Source: an uncultured Saprospiraceae bacterium (GTDB taxonomy: Bacteria > Bacteroidota > Bacteroidia > Chitinophagales > Saprospiraceae). Taken from it: 64,000 nt of DNA. The first letter of the stretch is position 1. Every line of letters starts with the position of its first letter. Below are positions 1-64,000 of the stretch, in pieces. The stretch covers positions 1 through 64,000 of the forward strand of contig CALDGQ010000041.1 in assembly GCA_937941765.1 (NCBI GenBank). Direction: 5' to 3'. Under the pieces are notes generated by a model that saw nothing but the letters and a program-made list of their open reading frames with translations, was not told the DNA's origin and searched no databases. The translations under genes and the position numbers were made by a program.

Positions 1-199
1 CGTCAATACGTCCCGCTTTTTTGATCGTAAGGTAACGTTCAACGAAAATATACAGTCCAACGATAGATAAGATAACCAAAATCAATACGATTCCGATACC
101 TAAAGGTCCGCCTGAAATGATAATATCAAAAAAACTTTGGCTCTCTAAGCCTTCTTCGCCATCTCCAGCCTGAAATAATAATAAGGTGTTTTGAAACAT
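1..199 (-). CDS. MotA/TolQ/ExbB proton channel family protein, N-terminal part (runs off the left edge)
   Basis: Only the first 66 codons are inside the window, read leftward from an ATG at 199-197. The fragment has a short hydrophilic start, a Gly/Pro-containing turn (SGGPLGIG), one strong membrane segment (about residues 35-52), and then the charged stretch FVERYLTIKKAGRID. That layout is typical of Bacteroidota ExbB/TolQ-like proteins, which form the inner-membrane proton channel energising TonB-dependent transport with ExbD and TonB. The rest of the gene, and probably exbD-like genes, should lie to the left. A -7-like TATTTTTG on this strand lies at 373-366. The family call rests on the N-terminus alone. 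Confidence 0.7.
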   Translation of the reverse strand, partial: MFQNTLLLFQAGDGEEGLESQSFFDIIISGGPLGIGIVLILVILSIVGLYIFVERYLTIKKAGRID

Positions 200-700
200 A
201 AGCTTGTTATTTAGTTTATCAGTTTTGTCAATTAGTAGGTTTTAAACAACTTCAAAAAGTCATATACTCAAATGAAGGCTAAAAGTTTCCTCTACAAGGC
301 GAAGCTCCATTTTTTCTACTAGCTTGCAAATTATTAATTGCCCGTCGAATATTATAGTTTTTTGGCAAAAATATATGAGGATATACCTTTATACATCCTT
401 TTACCCCTAAAAAGAAGGAATCCTTCACCGATTAATGCCACATAAACGCCCAAATGTGTCTAAAAAATTGTGGACAGCAAGCTTTTTCTACTGAAACAAT
501 TTATACCGATTGGAGTAAATGCATATATAATGTATGTAAGAGCTGTCTAAATCTAATTTTTTCGGACAACTTATGCGTTTTTTTTGTAATTTTGCCTCAT
601 TAGCGAAAATTCGCTATAATTTTGAACATCTACTAGACATCCTTTGTTTAGTTAAGTACAATTCGAACAATTTTAATTTACTCATATTTAATATCAATAA
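200..700. other. Divergent intergenic region between the ExbB-like gene and fadN
   Basis: This 501-bp AT-rich stretch separates two divergent genes, and I see no convincing coding frame. It should hold both promoters. Candidate -7 hexamer-type elements (consensus TAnnTTTG) are TATTTTTG on the minus strand at 373-366 and TAATTTTG on the plus strand at 587-594. Neither has a good -33 TTTG at 19 bp, so the assignments are weak. No riboswitch-like structure is recognised. Confidence 0.4.
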
Positions 701-3148
701 ATGGATACGTTAACTTTTCAGAAAACGAACAAATCAGGTCAAGCTGGTACTGCTTCTTCTAAGAAGATCAAAAAAGTAGCTGTATTGGGTTCTGGTTTAA
801 TGGGTACTGGTATTGCTTGCCACTTTGCGAATATCGGACTCGAAGTAGTCATGCTAGACATCGTACCTTTCGATCTTTCAGAAGAAGAAAAAAAGGATAA
901 AGCTGCTCGTAATAGAATTGTAGATGCTTCTATGAAAGCTGCACTTAAGTCAAAATTGATTCCGCTTTATGACAAAAAATTTGCTTCAAGAATTACAACA
1001 GGTAACTTCGATGATAATTTTGAGCAAATTAGTGATTGTGATTGGGTGATCGAAGTGGTCGTCGAACGTTTAGATATCAAAAAACAAATTTTCGAAAAAG
1101 TAGATAAATACCGCAAAGAAGGTTCTTACATTACTTCTAATACTTCTGGTATTCCTATCCATATGATGATAGAAGGTAGAAGTGATGATTTCAAAAAGAA
1201 CTTCTGTGGAACACACTTTTTCAACCCTCCACGTTTTATGCGTTTGCTAGAAGTAATCCCTACGCCTGAAACTGATCCTGCAATGGTTGATTTCTTCATG
1301 CACTATGGAGATTTATATTTGGGAAAGCAAACAGTACTTTGTAAAGATACGCCTGCTTTTATCGCCAATCGTGTTGGTGTTTATGCAATGGCTAAAATCT
1401 ACCAACTGACTCAGCAATTAGAAATGACGATTGAGGAAGTGGATAAGGTAACTGGACCGGCTATCGGTCGACCAAATACAGGTACTTTCCGCTTAGGTGA
1501 TTTGGTTGGGCATGATACTGCTGCAAAAGTAATTTCTGGAATTAAAGACAATTGTCCAGATGATGAACAAGCTAGTGCTTTTGAAATTCCTAAGTACTTC
1601 CAATTTTTATTGGACAACAAATTTTTAGGTAACAAAACCAGAAAAGGGTTTTACGAAAAAACAAAAGAAAGAGACGAACGTGGGAAACCTGTTATTCTTG
1701 CACTGAATTTGGATACTTTGGAATACGCTCCTACAACTAGACCTAAGTTGGCAAGTTTGGATGCTGTAAAGAAAATGGAAGATCTTCCTAGAAAAGTGCG
1801 CACGTTGTTTGAATCAGAAGACAAAGGTGGTGAGTTGATTCGCCAATCTTTATTAGGCTTATTTAGCTATGTTTCAAACCGAATTCCAGAAATTTCTGAT
1901 ACAACCTTTGCAATTGATGATGCAGTAAGAGCAGGTTTCGGTTGGGATGTTGGACCTTTTGAATATTGGGACATCATCGGATTGAAGGAAGGAATTGAAA
2001 AAGCGGGTGCAGCTGGTTATAAAATTGCTGATTGGGTTGTTGAAATGGCAAAAGCTGGTCACACTTCATTCTACAAAACAGAAGGTGGTGTCCGTAAATT
2101 TTACTGTAAAGAATCTAAATCTTACAAGCCAGTTCCTGGTGCTGAAAATTATATCATTCTCGATACTTTCAGAGAAAAAACGCCGGTCAATAAAACATCA
2201 GAAACAATTCTTCACGATATCGGAGATGGTGTGTTATGTTTAGAATTTACCAGTAAAATGAATTCTATTGGAGAAGGTGTTTTACAAGGAATTAATCAAG
2301 CAATCGATATCGCGGAAACACAAGGTTGGAAAGGATTGGTTATTGGTAACAATGACAAAAACTTTACGGTCGGTGCCAACTTAATGATGATTGCAATGTT
2401 GGCTTATCAACAAGAGTTTGATGAATTGAATTTGGCTGTTGATATGTTCCAAAAGACAACGATGCGTTGCCGTTATTCAAGCATTCCAGTTGTGTGTGCA
2501 ACTCAAGGATATACGTTCGGTGGTGGTTGTGAAACGCTGATGCATTGTGATGCAGGTATCTGTGCAGCAGAGAGTTACATCGGATTGGTGGAAGTTGGAG
2601 TTGGTTTGATTCCTGGTGGTGGTGGTACTAAAGAATTCGCGGTAAGAGCTTCTGATAAGTTCTTCGAGGGTGATGTACAGATGCCTACACTGATTGATAA
2701 ATTCAAAACTATCGCAATGGCTTCGGTAGCGACTTCTGCTCATGAAGCATTTAATTTCGATTACTTACAGGAAGGTCGGGATCGTGTCGTAGTTAATACG
2801 AATCGCAACATTGCGGAAGCTAAGAAAGAAGTTTTACATTTATCTAATGGATATCAACAACCAATTGAACGCAAAGATGTTCATGTTTTAGGGCGTGCTG
2901 GTTTATCAACCTTATATGTCGCTGCGCACAGTTTGAAATTGGGTAATTATGCTTCTGAGCATGATATAAAAATTGCTAATAAAGTTGCGTGGGTACTTTG
3001 TGGTGGTGACTTGACTGGACCTCAGCAAGTTTCCGAGCGTTACTTGTTAGATTTGGAACGTGAAGCGTTTTTATCGCTTTGTGGTGAGAAGAAAACGATG
3101 GAGCGTATTCAGCATATGCTAGAAAAGAATAAACCTTTAAGAAACTAG
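701..3148 (+). CDS. fadN: Bifunctional 3-hydroxyacyl-CoA dehydrogenase / enoyl-CoA hydratase (FadN type)
   Basis: This enzyme catalyses the second and third steps of fatty-acid beta-oxidation: hydration of enoyl-CoA and NAD-dependent oxidation of 3-hydroxyacyl-CoA. The 815-residue protein has the dehydrogenase part first: a Rossmann motif GSGLMG at residues 30-35, then the STNTSG-like and GTHFFNP signatures. The hydratase/crotonase part follows from about residue 500. It shows GGGCETLMHCD near residue 607 and GLVEVGVGLIPGGGGT near residue 630, which supply the two catalytic-type glutamates. This domain order is reversed relative to E. coli FadB and matches B. subtilis FadN, including the conserved LDIVPFDLSEEE segment. 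The thiolase gene fadA follows 224 bp downstream, as expected for a beta-oxidation operon. The start is a clear ATG just before the conserved N-terminus. Confidence 0.9.
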   Translation: MDTLTFQKTNKSGQAGTASSKKIKKVAVLGSGLMGTGIACHFANIGLEVVMLDIVPFDLSEEEKKDKAARNRIVDASMKAALKSKLIPLYDKKFASRITTGNFDDNFEQISDCDWVIEVVVERLDIKKQIFEKVDKYRKEGSYITSNTSGIPIHMMIEGRSDDFKKNFCGTHFFNPPRFMRLLEVIPTPETDPAMVDFFMHYGDLYLGKQTVLCKDTPAFIANRVGVYAMAKIYQLTQQLEMTIEEVDKVTGPAIGRPNTGTFRLGDLVGHDTAAKVISGIKDNCPDDEQASAFEIPKYFQFLLDNKFLGNKTRKGFYEKTKERDERGKPVILALNLDTLEYAPTTRPKLASLDAVKKMEDLPRKVRTLFESEDKGGELIRQSLLGLFSYVSNRIPEISDTTFAIDDAVRAGFGWDVGPFEYWDIIGLKEGIEKAGAAGYKIADWVVEMAKAGHTSFYKTEGGVRKFYCKESKSYKPVPGAENYIILDTFREKTPVNKTSETILHDIGDGVLCLEFTSKMNSIGEGVLQGINQAIDIAETQGWKGLVIGNNDKNFTVGANLMMIAMLAYQQEFDELNLAVDMFQKTTMRCRYSSIPVVCATQGYTFGGGCETLMHCDAGICAAESYIGLVEVGVGLIPGGGGTKEFAVRASDKFFEGDVQMPTLIDKFKTIAMASVATSAHEAFNFDYLQEGRDRVVVNTNRNIAEAKKEVLHLSNGYQQPIERKDVHVLGRAGLSTLYVAAHSLKLGNYASEHDIKIANKVAWVLCGGDLTGPQQVSERYLLDLEREAFLSLCGEKKTMERIQHMLEKNKPLRN

Positions 3149-3154
3149 GAAGTA

Positions 3155-3280
3155 GGATCCATCCTCTAATCCTTCGGATAGGCCCTTCCTTTTAAAAAAG
3201 GAAGGGGTGCCACGTAAAAAGGACACGAGCTCACTAGTGGCTCCCCTCCTTTTTAAAAAGGAGGGGTCGGGGGTGGATCC
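3155..3280. repeat. Palindromic extragenic element between fadN and fadA
   Basis: The segment begins and ends with GGATCC, and its ends are inverted (GGATCCATCC on the left, GGGTGGATCC on the right). Inside are two near-perfect hairpins of the same design: CCCTTCC-T/A-rich-GGAAGGG at 3183-3206 and CCCCTCC-T/A-rich-GGAGGGG at 3243-3266. A short unique segment separates them. Nested hairpins of this kind are typical of small dispersed repeats in Bacteroidota. It could also act as a transcript-stabilising or attenuating structure inside the fadN-fadA transcript. Mobility is inferred, not shown. Confidence 0.7.
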
Positions 3281-3372
3281 TAACGAAACAACGATAAAAG
3301 TTAAATTAAATAATCAAACCAAGAGATAATTATTATCAAGTTATTTTCTTTTGGTACATAATAATAAAAAAC

Positions 3373-4545
3373 ATGGAAGCTTATATTGTAAAGGCCTACC
3401 GTTCAGCGGCGGCAAAAGCGAAAAAAGGTGGATTCAGACACTATCGTTCTGATGACCTAGCTGTCAACGTAATTGAACATCTAATAGAAAACACACCAGG
3501 CATCACCAAAGAAATGGTAGACGACGTAATCGTTGGATGTGCCAATCCCGAAGGCGAACAAGGTCTACAAATAGGACGTATGATCTCTGTTAGGGCTTTA
3601 GGAAAATCAGTTCCAGGAATGACGGTCAATCGTTACTGTGGATCAGGATTGGAAACAATCTCTATAGCTGTGGCAAAAATTCGTGCAGGAATGGGAGAAG
3701 TTTATGTCGCAGGAGGAACGGAAAGTATGTCTAACATTCCAATGACGGGATACAAATTAGCACCAAACTACAACGTTGCTAAAGACACACCAGATTATGT
3801 AGTTGGAATGGGTTTGACTGCAGAAGCAGTTTCTCAGAAATACAATATCACTCGTCAAGCACAAGATGAATTTTCATACAACTCTCATATGAAAGCGATC
3901 AACGCCATTGACAGCGGATATTTTAAAGATCAAATCGTTCCAGTTAAAGTGAAAGAAGTATGGGTTGAAGATGATAAGCGTATGGAAAGAGAATTTGTAG
4001 TAGACACGGACGAAGGAATAAGAAGATCCACTACAGTTGAAGGACTAGCAAGATTACGTCCAGTATTCGATGCTAAAGGTAGTGTAACTGCTGGTAACTC
4101 ATCGCAAACATCTGACGGTGCATCATTCGTTATGGTTGTAAGTGAACGTCTTGTTAAAGAATTGAACCTCACTCCTATCGCTCGTCTCGCATCTTGCTCA
4201 GTAGCTGGTGTGGAACCTCTATATATGGGTATGGGGCCTTGCGCTGCCATTCCAAAAGCACTGGCTCAAGCTGGCAAAAAGCTGGAAGACATCGACTTGA
4301 TTGAATTGAACGAAGCATTCGCTGCACAGTCATTGGCAGTGATTAAAGAAGCTGGTTTGAACCCCGATGTGATTAATGTGAATGGTGGAGCAATCGCTTT
4401 GGGTCATCCACTTGGTTGTACGGGTGCAAAGTTATCGACGCAACTATTTAGCGAACTACGTCGACAAAATAAGAAGTACGGAATGGTAACCGCTTGTATT
4501 GGTGGTGGCCAAGGGATTGCAGGAGTTTATGAGTTGCTGAATTAA
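3373..4545 (+). CDS. fadA: Acetyl-CoA C-acyltransferase (3-ketoacyl-CoA thiolase)
   Basis: This is the thiolase that ends each beta-oxidation cycle by cleaving 3-ketoacyl-CoA with CoA. The 390-residue length is normal for the family. All three catalytic positions are visible: the nucleophilic Cys89 in NRYCGSGLE, His345 in GHPLG and Cys375 in TACIGGGQG. The thiolase signature NGGAIALGHPLG is intact. It follows the FadN-type fusion on the same strand, so the pair probably works as one multienzyme unit. The start ATG is preceded by an A-rich stretch (ataataaaaaac), as is common for Bacteroidota ribosome-binding regions. A hairpin terminator follows the stop codon. Confidence 0.93.
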   Translation: MEAYIVKAYRSAAAKAKKGGFRHYRSDDLAVNVIEHLIENTPGITKEMVDDVIVGCANPEGEQGLQIGRMISVRALGKSVPGMTVNRYCGSGLETISIAVAKIRAGMGEVYVAGGTESMSNIPMTGYKLAPNYNVAKDTPDYVVGMGLTAEAVSQKYNITRQAQDEFSYNSHMKAINAIDSGYFKDQIVPVKVKEVWVEDDKRMEREFVVDTDEGIRRSTTVEGLARLRPVFDAKGSVTAGNSSQTSDGASFVMVVSERLVKELNLTPIARLASCSVAGVEPLYMGMGPCAAIPKALAQAGKKLEDIDLIELNEAFAAQSLAVIKEAGLNPDVINVNGGAIALGHPLGCTGAKLSTQLFSELRRQNKKYGMVTACIGGGQGIAGVYELLN

Positions 4546-4572
4546 TAAATAAATTTCTTTTTAAGATATGGA

Positions 4573-4605
4573 AAGCCTTGCCGTTGTTTCGGTGAGGCTT
4601 TTTTA
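4573..4605 (+). terminator. Rho-independent terminator after fadA
   Basis: The stem AAGCCTTGCC pairs with GGTGAGGCTT (two G-U pairs) around a short loop and is followed by a run of T. It lies 27 bp after the fadA stop and between convergent genes. Confidence 0.75.
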
Positions 4606-4622
4606 TTCGAAAATCTTGTCCA

Positions 4623-6164
4623 TCAAGCAATCCCCTTATTCCGCTTAATAGCCTCAACCATACTCACCTCATCAATTTTGGAATCCAGCCAAGATATAAT
4701 ATCAAAATACAAAAAAGGTCTTTGCTCGTAAGGCAATTTTTTTATTTCTAACAAGGTGGTTTTCAAATTGACGAAATCCTTTTTGATTGTCTGATTATTC
4801 ATATTAGGTGTCCTACGAATGAATCGTAAAATTTCTTTTTGAAATAAATTTATGTCTTTCATCTTCATCAAAAAACGATACACATTCCTTACTTGATAAT
4901 AGACTAATTCCAAATTCCCTAATTCATAATGTACCACCAAATTTAAAATGCGAGCAAAGCATTGAATATCTTCTTTAAATTCTGGATGTGACTCATTAGA
5001 TATTTTGTTCAAATACTCAATACATTGATAGTATTCACCTCTACCAAAATAAACACATGCAATTTTGTAATAAAAAACCAATGATCTATTTAAGTCCCAT
5101 TTTTTTGCATTTGTTTTAAACAACTTAATTACATATTTAAAATTGGGATGAGGGTCCGTGTAATTTGCTTTTACAAAAACAGAATTGATTTGATGGATAT
5201 ATAGAAAAGTATCGAAAGTAGATTGTTCATTTTTTGAAAATGGTGTTTTTAATTGATCTTCAATTCCTTCAAATACTTTGAGCTGTTCCAAAAATTTATC
5301 ATTCTTATCAGCCAAAAATAATGCGTTCATGACATTATAATTTGCCTTGATAAAAGAAGTTGTTTCTGGTTGGATCATTAATGGATATTCAGCAAATAGT
5401 TCTACCCATTTTTTTGCAAATTTAAAATAGCCCGCAAAATCATGAATCATTAAATTGTACCAAACATAGGATTGAAATAAATATAATTTCTGATAAAATC
5501 CTAACTTACCAACATTTACAATTGGTTTGTTAGATTCGAAAAAATGCGTGATCTCTTCTTTATCCTCTTTATTTTTTGCATACCCTCTTTTTAGATACAA
5601 TCCATAAAGCATTAATGACAAATTGGATAGTTGATTCATGAGTGCTAATTCACCCATCAATTCTCTTGTATAAATTGCAAGCTGATCTGCTTTCGGATAC
5701 ATTGAACCCGTCACATGTTGAGATTCAATCTTTTTTTCAAACATGATGGAGTCTAAAAGCAAAAAATGTTTTTGGTTTTGTTCTGCTTGTTTTCTTGACC
5801 GCTCCAACATCTCTAAACTCGATTTATAAAGCCCTTTTGAGTAAAGTACTTTTGCAAAATCTTGTTGTTCCCGAATACTTATTTCTGACATTTGATGTCG
5901 ATACAATTGCCTCAAACAAGTCAAAATTTGAGTATACAAATTGGATTTAACATTAGACAATTGTCGCTTTTTAAGATCAGGGATTTTCTTAAAAATTTTC
6001 TCTTCATCATAATTTTCCATCTTGTCCAAAATGTCGAATAACTGGACAAACAACTTCTCCTTACCGCCTTTTACCCGATTTACAAATAGTTTAAATGACC
6101 GCTTTTCAGAAGGAGTCATTGAATCAATGAGTAATAATAATTTATCCTTTTTTCGTTTTGACAT
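4623..6164 (-). CDS. Conserved hypothetical protein, predicted all-helical
   Basis: I do not recognise a named family. The protein is about 513 residues from the ATG at 6164. A possible upstream ATG at 6182 would add MRQKHT and has a weak AGG in front of it. It starts with a basic segment (MSKRKKDK) and a motif TPSEKRSFKLFV, then continues as long helix-rich, Lys/Glu-rich sequence with Tyr/Leu spacing resembling TPR-like repeats (for example YKSSLEMLERSRKQAE and YYQCIEYLNKIS). There is no signal peptide and no membrane segment, so it is probably cytoplasmic. It is divergent from the leu operon and convergent with fadA. Function unknown. Confidence 0.7.
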   Translation of the reverse strand: MSKRKKDKLLLLIDSMTPSEKRSFKLFVNRVKGGKEKLFVQLFDILDKMENYDEEKIFKKIPDLKKRQLSNVKSNLYTQILTCLRQLYRHQMSEISIREQQDFAKVLYSKGLYKSSLEMLERSRKQAEQNQKHFLLLDSIMFEKKIESQHVTGSMYPKADQLAIYTRELMGELALMNQLSNLSLMLYGLYLKRGYAKNKEDKEEITHFFESNKPIVNVGKLGFYQKLYLFQSYVWYNLMIHDFAGYFKFAKKWVELFAEYPLMIQPETTSFIKANYNVMNALFLADKNDKFLEQLKVFEGIEDQLKTPFSKNEQSTFDTFLYIHQINSVFVKANYTDPHPNFKYVIKLFKTNAKKWDLNRSLVFYYKIACVYFGRGEYYQCIEYLNKISNESHPEFKEDIQCFARILNLVVHYELGNLELVYYQVRNVYRFLMKMKDINLFQKEILRFIRRTPNMNNQTIKKDFVNLKTTLLEIKKLPYEQRPFLYFDIISWLDSKIDEVSMVEAIKRNKGIA

Positions 6165-6252
6165 TGTATGTTTTTGTCTCATAAAAACCTGTATATCAAT
6201 TAATTACAACAAGTAAGTAGGATTCACAAATTGTATTTATTGAAAAACATGA

Positions 6253-6284
6253 TTTCTCAATTTGTTGGTTCAAATATAGATTTG
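6253..6284 (+). promoter_or_regulatory. Candidate promoter of the leu operon
   Basis: A full -7 match TAGATTTG lies at 6277-6284, about 44 bp before the leuA start. A partial -33 element TTTC at 6253-6256 sits 20 bp upstream. This resembles the Bacteroidota sigma-ABfr consensus (TTTG, about 19 bp, TAnnTTTG). The weak -33 keeps confidence low. No leucine-rich leader peptide was seen. Confidence 0.35.
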
Positions 6285-6327
6285 TTTTAGAGATTATTTA
6301 AATAAAACATACAATCCAAAATCGATT

Positions 6328-7500
6328 ATGAAAAATGAGAAAATCCAAATATTTGACACGACACTCAGAGATGGAGAGCAAGTACCTGGTTGCAAATTAA
6401 ACGCCACTCAGAAAATAATCATCGCTAAAGAATTAGAAATTGCAGGAGTTGACGTGATCGAAGCTGGTTTTCCTATTTCTAGTCCTGCAGATTTTAAGGC
6501 TGTTCAAATGATTGCCAAAGAAATTAAAAACGCTACTGTTTGTGCATTAAGTAGATCTATAGAAAAGGATATAGATGTCGCAGCTGAAGCAATTAAAAAT
6601 GCAAAATTTCCTCGCATCCATACAGGCATTGGCACCTCTGATCAGCATATCAAATACAAGTTCAATACAACACCAGATAAAATTATTGAACGAGCAATTG
6701 CAGCAGTAAAATATGCTAAAAAGTATGTGGAGGACGTTGAATTTTATGCGGAAGATGCTGGACGTACTGGCAAGGAATATCTAGCGAAAGTAATCCAAGC
6801 TGCCGTTAAAGCGGGTGCGACTGTAGTCAATATTCCAGACACCACAGGTTTTTGTTTACCAGAAGAATACGGAGAAAAAATCGCTTTTCTAAGAGACAAT
6901 GTCATCGGCATAGAAAATGTAACAATATCCACTCATTGTCATAATGACCTTGGATTGGCTACTGCGAATTCTATTGCAGGTATTGAAAACGGTGCCACAC
7001 AAATAGAATGCACAATCAATGGTGTTGGTGAACGTGCAGGAAATACATCATTGGAAGAGGTTGTCATGCTTATCAAAAAAAAATATGCCAATCAATTTCA
7101 TACCGATTTTGAAACTAGAAAATTTATAGCATTAAGTCAATTGGTTGCTAACTCTATGTCTATGCAAATACCTGCTAACAAATCAATTGTAGGGAGCAAT
7201 GCATTTTCACATTCGTCAGGCATTCATCAAGATGGGGTATTAAAACAAAGAGAAAATTACGAAATTATTGACCCAGAAGAAGTTGGTGTTTCAAAATCCT
7301 CGATTGTATTAACAGCAAGAAGTGGTCGTGCCGCATTGGCTTTTAGATGTAAAGAAATCGGTCATCAGCTGGAAAATGGAGAATTAGATATCGTTTACCA
7401 ACAATTTCTTTCCGTAGCAGATCGAAAAAAAGAAGTCAACGACAACGACCTTAAAACTTTATTGAGCTCTATATTTTCAAAACAAAGATTAGGACAATAG
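6328..7500 (+). CDS. leuA: 2-isopropylmalate synthase (short form without regulatory domain)
   Basis: It condenses acetyl-CoA with 2-oxoisovalerate, the first committed step of leucine synthesis. The N-terminal signature [12 protein letters not shown] and the metal-binding HCH (His203, His205) within [14 protein letters not shown] are present, as is the NGVGERAGN motif. The protein is 390 residues, whereas classical LeuA is about 510. The C-terminal allosteric LeuA dimer domain, which binds leucine, is absent. The short form is common in Bacteroidota, so feedback control may work differently here. It is the first gene of leuA-leuC-leuD-leuB with tight spacing. Homocitrate or citramalate synthase are alternatives by fold, but the leu context is decisive. 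Confidence 0.9.
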
Positions 7501-7515
7501 AAGAAAACTTTTAAA

Positions 7516-8883
7516 ATGAGAAAAACACTTTTTGATAAAATTTGGGACCAACATGTGGTCAAAAATTTACCGGGAGGAAGGCAAGTAATTTATATCGACC
7601 ACCACTTTATTCATGAGGTGACGAGTCCTCAAGCTTTTGCTGAATTGAAGGAGCGAAATTTACCTGTTTTTCGCAAAGAACAGATTACTGCCACTGCTGA
7701 TCACAATGTACCTACAAAAAACCAACATCTACCGATTGAGGAACCTATGTCGAGAAAACAGGTAACTACCTTGACCGAAAATTGTAATGAACATAATATA
7801 ACATTATACGGCCTAGGTCACGAAAAACAAGGAATCGTCCATGTCATCGGTCCAGAATTGGGAATTACACAACCAGGGATGACCATTGTTTGTGGCGATA
7901 GTCACACCTCTACGCACGGAGCATTTGGAAATATTTCTTTTGGGATTGGAACTTCACAAGTCGCTCAAGTTTTTGCAAGTCAATGTTTGATACTTCAGAA
8001 ACCTAAAAAAATGAGAATCAACATCAATGGAAAAATAAATCCAATGGTGACTTCTAAAGATATTATCCTTTTTCTTTTGTCAAAATTAGGTGTTGGAGGT
8101 GGAACAGGTTTTTTTATTGAATATGCTGGTGAAGCCATTGAAAGTTTGGGAATGGAAGCACGTATGACGATTTGCAATATGAGTATTGAGATGGGTGCTA
8201 AAGGCGGATTGATCGCACCTAATGAAACCACTTTCAATTATTTAAAAGGTAAACCAAATGCTCCTAGTGATTCCAAATGGGAGGACGCAGTTGAAAAATG
8301 GAAACAACTTTATTCAGATGAAGATGCATTGTTTGATCAAGAATATTACTTTAATGCGGATGAAATTCCAGTCATGATTACTTATGGAACCAACCCAGGA
8401 ATGGCATTTGAAGTCAATGAAAAAATTCCAAGTGCTGCAGATTCAAAAGCATTAAACTATATGGGTTTGAAACCAAATGAACAATTGATTGGCAAAAAAA
8501 TCCAACATGTTTTTATAGGTAGTTGTACGAATGCAAGACTTGAAGATTTAAAAATTGTAGCGAATTTTATCAAAGGAAAACAAAAAGCACCCGGCGTCCA
8601 AGCACTCATTGTACCAGGCAGTCAAAATGTTGCGAATCAAATCAAACAAGAAGGCTTAATCCCTATTTTTGAAGATGCTGGATTCGAATTAAGAGAAGCA
8701 GGTTGCTCTGCATGTCTTGGTATGAATGAAGATAAAATTCCTGCTGGAGAATATTGTGTTTCTACTTCTAATCGAAATTTTGAAGGAAGACAAGGACCCG
8801 GTTCACGTACTTTTTTAGCTAGCCCATTGACCGCCGCTGCAGCTGCTATTTATGGAGAAATTGTTGACGTCAGAAATATATAA
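7516..8883 (+). CDS. leuC: 3-isopropylmalate dehydratase large subunit
   Basis: This aconitase-family subunit works with LeuD to isomerise 2-isopropylmalate to 3-isopropylmalate. The three cysteine ligands of the 4Fe-4S cluster are visible at about 337 (GSCTNAR), 397 and 400 (GCSACLG). The N-terminal [15 protein letters not shown] and the [12 protein letters not shown] motif are typical of LeuC. The 455-residue length fits the bacterial LeuC class. It starts 15 bp after leuA and ends 2 bp before leuD, so all are probably co-transcribed. Confidence 0.95.
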
Positions 8884-8885
8884 TT

Positions 8886-9479
8886 ATGGAACGATTTACG
8901 AAACTTACCTCTACGGCTATTCCTTTGCCATTGGAAAATATTGATACCGATCAAATCATTCCAGCAAGATTTTTAAAAGCAATCGACAAAAAAGGATTTG
9001 GAGAAAATTTATTTAAAGACTGGCGATTCCATTCAGATGGAACTGCCAATGATCAATTCATTTTAAACAACCCAAACTATACGGGATCGATCCTTATAGC
9101 GGGTAGAAATTTTGGCTGCGGATCTTCGCGTGAACATGCCGCATGGGCATTGAAAGGATATGGTTTTAAAGTCATTATCTCGAGTTTCTTTGCCGATATA
9201 TTCAAAGAAAATGCTTTAAATAACGGTATTCTACCATTGGTTGTTATTGATGAAAATTTGCACAATCTTTTCAAAGCAGTCGAAGAAAATATAACAACAA
9301 AATTTCAAATTGATTTAGAACAACAACTATTAAAACAAGTGGATAGCGAACTTGCAATTAAGTTTGAAGTGGATGCTTACAAAAAAACTTGTTTGTTAAA
9401 TGGACAAGATGATGTCGACTTTTTAGCATCCATTAAAAATGAAATAGAACAATTTGAACAAAATAGGATAGCCGTATGA
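8886..9479 (+). CDS. leuD: 3-isopropylmalate dehydratase small subunit
   Basis: This is the swivel-domain partner of LeuC. The 197-residue length is standard, and the signature [17 protein letters not shown], which forms part of the substrate pocket, is complete. The N-terminal [14 protein letters not shown] stretch is also typical. It follows leuC by 2 bp and overlaps leuB by 4 bp (ATGA), indicating translational coupling. Confidence 0.95.
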
Positions 9480-10567
9480 AAAAGATAACATTATTAAAAG
9501 GTGATGGAATTGGACCTGAAATTATTGATGCGACGGTTCAAGTTTTGAAAAAATTAGAAACTGTTTTTGGACCTTCTTTCGAATTTCAAGAAGCTTTAAT
9601 TGGCGCCATTGCAATTGACAAAACTGGCAATCCCCTACCCGACGAAACTATCGAAATGTGTAAAAATTCTGATGCTGTATTGATGGGTGCCATCGGAGAT
9701 CCCAGTTACGACAACCGACCAGATATCAAAGTACGACCAGAACAAGGATTGTTAAAGTTGAGAAAAACATTAGGTGTTTTTACTAATATCCGACCAATGA
9801 AAATCTATGACAGTCTTAAAGAATTGTCCATTCTAAAAGCCGATCGATTGAAAAATGTAGACATGGTTATCTATCGAGAATTGACGGGTGGAATTTATTT
9901 TGGAGACAAAGTAGAAGGTGATATTGAAGCATCTGATTTGTGTAAATACGAAAAATACGAAATTGAACGAATTTGCAAACAAGCCTTTCACGCAGCTTCA
10001 AAAAGAAGAAAAAAAGTGACACTGGTGGACAAAGCAAATGTCTTGGCAAGTTCAAGATTGTGGCGAAAAGTATTTCAAAATATAGCAAAAGATTTTCCCG
10101 ATATTGAAGTTAGTTATCTTTTCGTAGACAATGCTGCGATGCAATTGGTTTTGAATCCTGGTCAATTTGATGTCATGGTTACATCCAATATGTTTGGTGA
10201 TATTTTGTCTGATTTAGGGAGCGTAATTGGAGGAAGTATTGGTATCCTCCCTTCTGCATCCAAAGGGAATGGTCCTGGCTTATTCGAACCGGTACATGGT
10301 TCGTACCCACAAGCAAAAAATAAAAATATAGCGAATCCTATCGGTACTGTATTATCCGCAAAAATGATGTTAGATGATTTAGAAATGAACGATGCAGCAG
10401 CATTATTGCAAAGCGCGGTTGAATATGTTTTGAGCAACAATTTAGTCACCGAAGATCTTTCAAAAACGCCAGAAAGTCTTTCCACTACTGAAGTTGCTAA
10501 TGAATTATGCAAACAAATTGAGTCGCTAAAAAAGGTGCACTTAAATTATAAAGAAGTTATTCACTAA
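9476..10567 (+). CDS. leuB: 3-isopropylmalate dehydrogenase
   Basis: It oxidises and decarboxylates 3-isopropylmalate to 2-oxoisocaproate using NAD, completing the leucine-specific branch apart from transamination. The 363 residues match LeuB. The N-terminal [11 protein letters not shown], the substrate loop [10 protein letters not shown], and the metal/NAD region with [22 protein letters not shown] and LFEPVHGS are all intact. The ATG overlaps the leuD stop by 4 bp. The extra C-terminal tail ([12 protein letters not shown]) is unremarkable. A strong hairpin terminator follows. Confidence 0.95.
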
Positions 10568-10616
10568 ACTTTAAAAGGAACTAGTTTTTAATGATAATAA
10601 TAATTTATCTGTTGTT

Positions 10617-10646
10617 AGCCTCGTCGAAAGTGATGAGGCTTTTTTT
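10617..10646 (+). terminator. Rho-independent terminator of the leu operon
   Basis: The 9-bp stem AGCCTCGTC / GATGAGGCT (one G-U pair) has a six-base loop and is followed by seven T residues, 49 bp after the leuB stop. Confidence 0.85.
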
Positions 10647-10683
10647 GTATATTTAACTAGTACTAATTTGATATCGTGCTGTT

Positions 10684-10750
10684 GCGAGATAAGCGGTTGG
10701 AAACTGGTATCTCGGATGTGTGCTAACGTGCTCCTATGCGTGCCAAAGGT
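10684..10750 (+). repeat. Hairpin repeat family A, locus 1, copy a
   Basis: This 67-bp unit begins GCGAGATAAGCGG and ends GAGCCAAAGGT-like (here GTGCCAAAGGT). Its first 32 bases fold as CGAGATA-AG-CGGTT, loop GGA, AACTG-G-TATCTCG. The end of the copy overlaps an in-frame ATG (10736) of the following small gene, but that gene more likely starts at 10790. Related copies lie at 11084-11292, 32318-32590 and 45475-45750. Confidence 0.85.
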
Positions 10751-10789
10751 TTTCAAAGATTGTTAAACAACATAAAATCTCTACAAATG

Positions 10790-11011
10790 CTACCTGAGAT
10801 TATCGGTCAATTTATAATAGATTTTGTAGTCTATGGGTTTTTAAAAATAATACAATTTGTAGGAGCGGTTGTATTTAGTTTGTTTTCTTTATTCAAAAAA
10901 ACACCTTTCGATTATTATAACACTGACAATTTTGACAAAAAAGTTGGACAATTTTGGACAGGTTTATTATTGATCGGATTAATAGTTTTTGGTGTTTGGT
11001 ATTTGTTTTGA
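10790..11011 (+). CDS. Small membrane protein, unknown function
   Basis: This 73-residue protein from ATG 10790 (MLPEIIGQ...) has two hydrophobic membrane segments, one at about residues 8-33 and one at the C-terminus (about 53-73, ending GVWYLF). A short soluble loop with FDYYNTDNFDKKVGQ joins them. The frame is open further upstream to an ATG at 10736, but that start lies inside repeat copy a and would encode repeat-derived residues, so the inner ATG is preferred. No family is recognised. It lies between copies a and b of the hairpin repeat. Confidence 0.55.
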   Translation, partial: LPEIIGQFIIDFVVYGFLKIIQFVGAVVFSLFSLFKKTPFDYYNTDNFDKKVGQFWTGLLLIGLIVFGVWYLF

Positions 11012-11083
11012 AAATTTTACTAGAATTAAAGTGATTTAAGAAAATGACTGAAGGTGAACTTAAAGTTACGCATTCACTTCGAT

Positions 11084-11292
11084 GCGAGATAAGATGTTGG
11101 AAACCGTATCTCAGACGTGTGCTAACGTACTTCTACGCGAGCCAAAGGTGCGAGATAAGCGGTTGGAAACCGGTATCTCGGACGTGTGCTAACGTGCTCC
11201 TATGCGAGCCAAAGGTGTATAGGATGCGAGATAAGCGGTTGGAAACCGGTATCTCGGACGTGTGCTAACGTGCTCCTTCGCGTGCCAAAGGT
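11084..11292 (+). repeat. Hairpin repeat family A, locus 1, tandem copies b, c and d
   Basis: Three head-to-tail units lie at 11084-11149, 11150-11216 and 11226-11292. Copies c and d differ by only a few bases, and copy b is more diverged. Each unit carries the hairpin CGAGATA..CGGTT-GGA-AACCG..TATCTCG, then a linker containing ACGTGTGCTAACGTGCTCC, then GAGCCAAAGG. Copy d keeps a remnant of a second hairpin (AAGGTTTCAACTT). Open frames across this block are repeat-encoded and are not called as genes. Confidence 0.88.
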
Positions 11293-11323
11293 TTCAACTT
11301 CCTAGCTTATAAAGATTGAAAAA

Positions 11324-11611
11324 ATGGAAAACCTAATTTTGTTAGCCATCTGGTTTATACCACTCATTTTATGGATCTTCAGCATCCATCTTATATCTGA
11401 ATGGAAACATTTCAATAAGTTTTTCATTGCAAATACCATACTGACTATTACTTATCTCGGGTTAATTATTTTTACTGATTTAATAGTCGACTATCATGAT
11501 GAATATGGTCTTGGCAGAATTATTACTAGTCTCGGGGCGCTTACTGTTCATATTTTTTGTGGATTTATCACAAGTTTGGTAATTAGTAGACAAATGCGAA
11601 AAGAAGAATAA
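11324..11611 (+). CDS. Small integral membrane protein, unknown function
   Basis: A 95-residue protein with three predicted membrane helices: about residues 3-24, 34-52 and 66-86. It ends in a charged tail (RQMRKEE). The short loop HYHDEYGLG-like region (VDYHDEYGLGR) carries acidic residues. There is an ATG with an A-rich upstream region (gattgaaaaaatg). No family is recognised. It sits just after the repeat block and 54 bp before a tiny Cys/Lys-rich reading frame. Confidence 0.6.
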   Translation: MENLILLAIWFIPLILWIFSIHLISEWKHFNKFFIANTILTITYLGLIIFTDLIVDYHDEYGLGRIITSLGALTVHIFCGFITSLVISRQMRKEE

Positions 11612-11665
11612 TAATTTAATTCACCAATCAACAAATCATTATCTTGCAAAAAAATAAACCTATCA

Positions 11666-11767
11666 ATGCCAAAGTGCTGTAAGAAAAAATGCTGCAAAAA
11701 ATATAAAAAGAAGAGAAAAAAGGCATGCAAGAAATGTCCGAAATTCTGCTTAAAATGTAACCTGTAA
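11666..11767 (+). CDS. 33-residue Cys/Lys-rich peptide
   Basis: This short frame encodes a very basic peptide beginning MPKCCKKKCCKKYKKK and ending CPKFCLKCNL. It has eight cysteines and about fifteen lysines or arginines in 33 residues, arranged as two CC pairs followed by a C-x2-C and C-x2-C pattern. The composition is far from chance, and the spacing suggests metal binding or a disulfide/zinc-knuckle fold. It has no hydrophobic signal. It lies 54 bp downstream of a small membrane protein and about 270 bp upstream of the DUF4856-imelysin metal-uptake operon. Expression is not shown by sequence alone. Confidence 0.5.
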   Translation: MPKCCKKKCCKKYKKKRKKACKKCPKFCLKCNL

Positions 11768-11960
11768 GGAATTATAAATTCAAAAGGTAAAATTAAGAAT
11801 AGAAGCCTATACTTAACTTTCACTTGTAGACGGCAATTAACTCCTAATTCACACTTTTAATTCCCTCAGAATATTGGATCAGACCAACCCATCGAAATTT
11901 TAACACTTGTAAGTAATTCATTATCAATCATTTAAATAAAATTTGCTGTTTTATTTATAA

Positions 11961-12006
11961 TTAGTCTAAATAAATTTTGAAGAATCCAATTTCAAAATTA
12001 CCTTTG
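11961..12006 (+). promoter_or_regulatory. Consensus Bacteroidota promoter of the DUF4856-imelysin-HTTM-TonB operon, with adjacent dyad
   Basis: TTTG at 11976-11979, exactly 19 bp, then TACCTTTG at 11999-12006 is a perfect match to the Bacteroidota TTTG-N19-TAnnTTTG promoter. The predicted transcription start is near 12013, giving a leader of about 28 nt before ATG 12041. A small dyad TTAG-T-CTAA at 11961-11969, inside a wider TTTATTTA...TAAATAAA inverted repeat, abuts the -33 element. It could be an operator, for example for a DtxR-type metal regulator, but this is speculative. Confidence 0.65.
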
Positions 12007-12040
12007 CTGATATTATAGAAAACACCAAACCACATTAGAG

Positions 12041-13255
12041 ATGAAAAACATATTTGGACTTTGTTTTTGCCTTTCTGTTTTAGCATTAGTTGGATGTGGA
12101 AAAGACGATGAAACCAACACTGAAATCAATAATCCAACCACTTATAACTTTACTCGTGATGGACAATCCACCGTCTCTTTTCCTGGACAAACCACCAGAA
12201 TTGCAATGGGTACTGAATTGATTAATGCAATGGCTAATTTCAATCAGTCTGCAATAGGATTGTTAGAAATGTATGCCAATGAAACAGCTACTGGTGAAGA
12301 TGCCAATCCATATGCGAATGATGAATTGAATGCTTCTTCTAAAAGTATTAAATCAAAAACTGCAGCCTCTACTGATTTTTTCTCTGCCAATACTTCTGAA
12401 TCCGCTACTATAAAAGCTGACTTTGAAACTTGGATCACTGCTCAAGTAACCGAAGTTTTTCCAAATAAAAATGAATTAGCAACACCTGGTTTTGCGGGAC
12501 AAATTGCAGATGGATCTTCTGTAAGATACGTTAATGCAGCTGGTCTTGAATACAACCAAGTTGTCAACAAAGGTTTAATTGGCGCATTGATAGTTGATCA
12601 AATTTTGAATAATTATTTGAGCCCTACCGTTTTGGATGCTGGCGAAAATAAAACCAATAATGATGCTGGAATTGTTGATGAAGGTTCCGTTTACACGACC
12701 ATGGAACACAAGTGGGATGAAGCTTATGGTTATTTATTTGGTGCTTCCACTGATGCTACCAATCCAATCGCTACTTTAGGAGAAGGTAATTTCTTAAATA
12801 AATATTTATCACGTGTAAATGATGACGTGGACTTTGCAGGAATTGCAACCGATATTTGGGAAGCATTCAAATTAGGTAGAGCTGCAATTGTTGCTGGTGA
12901 TTATGATGAAAGAAATGATCAGGCAAGCATCATTAAAGAATTAATTTCTAAGGCAATGGCCATCAGAACAGTTTACTATCTTCAACAAGGTAAAAACGCA
13001 TTACCTACTTCAGGTGATAATTACGGTTCCGCATTTCATGATTTATCAGAGGGAGCAGGATTCGTATACAGCTTGCGTTTTTTAAGAAACCCTAACAATG
13101 CAGACGCATACTTCTCCAGATCAGAAGTAGATGCAATGATGGAACAATTAACCACTGGAAATGGATTCTGGGAAATCACACCTGCGACACTAGACGCAAT
13201 GTCTGAAGAAATTGCAAACAAATTCGATTTCACTGTTGCACAAGCAGGTAGCTAA
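12041..13255 (+). CDS. DUF4856 domain-containing lipoprotein
   Basis: This 404-residue protein begins with a lipoprotein signal (LSVLALVGC, acylated Cys near residue 19), followed by a charged linker KDDETNTE. The mature part starts YNFTRDGQSTVSFPGQTTR, a hallmark of DUF4856 proteins, and continues with the KWDEAYGYLFG stretch and a helical C-terminus. DUF4856 proteins commonly occur beside imelysin-like lipoproteins and TonB receptors, as here, and are thought to be surface or periplasmic parts of metal-uptake loci. No enzymatic motif is seen. It is the first gene of a four-gene operon with a consensus promoter. The exact ligand is unknown. Confidence 0.85.
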   Translation: MKNIFGLCFCLSVLALVGCGKDDETNTEINNPTTYNFTRDGQSTVSFPGQTTRIAMGTELINAMANFNQSAIGLLEMYANETATGEDANPYANDELNASSKSIKSKTAASTDFFSANTSESATIKADFETWITAQVTEVFPNKNELATPGFAGQIADGSSVRYVNAAGLEYNQVVNKGLIGALIVDQILNNYLSPTVLDAGENKTNNDAGIVDEGSVYTTMEHKWDEAYGYLFGASTDATNPIATLGEGNFLNKYLSRVNDDVDFAGIATDIWEAFKLGRAAIVAGDYDERNDQASIIKELISKAMAIRTVYYLQQGKNALPTSGDNYGSAFHDLSEGAGFVYSLRFLRNPNNADAYFSRSEVDAMMEQLTTGNGFWEITPATLDAMSEEIANKFDFTVAQAGS

Positions 13256-13285
13256 TTTTACCCTACAAACCAAAAGTCAAAAATT

Positions 13286-14395
13286 ATGAAGCTCACAAAA
13301 CTCAATTTCTTTTTAGGAGTATTATTAGTTGGATTGTTTGTCACTTCATGCAATGACAAAGATGATGACCCTACAACATCCGTTGATAATTTCAATCGAA
13401 GTGAGATGTTGAGTTTTTGGGCGGATGATATTATTATTCCAGCTTACGAATCTTTTGATGGAACACTGGATAATTTTGTGGAAGCAAAAGATGCATTCGC
13501 CAATGATCAGTCAATCGATCATCTTGAAAATTTAAAAGCCACTTGGTTAATTAGTTACAAGTCTTGGCAAAATGTCGCCATGTTTGATATCGGAAAAGCA
13601 GAAGAAATAAACTTTTTATATTCAATGAATATCTTTCCTGCCGATGTCGATTTAATTGAAGAAAACATCTCTAATGGGGATTACAATTTGACCTTGCCTT
13701 CTAACATGGATGCGCAAGGATTTCCTGCCATTGAATATTTGTTGTTCGGGATGGACGACTCAATTGTACCTTTGGATTTATTAAGTGAACCAAATCGAAT
13801 TGCTTACATCAGTGATTTAGTTGACCGAATGAAATCATTAAACAGTGAAGTTTTAAATGATTGGAAAACTAATTTCCGTAATACTTTTGTTGAAAATAAT
13901 GGTTCATCCGCAACCGCGTCGACAGATAAGATGATCAATGATTTCTTATTTCATTTTGAGAAACATTTTAGAGCAGGTAAGATTGGAATTCCTGCTGGTG
14001 TCTTTTCTGGATCAGAATTAAGTTCACTTGCCGAAGCTCCTTATTCAGGAAAAAGCAAAGAACTATTTTTTGCTTCTTTCGATGCTATCCAAAATTTCTT
14101 TACCGGGTTGAGTTTTGATAAATCAACAACTGGATTAAGTCTCCAACAATATTTATCAAATATTGCGCAAACGAATGAATCACAAGATATATCAATCGCA
14201 ATCCTTCAACAATGGGAATCCGCAACAACAAGTGCACAACATTTAATGGATAATTTTAAAGACCAGGTAGAACAGGATAATTCAAAGATGTTGAACACGT
14301 ATGATGAGATTCAAAAGTCAGTTGTACTGCTGAAAGTTGATATGATGCAAGCTTTGAATATTCAGGTGGATTATGTCGATGCAGATGGGGATTAA
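13286..14395 (+). CDS. Imelysin family (peptidase M75-like) lipoprotein
   Basis: A 369-residue lipoprotein with lipobox LFVTSC and Asp-rich linker NDKDDDP. The helical fold with WKTSYKSWQNVAMF-like sequence (SYKSWQNVAMFD) and QGFPAIEYLLFG is that of the imelysin family, whose members (EfeO, IrpA, algal p19-like) bind iron or act as periplasmic metal-binding components. The usual GxHxxE motif reads G145-F-P147-A-I-E150 here, so the histidine is replaced by proline while the glutamate is kept. It lies 30 bp after the DUF4856 gene, and its stop codon is immediately followed by the ATG of the HTTM gene. It is probably periplasm- or surface-exposed. A peptidase role is unlikely. Confidence 0.85.
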   Translation: MKLTKLNFFLGVLLVGLFVTSCNDKDDDPTTSVDNFNRSEMLSFWADDIIIPAYESFDGTLDNFVEAKDAFANDQSIDHLENLKATWLISYKSWQNVAMFDIGKAEEINFLYSMNIFPADVDLIEENISNGDYNLTLPSNMDAQGFPAIEYLLFGMDDSIVPLDLLSEPNRIAYISDLVDRMKSLNSEVLNDWKTNFRNTFVENNGSSATASTDKMINDFLFHFEKHFRAGKIGIPAGVFSGSELSSLAEAPYSGKSKELFFASFDAIQNFFTGLSFDKSTTGLSLQQYLSNIAQTNESQDISIAILQQWESATTSAQHLMDNFKDQVEQDNSKMLNTYDEIQKSVVLLKVDMMQALNIQVDYVDADGD

Positions 14396-15751
14396 ATGTC
14401 AAACAAATTTCAAACATATCTATCAACGACCACCCACGCAGCTCCGTTAGCAGTATTCAGATTTCTTTTTGGCCTCTTGATGTCCATTAGTATCATCAGA
14501 TTTTGGTACAATGGCTGGATTGAAAAATTATACCTCCTACCCGATTTTCATTTCAAGTATTTCGGATTTTCCTGGATTAAGGTTCCTCCAGATATATGGT
14601 GTTATGTGCTATTCATTATTTGTGGTTTAGCTGCCTTTTTATTCGCGATTGGTTTTAAATATAAAATCGCGATACTTATTTTCTTTATAAGCTTTACCTA
14701 TATAGAATTAATGGATAAAACAACCTACTTAAACCACTATTATTTCGTTTCAGTAATTAGCTTTATCCTCATTTTTCTTCCTGCCAATAAATACTTCTCT
14801 ATTGATGCTTTCAAAAATCCCTCATTAGCTATTCAGTATATTCCAAAGTGGAATGTTGATGCATTAAAAATAATGTTGATTATTGTTTACGTATATGCAG
14901 GGTTAGCAAAATTAAATTATGACTGGATGGTAAACGCCATGCCGCTAGCAATCTGGTTGCCCTCAAAGGTAGATACGCCGTTCATAGGATCTTTGATGTC
15001 GCAAAAATGGATGCCTCACTTTTTTAGTTGGGGTGGAGCGATTTATGATTTAACCATTCCATTTTTTCTGCTGTTCAAAAAGACAAGAGTATTCGCTTTT
15101 GTAGCTGTATTGTTTTTTCATCTAACTACTAGCATTTTATTTCCAATTGGCATGTTTCCATATATTATGATTGCGGCCACGATGATTTTCTTTAGTGCAA
15201 AATTTCACAATCAAATTTTAGAGAAAATTGCTAGCATTTTCAAAATTGGAAAAACTCATTTTGATAATGGTGTTCATTTGATCCATACCCAAAATCGAAA
15301 GAGTCAAATTGCATTTAAAATTTTAGCGGTTGTTTTGATTTTTCAGGTACTCCTTCCGTTAAGAAGTTTTGCGTATCCTGGCAATATTTATTGGACGGAA
15401 CAAGGCTATCGATTTTCATGGAGAGTGATGCTAATGGAAAAAACAGGTTATGCTAATTTTAAAATCGTCGATCAAAAAACTGGTAAAAGATTTTATGTTC
15501 AAAATGAGGATTTCTTAACTCAATTTCAGCAAAAGCAAATGTCAACTCAGGCCGATTTTATAATAGAATATGCGCATTATTTGGGCAATCATTTCACCAG
15601 TCAAGGTCATCAAAATGTCGGCGTCTATGTAGAAAGTTATGCCTCCTTGAATGGTCGTAAAAGCCAACTATATATCAATCCCGAAATTGATTTAATGACC
15701 TTAAAAAACAATTTTAATCACAGATATTATATCCTTCCACTGAATGAATAA
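14396..15751 (+). CDS. HTTM domain-containing integral membrane protein
   Basis: This 451-residue protein has several membrane helices in its first 270 residues. They include PLAVFRFLFGLLMSISIIRFW near the start, IYVYAGLAKLNYDWM-type and WGGAIYDLTIPFFLLF segments, and a later helix around 302-320. A soluble C-terminal region follows. The pattern matches the HTTM (horizontally transferred transmembrane) domain found in vitamin K-dependent gamma-carboxylase and in many bacterial proteins next to imelysin/TonB genes. The ATG directly abuts the imelysin stop, and the 3' end overlaps the TonB receptor gene by 8 bp, indicating coupled translation. Carboxylase activity is not implied; the bacterial role is unproven. 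Confidence 0.82.
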   Translation: MSNKFQTYLSTTTHAAPLAVFRFLFGLLMSISIIRFWYNGWIEKLYLLPDFHFKYFGFSWIKVPPDIWCYVLFIICGLAAFLFAIGFKYKIAILIFFISFTYIELMDKTTYLNHYYFVSVISFILIFLPANKYFSIDAFKNPSLAIQYIPKWNVDALKIMLIIVYVYAGLAKLNYDWMVNAMPLAIWLPSKVDTPFIGSLMSQKWMPHFFSWGGAIYDLTIPFFLLFKKTRVFAFVAVLFFHLTTSILFPIGMFPYIMIAATMIFFSAKFHNQILEKIASIFKIGKTHFDNGVHLIHTQNRKSQIAFKILAVVLIFQVLLPLRSFAYPGNIYWTEQGYRFSWRVMLMEKTGYANFKIVDQKTGKRFYVQNEDFLTQFQQKQMSTQADFIIEYAHYLGNHFTSQGHQNVGVYVESYASLNGRKSQLYINPEIDLMTLKNNFNHRYYILPLNE

Positions 15752-18227
15752 TTGGAGATGCATATTTACTGTTACCTGGTTGTTTATGATTTCCGTATTG
15801 GGAACTGCTCAATCCGATTTGACTGGTAAAGTGCTGGATCAATCCTCCAAAAATGAATTGGTAAACGCAGAGATCATCATCAATTCTAGCATTGTAAGTA
15901 CAACGGATGAAAATGGAACTTACTTATTAAAAAATCGAAAAGAAAAATTTTTAGAACTCACTATTTTCCATGACAATTATAATCTTTTTGACACGATTGT
16001 TCAACTCAACCCTGGCTTTAATAACATTGACTTTACATTAATTCCTTTAGCAATTGAATTGACAGAAATAGAAGTAAAATCCAGACGAAAAGAATTATTC
16101 GCGATCCGAAAAATGAGTGATGTTGAAGGTACAACCATCAACGCTGGAAAGAAAACAGAAGTTGTCATTTTGGAAAACATCACCGCCAATCTTGCTTCCA
16201 ATCAAAGTCGGCAAATATATGCACAAGTTGCTGGTTTGAATATATATGAAGGATCAGATGGAGGATTACAATTAGCAATTGGTGGTCGCGGTTTGGATCC
16301 GAATCGAACATCAAATTTCAATACCCGTCAAAATGGATATGATATTAGTGCAGATGTTTTAGGTTACCCCGAAAGTTACTACACACCTCCTGCACATGCG
16401 ATTCGCGAAATTCAAATCATCAGAGGTGCTAGTTCACTTCAATACGGAACTCAATTTGGCGGACTGATAAATTTCAAATTAAACACGCTTCCAAGTGATA
16501 AAAAATGGGGCGTCAAATCCAGTCAGTCGATCGGTTCTTTTGGTTTATTTGATAGCTACAATCAAATTGGTTTGAATCAAAATAAATGGAAAATCAATGC
16601 CTACTATAATTATAAAAAAGGAGATGGCTATCGGTTGAATTCTGATTATCAATTGCACAATTTTTTTGGAAGTGTTTCATATGATCTCAACAATAATATT
16701 ACATTATCAGGGGAAGTAAGTTATTTCAATTATTTAGCAAAACAAGCTGGTGGATTGACGGATCAACAATTTGATTCCGCGCCTCGTTTAAGCACAAGAA
16801 CACGTAATTGGTTCGATGTCGATTGGCGATTGGTTAATTTAAAATATGAACAACAACTTTCTTCAAAATCTCGATTAAGTTTGAGCTTGTTTGGACTGAA
16901 CGCCGCTCGTAAATCGCTTGGATACCGAGGCAATCCTAACAATCTAAATGAGAATCCGATTCTTTCGTTAGATGAGCAGGATATCAATGGCGATTTCACT
17001 AATCCACGAGATTTAATTCTTGGTACTTTCAAGAATTATGGTGCAGAATTTCGTTGGATCAATGAATTTCAAATCGGACAAAAAAAATCTATTTTATTAA
17101 CTGGAATCAAATGGTATGATGCCAACAATACGTCCATACAAGGGCCTGGATCTTTTGGAAGTGACGCAGATTTTACTTTAAGAACTTCAGAAACGCCCGA
17201 CTACGCCTCCCAATCTGATTTCAAATTCCCTAATCAAAACTTAGCATTTTTTGGTGAAAATATATTTTACTTAAATAAAAAATGGTCGATTACGCCAGGA
17301 TTTAGATTTGAACATATCAATACAGGCGCAAAAGGTAATTACAATCAAGTGGTATTTGATATTGCAGGCAACCCTATTTCAAACACTACATTTACAGAAG
17401 ATAAAAATCTCGCACGACAATTTATATTATTTGGCTTGGGTATTGAGCATAAAAAAAATAAAGCGTTTAATTTCTTTGCAAATGTTTCTCAAAATTATCG
17501 CTCTGTTACCTTTAGTGATATCCGAGTGGTCAGTCCAAGTTTTATAGTTGATGCAAACATAATAGATGAAAATGGATTGACATTCGATTTAGGTATTCGA
17601 GGTCAAATCAATCGCTCATTTACTTACAGTTTAAATGCATTCGGCGTTCACTATAGAAATCGTATTGGAATCATTTTCGATGATAGAGCCAACAGAGTGC
17701 GTACAAATATTGGAGATGCTTTCATTACTGGAGTTGAGTCATTTGTAGAGGCGGATTTGCTAAACTTAAATTCTAATAAAAGAGAAGATATACAATTCAA
17801 AACGTTCATCAATTTTGCATTGACTGATTCTAGATACTTGGCCTCAAAAAGTCAAAACGTAAAAGGAAATAAGGTTGAATTTATTCCTCAAATAAATCTA
17901 AAAACAGGTATTCGATTTTATCTGAAAAATTTTACCAGCAGTATTCAATTCTCCTATCTCTCAGATCAATTTACGGATGCCCAAAATTCACCTATTGCGC
18001 AACAAGGGGATTTGAGAAGCGGTATCATCGGTGAAATTCCTGCCTACCATGTTACGGATCTCAGTCTCTCCTACCGATTCAAAAAATTTAAACTCAATAC
18101 TGGAATCAACAATGTTTTTGACAATGCCTATTTCACCAGACGGGCAACTGGTTATCCTGGTCCTGGAATTATTCCTTCAGAAGGAAGAGGCTGGTACTTT
18201 GGTGTACAGGTTAATTTGAATGAGTAA
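15744..18227 (+). CDS. TonB-dependent receptor, FecA-like
   Basis: An outer-membrane beta-barrel receptor of 827 residues, expected to import a metal chelate using TonB/ExbB/ExbD energy. It has a signal peptide ending near GTAQS, a carboxypeptidase-regulatory-like domain (about 26-105, DLTGKVLDQSSK...), and then a plug with GGRGLDPNRTSNFNTRQNG-type sequence and IIRGASSLQYGTQFGG. The barrel runs to GWYFGVQVNLNE. The plug sequence around NGYDISADVLGYPESYYTPP resembles FecA-type ferric-citrate receptors. It is the last gene of the DUF4856-imelysin-HTTM operon, which supports iron or another transition metal as substrate. The substrate itself is inferred. Confidence 0.9.
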   Translation: MNNWRCIFTVTWLFMISVLGTAQSDLTGKVLDQSSKNELVNAEIIINSSIVSTTDENGTYLLKNRKEKFLELTIFHDNYNLFDTIVQLNPGFNNIDFTLIPLAIELTEIEVKSRRKELFAIRKMSDVEGTTINAGKKTEVVILENITANLASNQSRQIYAQVAGLNIYEGSDGGLQLAIGGRGLDPNRTSNFNTRQNGYDISADVLGYPESYYTPPAHAIREIQIIRGASSLQYGTQFGGLINFKLNTLPSDKKWGVKSSQSIGSFGLFDSYNQIGLNQNKWKINAYYNYKKGDGYRLNSDYQLHNFFGSVSYDLNNNITLSGEVSYFNYLAKQAGGLTDQQFDSAPRLSTRTRNWFDVDWRLVNLKYEQQLSSKSRLSLSLFGLNAARKSLGYRGNPNNLNENPILSLDEQDINGDFTNPRDLILGTFKNYGAEFRWINEFQIGQKKSILLTGIKWYDANNTSIQGPGSFGSDADFTLRTSETPDYASQSDFKFPNQNLAFFGENIFYLNKKWSITPGFRFEHINTGAKGNYNQVVFDIAGNPISNTTFTEDKNLARQFILFGLGIEHKKNKAFNFFANVSQNYRSVTFSDIRVVSPSFIVDANIIDENGLTFDLGIRGQINRSFTYSLNAFGVHYRNRIGIIFDDRANRVRTNIGDAFITGVESFVEADLLNLNSNKREDIQFKTFINFALTDSRYLASKSQNVKGNKVEFIPQINLKTGIRFYLKNFTSSIQFSYLSDQFTDAQNSPIAQQGDLRSGIIGEIPAYHVTDLSLSYRFKKFKLNTGINNVFDNAYFTRRATGYPGPGIIPSEGRGWYFGVQVNLNE

Positions 18228-18243
18228 TAGGCATTCGGAAAAT

Positions 18244-18293
18244 GAACCGCAGAATATCGAACAAAAAACCGCAGAATGTAGAAGTTGAGTGCG
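18244..18293 (+). repeat. Short dispersed repeat family B, copy 1
   Basis: The unit GAACCGCAGAATATCGAA continues into ATGTAGAAGTTGAGTGCG with an internal duplication of the AACCGCAGA part. A related copy in reverse orientation lies at 42591-42625. It falls between convergent genes. Confidence 0.55.
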
Positions 18294-18356
18294 CTAGAAC
18301 ACTCGTATAATAATAGCGAATTCATTTTTGGCTATCAACCTCTCGACATTAGGAAA

Positions 18357-19016
18357 CTAATCTCCACTAGCCTCACCTTTCGGCGCCTCAATCCCAGCAA
18401 AAGAAGTACGTTTAATAGCAGCATTAATTTCAATCAAATCAATTTGCACTTTTTTACCTTCAATAATCAACGAAGACGCACGTTCATTAATGGCATTAAA
18501 TAACCAAACCGCAACCAACTCTATCGGATCGTTGAATCCAAAAGTAAGATACATACGGACTGTCTCAACAAAACCCATACGTTGTCCTTCATGACTTTCA
18601 TCGGCGATAATTCTCGCTTCTGTTTCTGGAATTTTATAACTCTCGCCATAATTTAACCAACGATATTGGGTACCGAAAAGATGGTATTTTAAATCCTTAT
18701 TTCTAGTCACTACTTCAATCTTCATTTTGTCAAAAGCGAAGATCGCATTCGCATCGGTGAAGTCTCCAGACTGCTTGATGTTCAACTTTTTGTTCAGTAA
18801 CAATTGAAGTTTGGCAGCCAATACTTCTAGTCGTTGAAATTTATCCGTAGCTAATTCTGTTACGGTTTCATCTTCAAATTTCTGAAAATTATCGGGGTGA
18901 TATTTTAGTTGTAATTCCTTTTTGGTCTTTTTGAATTGCGCCTCATCCAAATCTTCCATTGGACCATAATACTTGGTTATCTCGTCAAGTTCCGCTTGTG
19001 TTACGAAGTCACTCAT
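18357..19016 (-). CDS. J-domain-containing protein
   Basis: A 219-residue cytoplasmic protein whose first 75 residues look like a J domain. The ITKYYGPMEDLDEAQFKKTK helix is followed by LKYHPDNF, with the HPD triplet at residues 40-42 that stimulates DnaK ATPase. The remainder has no Gly/Phe or zinc-finger region, so it is not DnaJ itself. It contains an FGTQYRWLNYGESYKIPETEARI segment and helical sequence of unknown role. It is probably a specialised Hsp70 co-chaperone. It is convergent with the TonB receptor gene and lies 3' of the T9SS adhesin gene on the same strand (45 bp gap). Confidence 0.72.
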   Translation of the reverse strand: MSDFVTQAELDEITKYYGPMEDLDEAQFKKTKKELQLKYHPDNFQKFEDETVTELATDKFQRLEVLAAKLQLLLNKKLNIKQSGDFTDANAIFAFDKMKIEVVTRNKDLKYHLFGTQYRWLNYGESYKIPETEARIIADESHEGQRMGFVETVRMYLTFGFNDPIELVAVWLFNAINERASSLIIEGKKVQIDLIEINAAIKRTSFAGIEAPKGEASGD

Positions 19017-19061
19017 TTGTTGTGTTTTGGATTTGTACGTAATTTTTGAGAAAAAGTTAGT

Positions 19062-22000
19062 CTATCTTAATAACGTAATCGTACCGCTGAAAAATTGGGT
19101 CGTACCATTTCTTAACAATATTTCGGTTACATATGGATAGACACCTGGGTTGCAATCTTTGCCGTCATATTGTCCATCCCAACCCCAGTTAGATGCGTTG
19201 AGCACATTTTGAGCACCAAAAATAGTATCTCCCCATCTTGTGAAAATTTCAAAATTTAAAATTTCTTCTACACCTGCTCCTGCATACACTTGAAGAAAAT
19301 CATTATTCCCATCTGCGTTAGGAGAAAAGACATTTGGTATGAATACAAGTGGTTGGTTGGTTGTACCTACAACAATTCGTGCACTTCCTTGACAATTTGT
19401 AATAGTATCCGTTGCAACTACGGTATAAGTAACTTGACCTATTTGGCTAGTCGTAGTAATCGGGCAGGTTGGACAATCCAAATTCGCAGCTGGTGTCCAC
19501 TCGTAAGATAAATTGTTATTTGAAGAACTAGCAACTAATTCAGCAGGATCGCCTTCAAAAACAACAAAGCTTTCATTGGTAGTAACAAACACAGAATCTG
19601 GACCAATAATATCCGCATCATAAAACTGCTCACAACCAAAATCATCAATCAATGATACGTTAAAAGACCCTTCTTCCAAATTTACAAACATATTGTTATC
19701 TGTGTAATTATTGGTTCCTAATGCATATTCATAAGGTTCAACTCCACCACTCACATTGGCAATCGTAATAGAACCTCCATTCAGTCCACCATTGTCATCA
19801 CATCTGCCGTCTTCTAGAATCAAATTTGCAGTGATCGGTTCTGGTTCAAAAATATCAATGGTCTCGGTAATCAAACAATCGCTTCCATCTGTAATTGAAA
19901 CGGTATAACTACCACCCGATAAACCGACTGCTATGGCACCTTGTTGTCCATTATCCCAAGCATAAGTATAGCCTCCATATCCACCTGTTGCAACAACTTC
20001 TGCTGTCGCTTGATCTCCATTACAAATAATTCCTGATTGATTGATTGCAGCTACTTCAAGTGGCGCATCTGGACCTAATATCAAAGTTGCTCCTGTCCAA
20101 ACGCATCCATTGATATCAGTCACTGAAAATGGATGTGTCCCTGCTGGAAGATTCGTAACGGTTTGGGTCGTTGCTCCTATATCCCAATCATAGGATACAA
20201 TATCGACCGCCGGCGTTACTAAAATAGTTGCTGCTCCATCTGTTCCACCAAAACAAGATACATTTTCAATATTGATCGTTGCAACAAAAATTTGTGCTGC
20301 TTCATCAACATCAAAATTAACAGCAAACGGGCATCCATTTCCATCGAGAAAATTTTCCGTATAATTTCCTGCACACAAATTGTTAGAAATAAAAGTCGCT
20401 GGTAAAGGATCGGTTCCTCCACTGAATTCGATCTCAACAGTCGCATCACATCCTAGATAACAAGATACAGGCTCAATTACATTTACGGTTGCTACAATTG
20501 GATCTGGTTCGTATATAGTGACGTCAAATTCTTCTGAAAAATTAGCATTGGTTATAGTGACGCCATAAGTATCGGCAGGTAAGTAAATAAAGGTAGCTGC
20601 ATCTCCATCATTCAAAATTTGCCCTGAACCATTTAGCAAACTATTATTCGCTTGCCAAGAAAAATCATATGGTGGAATCGCATTTTGAACCATTATTGAA
20701 AAGGCACCATCTTCAGCACCATTACATAAAACAGAATCTACTGTGGTAGTAATAAAAAATGGTAACAAATATTCAATTTCATAACAAGCCTCATCCGTAC
20801 AACCTTCACTATCGGTTACAGTTACACAATAAGTTTGTCCACCCACTAAACTGGTAGCTATTTGACTGGTTTGCCCATCACTCCATAGATAGGTATAATT
20901 TCCTGCTCCACCTAGTGTATTGGCATTAGCAGCTCCATCTGCAATTCCCACATCTGTCGCTAAAGTAATCTGATTAATGGACACAGCTACGGAATCATAG
21001 AAACTTAGGGTCCCTGCAATTGGTGTGACGCAACCAGATAATAATATGGTGTCAGAAAAAAGACCCGCTTCTGTGATATTTAGTTGACCTAATGAAAAAC
21101 CAGACCCGGCACATATAGTAGTATCAATTTGAATTAATGGATCAAAACCAGTATCCGTTATTTTTATTTCAAAAACACCAAAGAAATCAAATCCTGAACC
21201 GTCGATCATAATCCAGTATGGTTCTCCCGGACTCAAACAGTTTGCCATTATGGATTCATCAAAAATACCTGACGTCCAAGCGCTATTTATTTCTGTCAAA
21301 TTTCCAGTACATAAATCATTATTGGTTTCGAATAAGGCAATTTGTATATCAACTGGATCTAGTCCATTTGGCAATTCTTGGTCACTAATCCCATCGATCA
21401 ATACATTTCCACTTGGAGGAGCAACAAATTGATACCACACGGAATTTTGCGTGTCGAAATTGTTAGCATTTGGGTCACTTGTCGCAGTAGCACATGCATT
21501 GGTTTGTGTTAATCCCGTTGTTATCATTCCACCATTAGGTACAGCACCCATATTTTCAGCGTTACAAATCAAATCACCACCATCCACTACATCTTCGTCA
21601 ATAATTTGCAATCCAAACCAGCCTTCTACACCACCGACAAAATCAGTTGCACCATCTACTAAAAGAAAATAAGTTTTATTAGGTTCCAAACAATGAGAAT
21701 TGAAAACTTCATCAGATGTGACTCCTTTAAATTTGGAATCAACCAAATCAAACGTACCATCACATTGATCATTTGAAGTTTCGTACAATGCCAATTGCAA
21801 ATTGATATCATCTCCGACATTGCTTGGATCATCCAGTGCTAAAATATTGATAATGGAACTTGGATCATTGGAAGTCGTGAAGGTAAACCATACCCCTTGA
21901 TTGTTATTCCAGCCCGTCTCCGTTACTGGATTTGGCTCATTAAAACCATCTGAGCATATATTGTTATAAGTACTCATCATGGCATTTCCAAGAGTTCCTA

Positions 22001-22547
22001 AAGGTGGAAGAATCCCCATATCAATCGCATCACAAGGATCATCATTCGTCGCAAGATCGGTGGCACTAGTTGTTATTGTAAACTCCAAAGTTCCTGTTGA
22101 AAGAAAAGCACCTCCCATGATTTCTATAGATTCCGCAACAGCAGTTCCAAAATCAGGCACCTCAAACATTTGACAAACTGTTTCCGAACAATCTTCCGTA
22201 GTTTGATTACACGGAATTCCATCTTCATCATAAACTTTAAAGCAAACTTCAATAGAATCTAATACATTTAATGGGCATGCAAATGAGTTGTTGTATTGCA
22301 AATTTGGTGTGTTGTTATAACACAATCCCAAAAAGGATGGATAGGTTTCCCAACCTTCATTTTCGATATTTACTTGAAATAATGGATTATTGCCACCCAA
22401 AGGGTCTGCGCAAGAAGATTCAACAGTCCCTTCATCAATGGTCACTTCAATAGAAATCTGTGCCCATCCTAAATTTGGCAACATGCAAATTGTGAAAAAT
22501 ACAATTAGCGTTGATAGAATTGATGAGAAACGAAAAGACATTGTCAT
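19062..22547 (-). CDS. Secreted adhesin-like protein with T9SS type B (gliding-motility-associated) C-terminal domain
   Basis: An 1161-residue exported protein. The N-terminus has a signal peptide ending near LGWAQ. The middle carries two pre-peptidase-like sandwich regions with CSDGFNEP- and YFLLVDGATDF-type motifs, followed by several SprB-like repeats with the pattern GGxxxYTYxWxxG...TVTDxxGC. The last 90 residues begin VFIPNVFSPNADGNNDFLQV and end in FFSGTITLLR. This is the CHU_C/type B sorting domain that directs T9SS export and surface attachment. The protein is Cys- and Asp-rich and extracellular. An alternative ATG at 22541 is possible. Its function is probably adhesion or matrix formation. 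Confidence 0.88.
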   Translation of the reverse strand: MTMSFRFSSILSTLIVFFTICMLPNLGWAQISIEVTIDEGTVESSCADPLGGNNPLFQVNIENEGWETYPSFLGLCYNNTPNLQYNNSFACPLNVLDSIEVCFKVYDEDGIPCNQTTEDCSETVCQMFEVPDFGTAVAESIEIMGGAFLSTGTLEFTITTSATDLATNDDPCDAIDMGILPPLGTLGNAMMSTYNNICSDGFNEPNPVTETGWNNNQGVWFTFTTSNDPSSIINILALDDPSNVGDDINLQLALYETSNDQCDGTFDLVDSKFKGVTSDEVFNSHCLEPNKTYFLLVDGATDFVGGVEGWFGLQIIDEDVVDGGDLICNAENMGAVPNGGMITTGLTQTNACATATSDPNANNFDTQNSVWYQFVAPPSGNVLIDGISDQELPNGLDPVDIQIALFETNNDLCTGNLTEINSAWTSGIFDESIMANCLSPGEPYWIMIDGSGFDFFGVFEIKITDTGFDPLIQIDTTICAGSGFSLGQLNITEAGLFSDTILLSGCVTPIAGTLSFYDSVAVSINQITLATDVGIADGAANANTLGGAGNYTYLWSDGQTSQIATSLVGGQTYCVTVTDSEGCTDEACYEIEYLLPFFITTTVDSVLCNGAEDGAFSIMVQNAIPPYDFSWQANNSLLNGSGQILNDGDAATFIYLPADTYGVTITNANFSEEFDVTIYEPDPIVATVNVIEPVSCYLGCDATVEIEFSGGTDPLPATFISNNLCAGNYTENFLDGNGCPFAVNFDVDEAAQIFVATINIENVSCFGGTDGAATILVTPAVDIVSYDWDIGATTQTVTNLPAGTHPFSVTDINGCVWTGATLILGPDAPLEVAAINQSGIICNGDQATAEVVATGGYGGYTYAWDNGQQGAIAVGLSGGSYTVSITDGSDCLITETIDIFEPEPITANLILEDGRCDDNGGLNGGSITIANVSGGVEPYEYALGTNNYTDNNMFVNLEEGSFNVSLIDDFGCEQFYDADIIGPDSVFVTTNESFVVFEGDPAELVASSSNNNLSYEWTPAANLDCPTCPITTTSQIGQVTYTVVATDTITNCQGSARIVVGTTNQPLVFIPNVFSPNADGNNDFLQVYAGAGVEEILNFEIFTRWGDTIFGAQNVLNASNWGWDGQYDGKDCNPGVYPYVTEILLRNGTTQFFSGTITLLR

Positions 22548-22738
22548 TTATTAGTGCTTTTATATAGAACAAAATTAATAAATAGGTTGGACCTGCAACC
22601 TATTCCCCTTTGCATTTGGCTGACAGATTCATTTATTTCTCAAAAGCAGTATTAAAGTAGTGAATTCTAGCATGTTTTTAAAACTAACTTGCTGATTACA
22701 CGTATCTTTATCCGAACAATTTACAATAGTGAAACGAG

Positions 22739-25700
22739 ATGACTAAACTAAGGCCTTTTAAGAAAATTTTAGTTGCCAATCGTGGTGAGATAGCAATTAG
22801 AGTTTTGAGAGCAGCTTCCGAATTGGGACTGCGCACCGTTACCATTTTTACTTTTGAAGATCGATATTCTTTACACCGGTATAAAGCTGACGAAGCCTAT
22901 CAGATTGGAAACGATGATGATCCACTCAAACCGTATTTGGATATTGAGGAAATTATTAGAATTGCAAAATCCAAGAATATCGATGCCATTCATCCTGGGT
23001 ATGGATTCCTTTCTGAAAATGTTCAATTTGTTAGAAGGTGTACAGAAGAAGGTATTAAGTTCATCGGACCAGCTGCTGAAGCAATGGAACGATTGGGTGA
23101 CAAGATTCAAGCAAAAACATTGGTTCGTGAAATTAATGTTCCGCTAATTGAAGATTCTAGAGCAGATCTTACCAACATTGAAATTACATTATCGGAAGCG
23201 GAACGAATTGGTTACCCTATCATGGTCAAAGCTGCTGCTGGTGGTGGTGGTCGAGGTATGCGTGTTGTTAGAAATGATGAGCAATTGAAAAAAGCTTTTA
23301 CGGAAGCAAGAAATGAAGCTAAAACTGCTTTTGGTGATGATACTATATTTCTGGAAAAATATATTGAGAATCCGAAGCATATTGAGGTTCAAATTTTAGG
23401 AGATGAACATGGAAATTTGGTTCATTTATTTGAAAGAGATTGCTCCGTTCAAAGACGTTTTCAAAAAGTAGTGGAAATTGCACCAGCTGTCACTTTGAAA
23501 CAATCAACCAAAGATGCGATTTATAAATATGCATTGAATATTGCTAAAGAGGTAAATTACTATAATGCGGGTACTGCTGAATTTTTAGTGGATAAAAATG
23601 AAGATATTTTCTTTATTGAAGTGAATCCACGTATTCAAGTAGAGCATACGATTACAGAAGAAATTACAGGTTTTGATTTGGTACGTTCTCAAATTTTGAT
23701 AGCGCAGGGATATCCACTTTCTCACCAAACTATTGGTATCAATTCGCAAAGTGATATCACTTTCAATGGTTGTGCCATTCAATGTAGAATCACTACTGAG
23801 GATCCTGAAAATGGGTTCAAACCAGACTATGGAACACTGATCGCCTATCGTAGTGCAGGTGGTTTTGGAATCCGTTTGGATGCAGGAAGTGCTTATGCAG
23901 GTGCTAAGATTTCCCCGTTTTTCGACAGCATGATTGTGAAGATGACTGCTCGTGGAAGAACTTTGAAAGATGCATCTGAAAGAATTTTGAGAGCTTTGGC
24001 GGAATTTAGAATTCGTGGTGTTAAGACAAATATTGGATTTTTGGAGAATTTGTTACGTAATGATGAATTTATCAGTGGAAATGCAACGGTAACTTTGATT
24101 GACAACAATCCGAAATTATTAGAATCCCCAAGGTATAGAAATCGCGGAACTAAATTGTTACGTTATCTCGCAGAAGTTGTGGTCAATGGAAATAAAGATG
24201 TAAAATTTGTCGATCCCAATATTACTTTCCGTACGCCAATTATTCCACCATTTGACAAAACAAAACCATATACTTCCGGTACCAAACAAAAACTAGATGA
24301 ACTTGGTCCGGACAAATTTGCAAAATGGTTGAAAGACGAAAAGAAAATACAATACACAGATACCACTTATCGAGATGCCCATCAATCTTTGTTGGCGACA
24401 CGTATGCGAACCACAGATATGATGCGTGTTGCGGAAGCATTTGCAAAGGAAAATCCAGAAGTATTTTCAATGGAAGTTTGGGGAGGTGCTACTTTTGATG
24501 TTTGTCTAAGATTTTTGAAAGAAGATCCTTGGCAACGGTTGAAAGACCTTCGTGGAGCAATGCCCAACATATTGTTACAAATGCTATTGAGAGGCTCCAA
24601 TGCAGTAGGTTATGCAGCTTATCCTGATAATTTAATTCAAAAGTTCGTTGAAAAATCCTGGGAAACTGGAATCGATATCTTCAGAATTTTTGATTCCCTA
24701 AACTGGGTAGAAGCAATGAAAACCAGTATTACAACAGTACGTGAGCGTACCGGTGCGCTCGCTGAAGCATGTATTTGTTATACGGGTGATATCGCCAATC
24801 CTGATAAATCAAAATACAACACGCAATATTATGTCGACCTTGCAAGACGACTAGAAGATGCAGGAGCGCACTTGATAGGAATTAAAGACATGGCTGGTTT
24901 ATTGAAACCTAGAGCAGCAGAAATTTTGGTTACCGAATTAAAAAAAGCAGTCGACATTCCGTTGCATCTACATACACATGATACTTCTTCTATTCAATCC
25001 TCCACTTATTTAAGAGCCATCGACGCTGGTGTGGATGTGGTTGATGTCGCATTGAGTTCCATGTCAGGATTGACTTCTCAGCCCAACTTTAATTCTCTAG
25101 TAAGTGCCATGGAAGGTCATGAGCGAGCGCATAAAATGAATCAACGATCATTGAATCAACATTCCAATTACTGGGAAGCGGTTCGTCACTACTACTACCC
25201 TTTTGAGTGTGAATTGAAAGCAGGAACCGCTGAAGTTTATGATCACGAAATTCCTGGAGGTCAATATTCCAATCTTCGTCCACAAGCTCGTGGATTAGGT
25301 TTGGAAGATAAATTTGAAACAATCAAAGAGAATTATAAAACCGTAAATAAATTGTTTGGTGATATTGTCAAAGTAACGCCTTCCTCAAAAGTAGTTGGAG
25401 ATATGGCCATGTTCATGACTTCTAATGGATATTCCAAAGAAGATATTTTAACCAAAGGCGATACGATTTCCTTTCCAGATAGTGTCAAAGCACTCTTCCG
25501 TGGAGATCTAGGACAACCACATGGTGGATTTCCTAGTGCACTTCAAAAAATGGTTTTGAAAGACGAAAAACCTTATACGGATCGACCGAATGAACATCTT
25601 GCTCCAATTGATTTTGACAAAGAATTTAAAGCTTTTCAAATTGAGTTTGACGAATATTGCAATGAATTAGATTTTCTTTCTTACAAGTTGTATCCAAAAG

Positions 25701-26185
25701 TTTTCAAAGATTTTTACGAGCACTACCGTAAATATGGTGTTGTACAGGTAATTCCTTCACCTATTTTCTTTTTTGGTCCTAAAGAAGGAGAAGAAGTGTT
25801 GGCAGAAATTGCTCCTGGTAAATCCCTACTGATCAAATATCTGAATAAAACCGCTCCGACTGAAGATGGAATGGTTACTGTTTTCTTTAGTCTTAATGGT
25901 CAAACAAGAACCATTGAAGTAAAAGATAATTCGATTAAAACAGTGGAGATCGTACATCAAAAAGTGGATGGCGATCATGATGTCGGAGCACCACTTCAAG
26001 GTAGTTTGTCTCAAATTTTGGTAAAAGAAGGCGATGTCGTAAAAGCCAACACGCCACTCTTCATTATTGAAGCGATGAAAATGGAGTCTACCATTACAAG
26101 TCCAATGGCTGGTAAAGTTGAGAAGATATTTTTGTCTGAAAAGACGATGGTGGAGCAAGATGATTTGGTGGTTCGGCTTGGGTAG
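22739..26185 (+). CDS. pyc: Pyruvate carboxylase
   Basis: This biotin enzyme makes oxaloacetate from pyruvate, bicarbonate and ATP to refill the TCA cycle. The 1148-residue single chain holds all domains in order. First is biotin carboxylase (ILVANRGEIAIRVLRA start, ATP-grasp Gly-rich KAAAGGGGRGMR near 165, EVNPRIQVEH). Next is the HMGL-like carboxyltransferase (YRDAHQSLLATRMRT near residue 547, metal-site HLHTHDTS). The PYC_OADA conserved region and the biotinyl domain follow, with EAMKMES and the biotinylated lysine at residue 1114. The length is normal for PycA-type enzymes. It appears to be monocistronic. A 9-bp inverted repeat follows the stop. Confidence 0.96.
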   Translation: MTKLRPFKKILVANRGEIAIRVLRAASELGLRTVTIFTFEDRYSLHRYKADEAYQIGNDDDPLKPYLDIEEIIRIAKSKNIDAIHPGYGFLSENVQFVRRCTEEGIKFIGPAAEAMERLGDKIQAKTLVREINVPLIEDSRADLTNIEITLSEAERIGYPIMVKAAAGGGGRGMRVVRNDEQLKKAFTEARNEAKTAFGDDTIFLEKYIENPKHIEVQILGDEHGNLVHLFERDCSVQRRFQKVVEIAPAVTLKQSTKDAIYKYALNIAKEVNYYNAGTAEFLVDKNEDIFFIEVNPRIQVEHTITEEITGFDLVRSQILIAQGYPLSHQTIGINSQSDITFNGCAIQCRITTEDPENGFKPDYGTLIAYRSAGGFGIRLDAGSAYAGAKISPFFDSMIVKMTARGRTLKDASERILRALAEFRIRGVKTNIGFLENLLRNDEFISGNATVTLIDNNPKLLESPRYRNRGTKLLRYLAEVVVNGNKDVKFVDPNITFRTPIIPPFDKTKPYTSGTKQKLDELGPDKFAKWLKDEKKIQYTDTTYRDAHQSLLATRMRTTDMMRVAEAFAKENPEVFSMEVWGGATFDVCLRFLKEDPWQRLKDLRGAMPNILLQMLLRGSNAVGYAAYPDNLIQKFVEKSWETGIDIFRIFDSLNWVEAMKTSITTVRERTGALAEACICYTGDIANPDKSKYNTQYYVDLARRLEDAGAHLIGIKDMAGLLKPRAAEILVTELKKAVDIPLHLHTHDTSSIQSSTYLRAIDAGVDVVDVALSSMSGLTSQPNFNSLVSAMEGHERAHKMNQRSLNQHSNYWEAVRHYYYPFECELKAGTAEVYDHEIPGGQYSNLRPQARGLGLEDKFETIKENYKTVNKLFGDIVKVTPSSKVVGDMAMFMTSNGYSKEDILTKGDTISFPDSVKALFRGDLGQPHGGFPSALQKMVLKDEKPYTDRPNEHLAPIDFDKEFKAFQIEFDEYCNELDFLSYKLYPKVFKDFYEHYRKYGVVQVIPSPIFFFGPKEGEEVLAEIAPGKSLLIKYLNKTAPTEDGMVTVFFSLNGQTRTIEVKDNSIKTVEIVHQKVDGDHDVGAPLQGSLSQILVKEGDVVKANTPLFIIEAMKMESTITSPMAGKVEKIFLSEKTMVEQDDLVVRLG

Positions 26186-26192
26186 TTTTTTT

Positions 26193-26213
26193 TTAAAGGG
26201 ATACTCCCTTTAA
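26193..26213. other. Inverted repeat after pyruvate carboxylase
   Basis: TTAAAGGGA, TAC, TCCCTTTAA is a perfect 9-bp hairpin 8 bp after the pyc stop. The T-run lies 5' of the stem on the plus strand, so it is not a canonical terminator for pyc, although it may still stabilise the mRNA end. Confidence 0.6.
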
Positions 26214-26220
26214 TGGTTGG

Positions 26221-26330
26221 TTATGTCGTCCCTTCAGGACTTTGTGTGCTAGATAACACAAATTCTTTACGCCCAAAATAGTCTTGAAGGGACGTAATAA
26301 TCCCAATTTGATGAGAGAATCCTAGAAATC
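26221..26330. repeat. REP-like palindromic repeats upstream of the Y1 transposase
   Basis: GTCGTCCCTTCAGGACTT at 26225-26242 is inverted relative to AGTCTTGAAGGGACG at 26280-26294. The first is an exact inverted match, over 22 bases (26221-26242), to the sequence after the transposase gene (26879-26900). The second, with its following ~30 bases, is a diverged direct copy of the right-hand unit. Arms of this kind flanking a single Y1 transposase are the signature of REP/RAYT systems. Confidence 0.75.
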
Positions 26331-26423
26331 ACACCCAACCCACACAAAAAAAACAAAAAAAACTTTCCCATTTTTATGGAATCCAACAATCTCGATCGTC
26401 TTATTATAAAAGACAATTTTATT

Positions 26424-26876
26424 ATGGGACAATCATTAGCAAAAGTTTATTTACATCTAGTATTCAGTACAAAGCATCGCCAACACCTGATCTTTCCACC
26501 TTTCGACAAAGATCTCTTTGCATATATGGCAGCAACTTGCAACGAATTTGATAGCCCAGCAGTACAAGTAGGTGGTTATTCAAATCACGTCCACATCTTG
26601 TGCAAGTTTTCAAGAAAAATTCCAATCATGACCTTACTGCAAAGAGTCAAATCTCATTCTTCAAAATGGATGAAAACAAATCATAATTATTTACAAGATT
26701 TTTTCTGGCAAGATGGGTACGCCGCTTTTTCCGTAGATTATCGAGGAGTCAAAGTAGTTCAAAAATATATTCTTAATCAACGCAAACACCATGGTGAAGA
26801 AACTTTCCAAGAAGAATTCAGAAGACTAATGACCGAACACGGAATCGAATGGGATGAAAAGTATGTTTGGGACTAA
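26424..26876 (+). CDS. Y1 (IS200-like / REP-associated) tyrosine transposase
   Basis: A 150-residue single-domain HUH nuclease of the TnpA_REP/IS200 type. Starting at ATG 26424 gives the typical MGQSLAKVYLHLVFSTKHR N-terminus. An upstream in-frame ATG at 26376 would add 16 unrelated residues and is not preferred. The HUH pair is seen in NHVHIL, and the C-terminal helix DGYAAFSVDYRGVKVVQKYI with NQRKHH carries candidate catalytic Tyr residues. Such enzymes nick single-stranded DNA at palindromic hairpins. The gene is framed by palindromes with GTCCTGAAGGGAC-like cores, supporting a RAYT-REP unit rather than a plain IS200, but an IS200 remnant is possible. Confidence 0.85.
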   Translation: MGQSLAKVYLHLVFSTKHRQHLIFPPFDKDLFAYMAATCNEFDSPAVQVGGYSNHVHILCKFSRKIPIMTLLQRVKSHSSKWMKTNHNYLQDFFWQDGYAAFSVDYRGVKVVQKYILNQRKHHGEETFQEEFRRLMTEHGIEWDEKYVWD

Positions 26877-26878
26877 TT

Positions 26879-26928
26879 AAGTCCTGAAGGGACGACATAA
26901 ACACCAATTGATGGGAAAATCCCATCAA
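26879..26928. repeat. REP-like palindromic repeat downstream of the Y1 transposase, with hairpin
   Basis: AAGTCCTGAAGGGACGAC at 26879-26896 (extending to 26900) is the exact inverted partner of the left unit. It runs into TTGATGGGA-AAA-TCCCATCAA at 26908-26928, a perfect 9-bp hairpin overlapping the last codons of the convergent desaturase gene. The hairpin may serve as a bidirectional transcript end. Confidence 0.75.
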
Positions 26929-27767
26929 CCAACAGAAACAATCTCAACCTCCCGTTCCTTCAACTCCTCCTCCAATTCTTCAAAAACCTTTTTGTAATCA
27001 TAAAAAGGAATTCGAGGATACAGATGATGTATCAAATGATAATTTTGGCCCAACAAAAAGAATGACAATCCAGGAATATCAATTACCCGAGTATTTAAAT
27101 ACCGAGCTTTCTCTTCATGTGGATGATGTGGTAACCAATCAAAAGTAATTGCTAAAATAATTTGTGAAATTAAAGCTGGAATTAACCACAATTGAAGCAT
27201 TAGTATCCAACCAAACATAAATCCAAGCAAAACAAATAACAATACAATCACAACTAAGCCGACAAGACCAATTTTAATATCTCGTTTTACTTTTCTTGCG
27301 ACCTTCTGCTTAAAAAACAAAATCTCAATAGCCTTTATAAAATAAACAGGAAAAATAGTGGTGGAATGAAATAGCAGCGAAATGATATTTTTTGAAGCTA
27401 ACCAGTGATCTGGATCTTTTTCAGGATCATTAGTATGAGCATGATGTCTGAAATGCACAACTTTAAAAATATAAAATGGCGCAAACATCGGAATACCAGC
27501 AACCCAGCCAATCACTTCATCTACCCATCTCAGTGATTTTTTATTGCCAGAAATATTCAAGTGACCAGCTTCATGCATCGGTGTAAACAAGACATATGCG
27601 AAAATAGAATTGATGAATATCGCCCAGCCAATAGTCAAACTACCTTGTATCACAAACATACAAGTTGCAATGATAATACCCCACGAAAAAATCGTTAAAA
27701 TAATAGTTGGATATGCTACCTTCAAATTGGAAGGATGTGTGATAGCCTTATGATTTCCCATATTCAT
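26925..27767 (-). CDS. Fatty acid desaturase family protein
   Basis: A 280-residue membrane-bound di-iron enzyme of the FA_desaturase superfamily. The three histidine boxes are visible: HEAGH, HFRHHAHT and HLIHHLYP, with PHHPHEEKAR as an additional His-rich patch. Four or more membrane helices separate them. Substrates could be acyl lipids or carotenoids; the HEAGH...HFRHHAHTNDPEKDPD layout also resembles carotenoid hydroxylase-like members. The start is MNMGNHK at 27767, and the second Met is equally possible. It lies 36 bp 3' of the SF2 helicase gene on the same strand. The precise product cannot be decided from sequence. Confidence 0.8.
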   Translation of the reverse strand: MNMGNHKAITHPSNLKVAYPTIILTIFSWGIIIATCMFVIQGSLTIGWAIFINSIFAYVLFTPMHEAGHLNISGNKKSLRWVDEVIGWVAGIPMFAPFYIFKVVHFRHHAHTNDPEKDPDHWLASKNIISLLFHSTTIFPVYFIKAIEILFFKQKVARKVKRDIKIGLVGLVVIVLLFVLLGFMFGWILMLQLWLIPALISQIILAITFDWLPHHPHEEKARYLNTRVIDIPGLSFFLLGQNYHLIHHLYPRIPFYDYKKVFEELEEELKEREVEIVSVG

Positions 27768-27803
27768 AAATTTATCTTATTAAAAACAGATAAGAGTAAC
27801 GAA

Positions 27804-29393
27804 CTACAACCGACGACTAACTTCCGATTTCAATCGCTTCTTATAGTCATCATGCAACCATTCCCGATAACTTCTAGTTGTATTGGTAATGCAATAACAA
27901 TATCTACGCACCCGATCTGCAATATCATCTTCAAGAATTCGAATTAAATCCAATGCATCATAAATATCTTCAGCATTCTCAATCACCATTGTTGCATGTT
28001 GCTCAATAGATCTACGGATTGTTTCTGAAGACTTCATGCCACTCACCGCAACTTCTTTGTTAGAAGCTTCAATGTCGAAAGAAACTTCTTCTGTATTCTT
28101 GAATTTTTCAAGTTGTTCTTCTGTGAAAACATATCGAAACTTACGTTCAATATCCTCATCACTAATTAAATTATCTAAATAAAGATTAGGATAACGGAAA
28201 ATTCGTTGCCAATCAACCGGTGCAGACCAAAGTCCGAAACGTGCCACATTATTTCCAAGATCGATGACATCAAACATACTTTTTTCAGGAAGAACACGAG
28301 ATCCACGACCAATCATCTGAAAATACAAACTCAAAGAACGAGTTGCACGATTGATAATGATTGTTTCAACGGTAGGTTCATCAAAACCAGTCGTTAAAAT
28401 TCCAACAGAAGTCAATATCGCACCTTTCTTTTCTTTAAACCAAGCCAATATTTCTCTACGCTGTTGTTTGCTATGTGTATTGTCAAGATGACGAACATCA
28501 TAACCAGCTCCTTTCATGGTTTCATACACTTGCCTTGAGGTGTTGATACCATTATTAAAAATCAAAGTCTTTTTTCCTTTTGCCCGTTGCATGTAGGCCA
28601 TCAACAACTTGCCTTGCATCACCGAATTGGAATATAAAACTTCGGATGATCGGACGGTATAATCTCCGTTCATACCAATTTTCAAAGATCCCAATCCAAC
28701 ATCATATATATAGGTTTCCGCTTTTGCCAAGAAACCTTTTGTTACCAAATCCATAATCGCACTTCCGACAATCAACTCTTGGTAAGAATCTTTCATCGGC
28801 AATGTAATGTTAGAACTCAATGGAGTTGCTGTTACACCTAGTAAAAATGAATTTTGGAAAAATTTGAATAGTTTTCTAAATGAGTTATTATGTGCTTCAT
28901 CAATGATAACCAAACCAACATCACTAACATCAACTTTTTCATCATTTAAACGGTTGTTGAGTGTTTCAACCATTGCAACGAAACAAGTAAAATTATGATT
29001 AGGAGGTAATTCTTTCACCTTACTATCAATAATCATGTTGCTGACCTTGAACTCGTTCAGCATTCGAGAAGTTTGACCACATAATTCTATTCTATGCGTC
29101 AAAATCAGTACTTTCTTCTTTTGCTCCTCTATATAACGTCTTGCAATTTCAGAAAAAATCACTGTTTTACCACCACCTGTTGGGAGTTGATAAAGTAATT
29201 TATAATTGGGAGGACAACTTTGAAAACGTTCGAAAATCTGCTTGATGTTCTCAACCTGATAATCGTACAATTTTTTGCCTATGACAATATCCTTTTTCTC
29301 TTGCACTTCATCCTTTTCTTCCTCTTCGATACTACCAGCAACAACTTTTTTATCGTCGTCAAGATTGCCTTTTTCTGTTTCTTTCAAGCTCAA
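27804..29393 (-). CDS. DEAD/DEAH-box SF2 helicase
   Basis: A 529-residue superfamily 2 ATP-dependent helicase of the SSL2/RAD25-like group. Visible motifs are the Q-like region LYDYQVENI, Walker A PTGGGKT at 71-77, motif Ia LTHRIEL, DEAH at 165-168, GVTATP (motif III-like), and QMIGRGSR with VLPEKSMFDVIDLGNN (motif VI and after). A Glu-rich N-terminus of about 40 residues precedes it. No ATG is available near the start; translation would use TTG at 29393 or 29387. No nuclease or methylase neighbours are seen, so a defence role is not supported. It is probably DNA/RNA repair or remodelling. Confidence 0.85.
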   Translation of the reverse strand: MSLKETEKGNLDDDKKVVAGSIEEEEKDEVQEKKDIVIGKKLYDYQVENIKQIFERFQSCPPNYKLLYQLPTGGGKTVIFSEIARRYIEEQKKKVLILTHRIELCGQTSRMLNEFKVSNMIIDSKVKELPPNHNFTCFVAMVETLNNRLNDEKVDVSDVGLVIIDEAHNNSFRKLFKFFQNSFLLGVTATPLSSNITLPMKDSYQELIVGSAIMDLVTKGFLAKAETYIYDVGLGSLKIGMNGDYTVRSSEVLYSNSVMQGKLLMAYMQRAKGKKTLIFNNGINTSRQVYETMKGAGYDVRHLDNTHSKQQRREILAWFKEKKGAILTSVGILTTGFDEPTVETIIINRATRSLSLYFQMIGRGSRVLPEKSMFDVIDLGNNVARFGLWSAPVDWQRIFRYPNLYLDNLISDEDIERKFRYVFTEEQLEKFKNTEEVSFDIEASNKEVAVSGMKSSETIRRSIEQHATMVIENAEDIYDALDLIRILEDDIADRVRRYCYCITNTTRSYREWLHDDYKKRLKSEVSRRL

Positions 29394-29794
29394 AATTGTT
29401 TGGTTTTTTCAGTACGGAATAAACTGCAATATAGCACCACATTTTAGTTATAAAAAATTATATGAGGATTCATTTTGAAAATAGTTGTCATCCTCCTGAA
29501 TATGAAAATGTTAGGTCACTTCATTTATTATTGATTTTATCGATTATAATTTCAAATTCAAAACGGAATACTTCGTTTCTATCGTAAATTCTCGTCTGAT
29601 TTCTCAAAATTCAAATAGATATTTGAATTTTTATCTCCCATAGAGATGTCTTAAATTTTGAGTAATTTTCGATTGCTAAACTGCTCTCAAAAATACGTTA
29701 AAGTGGTTTTTATTCGTTTTTGTCAAATCTGATAATTAAAATCACTTTTTGATGATAACATCAAGGAAATGTACTTACAAATAGAAGGTTTAAA
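29394..29794. other. AT-rich divergent intergenic region with a 26-bp palindrome
   Basis: No gene is seen in these 401 bases between the divergent helicase and hydrolase genes. The one distinct feature is a perfect inverted repeat at 29606-29631, arms AAAATTCAAATA / TATTTGAATTTT with two bases between. It could be an operator for either gene. Confidence 0.5.
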
Positions 29795-30577
29795 ATGAAA
29801 CGATTTAAAGGAATTTTAATAGGACTTGCTATATTATATGTTTTGGGCTGTATTGTGTTATATTTTCTTCAAGAAACCATTCTTTTTAATGCGCATCATT
29901 TGCCGCACGATCATCAATTCCGGATTGGAAAAGAAGTCCAAATTCAAGTCGACAAAGATATTCACTTAAACTGTCTATTGATAAAAGACAAGAATCCAGT
30001 CGGTGCAATTTTATATTTACATGGTCAGAAAGGAAATATCCGCAGATGTATCGGTCAAGCAAAAACGATGGCAGGACAAGGTTATGATATTTTATTAGTT
30101 GATTACCGAGGTTATGGAAAAAGTGAAGGCGAAAATTATGCGGAGCAGCAAATGTTCGATGATGTACAAGTTGCTTATGATTATTTAAAATCCAGATACA
30201 ATGAGGACAAAATCGTTGTTGCAGGATATTCTTTAGGCACAGCAATGGCCTCCTATCTCGCAAGTGTCAATAATCCTGAACACTTAATCATGGTCGCTCC
30301 TTACGTCAGTTTGATTCAAATGAAAAATAAATTTCTCCCGTTCATCCCCGATTTTCTTTTCAAATATAAGTTTTCTAACAAAGCACATTTGGAAAAAATT
30401 AAATGTCCGGTTACTATGATTCATGGTTTGGAAGATACACTGATTCCTCAAGACTCTGATGATCTATTGAAAGCCGTCAATCCTGATTTGATTCATTCTA
30501 TTTTACTTCCCAACACTGGGCATCGTGGTGTTATATTTAGTAAGGAGTTGCGGGGTGTTGTGGAGGGGTTGAATTGA
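29795..30577 (+). CDS. Alpha/beta hydrolase
   Basis: A 260-residue hydrolase anchored or exported by an N-terminal hydrophobic helix (about residues 6-26). Alpha/beta-fold elements are the oxyanion segment YLHGQKGN, VDYRGYGKSEG, the nucleophile elbow GYSLG, the acid in HGLEDTLIP and the histidine in NTGHRG, so the Ser-Asp-His triad is complete. The sequence resembles the BEM46/YfhR-like family of membrane-associated esterases. The substrate is not known. It is preceded by a 401-bp non-coding region and followed by an unrelated small gene. Confidence 0.82.
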   Translation: MKRFKGILIGLAILYVLGCIVLYFLQETILFNAHHLPHDHQFRIGKEVQIQVDKDIHLNCLLIKDKNPVGAILYLHGQKGNIRRCIGQAKTMAGQGYDILLVDYRGYGKSEGENYAEQQMFDDVQVAYDYLKSRYNEDKIVVAGYSLGTAMASYLASVNNPEHLIMVAPYVSLIQMKNKFLPFIPDFLFKYKFSNKAHLEKIKCPVTMIHGLEDTLIPQDSDDLLKAVNPDLIHSILLPNTGHRGVIFSKELRGVVEGLN

Positions 30578-30714
30578 TGATCTGCCTTCCATGATGGGGA
30601 ACTTGTTTAAAATATCTTTGAATGATAACAACATTTCGGATATTTGAGGTACTTGTAGATGTTTTGTTGTGGTAAAATGAAATTTTGCTTTTAGCTTAAG
30701 TTTAAAATAAAAAA

Positions 30715-31059
30715 ATGACTAATCAGTTTAAAAAGAAAATATTAGGACTCAGCCTATTATCTTTTGTTATACTAGTTTGCTTATCAACATTTCTTTTTCG
30801 AGAGTATGAAAAAAAATTTAGTGATGTAAATTTTAGTGATTCTATTAGATCATGTACCATAACAAGCTCTTTCATGAATACAGGTGTTACTTATGTTTTA
30901 TGTGGAAATTCTAAACACAAGATCGGTCAAGCTCTTAACGACGAAAAAGTAGATTTATATGACTTTGTACATAGAGGTGATTTTTTATATAAAGAAGAAA
31001 ATTCTAATTTGATATTTGTGAGTAGGAACGATAGATTGTACAAGTTTACAATTGAGTAA
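30715..31059 (+). CDS. Small single-pass membrane or exported protein, unknown function
   Basis: A 114-residue protein with a Lys-rich start (MTNQFKKKI) and one hydrophobic helix (about residues 9-27, LGLSLLSFVILVCLSTFLF). A soluble region with SIRSCTITSSFMNTGVTYVLCGN (two cysteines) follows and ends YKFTIE. The helix could be an uncleaved anchor with the rest in the periplasm. No family is recognised. It sits alone between the hydrolase and the Omp28-like gene, and the A-rich upstream region (aataaaaaaatg) is a good Bacteroidota start context. Confidence 0.6.
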   Translation: MTNQFKKKILGLSLLSFVILVCLSTFLFREYEKKFSDVNFSDSIRSCTITSSFMNTGVTYVLCGNSKHKIGQALNDEKVDLYDFVHRGDFLYKEENSNLIFVSRNDRLYKFTIE

Positions 31060-31242
31060 TCCAAGCTCGGCATAGCATATTCACATCCTCCTCAGCGTAT
31101 CATTCGGCGTAGTATGGAACTACGAGCGTGGTAGAAGTTATGTAAAAAACCACCAATTCAAAATATATCGTAAACCAACTATTGTCAAAAACCAGACAAC
31201 TATTTCTCCAAAATTCCCACCAAAATATCTTAACTTAAGGGT

Positions 31243-32307
31243 ATGAAAAAGTTAACATTCGTCTTCATAGTGTTAGGATTTGCCTACTCTTCTTTTGGGC
31301 AGAAAAATATATTGATTGAAAAATTCACCAATTTATATTGTGGCAGTTGTCCTGACAAGTCAATACTCTTGACCAACTTAGAACAGGAATATCCTCAATT
31401 GATTTGGATCAGTCATTACTGGCCAGCGAGTTTTGAATACAATCCTTTGCCCTATCCAGGTGCAGAGCAGATGTGGGAAGAGGTAGGAATAGGAGGAACT
31501 CCAAATGCGATTGTAGATAGAACTCCATACAACGGTCAGCTTGGTAGTGGTGCCGGAAACTGGGAGACACGCATCCAACAACAAGTGGATCTAGAATCTT
31601 ATGTTGATATTGAATTTGGCAACATTAATTTTGATGAAAATAACAGACAGTTGACGTTTGAAGTGACTAGCAAATTTCATACGCTACCTACGGATGTTGA
31701 AAATTTTAGTGTGATTGTTTATGTTACGGAAGATAATGTGATTTGGAGACAACATAGTTATTACAACAATTCGCCTGGACATCCATTGGAAGGACTAGGT
31801 GATGTTATTCAAGATTATTCTCATCAAAATCTTTTAAGAGAATTGCTGAATGGTGGTTGGGGAGATGAAAATATCATTCCTAATAATCCAGTAATTGGTG
31901 AAGAATATGTTCAAACTTTTTCTTATCAAGTACCTGATATGTACAATCATATAAATTTTGAATTGACTGCAGCTGTCACTGAATATCATGAAACTGATTT
32001 TAAGCAACGGCCAGTATTAAATGCCGAACGTATCGCTTTGGAAAATTTTATTATTAGTAGTACCAATGAAACAGAACTATCTAATTTTAATGCTTTTCCA
32101 AATCCAGCTAAAGGTGTGATCAATCTACAATTCAAAGAGCAACCTACTCAATTGAATTTGGTCGATATGAAAGGGATTCAAATCAAACAATATGCGGTCA
32201 CTGGTTTGGATGCTCAAATTGATTTAAACAACATTCCTGCTGGTCAGTATATTTTGCAAGTATTGAATGGCGATCAGATGATTTCTCAGAAGATTGTTAT
32301 TGAGTAG
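31243..32307 (+). CDS. Omp28-related secreted protein with T9SS type A sorting domain
   Basis: A 354-residue protein with a signal peptide (cleavage near SSFGQ). A thioredoxin-like start IEKFTNLYCGSCPDKS follows, with a CxxC pair, then WISHYWPASF and GIGGTPNAIVDR, as in Omp28-family outer-membrane proteins. The C-terminus (FNAFPNPAKGVINLQF... to ...GDQMISQKIVIE) is a type A T9SS sorting domain, so it should be exported by T9SS and attached to the surface or released. The CxxC pair hints at a redox or disulfide role, but the Omp28 function is not established. Hairpin repeat family A starts about 10 bp after the stop. Confidence 0.85.
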   Translation: MKKLTFVFIVLGFAYSSFGQKNILIEKFTNLYCGSCPDKSILLTNLEQEYPQLIWISHYWPASFEYNPLPYPGAEQMWEEVGIGGTPNAIVDRTPYNGQLGSGAGNWETRIQQQVDLESYVDIEFGNINFDENNRQLTFEVTSKFHTLPTDVENFSVIVYVTEDNVIWRQHSYYNNSPGHPLEGLGDVIQDYSHQNLLRELLNGGWGDENIIPNNPVIGEEYVQTFSYQVPDMYNHINFELTAAVTEYHETDFKQRPVLNAERIALENFIISSTNETELSNFNAFPNPAKGVINLQFKEQPTQLNLVDMKGIQIKQYAVTGLDAQIDLNNIPAGQYILQVLNGDQMISQKIVIE

Positions 32308-32317
32308 AAGTCCTACG

Positions 32318-32590
32318 CCAAGAGGTTGGAAACCTTTGGCTCGCGTAGGAGCATGTATGCACACGTACAGGATGCCGGTTTCCAACCGCTCATCTTGTGC
32401 AACTACTCATATCCCAAGAGGTCAGAAACCTTTGGCTCGCGTAGGAGCATGTATGCACACGTCCGAGATGCCGGTTTCCAACCGCTCATCTCGCCTCTCG
32501 ACCAAACATACGCCAAGAGGTTGGAAACCTTTGGCTCGCGTAGGAGCGTGTATGCACACGTCCGAGATGCCGGTTTCCAACCGATCCTAT
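32318..32590 (-). repeat. Hairpin repeat family A, locus 2, three tandem copies in reverse orientation
   Basis: Three units of 96-99 bp start near 32318, 32414 and 32513. Each holds hairpin 2 (AGGTTGGAAACCT), the linker CTCGCGTAGGAGC..TGTATGCACACG and hairpin 1 (CGAGATG-C-CGGTT-TCC-AACCG-CT-CATCTCG). In locus 1 the hairpin 1 base pair next to the loop-side bulge is A-T (CGAGATA/TATCTCG), and here it is G-C (CGAGATG/CATCTCG), a compensatory change. Within each unit GGTTGGAAACC and GGTTTCCAACC are also reverse complements of each other. Reading frames through this block are repeat-encoded. The rest of the gap to 32810 is AT-rich and empty. Confidence 0.88.
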
Positions 32591-32810
32591 TGTGTATCCT
32601 ACCTCTTTGACGATTACACATATTACATTTCTCAACAATACAATCACAAATTAAACCTATCCATGCAATTTAATTTCCAAAATTAAATTCTGCATCACAC
32701 ACTAAACCCAATATTTAACCTCATCAGGGTATTTCCTTTCCTCCATAATGTTAACATCTTATAGTTAACCCTAGATGTATTATCCTTAATCTTAAAGACC
32801 AATTGATCTC

Positions 32811-33485
32811 ATGTCCATCAAAAACATATTTATCGTTATATGCTTATTAACAAGTTCATTCAATCAAGCAATTGCAGTTCATTCTTCGACAGAATTTACC
32901 ACTATAAAAGAAAACAATTCGCAAAAGCTTACATTAAAAGATCGGCTTCTCGGCGCTTGGGTCGGAAAGAAATTAAAAAAGCTCGAAGTTAACACTGATC
33001 TTCCGCCTGATTTGAAAAAATGCTTGAATATCAACTTAAAGAATCGTCAAGTACACAAAGGATATCAGGTACAGATTTCTGAAACAGCAGTTGCTTACAA
33101 GAAATGTAATTCTGAAGCAAATGATGTGACGGAAGTGAATTTGGATTTAATAGAAAGTGTCACCTCTACTGATGGTAAAGAAATTTATTTCAAACAACCA
33201 GTAAAAAAAATAAAAGCTGTTCTGGCTTTTGAAAATGCTAAAACACATCCTGCTGTTATCCTTGGATTAATCCTGACTTTGGGCGGATTGGCTGCCTCAA
33301 TTTGGGTTAATATTATTTTTGGTTTAATCATGGTGATGAGTGGTGTGCTACTGGCTTTGGTTACCCGAAAATTATTAAGAAGAAATAGTAAACGTTGGAA
33401 AGGATTGTCACTGGTGAGTGTGATTACTGGATTAGGTTCTGGTTTTTTGGTGTTGATTATGTCTTTGGCTGGGAAGTTTAAGTAG
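32811..33485 (+). CDS. Conserved membrane protein, unknown function
   Basis: A 224-residue protein with a signal peptide (cleavage near QAIAVHS), a soluble region with KDRLLGAWVGKKLKKLEV and a CLNINLK segment, then two or three membrane helices in the last 80 residues (about 146-187 and 202-220) separated by the basic loop RKLLRRNSKRWKG. It looks like a small inner-membrane protein with a periplasmic N-domain. No family is recognised. The two single cysteines (near 64 and 94) could pair. It is alone and convergent with the sterol-desaturase-like gene. Confidence 0.65.
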   Translation: MSIKNIFIVICLLTSSFNQAIAVHSSTEFTTIKENNSQKLTLKDRLLGAWVGKKLKKLEVNTDLPPDLKKCLNINLKNRQVHKGYQVQISETAVAYKKCNSEANDVTEVNLDLIESVTSTDGKEIYFKQPVKKIKAVLAFENAKTHPAVILGLILTLGGLAASIWVNIIFGLIMVMSGVLLALVTRKLLRRNSKRWKGLSLVSVITGLGSGFLVLIMSLAGKFK

Positions 33486-33604
33486 AATTGGTTATTGGTT
33501 ACTCACCCTAACCTGTCAACCACTAATAACTAATAACTATTAATAGATACGAATATCAAATCAAAGCTTATAAGATAATTTACACCTCAAAAAATTAAAA
33601 TCAC

Positions 33605-34651
33605 CTAATTATCAACCTTCCTCTTCCGCATATGTAAATTCTGTGTTACAAAATCCTTAGGATAACTTTCCATTTCCGGAAATCCTAATTTTATATCACG
33701 TCCTTCAAAAGGTATATGAGCTGTACCAAATAGATAATCCCATATCGCTAATGTCAATCCAAAGTTGATTCCTGATTTCCTATCATCCGGCAATTCATAG
33801 GAATGATGCCAAATATGCATTTCTGGGGAATTGAATAGATACTTCATAAATGGTCCAAGGGCAACCGCTCCTAACAGGATAGATCCGCTTAAGACACCCA
33901 TTTTTTGAAATAAATTAAATGTATCAAATAGGTGGACATCAAATAGACCAAAAGCTATTACAATTCCTATCAAAAAGCCTAATACACCGCCTGTCACAAA
34001 TCCATTGACGGTAATATTGGAATGATTATAATGACCAACTGCCAAGGTGAAAATATGGATAACAAAAAAGTCGTGCAACCCAATTCCTAACAATGCTAAT
34101 GGAATGTACTCTAATGACCGATATACCACATTTTCCATCCAATGATATCGCAAGTGCGCGGCAAAACCCATTTCCTCAACAGAATGATGTACCTTATGGA
34201 ATTCCCACAAAAATTCAAATTTATGCAACAATCGATGTATCCACCATTGCACAAAATCCCGTACTAAAAACCCAACCAGCAAAATCGACCACATCGGCCA
34301 ATGCCTCATCGGATTCCTACCTTGTAAATCAAAATTGGTGAAATATTGTATAATGTCATTGAATAAATCGACGATGACACTAGAAGCTGCATTGTAAATG
34401 AGTAAGGAAAATAAAAAGAAGTTGAAAAACATATAAAAGAAATCCATCCAGAAATCCTTTCGCAATACAGGCTGTTCTTTTCGCCAAGGTGCAGCTACTT
34501 CTACAAAAAAGAAAAATGCAGAAACTGCTAGTAACCAATAAAAATAATTGGTCATCGATGGATGCGTTATTTCATACCAAAGGTAATTTCCATAACCGAC
34601 ATAGCCATTGATAAAAAGATCCCAATATTCTTTAAGGTTAAACATATACAA
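33605..34651 (-). CDS. Sterol desaturase / fatty acid hydroxylase family protein
   Basis: A 348-residue integral membrane di-iron enzyme. The histidine motifs HRLLHKF, FHKVHHSVEEM, HYNHSN and HIWHHSYELPDD follow the FA_hydroxylase/ERG3 pattern HxxxH...HxxHH...HxxHH. Four to six membrane helices are present. The family hydroxylates or desaturates lipids (sterols, fatty acids, carotenoids), and the actual substrate here is unknown. The ATG at 34651 (MYMFNLKEY) is plausible, and the second Met 6 bp later is an alternative. It is 30 bp from the end of the proline dehydrogenase gene, same strand. Confidence 0.82.
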   Translation of the reverse strand: MYMFNLKEYWDLFINGYVGYGNYLWYEITHPSMTNYFYWLLAVSAFFFFVEVAAPWRKEQPVLRKDFWMDFFYMFFNFFLFSLLIYNAASSVIVDLFNDIIQYFTNFDLQGRNPMRHWPMWSILLVGFLVRDFVQWWIHRLLHKFEFLWEFHKVHHSVEEMGFAAHLRYHWMENVVYRSLEYIPLALLGIGLHDFFVIHIFTLAVGHYNHSNITVNGFVTGGVLGFLIGIVIAFGLFDVHLFDTFNLFQKMGVLSGSILLGAVALGPFMKYLFNSPEMHIWHHSYELPDDRKSGINFGLTLAIWDYLFGTAHIPFEGRDIKLGFPEMESYPKDFVTQNLHMRKRKVDN

Positions 34652-34681
34652 ATAAACGAAAAAAAAGGAGAATGGTTTAAC

Positions 34682-35875
34682 CTAAATCCCACGGCGCTTG
34701 ATCTCTCCTAACACCTGCTTATATTCTCGACTCATTTCTCCGGCAACAGCAGAATTTTCCTGGGCACGACGAATCAAATAAGGCATCACTTCCTCGACCT
34801 GACCATAAGGTACGTACTTCGCTACATTGTATCCGCCATTGGCAAGGTTGAATGAAATATTATCACTCATTCCATAAAGCTGACAGAAAGAAACATGCGG
34901 ATGTTTGGGATCAATTCCTTTTTTCTGAATTAAATCTACCAATATCATATTGCTTTCTGCATTGTGCGTTGCATTACAAAATGAGATCTCTTTATAATTT
35001 TCTGCACAAAATTTAATTGCCGTATTGTACAAATCATCAGTAGCCGCTTTGGAATCATTAATAGGAGATTTGTACTTCATTTTAGTAGCTCGTGCACGTT
35101 CTTTTTCCATGTACGCTCCTCTTACGATTTTAGCACCTAATAAATAGCCATCTTTCTTTGCTAACTGATGTGAGTCTATTAAAAATTGTAGTCGATCTTT
35201 TCGATACATTTGATAAGTATTGTAAACAATCACTTTCTCTTTATTATATCGCTTCATCATTACTCGAACTAAATGATCGATTATATCCTGTATCCAAGTT
35301 TCTTCCGCATCAAAATAAACGCCCACATCTCGTCCGTGTGCAGTGTAACAAATGGTATCCAATCGTTTTAAAATATTTCTATATTCTAATTTGGTAATAC
35401 TGGTGAACGGTATTTTATTTTGAAGAGATTCTAATAATCCGAAACGACCTAACCCTGTGATTTTTGTCACAATAATCGGTGTGCTTTTATTGGTATGCGC
35501 AAATTCAATAGCACGAATCATCTCATTCATCGTTTTATTGAAATCCATTTCTGAATGATTCCCTTCTGCCCCATAATCCAATATCGTTTGTACATTGAAT
35601 TTGTACAACTGATCGATGGTAGATTGACATTCTAACAATGTTTGACCGCCAACAAAAAGATCGAAAACAGTGGACTTGACAACATTATTTAATAACGGTA
35701 ATCGCAATTTGAAAGCAGTCAATCCCAGCTTGGAACCACTGTTTACCAACCACTTTTTATTCATTAGTTTAAAGATCCTAGCAGCGTGCTTTAGTTCTTT
35801 ATCTGATTTATAGGCAAAAGCAACTTCACTATTTGAAAAGTCAACTTGGGTAGGTTTAATCATAGTATCCTCCAT
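34682..35875 (-). CDS. Proline dehydrogenase
   Basis: A single-domain FAD enzyme oxidising proline to pyrroline-5-carboxylate. The 397-residue TIM-barrel is recognisable from GGQTLLECQSTIDQLYKFNVQ near 90, LDYGAEG, VKITGLGRFGLLE-type sequence, VYFDAEETWIQ, YNTYQMYRKDR, the LGAKIVRGAYMEKERARA signature, and YGQVEEVMPYLIRRAQENS near the C-terminus (flavin and substrate contacts). It lacks the P5C dehydrogenase domain of PutA, as is usual in Bacteroidota. It starts MEDTMIKP; the second Met is an alternative. It is followed by the sterol-desaturase-like gene. Confidence 0.92.
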   Translation of the reverse strand: MEDTMIKPTQVDFSNSEVAFAYKSDKELKHAARIFKLMNKKWLVNSGSKLGLTAFKLRLPLLNNVVKSTVFDLFVGGQTLLECQSTIDQLYKFNVQTILDYGAEGNHSEMDFNKTMNEMIRAIEFAHTNKSTPIIVTKITGLGRFGLLESLQNKIPFTSITKLEYRNILKRLDTICYTAHGRDVGVYFDAEETWIQDIIDHLVRVMMKRYNKEKVIVYNTYQMYRKDRLQFLIDSHQLAKKDGYLLGAKIVRGAYMEKERARATKMKYKSPINDSKAATDDLYNTAIKFCAENYKEISFCNATHNAESNMILVDLIQKKGIDPKHPHVSFCQLYGMSDNISFNLANGGYNVAKYVPYGQVEEVMPYLIRRAQENSAVAGEMSREYKQVLGEIKRRGI

Positions 35876-35917
35876 GCTTTAGGTGTGTATGTTTATACAA
35901 ATTTGCAGTGTATTTTT

Positions 35918-36673
35918 TCAAGGTTTCTGCCAGATTTCATAAGAAGCTTCTGCTTGCAAAACCAACATCTGATAACCATTTTGGGTCGCACATTTCTGTG
36001 ATTCACCCATCTTCAAAAATACAGTTTTTTCAGGATTGTAAACAAGATCAAACAGTAAATGTTTATCTGTTAGTTGATTGTATGAAATTGGAGGACATCG
36101 ATGTGTAATCGGATAGGTCCCCAAAGGAGTTGTATTCACAATCAGCTGAATACTGTCCATTTTAGGACGGTCCAATTCCTCATAAGTCAACTTATGAGCT
36201 CCTTTTTTTCTAGAAACATAGTCGAATTTAATCTGGTTTTTGGCTAATACGTAGGCAATTGCCTTGGCAGCTCCTCCAGTTCCTAGGATTAATGCGGCAG
36301 TCGGATTGGTGTTACTTTTTGAAATCAACTCCTGCAATGAGTTTTCAAAACCGATGACATCTGTATTGAAACCGATTAATTTTCCGTCTTTAAATTTGAT
36401 AGTGTTCACTGCTCCAATTTCTTTGGCAGCAGGAGAAAGTTCATCCAAATATGGAATCACTTTTTCTTTATAAGGAATCGTGACATTAATGCCGGAAAGA
36501 TTAGGATGTGCTTTTAAAAGTTGAGGAAAATCTTCAATTTTTTCTAATGGAAAATTTTTATATGCACCGTTTTGAATCTTTTCTTTTTCAAATTTTTCAG
36601 TAAAATATTTCTGAGAAAAAGAATGACTTAATGGGAAGCCAATCAGACCATATAGTTTGCTTTGATTTGCCAT
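35918..36673 (-). CDS. aroE: Shikimate 5-dehydrogenase
   Basis: It reduces 3-dehydroshikimate to shikimate in aromatic amino-acid synthesis. The 251 residues begin with the substrate site YGLIGFPLSHSFSQ. The catalytic lysine is in NVTIPYKEKV, the Asp in GFNTDVIGFE, and the NADP-binding LILGTGGAAKAIAYVL follows, with NTTPLGTYP later. The length is slightly short of E. coli AroE (272) but complete. Its ATG directly follows the stop of the DUF368 gene, so the two are translationally coupled. Confidence 0.94.
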   Translation of the reverse strand: MANQSKLYGLIGFPLSHSFSQKYFTEKFEKEKIQNGAYKNFPLEKIEDFPQLLKAHPNLSGINVTIPYKEKVIPYLDELSPAAKEIGAVNTIKFKDGKLIGFNTDVIGFENSLQELISKSNTNPTAALILGTGGAAKAIAYVLAKNQIKFDYVSRKKGAHKLTYEELDRPKMDSIQLIVNTTPLGTYPITHRCPPISYNQLTDKHLLFDLVYNPEKTVFLKMGESQKCATQNGYQMLVLQAEASYEIWQKP

Positions 36674-37693
36674 TTAGTGCTTTCCTAATTTTTCAATCAA
36701 AAAGACAGAAATAAAACCTACAATCATCATTACAATTACGCCGATGGTCATAGGGTCGCCATCGTAGGCAGCTGGTAAAACGTTTTCTTCAATTAATATT
36801 TTCTTCTTGCTTCCATCATCATCTAAAATAATTTGACCAGCAGCGTCCCGTAACCATTCTGTTGGATTACGCCATGGCCAGATTTTGTTGAGTGATCCAA
36901 TCATAAATCCAGTCAAGGTAGCTAGTGTGATATTTCGATAATTTTTAAAAGTCCAAGATAATACTCTAGATAAACTCATCAGTCCAACTAAACAACCCAA
37001 TGCAAAAACGCCCATGGTCAATAATTTATCTGGTGCCAATGTTGTTAATGCAGGTCTTAAAGTATCACTGATGATAAAGGTATACATCCCCATCAAAAGC
37101 AGGATAAAGGAACCAGAAATGCCAGGTAAAATTAAAGCAGAAATCGCAATGGCTCCCGATATAAAAACAAAAGGTAATGACTCCGAACCATTAGATGGGG
37201 TAATAATGGTGATACCATAAGCAATGATAGCACCAATAATCAAACAAACTATTTCCGCAACACTCCATTTAGTAATTTGTCGACCAATATAAATAGCAGA
37301 TGCGATAATTAATCCAAAGAAAAATGCCCAAACGGCTGGTGGATACGTTTCTAGTAAATACGAAATTCCAAAAACACCCACAACAATTCCAGCAACCATT
37401 CCACCCATTAGAAATACTAAAAAATTTCCATTGATGGCAGACCAAACACCCTTGATTCCATTTGATTTAAACTCACTAAACAAAGAAGGACTAAATGCTT
37501 TAATCGTATTCAATAATTTTTCATAAATACCGGTGATAAAAGCGATGGTACCACCGGAAACACCAGGAATCACTTCCGCCATCCCCATTCCCATTCCTCG
37601 GATAGCTGTGGCTATGGGACCGCCAGTATAAACTGGATCGTGGCTAATCGAATTGCGTTTATGAGTGGTATCTAAAATGTCCGATTTTTTCAT
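36674..37693 (-). CDS. DUF368 family polyprenyl-phosphate translocase-like protein
   Basis: A polytopic inner-membrane protein of 339 residues from ATG 37693 (MKKSDILDTTHK). An upstream in-frame extension to 37744 looks non-coding. The hallmark is RGMGMGMAEVIPGVSGGT near residue 32, repeated in related form as ALILPGISGSF near 190. DUF368 proteins (PopT) have been shown in V. cholerae and S. aureus to recycle undecaprenyl phosphate across the membrane. That role in cell-wall lipid-carrier recycling is likely here by family membership. About nine membrane helices are visible. It is coupled to aroE, with no gap. Confidence 0.82.
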   Translation of the reverse strand: MKKSDILDTTHKRNSISHDPVYTGGPIATAIRGMGMGMAEVIPGVSGGTIAFITGIYEKLLNTIKAFSPSLFSEFKSNGIKGVWSAINGNFLVFLMGGMVAGIVVGVFGISYLLETYPPAVWAFFFGLIIASAIYIGRQITKWSVAEIVCLIIGAIIAYGITIITPSNGSESLPFVFISGAIAISALILPGISGSFILLLMGMYTFIISDTLRPALTTLAPDKLLTMGVFALGCLVGLMSLSRVLSWTFKNYRNITLATLTGFMIGSLNKIWPWRNPTEWLRDAAGQIILDDDGSKKKILIEENVLPAAYDGDPMTIGVIVMMIVGFISVFLIEKLGKH

Positions 37694-37877
37694 GACGCAA
37701 ATGTAATACAAATTGAACCATAAATTGGCCGCATTACAAGACAAAAATCTAATGATACAGTAAGATTTCGGAACGATTCTCTACTAAAAAACAGCCAAAT
37801 CGCTAATAGCAATTTGACCGTTAATTTGGTTAATGAGGGGTTATCGCGTTTTAGTATGCTTTATCTTTACTATTTTA

Positions 37878-38288
37878 CTAATCTGCTTTTAATTGACTGA
37901 AATGTTTCAGCGCATCTTTTCTATACGTTCTTCCAAAAGGTATTTTAAATTCCTCATCCTTCACTTTGATATAGAGAAACTGATCGTCATAAGAACTTAT
38001 TTTTAATAAATTGACAATGTAAGAACGTTGGACTCTGACCAAATTCGGATGTTGAATCTGATTTTTAAAACTTCTTAGATTTGCATAAGTAATTACAACT
38101 CCATCTGTGTAAGTGATTTCGACAGAAGATCCATCTGCTTTCACCCAATAGATATCATTAACATTGACTCGAACATTTCGATTGTTCTTTTTTACAAAAA
38201 AGAAATTTTTGTAAATAAATTGTTTTTCTAGTTGCAAAAAAGCACTAGCATCTGGTTGAATTGATTTTAAAAGTGTCATATAAGGCAT
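37878..38288 (-). CDS. Stand-alone LytTR DNA-binding regulator
   Basis: A 136-residue protein from ATG 38288 (MPYMTLLKS). An upstream TTG at 38306 would add six residues. The C-terminal 95 residues are a LytTR domain: NNRNVRVNVNDIYWVKADGSS, VRVQRSYIVNLLKISSYDD and FKIPFGRTYRKDALK. There is no receiver domain, only a short N-terminus of about 40 residues with no clear fold. It is divergent, over 287 bp, from the sensor kinase/response regulator pair, whose regulator also ends in LytTR. It may modulate the same targets or be a separate regulator. Confidence 0.8.
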   Translation of the reverse strand: MPYMTLLKSIQPDASAFLQLEKQFIYKNFFFVKKNNRNVRVNVNDIYWVKADGSSVEITYTDGVVITYANLRSFKNQIQHPNLVRVQRSYIVNLLKISSYDDQFLYIKVKDEEFKIPFGRTYRKDALKHFSQLKAD

Positions 38289-38575
38289 TTGTTTGGTGCA
38301 TAACAAGTTATTATGAATATGAAGGGTGAATTCATTACATAATATAACTGCCTTAATAATTATTCAATCTTAATCTAAAGATATATCTTAGTCATCTTTG
38401 TATGTTAAAATTTTCACCAAAGCACATTTTTTCATCACGAAGTACTGATTTTTTGGAACGAAACCTTTTTACTAGTATCTATCAGCATAAGGAAAATCTT
38501 TATGTTAATACCTGTATTCAATCTATTCGCAAGGAATTTTTGCATTTTGAATGAAATTAGTAGACCAACAATAAT

Positions 38576-41500
38576 TTGAATTTTAAACCTCACTATATCC
38601 TGTTATTATTGACCCTATTTACTTTTAAATTGGATGCTCAATACTGTGGAAAACAAACTTATTCTTTCAAAGATGGGCTAAACCAGCCATATACCTACTC
38701 CAAGGTGGACTCAAAAGGCAGGTTGTGGGTTGACTCGAGAGGTGGTGGAATCAATATGTTTGATGGAAAAAAATGGAAAAATTTCACTCAAAACGATGGC
38801 TTATTATATACTTGGGGAACCCCTTTTTTTGAGGATAAAAAAGGTGGTATTTGGATTACTCATAGTTATCAAAAAGGAGTATCCAGATACCTCAACAATG
38901 AATTTACAAAATATAGTATGTCTGCTAAAAACGTTGATTCAACAGATCAGCAAGAACGTATTTTCCCCTTTATAAAAGACATTCCCTATTTCCGATACAA
39001 TGCTATAAAAGATGAATTAATATCTTGGAATCGAGATTCAACACAACAACTTTGGATGTATCCTTTCGATTTTGAGACGAATGATTTTGCGAATAAAGGT
39101 ATTCCGTTTTTTTCCGATGCGCAATTGAAAAAAAGTAGTCTGTATTTAAAAAAAGCTAAAACTTGGCTTTACTTAATCAATGATTACAATGGCGAATATC
39201 AGATTGTTTATTTTCATCAAAATGGTACTTTGCAATCGATGGATCGAAATGGAAATATCAAAAGTATCCTTGACCAAACGTTGACAACCCCTTCTACAAT
39301 TCATAATGCTATCTTCCAAAATAAAGATGGATCTTTTTCAGGAAGCTATGTCAAAAATGGAGCTGCATTTATTAAATCTGGTCATACAATAAAAAAGATT
39401 CCAAAACCTAAATTAAAACCATATGGCACCAAAAATGATGAATTAAAATTAACATTTCATAAATGGGCAATTCATCATTATTATATAACACAGGATGCAA
39501 ATAAAACGATTATTGGTATCTGGAAAGTTGAGCGCTTAGGTTTTGAAAATAGTTTTGTTTTAGCAGAGTATGATACTCGTTCTTTCGACATTGTAAATAC
39601 AGTGTTTTTTTCAGAAGATAAAACTATTGGTGTTGTCACCAAAGACAATGCAGGCACCTACTGGTATTGTAATGGGTCCACTCAAGTTCGTTTATTTCCA
39701 AATCAACATTGGATACCGACAGGTTTTCAAGGAATGCCCGCTGAAGCTTGGTCCGTTGGTCAAACAATAAATCGAAAAATGTGGTTTGGTTCTTATCGAA
39801 AGGAGTTGGTTAATTATGATGGGACTTTTATTCAACCTGCCAAAAATAAGACATTGCTTGACCAAATTTACATGGATGGAAGTGAATCCGATGAAAAGGG
39901 TAACGTGTATTTCACAACGCTTAATGGGATTGTGAAATTTGATAGTAATGAAAATCATTCTTTTTTAGCTGAAAAGAAATTAGGGTTTTATTTAAATAGA
40001 AATAACAATGGAGAATTGCTTTTTGGAAGTCAACAAGAAGGTCTCTGGATATTACCTAACAATAAAACGGGAAAATTACATTCTGATTGGAATAAAATTG
40101 ACCAAAGTAAAGGTTTGAAACTTTTAAATGTCATTACTGCACTTGAAGACAATCAGGGCCGATATTGGATGGGTCGAGGCAGTCAAGGAATGGCCATCTA
40201 TTTCCCAGAACAAGATACCGTTTACAACTGGATAAAAGAAGCAAATCCTGCTCATCTAGGTGTACAAAGTATGGATGTTGACAAATACGGCAATATATGG
40301 TTAGGTACAGACAAAGGACTATACTTTTTCAATCAAGACAAACATGAATTATCTGCTAATTTCGATTTTCATCAAAATTTAGAACCAGTTGGAAGTGATT
40401 ATACCGGCAACTCGATTGTTCAAGTTTGTAAAATATATAATGATAGCACATTGGTCGCTGGTAATGGTTTAGGTTATTTTTTAATCAACTTAAATGACTG
40501 GTATGCTAATCCTAGACAATTGAATATTACTTCCATCACAGATGAGACAGGGCACCTTGCAGGAGGTGTTATTCAAAACGGAATTTGTATCGATCATCGC
40601 AAAGATATTTGGTTGATGTGCGCGAATGGTGCTGTTCGATATACGCCAAATAAGTACAAAAAAGACGGTGAACAGATTCCTAATGTCGTCATAGATCAAG
40701 TATTTGTTGGTGAAACGGAAGTTAATAATATATCCGAACCTTTGAAGGTAGGATCCGAGGAAAGAAACATAACAATCAACTTTCATGTAGATGCCAATAC
40801 CAATGTAATTGGAAACTTCAATTATAGATATCGATTGAATCCAGCAGATGACTGGTCCAAATTGATCTCAACTGATTACGTCAATTTTTATAATTTATCT
40901 GTTGGGGAATACCATTTTGAAGTAATTGCTGAAAGAAATGGTATTCAGTCTTCCCCAGCAAAATATAAGTTCGAAATTGATAAGTCGCTTTTCCAGAAAC
41001 CTTGGATTTATTTGACAGCTTGTATTTTGATCTTTGGCTTTGGTGTCAATTATAGTTTACGAGAACAAAAACTAAAATCAAAACAAAATGCAATCAATAC
41101 CATTACAAAAGAAAAGGACGCACTACAAATTCAAACCATCGTCAACCAATTAAACCCACATTTTATCAATAATGCTTTGCAATGGCTCCAAATTCGTTTG
41201 GACAGAAATGAAGACAAGGAAGGTGTAAGTGTTGTTGGGAAATTGTCAGAAAACATCAGTACGGTCTTCAAGAATAGTAGAACTCAAAAAGCTTTTCACT
41301 CGCTAGAAAATGAATTGCAGTTAACTGAGAATTATTTGTATATCCAAAAAATTCGATTCAAAGAAAAACTTAACTATGAGATTCCAAATGTAGAAGATAT
41401 GCGTCACTTAAAAATGGTTCATATTCCACTTTTAATGTTGCAAATTCATATTGAAAATGCAGTTGAACACGGCCTAAGAAACAAATCGGTTGGAGGAACG

Positions 41501-41770
41501 GTCACTGTAACTTGCGATGACGATGATCGATATGTTTATTTGCACATTATTGATGATGGTGTCGGTAGAAAAAAAGCAAAAAAGATTGGTTCGCATGGAA
41601 CCCAAAACGGATTAGCCATGTTAGAAGAATTGTTAGCAATATACAACAAACAAAATACCTACAAATTAACACAGGAATTTTTCGATGATATTTACACTAC
41701 TGAGCAAGGTGTCTCCTTTGGCACTAAAGTAATCATCAAAATTCCTAAAAACTACAATTATACAATATGA
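38576..41770 (+). CDS. Sensor histidine kinase with extracellular two-component-regulator propeller
   Basis: A 1064-residue sensor. A signal peptide (MNFKPHYILLLLTLF...) leads to a long periplasmic region with propeller blades marked by GIWITH, GRYWMGRG, GNIWLGTDKGLYFF and KDIWLMCANGAVRY. A Y_Y_Y-like domain (YRYRLNPADDWSKL, about 750-800) and one membrane helix near 815-835 follow. The cytoplasmic LytS-type His_kinase has phospho-acceptor His862 in NQLNPHFINNAL, the N-box QIHIENAVEHG and the G-box GSHGTQNGLAMLEEL. No ATG fits; stop codons precede it in frame, so TTG at 38576 is the only good start. Its 3' end overlaps the response regulator by 4 bp. Confidence 0.88.
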   Translation: MNFKPHYILLLLTLFTFKLDAQYCGKQTYSFKDGLNQPYTYSKVDSKGRLWVDSRGGGINMFDGKKWKNFTQNDGLLYTWGTPFFEDKKGGIWITHSYQKGVSRYLNNEFTKYSMSAKNVDSTDQQERIFPFIKDIPYFRYNAIKDELISWNRDSTQQLWMYPFDFETNDFANKGIPFFSDAQLKKSSLYLKKAKTWLYLINDYNGEYQIVYFHQNGTLQSMDRNGNIKSILDQTLTTPSTIHNAIFQNKDGSFSGSYVKNGAAFIKSGHTIKKIPKPKLKPYGTKNDELKLTFHKWAIHHYYITQDANKTIIGIWKVERLGFENSFVLAEYDTRSFDIVNTVFFSEDKTIGVVTKDNAGTYWYCNGSTQVRLFPNQHWIPTGFQGMPAEAWSVGQTINRKMWFGSYRKELVNYDGTFIQPAKNKTLLDQIYMDGSESDEKGNVYFTTLNGIVKFDSNENHSFLAEKKLGFYLNRNNNGELLFGSQQEGLWILPNNKTGKLHSDWNKIDQSKGLKLLNVITALEDNQGRYWMGRGSQGMAIYFPEQDTVYNWIKEANPAHLGVQSMDVDKYGNIWLGTDKGLYFFNQDKHELSANFDFHQNLEPVGSDYTGNSIVQVCKIYNDSTLVAGNGLGYFLINLNDWYANPRQLNITSITDETGHLAGGVIQNGICIDHRKDIWLMCANGAVRYTPNKYKKDGEQIPNVVIDQVFVGETEVNNISEPLKVGSEERNITINFHVDANTNVIGNFNYRYRLNPADDWSKLISTDYVNFYNLSVGEYHFEVIAERNGIQSSPAKYKFEIDKSLFQKPWIYLTACILIFGFGVNYSLREQKLKSKQNAINTITKEKDALQIQTIVNQLNPHFINNALQWLQIRLDRNEDKEGVSVVGKLSENISTVFKNSRTQKAFHSLENELQLTENYLYIQKIRFKEKLNYEIPNVEDMRHLKMVHIPLLMLQIHIENAVEHGLRNKSVGGTVTVTCDDDDRYVYLHIIDDGVGRKKAKKIGSHGTQNGLAMLEELLAIYNKQNTYKLTQEFFDDIYTTEQGVSFGTKVIIKIPKNYNYTI

Positions 41771-42540
41771 AAAATCTCCCCCTAAAATGTGTCGTACTAG
41801 AAGACGAAGATGATACTCGCAATTGGCTAATGGAAAAATTACAAAGTTTTTCTGAAATTCAATTGGTTGGAGAAGCAGCCACTATTGATGACGCATTTAA
41901 TTTGTTAGCACAAGCTCAACCCGATGTCGCATTCATGGATATTCGTTTGATTGGCGGTGAAGCGTTTCAATTATTAGATCGCTTGAGGCAAAATAATTTA
42001 CCGATTCCATACATTGTCTGCGCTTCTGCGTTCCCAGATTATGTAATGACTGCATTGAACGATTATAGAAATTATGTTGTGCAATATTTGATGAAACCAT
42101 TTGCAGAAAATTGGGAAGATAAATTTAGAAAAGCTATTGATGCAGTTATTGCAGCTAAGTTGACTAACCCAACTTATGAAAAACCTCCTACCACTCATAC
42201 TTTCTTGAATTATCAAGGTGGCTTTACCAAATTTGATTTTAATAAAATTGTTTACCTAGAAGCTGGCGGAGGTGGCAAATCAATTATCGTCACAGATGAT
42301 CTTAATTATGAAGTAGATTATACGCTAGCAAAATTAATGGCGCTTTTTCCAAACACTTTTGCTAGAATTAGTAGAAGCAATGTTATTAACACGGATCGAA
42401 TAAAGTCAATCAATAAAGGAGATCGTACTTTGGAAGTTATTTGCCAACCTAAGAATAAAACGATTAATATCACGGAAACTTACTACACTGATTTTTTGGA
42501 TAAATTACCATTGGCTAAAACGCAGTTGTTGGAAGAGTAA
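41767..42540 (+). CDS. LytTR family two-component response regulator
   Basis: A 257-residue LytR/AlgR-type regulator. The receiver domain has acidic residues EDEDD at 12-16, phospho-acceptor Asp58 in AFMDIRL and Lys in LMKPF. The C-terminal LytTR domain (FNKIVYLEAGGGGKSII, ISRSNVINTDRIKSINKGDRT) binds DNA. The ATG overlaps the sensor kinase stop (ATGA), so the two form a cognate pair. Targets are unknown. The divergent stand-alone LytTR gene is a plausible partner or target. Confidence 0.9.
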   Translation: MKNLPLKCVVLEDEDDTRNWLMEKLQSFSEIQLVGEAATIDDAFNLLAQAQPDVAFMDIRLIGGEAFQLLDRLRQNNLPIPYIVCASAFPDYVMTALNDYRNYVVQYLMKPFAENWEDKFRKAIDAVIAAKLTNPTYEKPPTTHTFLNYQGGFTKFDFNKIVYLEAGGGGKSIIVTDDLNYEVDYTLAKLMALFPNTFARISRSNVINTDRIKSINKGDRTLEVICQPKNKTINITETYYTDFLDKLPLAKTQLLEE

Positions 42541-42590
42541 AATGAATGTCGAATATCGAAGTAGTAAACGAACCATATACATTGGTTGCT

Positions 42591-42625
42591 CGTACTCAAC
42601 TTTAACATTCAATATTTTGCGGTTC
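42591..42625 (-). repeat. Short dispersed repeat family B, copy 2
   Basis: Read on the minus strand this is GAACCGCAAAATATTGAA followed by TGTTAAAGTTGAGTACG, matching the unit at 18244-18293 apart from a few substitutions and a missing internal duplication. A related fragment (GAATGTCGAATATCGAAG) lies at 42544-42561. It lies in the short gap between the response regulator and the convergent DUF2061 gene. Confidence 0.5.
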
Positions 42626-42635
42626 CATATCGATT

Positions 42636-42860
42636 TTACTTCCGATGAAACATCTTCCGAATCGTCCCAGTCGGTAAAACTTGCCATGCCCTTTCATGTG
42701 CATAGTACAATGCTAGTTTTATAAAAAACTCAATGAAGCCTATTTCTAATGCAAGTGCTACATCTCCTGTTTTGAAATATGCAATTGCAATAATCGTTGT
42801 TGTTGCAACAATTCTCCAAGTTAAACCTTTCAGTAAACTTCGTAATCTTGATTCTTTCAT
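42636..42860 (-). CDS. DUF2061 domain-containing membrane protein
   Basis: A 74-residue protein with two hydrophobic helices. The pattern SLLKGLTWRIVATTTIIAIAYF then GDVALALEIGFIEFFIKLALYYAHERAWQ is characteristic of the DUF2061 family, found as short stand-alone proteins and also fused to sulfate-activation enzymes. The basic tail is GTIRKMFHRK. Function is unknown; it is an inner-membrane protein. The ATG at 42860 gives the usual MKESRLRS start. Confidence 0.85.
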   Translation of the reverse strand: MKESRLRSLLKGLTWRIVATTTIIAIAYFKTGDVALALEIGFIEFFIKLALYYAHERAWQVLPTGTIRKMFHRK

Positions 42861-42976
42861 AACGGTATTTTAAAACCTAAATAATAATAGGTTTAAATTT
42901 TTTTCTGTGAAAAATAAATAATTAAACGGTATGGATAATAGTAATTTGAGGTGTAACAAGATGTAGTCATAAGAGA

Positions 42977-44215
42977 CTATTGGCCATGGGCTCGACCTTT
43001 TGCCTCTCCTTTTTTAAATTGTTCTTCTAGTTTTTTCAACTCTTCTTTTGCAGCTTCAGAAACTCCTTCGTTGATAATCGATTGAATACTTGGCTGTCCA
43101 GCATCTACCCAAGCAGTGTACCAAGAAGATCCTACAGCCAAAATCGAAGCTTGCATCCTGTCTTCTACTTGTCCATCTAGCAAATCGCTGTAAGCTCTCG
43201 TATAGGCAGCACACTGCATTCTTATGGTACGATCATTTCTGTTTTCAAAACAATATTGTTGATCTTGCGGAAATGTCAAGCTCAATTGCTTTTCAATTGC
43301 CAACAAGCTATCTACATATTGGTGGCTTGTCAAGACAATATCCCAAAAGTATTCATTAGGATTGCTAATATATTCCGCTTGTCCTACAAAATAATCATAT
43401 TCTTCATCTGCGAACAACTCAGGAATTCTGCTTTCCCAAAAACCATGAATCCCATTTTGTCCAGTCATTTGACCGTTATAGTTTTCAGTGGTATGCAAAG
43501 GTACATGTGCATCTCCAATATAATGCCCCATTTCAGCAGAAAGTTGAAGAATTCTTGACGCATCTTTTGCTTCAAATGCTTTTGTTAATCTGCGCTGCAT
43601 ACTTTCCAAATGATAAGGAACAATTCCATATCCTGAAAATTGGTCAATTCCAAAAGCACTCGTGCAATTAATGTTAACACCAGCATATTGTAGCATTTTG
43701 GTCAATTCCTCACAATCTATTAACCAATCATCTTCATAATAAAGCGGTAAAATTTCAGACTTGTAGAAACCTTTGTACGTTTCTTCAGTAACAATAGCAT
43801 TGTTATGTTTTTTTAACAACAAGTCTCCGTCTTTATATTCCATGACATCTTTCCCAAAAACTAAAATCGTATCTTCTTTTTCATTGACAATAAATACATC
43901 TGTATATTTTACCAACACATCGGTCCATTGACGAGGTACATTTTCAAAAGGATAAGTCCCATGATGATCCAAATCGATATAGTGGCGAACCGCTTCATGC
44001 TTGGTTGCATACCGACGTTTGTCAGGATCAACTGCATGTTCTGTTATGAACTCAATATTATTTTTGTAAAACCCGAAAATCTCTTGAGGCAAAGTAAATA
44101 CTGCCATTCTATTGATGCGACGATGGCCAAAAAAGCCCCATGCTTCTGGAGCAACTGCAGTTGCTAGAAATATAGGCACTACTAATAATAATGACCATTT
44201 GAAAATCTTGTTCAT
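42977..44215 (-). CDS. Zinc-dependent phospholipase C / S1-P1 nuclease-like exported hydrolase
   Basis: A 412-residue exported protein with a signal peptide (about 1-27, ending near AWG). The mature start WGFFGHRRINRMAVFTLP provides the N-terminal Trp/His metal ligands, followed by HYIDLDHHG. HYIGDAHVPLHTTENY and GIHGFWES complete the H..H..D..H..E arrangement of the trinuclear-zinc phospholipase C/S1-P1 family. A Lys/Glu-rich tail (KEELKKLEEQFKKGEAKG) follows. It probably acts in the periplasm or outside the cell on phospholipids or nucleic acids. The two activities cannot be separated from sequence. It is a monocistronic gene. Confidence 0.8.
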   Translation of the reverse strand: MNKIFKWSLLLVVPIFLATAVAPEAWGFFGHRRINRMAVFTLPQEIFGFYKNNIEFITEHAVDPDKRRYATKHEAVRHYIDLDHHGTYPFENVPRQWTDVLVKYTDVFIVNEKEDTILVFGKDVMEYKDGDLLLKKHNNAIVTEETYKGFYKSEILPLYYEDDWLIDCEELTKMLQYAGVNINCTSAFGIDQFSGYGIVPYHLESMQRRLTKAFEAKDASRILQLSAEMGHYIGDAHVPLHTTENYNGQMTGQNGIHGFWESRIPELFADEEYDYFVGQAEYISNPNEYFWDIVLTSHQYVDSLLAIEKQLSLTFPQDQQYCFENRNDRTIRMQCAAYTRAYSDLLDGQVEDRMQASILAVGSSWYTAWVDAGQPSIQSIINEGVSEAAKEELKKLEEQFKKGEAKGRAHGQ

Positions 44216-44416
44216 AGCGTGATTGTTATTTGATTTGGATATGAATGCTTTCTTTCCTCGTTTACTAAACTTCTAAAGGTTGGTAAACGTTGCCAAAAAA
44301 ACAATTTGAAAACGATTTTACCTTTAATGTTTATCAAACTTGTACAGCTTAATCAACAAGAATTCGAGTGTTGTTAAACATCATAATCCGCTTTCAGATA
44401 AACAAGATAAGGACAT

Positions 44417-45427
44417 TTATTCAAAGAAAAATCCATAACCCCACAAAATCTTCTGAAACAACAGATGTTGCACCAACATAAAGTCACCAGTGCTGGTATC
44501 ACACCAGTATTTTTCAATAGCAGAATTGGCTCCAACGACGTGTTCTGGTGTTAATAACTCACCATTTTTATAAGTAGCAATTGGAAATAGTTTAATTTTC
44601 TTTTCAGTCCCATCCGATTTTTTTACGGATATAATACTGAATGGGATTAAGGATTTAATTGAATCTTGTTTGGGCACTTGATTCTCAAAAGATTCAGCAA
44701 TTAGGCTTTCAAAGTTCATTAAAAAAGCTTGTGCTTGACCTTGGTGCATTTCCTTTTTTATTTTTGGAGTCGTTGGATAAAAAGGATCCACCTCATACTT
44801 TCTGCCTTTTTTCTTTAAAATAAATGATTCATCTTTTTGTAACGGATACTCGACCGAAACCTCAGTTATGTCTTCCATCTTTTCATGAAAAACTGATTTA
44901 TCTCGCCATTGCATTTCCGTCAATTTATAACGTGCACGTAGGCCACCAACCCAACCTGGAATATGCGAAACATAGGGTCTTTCTGCACCTTCCATTATCA
45001 TATAAGTCCCTTCTTCATCGTTGGTCATACCGCCTACATAATAGGCTTTCATTTTATCCCCAGCTTTGTTGTACAACTCCACTTTGATTCCTTGGGTCGC
45101 TAGATTCTTTACCATCAAAGGTTCCATTGCATTTGCTGGTAAAAATTTCACTTTTACTTTTTCGATCACTCCTAACAATGCTTCCATGGAACTTGGATTC
45201 ACTCTATATTTATCGTTGATGATCCAATGATCGCTTTTTCTAACCAAGGTATTGGCCTTTTTATTTCTATCCGCAATGAAAATTTTATGAACTGTAGAGA
45301 TGTCTTCAATATTAAAATCTTTGTCAGAATAATCGAAAGAACGTTTATCTTCTTTGCTTGTTAGGTAATATGCACTCGCAGAACCGAGCAGCGCAAATAT
45401 CACTAGTAGAAAGGCTATTTTTTTCAT
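44417..45427 (-). CDS. DUF4340 domain-containing protein
   Basis: A 336-residue protein with an N-terminal hydrophobic segment (MKKIAFLLVIFALLGSASAYYL) that anchors or exports it. A DUF4340 region follows: a WIINDKYRVNPSSMEALLGVI segment, VKFLPANA, LYNKAGDKMKAYYVGG, and RWDK-like WRDKSVFHEKMEDITEVSVEYP. DUF4340 genes commonly follow gldG-like ABC-transporter auxiliary genes. Here it lies downstream of gldG on the same strand but is separated by a 276-bp repeat element. It is probably part of the same surface/gliding machinery. Exact function unknown. Confidence 0.82.
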   Translation of the reverse strand: MKKIAFLLVIFALLGSASAYYLTSKEDKRSFDYSDKDFNIEDISTVHKIFIADRNKKANTLVRKSDHWIINDKYRVNPSSMEALLGVIEKVKVKFLPANAMEPLMVKNLATQGIKVELYNKAGDKMKAYYVGGMTNDEEGTYMIMEGAERPYVSHIPGWVGGLRARYKLTEMQWRDKSVFHEKMEDITEVSVEYPLQKDESFILKKKGRKYEVDPFYPTTPKIKKEMHQGQAQAFLMNFESLIAESFENQVPKQDSIKSLIPFSIISVKKSDGTEKKIKLFPIATYKNGELLTPEHVVGANSAIEKYWCDTSTGDFMLVQHLLFQKILWGYGFFFE

Positions 45428-45474
45428 AATTTGTTTTTTTCTCTTCTCGTTTTCTCTTCTCCTGAAGTCGATTC

Positions 45475-45750
45475 GAATGTATGATTTATGATGTATGATT
45501 TATGATATTATCGTTCATATGCGAGCTTGCGTTTTTACCCTTATTCTCCTTGCTCACTTATGCAACGATAGGAAGGTTTCTAACCTCTCCGCCAAACGTC
45601 AAAAACAAGTTTTTCGGTTTTTACCTTCTTTCTCCTTGCTCACGTATGCTCCGATAGGAAGGTTTCCAAACCTCTCCGCCAAACGTCCACACACCTTCGT
45701 CCAACTACATATGCACACGCAATAACGATCCTATCATACATCATACATTC
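45475..45750. repeat. Hairpin repeat family A, locus 3: two tandem diverged copies bounded by inverted repeats
   Basis: Two units of about 70 bp lie at 45531-45600 and 45617-45687. Each carries CTCCTTGCTCAC..TATG, then GATAGGAAGGTTT..AACCTCTCCGCC. They share the AGGTTTCCAA(A)CCT hairpin and TGCTCC segment with locus 2, but hairpin 1 is missing. The block is bounded by inverted repeats: GAATGTATGAT..TATGAT..ATCGTT on the left (45475-45515) and AACGAT..ATCATACATTC on the right (45724-45750). This resembles a small non-autonomous element. A further hairpin CCCGA-GTCT-TCGGG is at 45758-45771, and another ATCATACATC lies just before the gldG stop. Confidence 0.75.
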
Positions 45751-45797
45751 AAATGATCCCGAGTCTTCGGGAGCATGAGAAAATTATCATACATCAA

Positions 45798-47498
45798 CTA
45801 AGACGCATACTTCCGTTTCCTTCTCCAATTAAATAACAATCCAAATACAAGTAGGAATAATAGTGGTAATCCGATATTAATTAATTGCCAAAATCCTTTT
45901 TCTTTGGTTGCTTTTACGGTGTCCAACATTCTTAATTTCACTTCTTTGGAACGCGCCTCAATCACTCCATTGGTGTCCATCATATATTCCACCGCATTGA
46001 CTAAAAAGTCCTTATTGGCGAATTGATAATTTTCGTATTTATTGTATCCTAGTGGTCGGATTGCATCTTGTGAAGGATCAACTGGATTTTTGATGATGTC
46101 ACCATCTGATACTACCAACATTTTCGTGTCTACACTTTTCGATCGTACTTGCACATTCATTTGTGCTAAACTCGACTTCATATCTTCTGTCACTCGATTT
46201 TCATATAAGGATGGGAAAACACCTTCTAACATCACTGCTAATGGTTGAGGTCCTTTGTTAAATTTAGTTGGATCTGGTTTGTATTTTAGGATTTCAAAAT
46301 TCAATCGGACTGGTATGAACTGCATTCTTGAATATTGAGAAGACTCCAATAAAATAGTTTTCTCAATCGGTGTTTTAGTTTTTATAGTATCAATCGATCC
46401 TGGAAACATTAAATTGATTCGATCCAAATTTTTCGCAACTGGGTGATCACTTTTAGGCGTGGCAACAATGTGATAATACCATGGAAATAAATCTAGTTGT
46501 TTTGCATTTCCAACTTTCCCAATCCCCATTGGAATTCTGGAACATTGTAGATCCAATACTAAATTGGGTTGAATTCGAACACCATATTTATAGAGTTGGT
46601 CTTCCAAATTTAATGGATAATCCATCGGGACATAATTAGCAGTCCGTCGCAAACTATCTAGATGTACATTTAAACGATCGACCAACCAGATGACTTTTCC
46701 ACCATTCATGATGTATTGATCAATTTTGAATTTCTGTTGTTCTGAAAAAGCAATACGTGGTCGTGCGACTATTAAAACATTAACTTCTGGATTGATAACA
46801 ACAATGGAATCTAAATTAATTCTTCCTGTATTATAAAATTGACGCAAAGTAGTTTCAAAATCTCTAGTTTGAATTTCTTCTAATTCTCCATGACCTGTTG
46901 TAAATAATACAGCAGGTTTGCGATTGGTTCTTAGTTTCTGAATGGCATTTGCAATTTTGTATTCCAGAAGTGCTACTGAATTATTCAAGACAACTTCATC
47001 AGGCATTCCTGGTATTTCATTTTCTAACAAATTGACTACATATTCTCTATTTTTGTAGTATAACATTGCATATGGATAAATGAGCTGTTCGGATACTTCA
47101 TTTGAACTTGCCAGTCTTAAATTAATTGGATTAATTCCATACTCTGACAATTGTTGACGACGAGCATTTATTTCATCAACAGTTCCTTCTCCCGGATTGA
47201 CAAATTCATATTCTACATAGCCAGTTTCTGATCTAAAATCATCCAAAACTTCTCGGATAGATGTTTGCAGACGTTTGAATCCAGCTGGAAATTCTCCATC
47301 CAACAATACTTTCACAAAAACTACTTCGTCTACGTTTGCTAATAAATCTTTTGTTGCAGGAGTCAATGTAAATCGTTTGTCTTCTGTCAAGTCAATTTTG
47401 CCATAAAAAGCAGTAGCCAGAATATTGACAAATATTAGGATGCCAATAATCAGTAAAAGCTGAAGTATAGATTTTGTTTTCTTTTTGGAATCTGCCAT
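45798..47498 (-). CDS. gldG: Gliding motility ABC transporter auxiliary protein GldG
   Basis: A 566-residue membrane-anchored protein of the gliding motility ABC transporter. It has an N-terminal helix (about 11-31), a large periplasmic domain and a C-terminal helix (about 541-560, LINIGLPLLFLLVFGLLFN). Typical sequence includes KIDLTEDKRFTLTPATKDLL near the start, VLFTTGHGELEE, and the late MLVVSDGDIIKNPVDPSQD segment. It starts 7 bp after gldF, with gldA two genes upstream. In gliding Bacteroidota the GldAFG transporter is needed for full gliding. The surface role of the domain is not fixed. Confidence 0.92.
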   Translation of the reverse strand: MADSKKKTKSILQLLLIIGILIFVNILATAFYGKIDLTEDKRFTLTPATKDLLANVDEVVFVKVLLDGEFPAGFKRLQTSIREVLDDFRSETGYVEYEFVNPGEGTVDEINARRQQLSEYGINPINLRLASSNEVSEQLIYPYAMLYYKNREYVVNLLENEIPGMPDEVVLNNSVALLEYKIANAIQKLRTNRKPAVLFTTGHGELEEIQTRDFETTLRQFYNTGRINLDSIVVINPEVNVLIVARPRIAFSEQQKFKIDQYIMNGGKVIWLVDRLNVHLDSLRRTANYVPMDYPLNLEDQLYKYGVRIQPNLVLDLQCSRIPMGIGKVGNAKQLDLFPWYYHIVATPKSDHPVAKNLDRINLMFPGSIDTIKTKTPIEKTILLESSQYSRMQFIPVRLNFEILKYKPDPTKFNKGPQPLAVMLEGVFPSLYENRVTEDMKSSLAQMNVQVRSKSVDTKMLVVSDGDIIKNPVDPSQDAIRPLGYNKYENYQFANKDFLVNAVEYMMDTNGVIEARSKEVKLRMLDTVKATKEKGFWQLINIGLPLLFLLVFGLLFNWRRKRKYAS

Positions 47499-47505
47499 TA
47501 TCTTG

Positions 47506-48237
47506 TTACCATTTTCTACGTTCCATAACTGTCAAAGTACCAAACAGGAACAGGATGATGAGTGAAATAAAATATATAATATCTCTAGAGTCGATAATGC
47601 CGCGACTGATTGAATTGTAGTGATAATCGATTCCAATCATTTGAACTATGTCATCTGTTTTTCCAAAAAAGATCGGCAATTTGCTTAAAAAACTAAATGC
47701 CCAGAAAAACAAAAAGCAAATAAAGACTGCTAACAAAAATGAAACAATCTGATTATCGGTCAATGAAGATGCAAATATGCCGATTGCAACAAACGCTGCA
47801 CTTAAAAATATCAGTCCTATATAAGACCCCATGATTGCTCCAGAATCTAAATTCCCTTTAGGTGCACCTAATTGATGAATGGTATAGTAATAGATTAAGG
47901 TTGGAACTAAAGCGAAAACAACCAAGGCCAAACTCGCAAAGTATTTTCCCAAGATAATTTCCATATCATGCAATGGACGAGTTGCCAACAATTCTATCGT
48001 TCCACTTTGATTTTCTTCTGCAAATGTCCGCATCGTAATTGCTGGAATCAAAAACATAAAGATAACGGGTGCCAAGCTAAACAACTGATCCAGTGTCGCA
48101 AATTTATATTCTAACAATGAAGAATCGGGAAATACCCACATCATCAATCCCAAAAAAACAAGGAACACACCAATCACAATGTATCCAATCAGGGAACTAA
48201 AAAACGTATTGATTTCTTTTAGGAAAATTCCTATCAT
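47506..48237 (-). CDS. gldF: Gliding motility ABC transporter permease GldF
   Basis: A 243-residue six-helix ABC-2 type permease. The N-terminal segment IFLKEINTFFSSLIGYIVIGVFLV and the loop TMRTFAEENQSGTIELLATRPLHDMEIILGKY are characteristic of GldF. The start overlaps the upstream gene by 4 bp, and gldG follows 7 bp later, so GldA (ATPase), GldF and GldG form one transporter. The substrate is not known. Confidence 0.92.
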   Translation of the reverse strand: MIGIFLKEINTFFSSLIGYIVIGVFLVFLGLMMWVFPDSSLLEYKFATLDQLFSLAPVIFMFLIPAITMRTFAEENQSGTIELLATRPLHDMEIILGKYFASLALVVFALVPTLIYYYTIHQLGAPKGNLDSGAIMGSYIGLIFLSAAFVAIGIFASSLTDNQIVSFLLAVFICFLFFWAFSFLSKLPIFFGKTDDIVQMIGIDYHYNSISRGIIDSRDIIYFISLIILFLFGTLTVMERRKW

Positions 48238-48920
48238 TTCTCTTTGGTTTTGGCTGTCGTTTTATTGACTAGCACTTCATTTCTATCATTATATATCAAC
48301 AAACATTTGAATAATTTTTCAGACACTTCCTCTTCCTTTAAATTAGTTAAGGATGCCATCAATTGCACATCATCTTTTATCCAATGTTTGAAATTTTCAA
48401 CTTTAAAATATTCGATCATTCCATCTTCTAAACGCAGCATCATTTCATTCCTAACCGTCTCAGTAACAGATACTTCTGCTGTTCTGAAAGGCGCTTTTGT
48501 TAATGGATTATAAGCAGAAATAGCAGCAGTTTTGGGCTGTTCTTCATCATAAGTGAAGTAACAGATTTTTCCTCTCACGCGCATTCCTGCAAATCTTTCT
48601 AACACTTCATTTTCAAGATTCAAATTAATATATGGAACGCCGTCTATGCTAAAACCCCATACATTTTCTAAGTTTTTGTCTGCTGCAACGATGTAAAATA
48701 TCTTTTCCGATTTTGCTGTAAAAGTCAATGGATTTTGAAATAAATTCACGCTCACTTCACTCCACTTATAAACTGGTTTATTATTTTTAAAATCCTCAAA
48801 ACTCAGATATATGCCATCTTCAAACAAATAATTTTTTGTCATCACTTCCTGCTCTTGTGCATTCAACGAAAAACCTTGAAAAATAAAAAGCAGTATTGTT
48901 ATGTAAATGATTTTTTTCAC
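48234..48920 (-). CDS. Exported protein encoded between gldA and gldF, unknown function
   Basis: A 228-residue protein with a signal peptide (MKKIIYITILLFIFQGFSLNAQ) and a mature part with EDGIYLSFEDFKNNKPVYKWSE. A beta-rich segment (FSIDGVPYINLNLENEVLERFAGMRVRGKICYFTY) and a basic tail follow. It uses a GTG start at 48920 that overlaps the gldA stop (GTGA) and itself overlaps gldF by 4 bp, so it is translated as part of the gld operon. Its insertion between ATPase and permease suggests a dedicated periplasmic or surface accessory. No named family is recognised. Confidence 0.75.
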   Translation of the reverse strand: MKKIIYITILLFIFQGFSLNAQEQEVMTKNYLFEDGIYLSFEDFKNNKPVYKWSEVSVNLFQNPLTFTAKSEKIFYIVAADKNLENVWGFSIDGVPYINLNLENEVLERFAGMRVRGKICYFTYDEEQPKTAAISAYNPLTKAPFRTAEVSVTETVRNEMMLRLEDGMIEYFKVENFKHWIKDDVQLMASLTNLKEEEVSEKLFKCLLIYNDRNEVLVNKTTAKTKEK

Positions 48921-49834
48921 TTATCCGCTTTGTAAGTTAATTCCTGGAAAACATCTTCAACGCTTGAAACCTCTTTTTTCATTTCCAATAATGTCAATTG
49001 ATTCGCTACAGCAAAATCAAAAATGTCTTTTCTAAAATCAGTATCTGAATTGGCAAATAATTCGAATTGCTTATCATTTATTTTTTTAACATCATCTACC
49101 CCACTGATATTTTTCAATCTCGCGATATCCGCTTTTTGCAAAAACTCAACCGTCACCATTGTTTTGTTAGAAATTCTATTTTGCAATGCAGCTATTGGAT
49201 CATCTGCCACAATTTTTCCTCGATTGATAATCAAAACACGATCACAAAGTTGTTGAACTTCTTGCATGATGTGTGTTGAAAAAATCACCGTTTTCTCTTT
49301 TCCCAATTGTTTGATAAGGCTACGTATTTCGACCAATTGATTTGGGTCCAATCCGGAAGTAGGTTCGTCTAAAATCAAGACATCTGGATCGTGCAACATC
49401 GCTTGAGCCAACCCGACTCTTTGTCGATATCCTTTGGATAAAGCACCGATTAATTTCTTCTGTTCCAACTCAAGACCCGTCAATTCTATCAATTCATCTA
49501 TCCGTTTTTTAGCTGGACGAATTTTATGTAGCCTTGCAAAAAAGCGGAGATATTCGCGAACATACATACTTTTATAAAGCGGATTATGCTCCGGTAAATA
49601 GCCGATATGATGACGTACATCAATGGGATTTTTCTCTACATCAAAACCACAAACTTCAGCACTTCCTTGGGATTGCGGTATAAAGCAGGTCAAAATCTTC
49701 ATCGTTGTAGTCTTTCCGGCACCGTTTGGTCCAAGAAAACCGAGTACTTCTCCTTTCTTAGCTTCAAATGAGATCTCATCAACTGCTCGTTGACTCCCAT
49801 AGATTTTTGTTAACTGATTGACTTTTACTGACAT
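48917..49834 (-). CDS. gldA: Gliding motility ABC transporter ATP-binding protein GldA
   Basis: A 305-residue ABC ATPase. Walker A GPNGAGKT is at 35-42, Walker B LILDEPTSGLDPN lies after the family-typical ALSKGYRQRVG signature, and the switch His is in STHIMQEV. The C-terminal extension (LQNRISNKTMVTVEFLQKAD to the end) is typical of GldA-like proteins. It energises the GldF permease. It starts MSVKVNQLTKIYG, 343 bp from the divergent DUF547 lipoprotein gene. Confidence 0.92.
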   Translation of the reverse strand: MSVKVNQLTKIYGSQRAVDEISFEAKKGEVLGFLGPNGAGKTTTMKILTCFIPQSQGSAEVCGFDVEKNPIDVRHHIGYLPEHNPLYKSMYVREYLRFFARLHKIRPAKKRIDELIELTGLELEQKKLIGALSKGYRQRVGLAQAMLHDPDVLILDEPTSGLDPNQLVEIRSLIKQLGKEKTVIFSTHIMQEVQQLCDRVLIINRGKIVADDPIAALQNRISNKTMVTVEFLQKADIARLKNISGVDDVKKINDKQFELFANSDTDFRKDIFDFAVANQLTLLEMKKEVSSVEDVFQELTYKADK

Positions 49835-50176
49835 AGGTAGTTTATCAAAGGTGCAAATTTAAGCCAAAAAATGAGTTAAAGCTGATAAATTGCACTTAAA
49901 TTGTTTCTCTTGCTGAATAAATCTAAGCAAATCATAAATTGAATCAAAGAGAAATAAAACGTTTGGCTTTATGATATATTTCAAAATGTTCACACACTCA
50001 TTCCAATTGAATCTTCAAGTAGCAAAGTGTAGTGCTTACTCATTTATTATCTGTATTAATTTTTTGTTAATAATGTCTTACTTACAACAGTATTAAAAAA
50101 ATACGACAACAATATTTTTGTCAAATGGGTTACCTATCTTTATCGTTATCTTTATAGTCTACAAAATTCCACAATA
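49835..50176. other. AT-rich divergent intergenic region between gldA and the DUF547 lipoprotein
   Basis: No supported gene is seen in these 342 bases. A 41-codon frame at 49971-50096 looks like chance. Candidate -7 elements near 50138-50156 (TATCTTTA, twice) face the DUF547 gene but lack a correctly spaced -33, so no promoter is called. Confidence 0.4.
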
Positions 50177-51367
50177 ATGAAAAAATCGTCATTCCTATTA
50201 ATTGGCTTTTTAGCAATCTTCTTTATTTCATGTGCTTCCGATAGTACCGATACTTCAACTATCAAAACACCAAAAGTTGAAACAACTGGTGTTGCAAATG
50301 AAGTTTCAAAAGTTCTAGTAGATAGTAAAGAAGCCATTGGTGCATCTGCGGACAATCTCATTCCTAGTGATGAAAAAGTGGATGAAACGGTTGATAAAGT
50401 TGCGGACAAATTGAAAGGAATTTTGAAGAAAGGAAAAAAAGAGGTCACAGAAGAAATCAAGAAAAAAGCGGAGGTTGTAACTAAGAAAGCTGATAAAGCA
50501 GTTGAAAATATTGCTAAAAAATCAGAAGAGATTGGTCAACAAATCGAAACGAAAATTGAAAAAGCTGCTACTCAAGTTGAAGAAAAAATCGATGTAGCCA
50601 TTGAGTCCATTCCGGAACCAACTGTTCCGCCTGCTGAAACAAAACCAGCTCCAAAACCAAAACCAGAACCGAAAATAACGCCAACTAAAGATATTGTCAC
50701 CAAAAAAGTGTGGGGCAAAAATGACAAACCAAATCATGATTATTTTGATGCGTTGTTACAAAAATATGTGTCCGGTGATGGTACCGTTAACTACAAAGGT
50801 TTCAAAGCGGATGATCATAAGTTGGAGGATTATTTAAGCCAATTAAAAAATAATCCAGTTCATCCTGATTGGTCAAGAAATGAAAAATTGGCGTACTGGA
50901 TTAATGCTTACAATGCTTTTACGATTAAATTAATTGTAGATAATTATCCGATCAAATCGATTACAAAATTGGAAGGTGGCAAACCATGGGATAAAAAATG
51001 GATAAAATTAGGTGATAAAACCTATTCACTTAACAATATCGAAAATGACATTATTCGTCCACAATTCAAGGAACCAAGAATTCATTTTGCAGTCAACTGT
51101 GCTGCCAAGTCTTGTCCGCCTTTAAGTAATGCTGTATGGACTGCTTCGAATTTGGAATCGAAATTTGAGAAGGCAACAAAGAAATTTATCAATAATAGTC
51201 GATACAATACAATTGATAAAAACAGTGCTTCTGTTTCAAAAATTTTCGATTGGTATAAAGAAGATTTTGGTGATCTAAGTGCTTACTTGAATAAGTATTC
51301 TGATACACAATTAAAAAAAGGTGGGAAAATTAAGTTTATGGAGTATGATTGGGGGTTGAATGAGTAA
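50177..51367 (+). CDS. DUF547 domain lipoprotein with helical coiled N-region
   Basis: A 396-residue lipoprotein (lipobox FFISC, Cys19). The mature N-terminal part (about 45-150) is a run of Lys/Glu/Ala/Val heptad-like helices, as in KLKGILKKGKKEVTEEIKKK and IETKIEKAATQVEEKIDV. A Pro-rich linker (VPPAETKPAPKPKPEPK) follows. The C-terminal DUF547 domain (about 185-390) holds LAYWINAYNAFTIKLI, IHFAVNCAAKSCPPL and FDWYKEDFG; the conserved Cys and His are in IHFAVNCAAKSCP. DUF547 function is unestablished. The helical repeat region suggests envelope spanning or lipid contact. Confidence 0.85.
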   Translation: MKKSSFLLIGFLAIFFISCASDSTDTSTIKTPKVETTGVANEVSKVLVDSKEAIGASADNLIPSDEKVDETVDKVADKLKGILKKGKKEVTEEIKKKAEVVTKKADKAVENIAKKSEEIGQQIETKIEKAATQVEEKIDVAIESIPEPTVPPAETKPAPKPKPEPKITPTKDIVTKKVWGKNDKPNHDYFDALLQKYVSGDGTVNYKGFKADDHKLEDYLSQLKNNPVHPDWSRNEKLAYWINAYNAFTIKLIVDNYPIKSITKLEGGKPWDKKWIKLGDKTYSLNNIENDIIRPQFKEPRIHFAVNCAAKSCPPLSNAVWTASNLESKFEKATKKFINNSRYNTIDKNSASVSKIFDWYKEDFGDLSAYLNKYSDTQLKKGGKIKFMEYDWGLNE

Positions 51368-51379
51368 CGTGAATTAGTG

Positions 51380-51589
51380 CGACCTCTCTGAGGTCGAAAA
51401 CGAATAATTGACATTATTCTAATGTAGTATAACCGCTCTGCGGTTATTAAATTCTTTAAATAAAACTTTGTGTTACCAATCAGATCAAGTCGTTGCTAAT
51501 GCCAAAAACAAATTTTCGGATGAGACCACAGAGTGGTCCTACTTTGTCAGATTAATATTTAATTGGGTCATCCGACCCTAGCAGGGTCG
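51380..51589. repeat. Cluster of four short REP-like hairpins
   Basis: Four perfect short palindromes of one design (6-7 bp stem, 3-base loop) lie within 210 bp: CGACCTC-TCT-GAGGTCG (51380-51396), AACCGC-TCT-GCGGTT (51431-51445), GACCAC-AGA-GTGGTC (51524-51538) and CGACCCT-AGC-AGGGTCG (51573-51589). A fifth, CCCCT-CA-AGGGG, is at 51662-51673. They fill the gap between two genes. Confidence 0.75.
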
Positions 51590-51712
51590 AATTACTTTGC
51601 TATAAAACGCCAATAAATTGAATTAATGCATTAGCAATCAATGAGTGTTTCACCTCTAAATCCCCTCAAGGGGAACAGTATTTATTCAACCTTAAAGAAA
51701 AACTACCTAATA

Positions 51713-52195
51713 ATGAAACATTATACTTACATAATATTTCTTAGTTTATTCTACTGCAGTTGTAACACTGAACCTACAAATTCAACAAATAATTTATCAA
51801 CAAATCAAACGTCAATTTCATCATCCGCTATCCTAATTTTCAAAAAAGAAAAACAGCTAGAAATTTGGAATGATGGAGCTAAAATAAATACCTATCCAAT
51901 CAATTTAGATTCAAAATTTCCAATAGGTGAATTTGAAGCAACTAATTCTAAAAAAGGAATTAAGATTCATTTTCCAAATCAATTTTATAAAGAAAAAAGC
52001 TACCAAATAGATTTTGATCCCATAATTAAGGTGACAAAAAATGAATTTATCGAAATAGATTTAACAAATATTCCTATCCTAGTCTTTCCAAATGATGCAA
52101 GAAATGGACAATCCTTTGTCGCCAGTTTTTCAAGTCCGCATTGGATGTGTGAAATATATGCTAAAATGAACCTGTATTTGCTAGAATACAATTAA
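51713..52195 (+). CDS. Small lipoprotein, possibly related to YkuD-like domain N-region
   Basis: A 160-residue protein from ATG 51713 (MKHYTYIIFLSLFYCSCNTEP). The frame extends upstream to 51641 but the extra residues come from palindromic non-coding sequence. A lipoprotein signal is likely (Cys15 or Cys17), followed by a Ser/Thr/Asn-rich linker. The sequence ILIFKKEKQLEIWNDGAKIN then PIGEFEATNSK vaguely resembles the start of L,D-transpeptidase (YkuD) domains, but the catalytic HxxxSHGC part is absent. It may be unrelated. Function unknown. Confidence 0.6.
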   Translation: MKHYTYIIFLSLFYCSCNTEPTNSTNNLSTNQTSISSSAILIFKKEKQLEIWNDGAKINTYPINLDSKFPIGEFEATNSKKGIKIHFPNQFYKEKSYQIDFDPIIKVTKNEFIEIDLTNIPILVFPNDARNGQSFVASFSSPHWMCEIYAKMNLYLLEYN

Positions 52196-52238
52196 TGTTC
52201 TAAATTGAGAAGGCTAATTAAACTTCATAAAAGCTAGC

Positions 52239-54164
52239 ATGACACAAATGCGCAAACTATTATTTCTTCTCTTACTTTTTTCCGCAAATAATTTGTTGGC
52301 ACAACAGCCGTTTGTCTGCAATGGTGATTATTATCTGACCTCCACTGCTGGAAATACAACTGTTTATAAAGTTGAGATTGATATCAATGGAGATGCTACT
52401 TTTAATGCGCTTCCGAATACAGTTGGGTTGGTTGTCAATGCGATTGGTTATCGGACAGCAGACAATTTTATTTATTCTATCAATACCAATAATAATGATT
52501 TGTATAGAATTGATGCCAGTGGAGATGGGACTTTTATCGACAATTTAGATCTGCCGAATTCTCATAATTTTTATGGCGCAGATTTTACGGCTGATGGAAA
52601 ATTTATGGTATTCATTGGAACTAGTATCTTTGCTGGAAGTAATTTGTTAGCATTTGTTGATTTTGAAGCTGGTGGATTTCCAGTGACATTGGTCAATCTT
52701 TCCAATGCTGGTAACACACAAGTTACAGATATCGCGTTTAATCCGATTACCAACCTTTTGTATGGATATGATAGTGACAATGATCGCATGATAGTGATTG
52801 ACCCAGACACTGGAGAAATGACAACTGGTTTTCCTGGCAATCAAGTTGCTCCACGAATTGGTGCAGTATTTTTTGATTCGTTTGGTGGACTATATGGCTA
52901 CGGTGGTCCTAATGGTAGTGTGTTATACGAAATCGATCCAGAAACTGGAATTGTTGCTATTGCTGCCAATGGACCAAGTTCATCCAACAAGGATGGTTGC
53001 TCATGTCCGTATACTGTTAGATTAAATAAATTGGTAGAACCATTGGAAACAACTCCTTGTACTGAGGTTACTTATTATTTCGCGATTGCCAATGTTTCTT
53101 CTGTGACTCAAACTGGTGTTACATTGGAAGATCAATTGCCACCTGATTTATTGATAACAGAAATTATTAGCAATCCTTATGGAGGAACTGTTGTTAGTGG
53201 GGTCAACACAGATTTGCTTTCCATATCAGATATGGTGATTCCTCCAGGATTTGATACGCTTGCTATTAAAGTGGAAGTAAGTGAAGATGCCGTAGGTATT
53301 TATAAAAATCAAGCTCGTTTAGAAAATGTGCCTTTATTGTTAAGTCAAGCTATGGTTTCTGACAATCCGTTGACAAGTGCAACAAATGATTCAACGGTAC
53401 TAAATGTTGTTGGTCTTAATGAACCACTTTCCATTAATGAATATGGCATTTGTTTTTCTGAAACTTTGACGTTGCAATCGGATCAAGTTGCAACGGATTA
53501 TTTATGGAATACTGGTGAGACCACTTCATCTATTGAAGTAACAGAAGCTGGATATTATTGGTTGGATATTTCAAATAGTTGTCAAACCATACGAGATTCA
53601 TTTAAAGTGGTAGTATCAGATGAATTCTTTGTTTTTCTTCCAAATGATGTGACGATAGATTTGGGCGAAACGGTATTTGTAAATGTCAATGAAACTTCAT
53701 CCAATCCTGTCACCTATTTATGGACCGAATCAGGTGATGACTCCATTTTGAATTGTACGGATTGTGAAAGCCAAACAATAATGCCACTACGTGATGTTAT
53801 GTTACATATGGAAGTGCGTGATATTTATGATTGCGTTGCTACTGATTCTATGTTCATCCAAGTAATTCCGAATTACAATATATATGTCCCAAATATTTTC
53901 AGCCCAAATCAAGATGGTTATAATGATATCTTTTCCGTATTTGGAACGGAAGGAACGAAGGTTAATGTATTTCGTATTTTTGACCGTTGGGGATCTTTAT
54001 TGCATGAATCTTATGATGGATTTGTAAATTCCACAGATCATGGATGGGATGGTGTTTATAAAGGACAATTATTAAATGATGCTGTTTTTGCTTGGTATGC
54101 AGAAGTTGAATTTTTGGATGGTGAAATAAAATTATTAAAAGGAGATATAACTTTGATTAGATGA
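52239..54164 (+). CDS. Secreted protein with T9SS type B (gliding-motility-associated) C-terminal domain
   Basis: A 641-residue exported protein with a signal peptide ending near NNLLAQQ. Residues about 30-260 look like a propeller of the lactonase/NHL sort (repeats such as TDIAFNPITNLLYGYDSDNDR and FFDSFGGLYGYGG). A DUF11-like conserved-repeat domain follows (EVTYYFAIANVSSVTQTGVTLEDQLPPD), and another beta domain precedes the type B sorting domain (NIYVPNIFSPNQDGYNDIFSVF... to ...KGDITLIR). It is likely a T9SS-exported surface protein. An alternative start is ATG 52248. Its stop overlaps the next gene by 4 bp, an unusual link with a metabolic enzyme. Confidence 0.87.
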   Translation: MTQMRKLLFLLLLFSANNLLAQQPFVCNGDYYLTSTAGNTTVYKVEIDINGDATFNALPNTVGLVVNAIGYRTADNFIYSINTNNNDLYRIDASGDGTFIDNLDLPNSHNFYGADFTADGKFMVFIGTSIFAGSNLLAFVDFEAGGFPVTLVNLSNAGNTQVTDIAFNPITNLLYGYDSDNDRMIVIDPDTGEMTTGFPGNQVAPRIGAVFFDSFGGLYGYGGPNGSVLYEIDPETGIVAIAANGPSSSNKDGCSCPYTVRLNKLVEPLETTPCTEVTYYFAIANVSSVTQTGVTLEDQLPPDLLITEIISNPYGGTVVSGVNTDLLSISDMVIPPGFDTLAIKVEVSEDAVGIYKNQARLENVPLLLSQAMVSDNPLTSATNDSTVLNVVGLNEPLSINEYGICFSETLTLQSDQVATDYLWNTGETTSSIEVTEAGYYWLDISNSCQTIRDSFKVVVSDEFFVFLPNDVTIDLGETVFVNVNETSSNPVTYLWTESGDDSILNCTDCESQTIMPLRDVMLHMEVRDIYDCVATDSMFIQVIPNYNIYVPNIFSPNQDGYNDIFSVFGTEGTKVNVFRIFDRWGSLLHESYDGFVNSTDHGWDGVYKGQLLNDAVFAWYAEVEFLDGEIKLLKGDITLIR

Positions 54165-55123
54165 TAGAAATTGTTGTACTTGATGGTTTTACCATGAATC
54201 CAGGTGATCTTTCATGGGAAGAATTGGAAAAATTAGGAAAACTAACAGTATATGAACGTACCTTACCTGAAGATGTTTTAGAACGTTCGAAAAATGCCAC
54301 GGTCATCATTACCAATAAAGTTGTATTTACAAAAGATATTATCAAAGAGCTGCCATTGCTTCAACTAATTGCTGTCGCAGCAACCGGTTATAATTCAATC
54401 GACATCAAAGGTGCAGCTAAATTTGGAGTCAAAGTTTGCAATGTTGTCGGTTATGCGGCACCTTCCGTTGCACAACATGTATTTGCACAAATCCTTAGAA
54501 TCAGAAATGATATTCACCTACACAATTTAGCAGTACAAGAAAAAAAATGGAGTCAAAATCCTGATTGGTCTTTTACCGAAAAAAAAATAACCGAGCTGTC
54601 TGGCCAAACAATGGGTATTTACGGACTTGGTAAAATTGGAACAAAAGTCGCTGAAATCGCTTTGGCTTTTGGAATGAAAGTCGTTGCAACTAGAAAAGAT
54701 AAAAGCAAGCCTAAACCTGAAAGTGTCAAATTAGTGGAGTTTGAAAAACTATTGCAGTATAGTGATGTACTTTCTTTGCATGCGCCGCTTTCTGAAGAAA
54801 ATAAAGAGATTTTTAATGAGACTAATTTAGCCATGATGAAGTCTTCTGCCATCCTTGTCAACACCGGTCGTGGTGGATTAATTAATGAAGCAGATTTAAA
54901 ATGGGCTTTAGAAAACAATAAGATTGCATATGCTGCACTAGATGTTTTGTCTGAAGAACCACCACCTGAAGACCATCCATTATTCGGAATTGACAATTGT
55001 ATCATAACACCACATATGGCATGGGCTAGTTTTGAATCTCGCAAACGATTGCTGCATGGTGTGGTTGGGAATGTTTGGTCTTATTTGGACAAACCTAATG
55101 ATTTTGAGGGTATTACAATTTAA
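54161..55123 (+). CDS. D-2-hydroxyacid dehydrogenase (glycerate/hydroxypyruvate reductase-like)
   Basis: A 320-residue NAD(P)-dependent enzyme of the 2-hydroxyacid dehydrogenase family. The Rossmann motif GIYGLGKIG lies near 150. Catalytic residues are visible: Arg in LVNTGRGGLINE, Glu in LDVLSEEPPPEDHPL, and His in ITPHMAWAS. The VAATGYNSIDI and SVAQHVFAQIL segments fit glycerate dehydrogenase (HprA) better than lactate or phosphoglycerate dehydrogenase. The ATG overlaps the stop of the T9SS protein gene (ATGA). The substrate is inferred. Confidence 0.88.
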   Translation: MIEIVVLDGFTMNPGDLSWEELEKLGKLTVYERTLPEDVLERSKNATVIITNKVVFTKDIIKELPLLQLIAVAATGYNSIDIKGAAKFGVKVCNVVGYAAPSVAQHVFAQILRIRNDIHLHNLAVQEKKWSQNPDWSFTEKKITELSGQTMGIYGLGKIGTKVAEIALAFGMKVVATRKDKSKPKPESVKLVEFEKLLQYSDVLSLHAPLSEENKEIFNETNLAMMKSSAILVNTGRGGLINEADLKWALENNKIAYAALDVLSEEPPPEDHPLFGIDNCIITPHMAWASFESRKRLLHGVVGNVWSYLDKPNDFEGITI

Positions 55124-55775
55124 ACTTACCAATAATATCAAATCTACAATCTAGGGATATTCAATGAGCGTTGCCCATTTTTAGTACTTCAGTTCCGTTG
55201 GAGTTTTTTAGAACTTAACAACTCTACCCCATTGGGGTAAAACGTTTTTCTTTGATTTAATATGGGATATTCAGGAGTAGCAAATTCCGACTTAGAAATC
55301 ATTTTGAATGCACAAAATATGCCTTTCATTTAAACTGAATAATCATCAATATCCATGCTTTCTCAATTGTGATTTTTCGAAGAATCTGATTCTTTTTCTT
55401 TTTTCATTGGATTTGGTTGGCAAAGAGGTTTAATGGAATAAGCCGTTTCACGGTTCACTTCAATAAAATGTCCTCTAGGACTTTTGATTTCGTTCATGTC
55501 AAACATATAAAATCGGCCTCCCGCTACAAAATCCAATTTTATGTTTATTTGAAGTGAATTTGCAACAATTTGAATACGTCGTTGAATTTTAACTTAATCA
55601 CCCCGTTTTTTAGGGATTCTACATATAATTGATGCAATTATCCAAAAGAGGCTACAACCTAATTCATTGGTTATCATAATTTTAGATTACTTCTGAATAT
55701 CCCTTCTATGATATATTGTTGTTAAAAAAGTTAAACATTTTGTTTTTAGCATTTTGAACACGCTATACTAAGCCT
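55124..55775. other. Non-coding region with hairpins, inverted-repeat borders and a small open frame
   Basis: This 652-bp stretch has no clear gene. It contains a perfect short hairpin TACCCC-ATT-GGGGTA (55225-55239), an imperfect ACTTCA/TGGAGT stem upstream of it, and matching inverted copies of GGGATATTCAG at 55264-55274 and 55693-55703 (with the following AGTA). A third, partial copy is at about 55153. A small reading frame between the inverted copies is listed separately. Confidence 0.5.
55363..55506 (-). CDS. Small open reading frame of uncertain status
   Basis: A 47-codon frame starting MFDMNEIKSPRGHFIEVN and ending in a charged tail (KKEKESDSSKNHN). The frame is open upstream without a stop for about 30 more codons (sequence like IKLDFVAGGRFY) but has no upstream ATG, so it may be a remnant of a longer gene. 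Amino-acid content looks protein-like. It lies between the inverted repeats bordering 55264-55703. Confidence 0.3.
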   Translation of the reverse strand: MFDMNEIKSPRGHFIEVNRETAYSIKPLCQPNPMKKEKESDSSKNHN

Positions 55776-57329
55776 CTAATTCACTTTTTCAAATTCTGAT
55801 GTCCTTCCTCGTTGAATTAATTTAGCACTTATAATGTTATCATTCTCATCTTTTTCAAATTCAACCGTTATAGTTGGATTAAAAGCATAATAAAAACGAG
55901 TTTCAGTTTCTGGAAATATAGCGAGTGGATTCCCATTATTACGTTGTGAATGAAGTACTCCGTCTTTTAAGAAAAATTTTCGATTGACACCATCCCCAAC
56001 GTAATTGCCACAAAATTTATTTAACTTTTTATTTGATAATTTGAAAACCCCATTTTTCATTTTATAGACGTCTTTCAAATCACCATTTATATCATAAAAT
56101 TTCCAACTACCTGTTTTCAAATTATCTTTATATAAACCTTGACTTGACACTTTACCATTTTCAAAATAGGTACGGGCAATGCCATTTCGCTTTCCATTTT
56201 TAAGTGCATATTCGGTTTTTAGAACACCGGATTCATAGTATTCCCTTTTGAGTTGCCCAGAATCCAAATTAACATCATCACATTTAAAAACACCAAATCC
56301 AACACCATATGCACTTCCGCTATCGAAAAATTGAAAATTATTAAATCCATCACCGATATCATTATACGGATTCCAAGTTTTTCCTCCATCACGAGTCTCA
56401 TAAGTTTTGCCTCGAGTTCCACCCATATATCCAATTTGCGTATTAGCAAACCCAATTCCTTGCACATAGTAATAATCCTCTGAATGTTCTACTTCTCTCC
56501 AATTTTTGCCTCCATCATTGGTTTGCAAATGATAAAATCGACCTTCCTCTACATTTCGTTGGATAGAAATAAAACCAATTTCTTTTGATGGAAAAGAAAA
56601 TTTCCACGGATACTCTCCTATTTGTTTTGATAAATATTTTGTATCCCAAGTAGTTCCTCCATCTACCGTTTCCAAAACCATCGATCGACAATTTTCTTTA
56701 TCTCTTGTGGTTCCTCCAATTAAAAACCCATGCGTTTCATCAAAAAAATGAGTAGCAATTAAACTTCCTGCGATATGGTCTAAATTCTGCGAATACCATG
56801 TTAAACCACCATCTGTTGTTTTAATAAAATAGGAAGGACCACGGACACGACCACACCCTACAATAAAATCATCCGTCACTTTTTGCAAGCCACACAATCC
56901 TTTTGGTGTCGGTCCAATGAATTCTACTGGTGCCCAATTTTTGCCACCATCTTTCGTTTCATAGAGAGCGATCGTATCTCTGGAACCTAAAAATGGATCA
57001 TCTGTTCCAATTGTTCCCAACCATCCTTCTTCTCTGTTTTTGAAGGTAATGCATCTGAAAAAAGTACCTGGATTTTCATGAATGATTTCCCAAGTTTCAC
57101 CACCATCTTCCGTTAGGGAAACATAACCACTACTAATTATAACCATCCCAGTATCCTCATCAAAAAAGTGTAGATCGTCGGTACGACCATTTGTTACTGG
57201 ATAGCTGGTGAGTTTTTCCCAAGCAGTGCTGTATCTAATTTCTTGAATTGATTTTAGTTGTGGATATATTTTTGGGGTGCAACTTGTTACAACACAAATT
57301 AGAGATAAAAAAAGAAGGTTTCGAAACAT
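55776..57329 (-). CDS. Lipoprotein with Ycf48/BNR-like propeller and MORN-type repeats
   Basis: A 517-residue lipoprotein (lipobox VVTSC, Cys17). The first 345 residues are a beta-propeller of Ycf48/sialidase Asp-box-like repeats, each with T.DGG.TW: LTEDGGETWEII, ETKDGGKNWAPV, KTTDGGLTWYSQ, ETVDGGTTWDTK, QTNDGGKNWREV and ETRDGGKTWNPY. Then come MORN-like toggles (LKREYYESGVLKTEYALKNG, ARTYFENGKVSSQGLYKDN) and a C-terminal region ending EFEKVN. It probably sits in the outer membrane. The propeller may bind ligands or other proteins. The fusion is unusual, and the function is unknown. Confidence 0.8.
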   Translation of the reverse strand: MFRNLLFLSLICVVTSCTPKIYPQLKSIQEIRYSTAWEKLTSYPVTNGRTDDLHFFDEDTGMVIISSGYVSLTEDGGETWEIIHENPGTFFRCITFKNREEGWLGTIGTDDPFLGSRDTIALYETKDGGKNWAPVEFIGPTPKGLCGLQKVTDDFIVGCGRVRGPSYFIKTTDGGLTWYSQNLDHIAGSLIATHFFDETHGFLIGGTTRDKENCRSMVLETVDGGTTWDTKYLSKQIGEYPWKFSFPSKEIGFISIQRNVEEGRFYHLQTNDGGKNWREVEHSEDYYYVQGIGFANTQIGYMGGTRGKTYETRDGGKTWNPYNDIGDGFNNFQFFDSGSAYGVGFGVFKCDDVNLDSGQLKREYYESGVLKTEYALKNGKRNGIARTYFENGKVSSQGLYKDNLKTGSWKFYDINGDLKDVYKMKNGVFKLSNKKLNKFCGNYVGDGVNRKFFLKDGVLHSQRNNGNPLAIFPETETRFYYAFNPTITVEFEKDENDNIISAKLIQRGRTSEFEKVN

Positions 57330-57387
57330 GTAAATGATTATAAATAATTTTAAATTGAATCTTGGTATTTATGGACCTGTAATAACG

Positions 57388-57481
57388 AATTTTTTCCGAA
57401 TTTTTCATTGACGATTCAATGGAACATGTTCCATTGGGCTGCCGTGCAGTAGGTCGTCCAAATATAAATTCGGAAAAAATT
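57388..57481. repeat. Nested inverted repeat predicted to fold as a three-way junction
   Basis: Outer arms AATTTTTTCCGAATTT (57388-57403) and AAATTCGGAAAAAATT (57466-57481) are exact complements. Inside, GACGA (57410-57414) pairs with TCGTC (57454-57458). Within that stem sit two hairpins: the perfect palindrome CAATGGAACA/TGTTCCATTG (57417-57436) and CTGC-CGT-GCAG (57439-57449). The right arm overlaps the last base of the giant gene's stop codon. This may act as a transcription terminator between the two minus-strand genes, but the second hairpin and junction are unusual for one. Confidence 0.8.
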
Positions 57482-60400
57482 TACCTAATTACCGTAATAT
57501 CTCCTTTATAAAAAACGCCATCTACTCTCTCTCCGCAATAGGTCACATCCATCCTTATCCACCATACGTGCACACCAGGCCTGAATTGCCCTTCTTGCAA
57601 CGTGCCATCCCAACCATCATTGATATCAGTTGAGAAATACTCTTCTTCTCCCCAGCGATCAAAAACATGAATTTCATAACTATGTATTTTCACATAGTCG
57701 GCAGGTGTGACGATAAATTTATCATTGATACCATCACCATTTGGTGAAAAAACATTGGGTACATACAAGAAGTTACTTATCTCACTGACACCAGGAAATA
57801 CAATTACCTCAAATGTTTTGTCTTCACAAATATTACTCGCTTGTAATAAATAAGTACCCGGAGCATAGGCAAAGAATGAACTTCCTGTTGTTCCATCTGG
57901 CCAAGTATAAGTAAGATCAATGTTAGGTCCCGTAATTAATTCTGCTGACAATTCTACCGAATCAATATCACAAGTCATTGTGGTTCCATTCGCAAATACA
58001 TTGAGTCGATCATAGACAGGAATCGTCGCTGGCAATTCTTTAACACAACCATTAATATCTTGGACATAAATCATATGTTCACCTGGATCTAGATTATTAA
58101 ATTCATTTTCAGTCTGATAATTCACTCCATCCAAAGAAAACAAAAATGGATTGGTGACACCTTGCAGATTACTAATTTCAATATTTCCAGCTTCGTCATA
58201 ACAAATTATTTCCGATTCATAAGCAAAATCAAAATCCGGAGAGGCTGCTACACTCAACTGAATCGTAGAGTCACATCCTTGCCAACTGGTGTAACTAAAC
58301 GTTTCTAAAGTTCCAGATTCATATTCCTGATTATTGAAGATATAGGTTTCATTTGGACAAACTTGAACATCTAATGCAATTGGCTGTGCACCCATTTCTG
58401 TCACCGCTACTTGCTCTGTAGAATCACAACCTGAGAAACTTTCATAAGCAATTACTTGAAAAGAGTTGGGATACAAATAAGCGCCATTGTAATAAACAGA
58501 ATCTCCCGTACAAGCAAACAACTCAACTTCATTAACCGACAACGGAATGGGTACTGCAGATACGAAAACAAAGGAATCACATCCTGCTACATTTGTCAAG
58601 TCAAATTTAAAGGTCTCACCGGATTCTATCTCGACGCCATTATATTCTAACATTTCTCCTTCGCAAATTTCAAATTCCAAATTCGCAGAAGTAGGTGTCA
58701 ACATTTCAACAAATACCACCTCCGTTGAGTCACATCCATTGATGGTTGTCATTTCAAATGCATAGGAATCTCCAGCGGCAATTTGTTGGCCATTATATTC
58801 GTAAAAATCTTCAAAACATGCTTCAAAGTATAGATTGTCTGCATAATTCGGATAAGGAGCTACCGTGACAGTAACAGTTGAGTCACATCCCGATGCTGCT
58901 TTTAACACTACTTCTACGACTTCATTCGAATTCAAAATAACGTCATGATAATCCATCGTTTCACCAGGGCATAAGTTGAAATTTTCAACACCAAATTGTT
59001 CCGTACAAGGTTGTCTCACCAACCAATTGACTTCTTCTATATCATCACATCCTACCAAACCGGTTTGTTGCACAGATTCCACTACCACCCATTCAACTGG
59101 TAGTCCTAAACTATCGAAATAAAGGGTGTAATCTACTGCAAATATATCTTCGAACACATACGCGCCCATACTGTTAGTAGTAACGGCATCGCTATAACTG
59201 ACTCCTTCTATGAAAATCGTTTGATTGCTCATTAAAGTATCAGGACCATCGATTATACCATTGTCATTGACATCAAAATAGACTTCTCCAACAATATCTC
59301 CTGTTCCAATAAATAAATCCAAACTCATCACCCCAGAAGTCGCTTCACATCCAAATTCATCCAACATTTCAACATAATAATCTCCACTTTCCAATGCGAC
59401 TACTTCTTGTTGAGTACCTTCAGGTGCTGGAATTGCAACGTCATTAAAAAACCATTGCCAACTGACGATACCAGGCATCGTAGGCAAACATAAAGTATCT
59501 GGTGCACATCTTTTATGACAACCCGATGGAATTCGATTGATATCTGGCCCTTTGTGAATTTCAATTTCATTGGAAGTGGTTTCACAACCATTCTCATTGA
59601 ATGCACGGACATAGTAGACACCAGGAATATCAACAATAATGGCGGTTGCATCAATGGTTCCAGTATTCCAAATGTAGGTTAGATTCGGATCATAATTCGA
59701 AATAGAAATGGTAGCTGGTTGGTTATCACAAATAAATCCATCAGGATCTGAAACCAATAATATATCTTCAGGATTTGCATTTACGAGTACGGTATAAGGT
59801 CCCGCAATACTTGTACATCCTGTTTCTGAATCAACGATGGTAACATCAAAAATGTAAGTACCCGCTTCTAATAAATTATCTCGTTCAATCGAATATTCAA
59901 TTGTGGTTCCGGCTTGTCCAGTATTCCATGCATATTCATAACCTTCTACTTCGTTGACTTCCATGAACACTTCTTCTCCTTCACAGATAGTATAACTATC
60001 ATAAAAAAAGCTGATTGGCTGATCGTATTCATCATATTCCACAACTCTTATTTCTCCTGAAGGCAATGGTAAAATATCTAAAACAACTTCTGGAGTAGTA
60101 TAAGTACATCCATTTTCATCCGATATTGTAACATCATACACACCTGCTTCTGTAGCCGAAATACTTGGAGTCGTTTCATCCGTTGACCAAGCATAGGTAA
60201 ATGGTCCACTTGGAGCTGACATAATGGTGGTTTGCCCTTCACATATTGGTGAACCAGGGACCATTGAAATGTTTCCTGATAAATTATTTTGTTGAATCGA
60301 TACTTGTTGCGTAAAGGTAGCTTCACAACCATAAATTGTTTGTGCTGTTAAAGTGATCGTATACATCCCTGGATTTCCATACTCATGATAAGTATTCATC

Positions 60401-63400
60401 ACTTCGGATGTGTTGGCATCACCACTACCTGGATCTCCAAAATCCCAAAATACATCGGTTACCGTTGGACCTACATTAGCAACAAAGTCTAATGGAAAGT
60501 TTTCACAATCTTCGTCCGGCAAATCGAAAGAAGGTGTCGGTGGATCTTGAATAACAATAGATTTTGTAATATCTGTTTCACATCCATTCGGACCGGTAAT
60601 CAATAAATTCACCTCATAAGTACCTGCAGTGTTATAAAAATGCACGGGATCTTGCAATGTAGATGTATTGTTGATTCCACTTGCTGGATCTCCAAAATCC
60701 CAAGTCCAAGAGGCTACACTTTGGCCAGGAACAAAAGTGGATAGGTCTTCAAATTCGATAGCTGAATCAACGCAATTTGACAAAACATGAAAATCTGGAG
60801 AAACTGGAATCATATCCAACTTTCCTAAACCACATCTTTCTACCACACCATTTGTGAGATGATCACAAATCATAACGACAAAATAAAATCCAGAACGTTC
60901 AAATTCATAGTTCGTATTTTCACCGGTTGATGTACCTTCCACATCTGGAAAACCAAAGAACCATTCTGTGGTACCTGGCACCAAATTAGGTGAGGTATTT
61001 TGAAACTTGTGTCTTTCACATCTATTGGTATTTTCAATATCGAAAGTAGACACAACTCCTTGACATTGCAACTCTACAGGTGGACCACCACCACCGCCGC
61101 AACTATAAAGGACATTCAAAATATTGGATTCACCAACACATCCATACTCATTAATCGCTTCTACTTTATAGGCGCCACTTTCTGTATTCGGCGGTGTATA
61201 AAGCGACATGGTTGCTCCTGGAATCAACACATTATTACGATACCATTGATATTGATAAGGTGGATCAGATTCCAGTGCATATAATGTTGGAACTGGGAAA
61301 GCAGGAGGACAATAAGTTAGTAAATTTGGTGATGAAATCTCAACTGTTGGGGTTGGCAATGTTTCAATTTCAAATATCGTGTTACCAATACATCCCTTAT
61401 CATCTGTTACAATTAATTCATAATTTCCAGGACCTAAATTAGGTGATGGAAGATTTGAGATGAGGACTCCATTGGTATCTCTCCATTCATAAGCGGAGAA
61501 TGGCCAAGTACTTGCCACTACTCCTGTTGCTCCTGGACAAAGTGCAACTGGCTGGTTAACCAATGGCTCAGGAGCTGGATTGACAATTACATTATAGGTA
61601 TCTGCATTTCCACAGGCATTCATTTGCACAATTGCACTACCGGCTGTATGCCAGAAAACTTCAATTGCATTGGTTTGTTGCCCCTCAATAATCGTAGCTG
61701 CCGTTTCTGGCATAACACTCCAAACGTAATCCACATTTGGATATGAAGTGGCTGTAAATACTGAAGTTGTTTCGATACAATGATCTTGTTGACCCAGAAT
61801 GACGATATCATTGATTTTTGTCAAATTCATGGTTATCGATTCAGATTCACATGCTGCATCTGAATTTTCAATTTGATAAACAGACAAAGAATACGGACCG
61901 GCACTATTCCAAGTGACATTGAGATAGGCACCACCTGAGCTAGCTATTACTCCACCGTCATTGACCTCCCACGCAAAAGAAGTGTTGGATTCTGAAGAAT
62001 TTGCTTGGTAAGTATAAGTATCTCCTATGCAAATTTGAGATTCACCATCAATACTTAAAACCGGTGGTGGAATGTCTAATAAATTAACAAAAGCACTATA
62101 AGTGTCAGAACAAAATATAGCAGCGTTTGGAGGAGTGGCAGTTACTGTATAAAAACCAAGTGCACCTGGCAAGGTTATATCAAAAGATGCACTAGGACCT
62201 CCAGTAAATATAATGCTACCAGCAGGATCTTTAACTTGCCAATTCACCGTCGCTGGTCCACCTGTCAATCGTTCTGCTGTATAAGTTCCTGTTTCATTCA
62301 AGCACAACTCAATTGGACCAGAGAAAAAGTACTCGTCCAAGATATTTACTGCTAATTGATCAGAACCACCACATTCTAAATAACAATTATCATACGTGAC
62401 TCGTACCCATTGAGGTGTTGTTGGAATTGCTAAATCTGTCCATTGAATACTGACCGAATTTGTTCCCTGACCTTTTACAATTTCTCCATATGAAGATACC
62501 TCCCAGAAGAATTCTGTACCACCATAATTGGTAATGGTATATACTTGCAAATCTCCTTTACAAACATTTGTTACTCCTTTTATATCATCATCATTTCCTA
62601 TAATTGGAATTTGGGAGATATTTTCAAAAATGCAATAATTTTCGGTACAACCAGCAACGGCTAACGCAATCGTTCCTAGCGGACCACTTCCCCATTCTAT
62701 TGTTATATAATCATCTGAACTGCCGCCTCCATCAACAATAACTCCATCTCCTGTAATTATCCAAGTATAATTGGAACAATCCGCATCCGTGGTGTACGTT
62801 ACTTCTGTATTTTCACAAACAGTTCCTACACAATCCAATTTTGGAATAATCGCTTGCTCTACATTGACATTGATAGAAGTTGTATCTGAGCAAAGACATT
62901 CATTTCGAGCAATCAGTTGCACCAAATAAGAACCTGGGGTTTCATAGGTAAACTCAGTTGTGATACCACTGTCATTTTCTCCATTTCCAAAATCCCAGAT
63001 ATGGGTTTCTGCATTGATACTCTGAGATTCAAAATAAACGGTTTGACCAGCACAGATATTGACATCTCCGCTTTCAGGTTCAGGGATAGTTGAGATAATA
63101 GCTTCTGTTTCTTCTAATATATCTATGCAAAGTGAAGATTCAAAAGCTGGAGTAGAATTCATACAAGTGACATTGAAATCATAAATGCATTGAGCATTTC
63201 CAGTAATATCACTAACAGTAACAGTATATACACCACTACATAAATTCTGGTTAAAAGGTAATGTGTTTCCGTTGGACCATGTGAAAAACAAATTTTCATA
63301 ATTAGAAAAATTGATTTGTCCATCACAGGCGTCACATTCAGTCTCGTTAATCACATTTGATGACAGTTCCTCAAAAGGATCACTTAGATCAACTACTTCA

Positions 63401-64000
63401 TAAAAGGAACAGTTATTTTTACTATAATAAATGTAGTACACGCCAGCAACCAAATTTGTATTCTCTAAAGAATTACTTGAAAAGCCAAAGGGTCCAGTAA
63501 TTGTTACATTTCCTGTTCCCATGAAATCAAATACATAGAGCGATCCTAATTCACCGCAAAATGGCAGCTCGTAAGAAACTCCAACTTCTTCGCATCCAAA
63601 TCCGCACTGGATTGTAAAACTTTCAACAACTGTACAACCGTTTGCATCTGTCACATAAAGTGTATAAATCCCTCCATTAAGAAATTCTCGATTTCCTCCG
63701 CCACTGAAACCATCAGACCATTCATAAGAATATGGTGGACTTCCACCTGAAACAGAAGTATAAATCGAGCCGTTTCCATCCATACAATCTTCTGAGTCGT
63801 TCACTTCTCCAATTATTTCTAGATCATTACAAACTGAGAATTCAAAAATCTCTGCATGGAAACAGCCGACATCATCAACCACCTCAAAAGTTAAAGGCTC
63901 GTAAATATTAGTACTAGTAAAACTCGAACCTGTACCTAACAAGGTGCCTGCTGCGCTATACCAAGAATAAATATATGGAGGCGTTCCTCCTGTAATAATG
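57481..64000 (-). CDS. Giant secreted adhesin-like protein with T9SS type B C-terminal domain (partial; runs off the right edge)
   Basis: At least 2172 residues are present, and the N-terminus lies beyond base 64000; the frame stays open to the edge, so an apparent start at 63942 is not real. The protein is Cys-rich, extracellular and built from many repeats. SprB-like units (GGSPPYSYEWSDG, VTDANGC), PKD-like domains (HIWDFGNGENDSG, WTWDFGDPASG, WDFGDPGSG) and a series of about six C-terminal-half repeats with CDSTVTVTV / ASGCDST motifs are visible. It ends in the type B sorting domain (VPNVFSPNGDGINDKFIVT... to ...YKGDITVIR). It is a surface protein or adhesin exported by T9SS. Confidence 0.9.
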   Translation of the reverse strand, partial: IITGGTPPYIYSWYSAAGTLLGTGSSFTSTNIYEPLTFEVVDDVGCFHAEIFEFSVCNDLEIIGEVNDSEDCMDGNGSIYTSVSGGSPPYSYEWSDGFSGGGNREFLNGGIYTLYVTDANGCTVVESFTIQCGFGCEEVGVSYELPFCGELGSLYVFDFMGTGNVTITGPFGFSSNSLENTNLVAGVYYIYYSKNNCSFYEVVDLSDPFEELSSNVINETECDACDGQINFSNYENLFFTWSNGNTLPFNQNLCSGVYTVTVSDITGNAQCIYDFNVTCMNSTPAFESSLCIDILEETEAIISTIPEPESGDVNICAGQTVYFESQSINAETHIWDFGNGENDSGITTEFTYETPGSYLVQLIARNECLCSDTTSINVNVEQAIIPKLDCVGTVCENTEVTYTTDADCSNYTWIITGDGVIVDGGGSSDDYITIEWGSGPLGTIALAVAGCTENYCIFENISQIPIIGNDDDIKGVTNVCKGDLQVYTITNYGGTEFFWEVSSYGEIVKGQGTNSVSIQWTDLAIPTTPQWVRVTYDNCYLECGGSDQLAVNILDEYFFSGPIELCLNETGTYTAERLTGGPATVNWQVKDPAGSIIFTGGPSASFDITLPGALGFYTVTATPPNAAIFCSDTYSAFVNLLDIPPPVLSIDGESQICIGDTYTYQANSSESNTSFAWEVNDGGVIASSGGAYLNVTWNSAGPYSLSVYQIENSDAACESESITMNLTKINDIVILGQQDHCIETTSVFTATSYPNVDYVWSVMPETAATIIEGQQTNAIEVFWHTAGSAIVQMNACGNADTYNVIVNPAPEPLVNQPVALCPGATGVVASTWPFSAYEWRDTNGVLISNLPSPNLGPGNYELIVTDDKGCIGNTIFEIETLPTPTVEISSPNLLTYCPPAFPVPTLYALESDPPYQYQWYRNNVLIPGATMSLYTPPNTESGAYKVEAINEYGCVGESNILNVLYSCGGGGGPPVELQCQGVVSTFDIENTNRCERHKFQNTSPNLVPGTTEWFFGFPDVEGTSTGENTNYEFERSGFYFVVMICDHLTNGVVERCGLGKLDMIPVSPDFHVLSNCVDSAIEFEDLSTFVPGQSVASWTWDFGDPASGINNTSTLQDPVHFYNTAGTYEVNLLITGPNGCETDITKSIVIQDPPTPSFDLPDEDCENFPLDFVANVGPTVTDVFWDFGDPGSGDANTSEVMNTYHEYGNPGMYTITLTAQTIYGCEATFTQQVSIQQNNLSGNISMVPGSPICEGQTTIMSAPSGPFTYAWSTDETTPSISATEAGVYDVTISDENGCTYTTPEVVLDILPLPSGEIRVVEYDEYDQPISFFYDSYTICEGEEVFMEVNEVEGYEYAWNTGQAGTTIEYSIERDNLLEAGTYIFDVTIVDSETGCTSIAGPYTVLVNANPEDILLVSDPDGFICDNQPATISISNYDPNLTYIWNTGTIDATAIIVDIPGVYYVRAFNENGCETTSNEIEIHKGPDINRIPSGCHKRCAPDTLCLPTMPGIVSWQWFFNDVAIPAPEGTQQEVVALESGDYYVEMLDEFGCEATSGVMSLDLFIGTGDIVGEVYFDVNDNGIIDGPDTLMSNQTIFIEGVSYSDAVTTNSMGAYVFEDIFAVDYTLYFDSLGLPVEWVVVESVQQTGLVGCDDIEEVNWLVRQPCTEQFGVENFNLCPGETMDYHDVILNSNEVVEVVLKAASGCDSTVTVTVAPYPNYADNLYFEACFEDFYEYNGQQIAAGDSYAFEMTTINGCDSTEVVFVEMLTPTSANLEFEICEGEMLEYNGVEIESGETFKFDLTNVAGCDSFVFVSAVPIPLSVNEVELFACTGDSVYYNGAYLYPNSFQVIAYESFSGCDSTEQVAVTEMGAQPIALDVQVCPNETYIFNNQEYESGTLETFSYTSWQGCDSTIQLSVAASPDFDFAYESEIICYDEAGNIEISNLQGVTNPFLFSLDGVNYQTENEFNNLDPGEHMIYVQDINGCVKELPATIPVYDRLNVFANGTTMTCDIDSVELSAELITGPNIDLTYTWPDGTTGSSFFAYAPGTYLLQASNICEDKTFEVIVFPGVSEISNFLYVPNVFSPNGDGINDKFIVTPADYVKIHSYEIHVFDRWGEEEYFSTDINDGWDGTLQEGQFRPGVHVWWIRMDVTYCGERVDGVFYKGDITVIR

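Follow-up and report, generated by a model that had tools for sequence, protein, structure and literature searches.

The branched element at positions 57388-57481 of the window (the whole 64,000-nt stretch of uncultured Saprospiraceae DNA analysed here) is most likely a small mobile-type repeat enclosed by a longer inverted repeat; a new regulatory RNA is the less likely reading. More specifically, it probably combines a REP-like palindrome, belonging to a divergent RAYT-like (Y1 HUH) transposase clade, with a surrounding inverted repeat that is specific to this locus. The palindrome type accompanies this clade in Saprospiraceae and other Chitinophagales. With constant edges (CAA-N-GG), varying middles and a likely enzyme nearby, such palindromes make the question of shape versus sequence recognition directly testable, and some of them lie in frame inside methyltransferase genes. 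Reading the element as a REP-like palindrome also strikes one candidate "new RNA" from the list.

The sequence-only reading had described a nested inverted repeat with an exact 16-bp outer stem, an inner GACGA/TCGTC stem and two hairpins, and both the sequence and its folding confirmed this description. The arms of the outer stem, AATTTTTTCCGAATTT (57388-57403) and AAATTCGGAAAAAATT (57466-57481), pair exactly over 16 bp, stand 62 nt apart and are locus-specific. The window contains a single exact 16-bp inverted repeat with arms 8-140 nt apart, and 60 dinucleotide-shuffled windows contained none. The inner stem is formed by GACGATT (57410-57416) and GGTCGTC (57452-57458), the exact GACGA/TCGTC pairing being followed by two U-G pairs in the RNA fold. 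Hairpin 1 (57417-57436), the REP-like core, is a perfect 20-nt palindrome, CAATGGAACATGTTCCATTG, with 8-bp arms and a CATG loop, and hairpin 2 (57438-57450, plus strand) reads GCTGC-CGT-GCAGT. Folded as plus-strand RNA, the element reached -37.9 kcal/mol (z -6.94), and as minus-strand RNA, the coding strand of both neighbouring genes, -32.7 kcal/mol (z -4.32); as single-stranded DNA it gave z -7.20. None of 200 shuffles was equally stable in any of the three cases. The proposed three-way junction is therefore real as a fold, but the 52 nt inside the outer stem, when folded alone, were weakly exceptional (z -2.42; 4 of 200 shuffles as good). The clover-like form is thus due mainly to the palindrome and the outer stem. 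The full architecture of outer stem, inner stem and two hairpins was found at one site, that of the window.

As had been stated earlier, the element begins at the stop codon of a giant gene and lies between two same-strand genes. The giant gene (57481-63942, minus strand, open to the window end) encodes a PKD/SprB/CHU_C protein with a type IX secretion signal, and its TAA stop (57483-57481) has one base in common with the outer stem, the last base of the right arm. The downstream neighbour (55776-57329, minus strand) encodes a 517-aa YCF48/BNR and MORN protein. The palindrome itself is intergenic. We used the DNA of 50000-64000 to locate the orthologous site in a same-genus sister species (G001), which is collinear with the window at 74-76% DNA identity over three long stretches. 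In the one ortholog compared, on contig C195 of G001, the giant-gene counterpart has the same end point and no comparable fold behind it, which makes a conserved processing signal unlikely. The gene beyond the giant gene differs in G001 too, the 517-aa protein having no match there at E 1e-30, and the site is thus not a clean empty one; neither an insertion event nor a target-site duplication was caught at the window site in this comparison.

Copies of the palindrome were then sought in the window's own genome (G000), a 6.25-Mb draft that is 81.6% complete. The draft holds one exact copy of the 20-mer, one match with two mismatches and two with three mismatches, the last two being coding in appearance as judged by eye. 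The two-mismatch match, a near copy on contig C19, shares TGACGATTCAATGGAACAT with the window element at the left arm of the inner stem, and its right arm differs yet stays complementary; it is placed right where a gene begins, its 53 nt fold with z -3.20, and its orthologous interval in G001 has no palindrome. When the whole of G000 was searched at E 0.001, the matches elsewhere covered the core only. In genome_contigs, which may lack entries very close to the window's genome, the exact 20-mer was present at 19 sites on 18 stretches, of which 13 bear the title Saprospiraceae and 5 Chitinophagales; 18 of the 19 sites, in the 18 fetched loci, lay outside ORFs of at least 150 aa. The exact 20-mer had no occurrence in viral_contigs, and the plasmid collection gave no match at E 0.01. 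A DNA search with the whole element in 148 relatives (E 1) gave, among the matches listed, nine at E<=0.002 besides the window, all on the palindrome, together with weaker ones that were short and scattered. The orthologous site thus shows no conserved pairing, whereas related copies of the core are present elsewhere, namely the near copy in G000 and those on the 18 stretches; the earlier proposal had been made to depend on both points. Two orthologous-looking site pairs across MAGs (L079/L094 and L082/L084) keep the palindrome in both members, which suggests that some copies are old and counts against rapid movement. As a separate candidate, words of the inner stem and loop were considered as repeated feet in G000 and rejected: 10 of the 15 were no commoner than the reversed word and five were somewhat commoner.

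The enzyme side of the association is represented by P0003, a 205-aa Y1 transposase-like protein of G001, which passed the Pfam Y1_Tnp model (27.6 bits; cut-off 23) and fell below the cut-off of the NCBIfam RAYT model (31.2 bits; cut-off 80). Homologues at E 1e-15 were present in 12 of 198 relatives, including the window's own genome, whose homologue is 53% identical, and 10 of these 12 genomes had a single match. DHVH and Tyr168 were invariant in an alignment of seven stand-alone proteins, Tyr168 presumably being the catalytic residue of the clade, and all seven carried Y---NR instead of the RAYT signature Y---NP. The clade profile matched eight chains of solved structures, all of them transposases and none named RAYT; the best was 2f4f (E 1e-6), and the ISHp608 transposase was matched at E 3.6e-4. 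In G000, the frame of the transposase homologue (L050 1492-2040, contig C12) continues into a CCCGTTGAACC hairpin adjoining a tRNA-His gene, and two more inverted pairs of CCCGTTGAACC wording occur on contigs C44 and C110. The window also encodes a separate 166-aa IS200-like Y1 protein (26376-26876, plus strand), which scored above its NCBIfam cut-off and has a YILNQRKHH motif similar to the published subclass 1.2 signature.

To describe the palindromes near these genes, we used the pattern CAA-N-GG(8)CC-N-TTG with perfect 8-nt arms, which was written once the sequences beside stand-alone genes had been viewed at six loci as well as in the window's own genome. Pattern palindromes were found at 11 of 13 transposase-like loci of the same order, all 11 in other genomes. 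Altogether, the 13 loci held 23 of them in about 44 kb, four lying more than 1 kb from the gene. By comparison, the sampled sequence of G000 contained three in 1,228,093 bases, the window's own among them, and that of G001 none in 338,497 bases, and six control words occurred 0 or 1 times over both samples. The two transposase loci without the perfect pattern were in G001, which has an 18-nt version, and in the window's own genome, where the hairpins are too long for the pattern. In G001, the 18-mer core lies 61 bp behind the P0003 gene; a closing stem of 8 bp there also encloses a second hairpin, and the junction fold is weak (z -1.22 on one strand, with 25 of 200 shuffles as good, and -2.72 on the other). 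Different hairpins occupy the counterpart of this interval in G000. The hairpins flanking the transposase homologue of G000 are longer and of other wording, with the edges CAACGG...CCGTTG, that is CAA-N-GG...CC-N-TTG. The middles of the palindromes at transposase loci vary (GTCATGAC, AACATGTT, GTTTTAAC, GCTGAAGC), and the pairing of their arms was required by the pattern.

A narrower pattern, CAAKGGRWCATGWYCCMTTG, allowed the association to be counted by genome. It was present in 7 of the 12 transposase genomes (E 1e-15) and in 2 of the 186 others (Fisher 1.3e-8, kinship ignored), and was thus absent from five genomes with the transposase and present in two without it. Counted off the transposase contig, the proportions were 6 of 12 versus 2 of 186 (Fisher 3.2e-7), 5 of 11 versus 2 of 186 after exclusion of the window's own genome (3.9e-6), and 4 of 10 versus 2 of 186 after exclusion of G090 as well (5.0e-5), kinship again being ignored in all three.

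A Y1 HUH transposase-like domain also occurs in frame within Eco57I/PglX-like DNA methyltransferases, at seven loci in six genomes: L053 (G193), L054 (G073), L055 and L064 (G134), L058/L088 (G090), L062 (G161) and L091 (MAG-187). In every case the embedded domain is placed between an SLID..(V/I)AG.KAF.W..E stretch and the GF(D/N)VVIGNPPY motif. Our literature search, with most subscription papers outside its reach, returned no paper on the palindrome or on a transposase domain in PglX-like methyltransferases. Embedded domains account for six of the 13 transposase loci, and each of these six domains contains a palindrome. The palindrome of the G090 domain, an exact 20-mer in frame, was already known when the pattern was drawn up; the five domains unseen at that time (L053, L054, L055, L062 and L064) all have a palindrome inside. 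MAG-187 has two exact 20-mers near a 1243-aa methyltransferase gene in which a transposase domain is embedded, one 49 bp behind the gene and the other 147 bp ahead of it. The latter also follows a neighbouring ORF at a distance of 121 bp, and the ends of this ORF and of the 1243-aa gene share 84% identity over 269 bp.

The nesting of the palindrome in the outer stem is real but exceptional. Flank pairing at 44 palindrome sites (L054:3485 was left out for its short flank) averaged -17.2 kcal/mol for true pairs versus -16.1 for swapped ones. The values were -17.7 versus -15.1 kcal/mol at the 23 sites with the window core or a near version of it and -16.8 versus -17.7 at the 21 sites at transposase loci, where true pairs were slightly worse. 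Stems of at least 12 bp occurred at 2 of the 44 sites (16 bp in the window and 23 bp at L083) compared with 8 of 1892 swapped pairs, where the maximum was also 23 bp; related flanks of some sites may account for these long stems in swapped pairs. The idea of a general nesting of such palindromes in long stems was rejected on the basis of this flank swapping. Since long outer stems are not a property of the family, the transposase model leaves the window's outer stem unexplained.

Inverted repeats as such are common in the genome: 77 exact ones of at least 14 bp with a loop of at least 8 were counted in 1.23 Mb of G000 (stretches L095-L154 and the window). Several families among them have repeated arms and differing loops (for example, ATGTATGATATGAC...). 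In 52 loops of 11-60 nt, purine-pyrimidine alternation was 0.563 versus 0.469 in the genome and CpG 0.063 versus 0.026, loops of the same family not being independent. Within the window, the 14-bp inverted pair AGAGGTTGGAAACC / GGTTTCCAACCGCT recurs several times at 32321-32529, in an ORF whose translation looks like a repeated peptide.

We propose that the palindrome would have arrived as single-stranded hairpin DNA handled by a transposase of this clade, by analogy with what has been proposed for REPs. It may have landed in, or become enclosed by, an inverted repeat or hairpin loop; the core (57410-57458) now sits in the loop of the 16-bp inverted repeat right behind the adhesin stop codon. 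If transcribed, the element would be a passive 3' hairpin, possibly slowing 3' decay or read-through. A much broader interpretation, which we put forward only tentatively and regard as unlikely, is that Chitinophagales possess an undescribed REP-type system: a Y---NR--H Y1 HUH clade, often within methyltransferases, whose cognate 20-nt palindromes would settle in hairpin loops, whether of terminator stems or of other inverted repeats, and give rise to branched compound elements like the present one at gene ends. At L083 (5475-5575), a related palindrome lies in a 23-bp perfect stem that is followed by T7, which would fit a landing in the loop of a terminator.

Three other explanations were weighed against the nested REP-like palindrome. 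The strongest, although itself rather improbable, is a 3'-end RNA structure selected by the host, such as a terminator, a read-through attenuator or an mRNA-stabilising hairpin of the adhesin transcript. The position at a stop codon between same-strand genes and the stable fold of the coding strand are what such a structure would predict, and the stem and T7 of the L083 relative resemble an intrinsic terminator. However, no T-tract flanks the element on either side, a terminator scan of 57200-57700 found none, and an Rfam covariance-model scan of the window gave no family at the gathering score. Together with the G001 ortholog, whose gene end has no comparable fold, these results speak against a conserved form of the structured RNA or processing site that had been suggested earlier. 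That suggestion had named a mobile palindrome as its third option, and this is the one now favoured by the co-occurrence with the transposase and by the absence from the G001 site.

The two remaining explanations appear still less probable, to about the same degree. One takes the perfect palindrome, GGAACATGTTCC, as an operator, a candidate binding site of a dimeric regulator. Its perfect symmetry over 20 nt, its location mostly outside reading frames at the exact sites and the near copy at a gene start would fit a binding site, but the window site is behind a gene, copies occur in frame inside the transposase gene, and the middle letters vary at transposase loci, although arm pairing there was required by the pattern. 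The other regards the element as a decayed MITE, with the outer stem as its terminal repeats and the palindrome inside by accident. A genome so rich in inverted repeats, several with repeated arms, makes such an origin conceivable; against it, the window's outer arms are not shared by any of the 76 further inverted repeats listed for the 1.23-Mb sample, in which the arm had six loose, A/T-rich matches when two mismatches were allowed, and elsewhere in the whole genome the core alone was matched. Our preferred reading thus remains a REP-like palindrome within an inverted repeat of this locus, and it can be compared with several known systems.

Like intrinsic terminators, the element is a strong stem-loop behind a stop codon, but it differs from them in having no U-tract and in its 62-nt branched loop. 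The clade resembles IS200/IS605 elements and their non-autonomous derivatives in its Y1_Tnp domain, in its solved relatives, which are transposases, and in the hairpins near the gene; in contrast with them, it has one match per genome in most of its genomes, and no conserved ends or cleavage site were recognised here. A further comparison is with TnpA-Y1 subclass 2.4, which corresponds to Bertels group 4 and is found in Cyanobacteria and Bacteroidetes (PMC6006769). As in this subclass, the HuH, W and Y motifs stand in the same order with N at Y+4, and the embedded members and that of G001 have a variable palindrome-bearing insert between HuH and Y. However, the clade has DHVH rather than NH[IFV]H, W-x-Q rather than WQ and Y-I-x-x-N-R-x-K-H rather than YIxNNP (in all seven stand-alone proteins).

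The general likeness is to REPs and REPINs with their TnpA-REP (RAYT) transposases and to REPtrons (PMC6006769, PMC3733652, PMC8266576), in that short, mostly intergenic palindromes, some of them inside genes, stand beside Y1 HUH transposase genes. One of these sources reports that REPs between ORFs of the same direction tend to lie near the upstream ORF's 3' end (PMC3733652), and another treats REP spread and the recognition of perfect palindromes by the transposase as open (PMC8266576). The present palindromes differ from REPs and REPINs in their tags, in their number and in their form. Within 20 nt of the palindromes, neither GT[AG]G (6 of 90 flanks, compared with 7.0 after shuffling) nor CGTC (1 of 90 versus 3.3) was enriched, and GGGG was somewhat enriched (5 of 90 versus 1.3). 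Counted by the pattern used, there were 0-24 palindromes per genome among the 198 relatives. In form, the window's core is a perfect 20-nt palindrome of the type CAA-N-GG...CC-N-TTG, enclosed by an unrelated 16-bp stem. Because both tag and copy number were tested and differed from those of REPs, we do not file the element as a canonical REP; even so, it may work like one.
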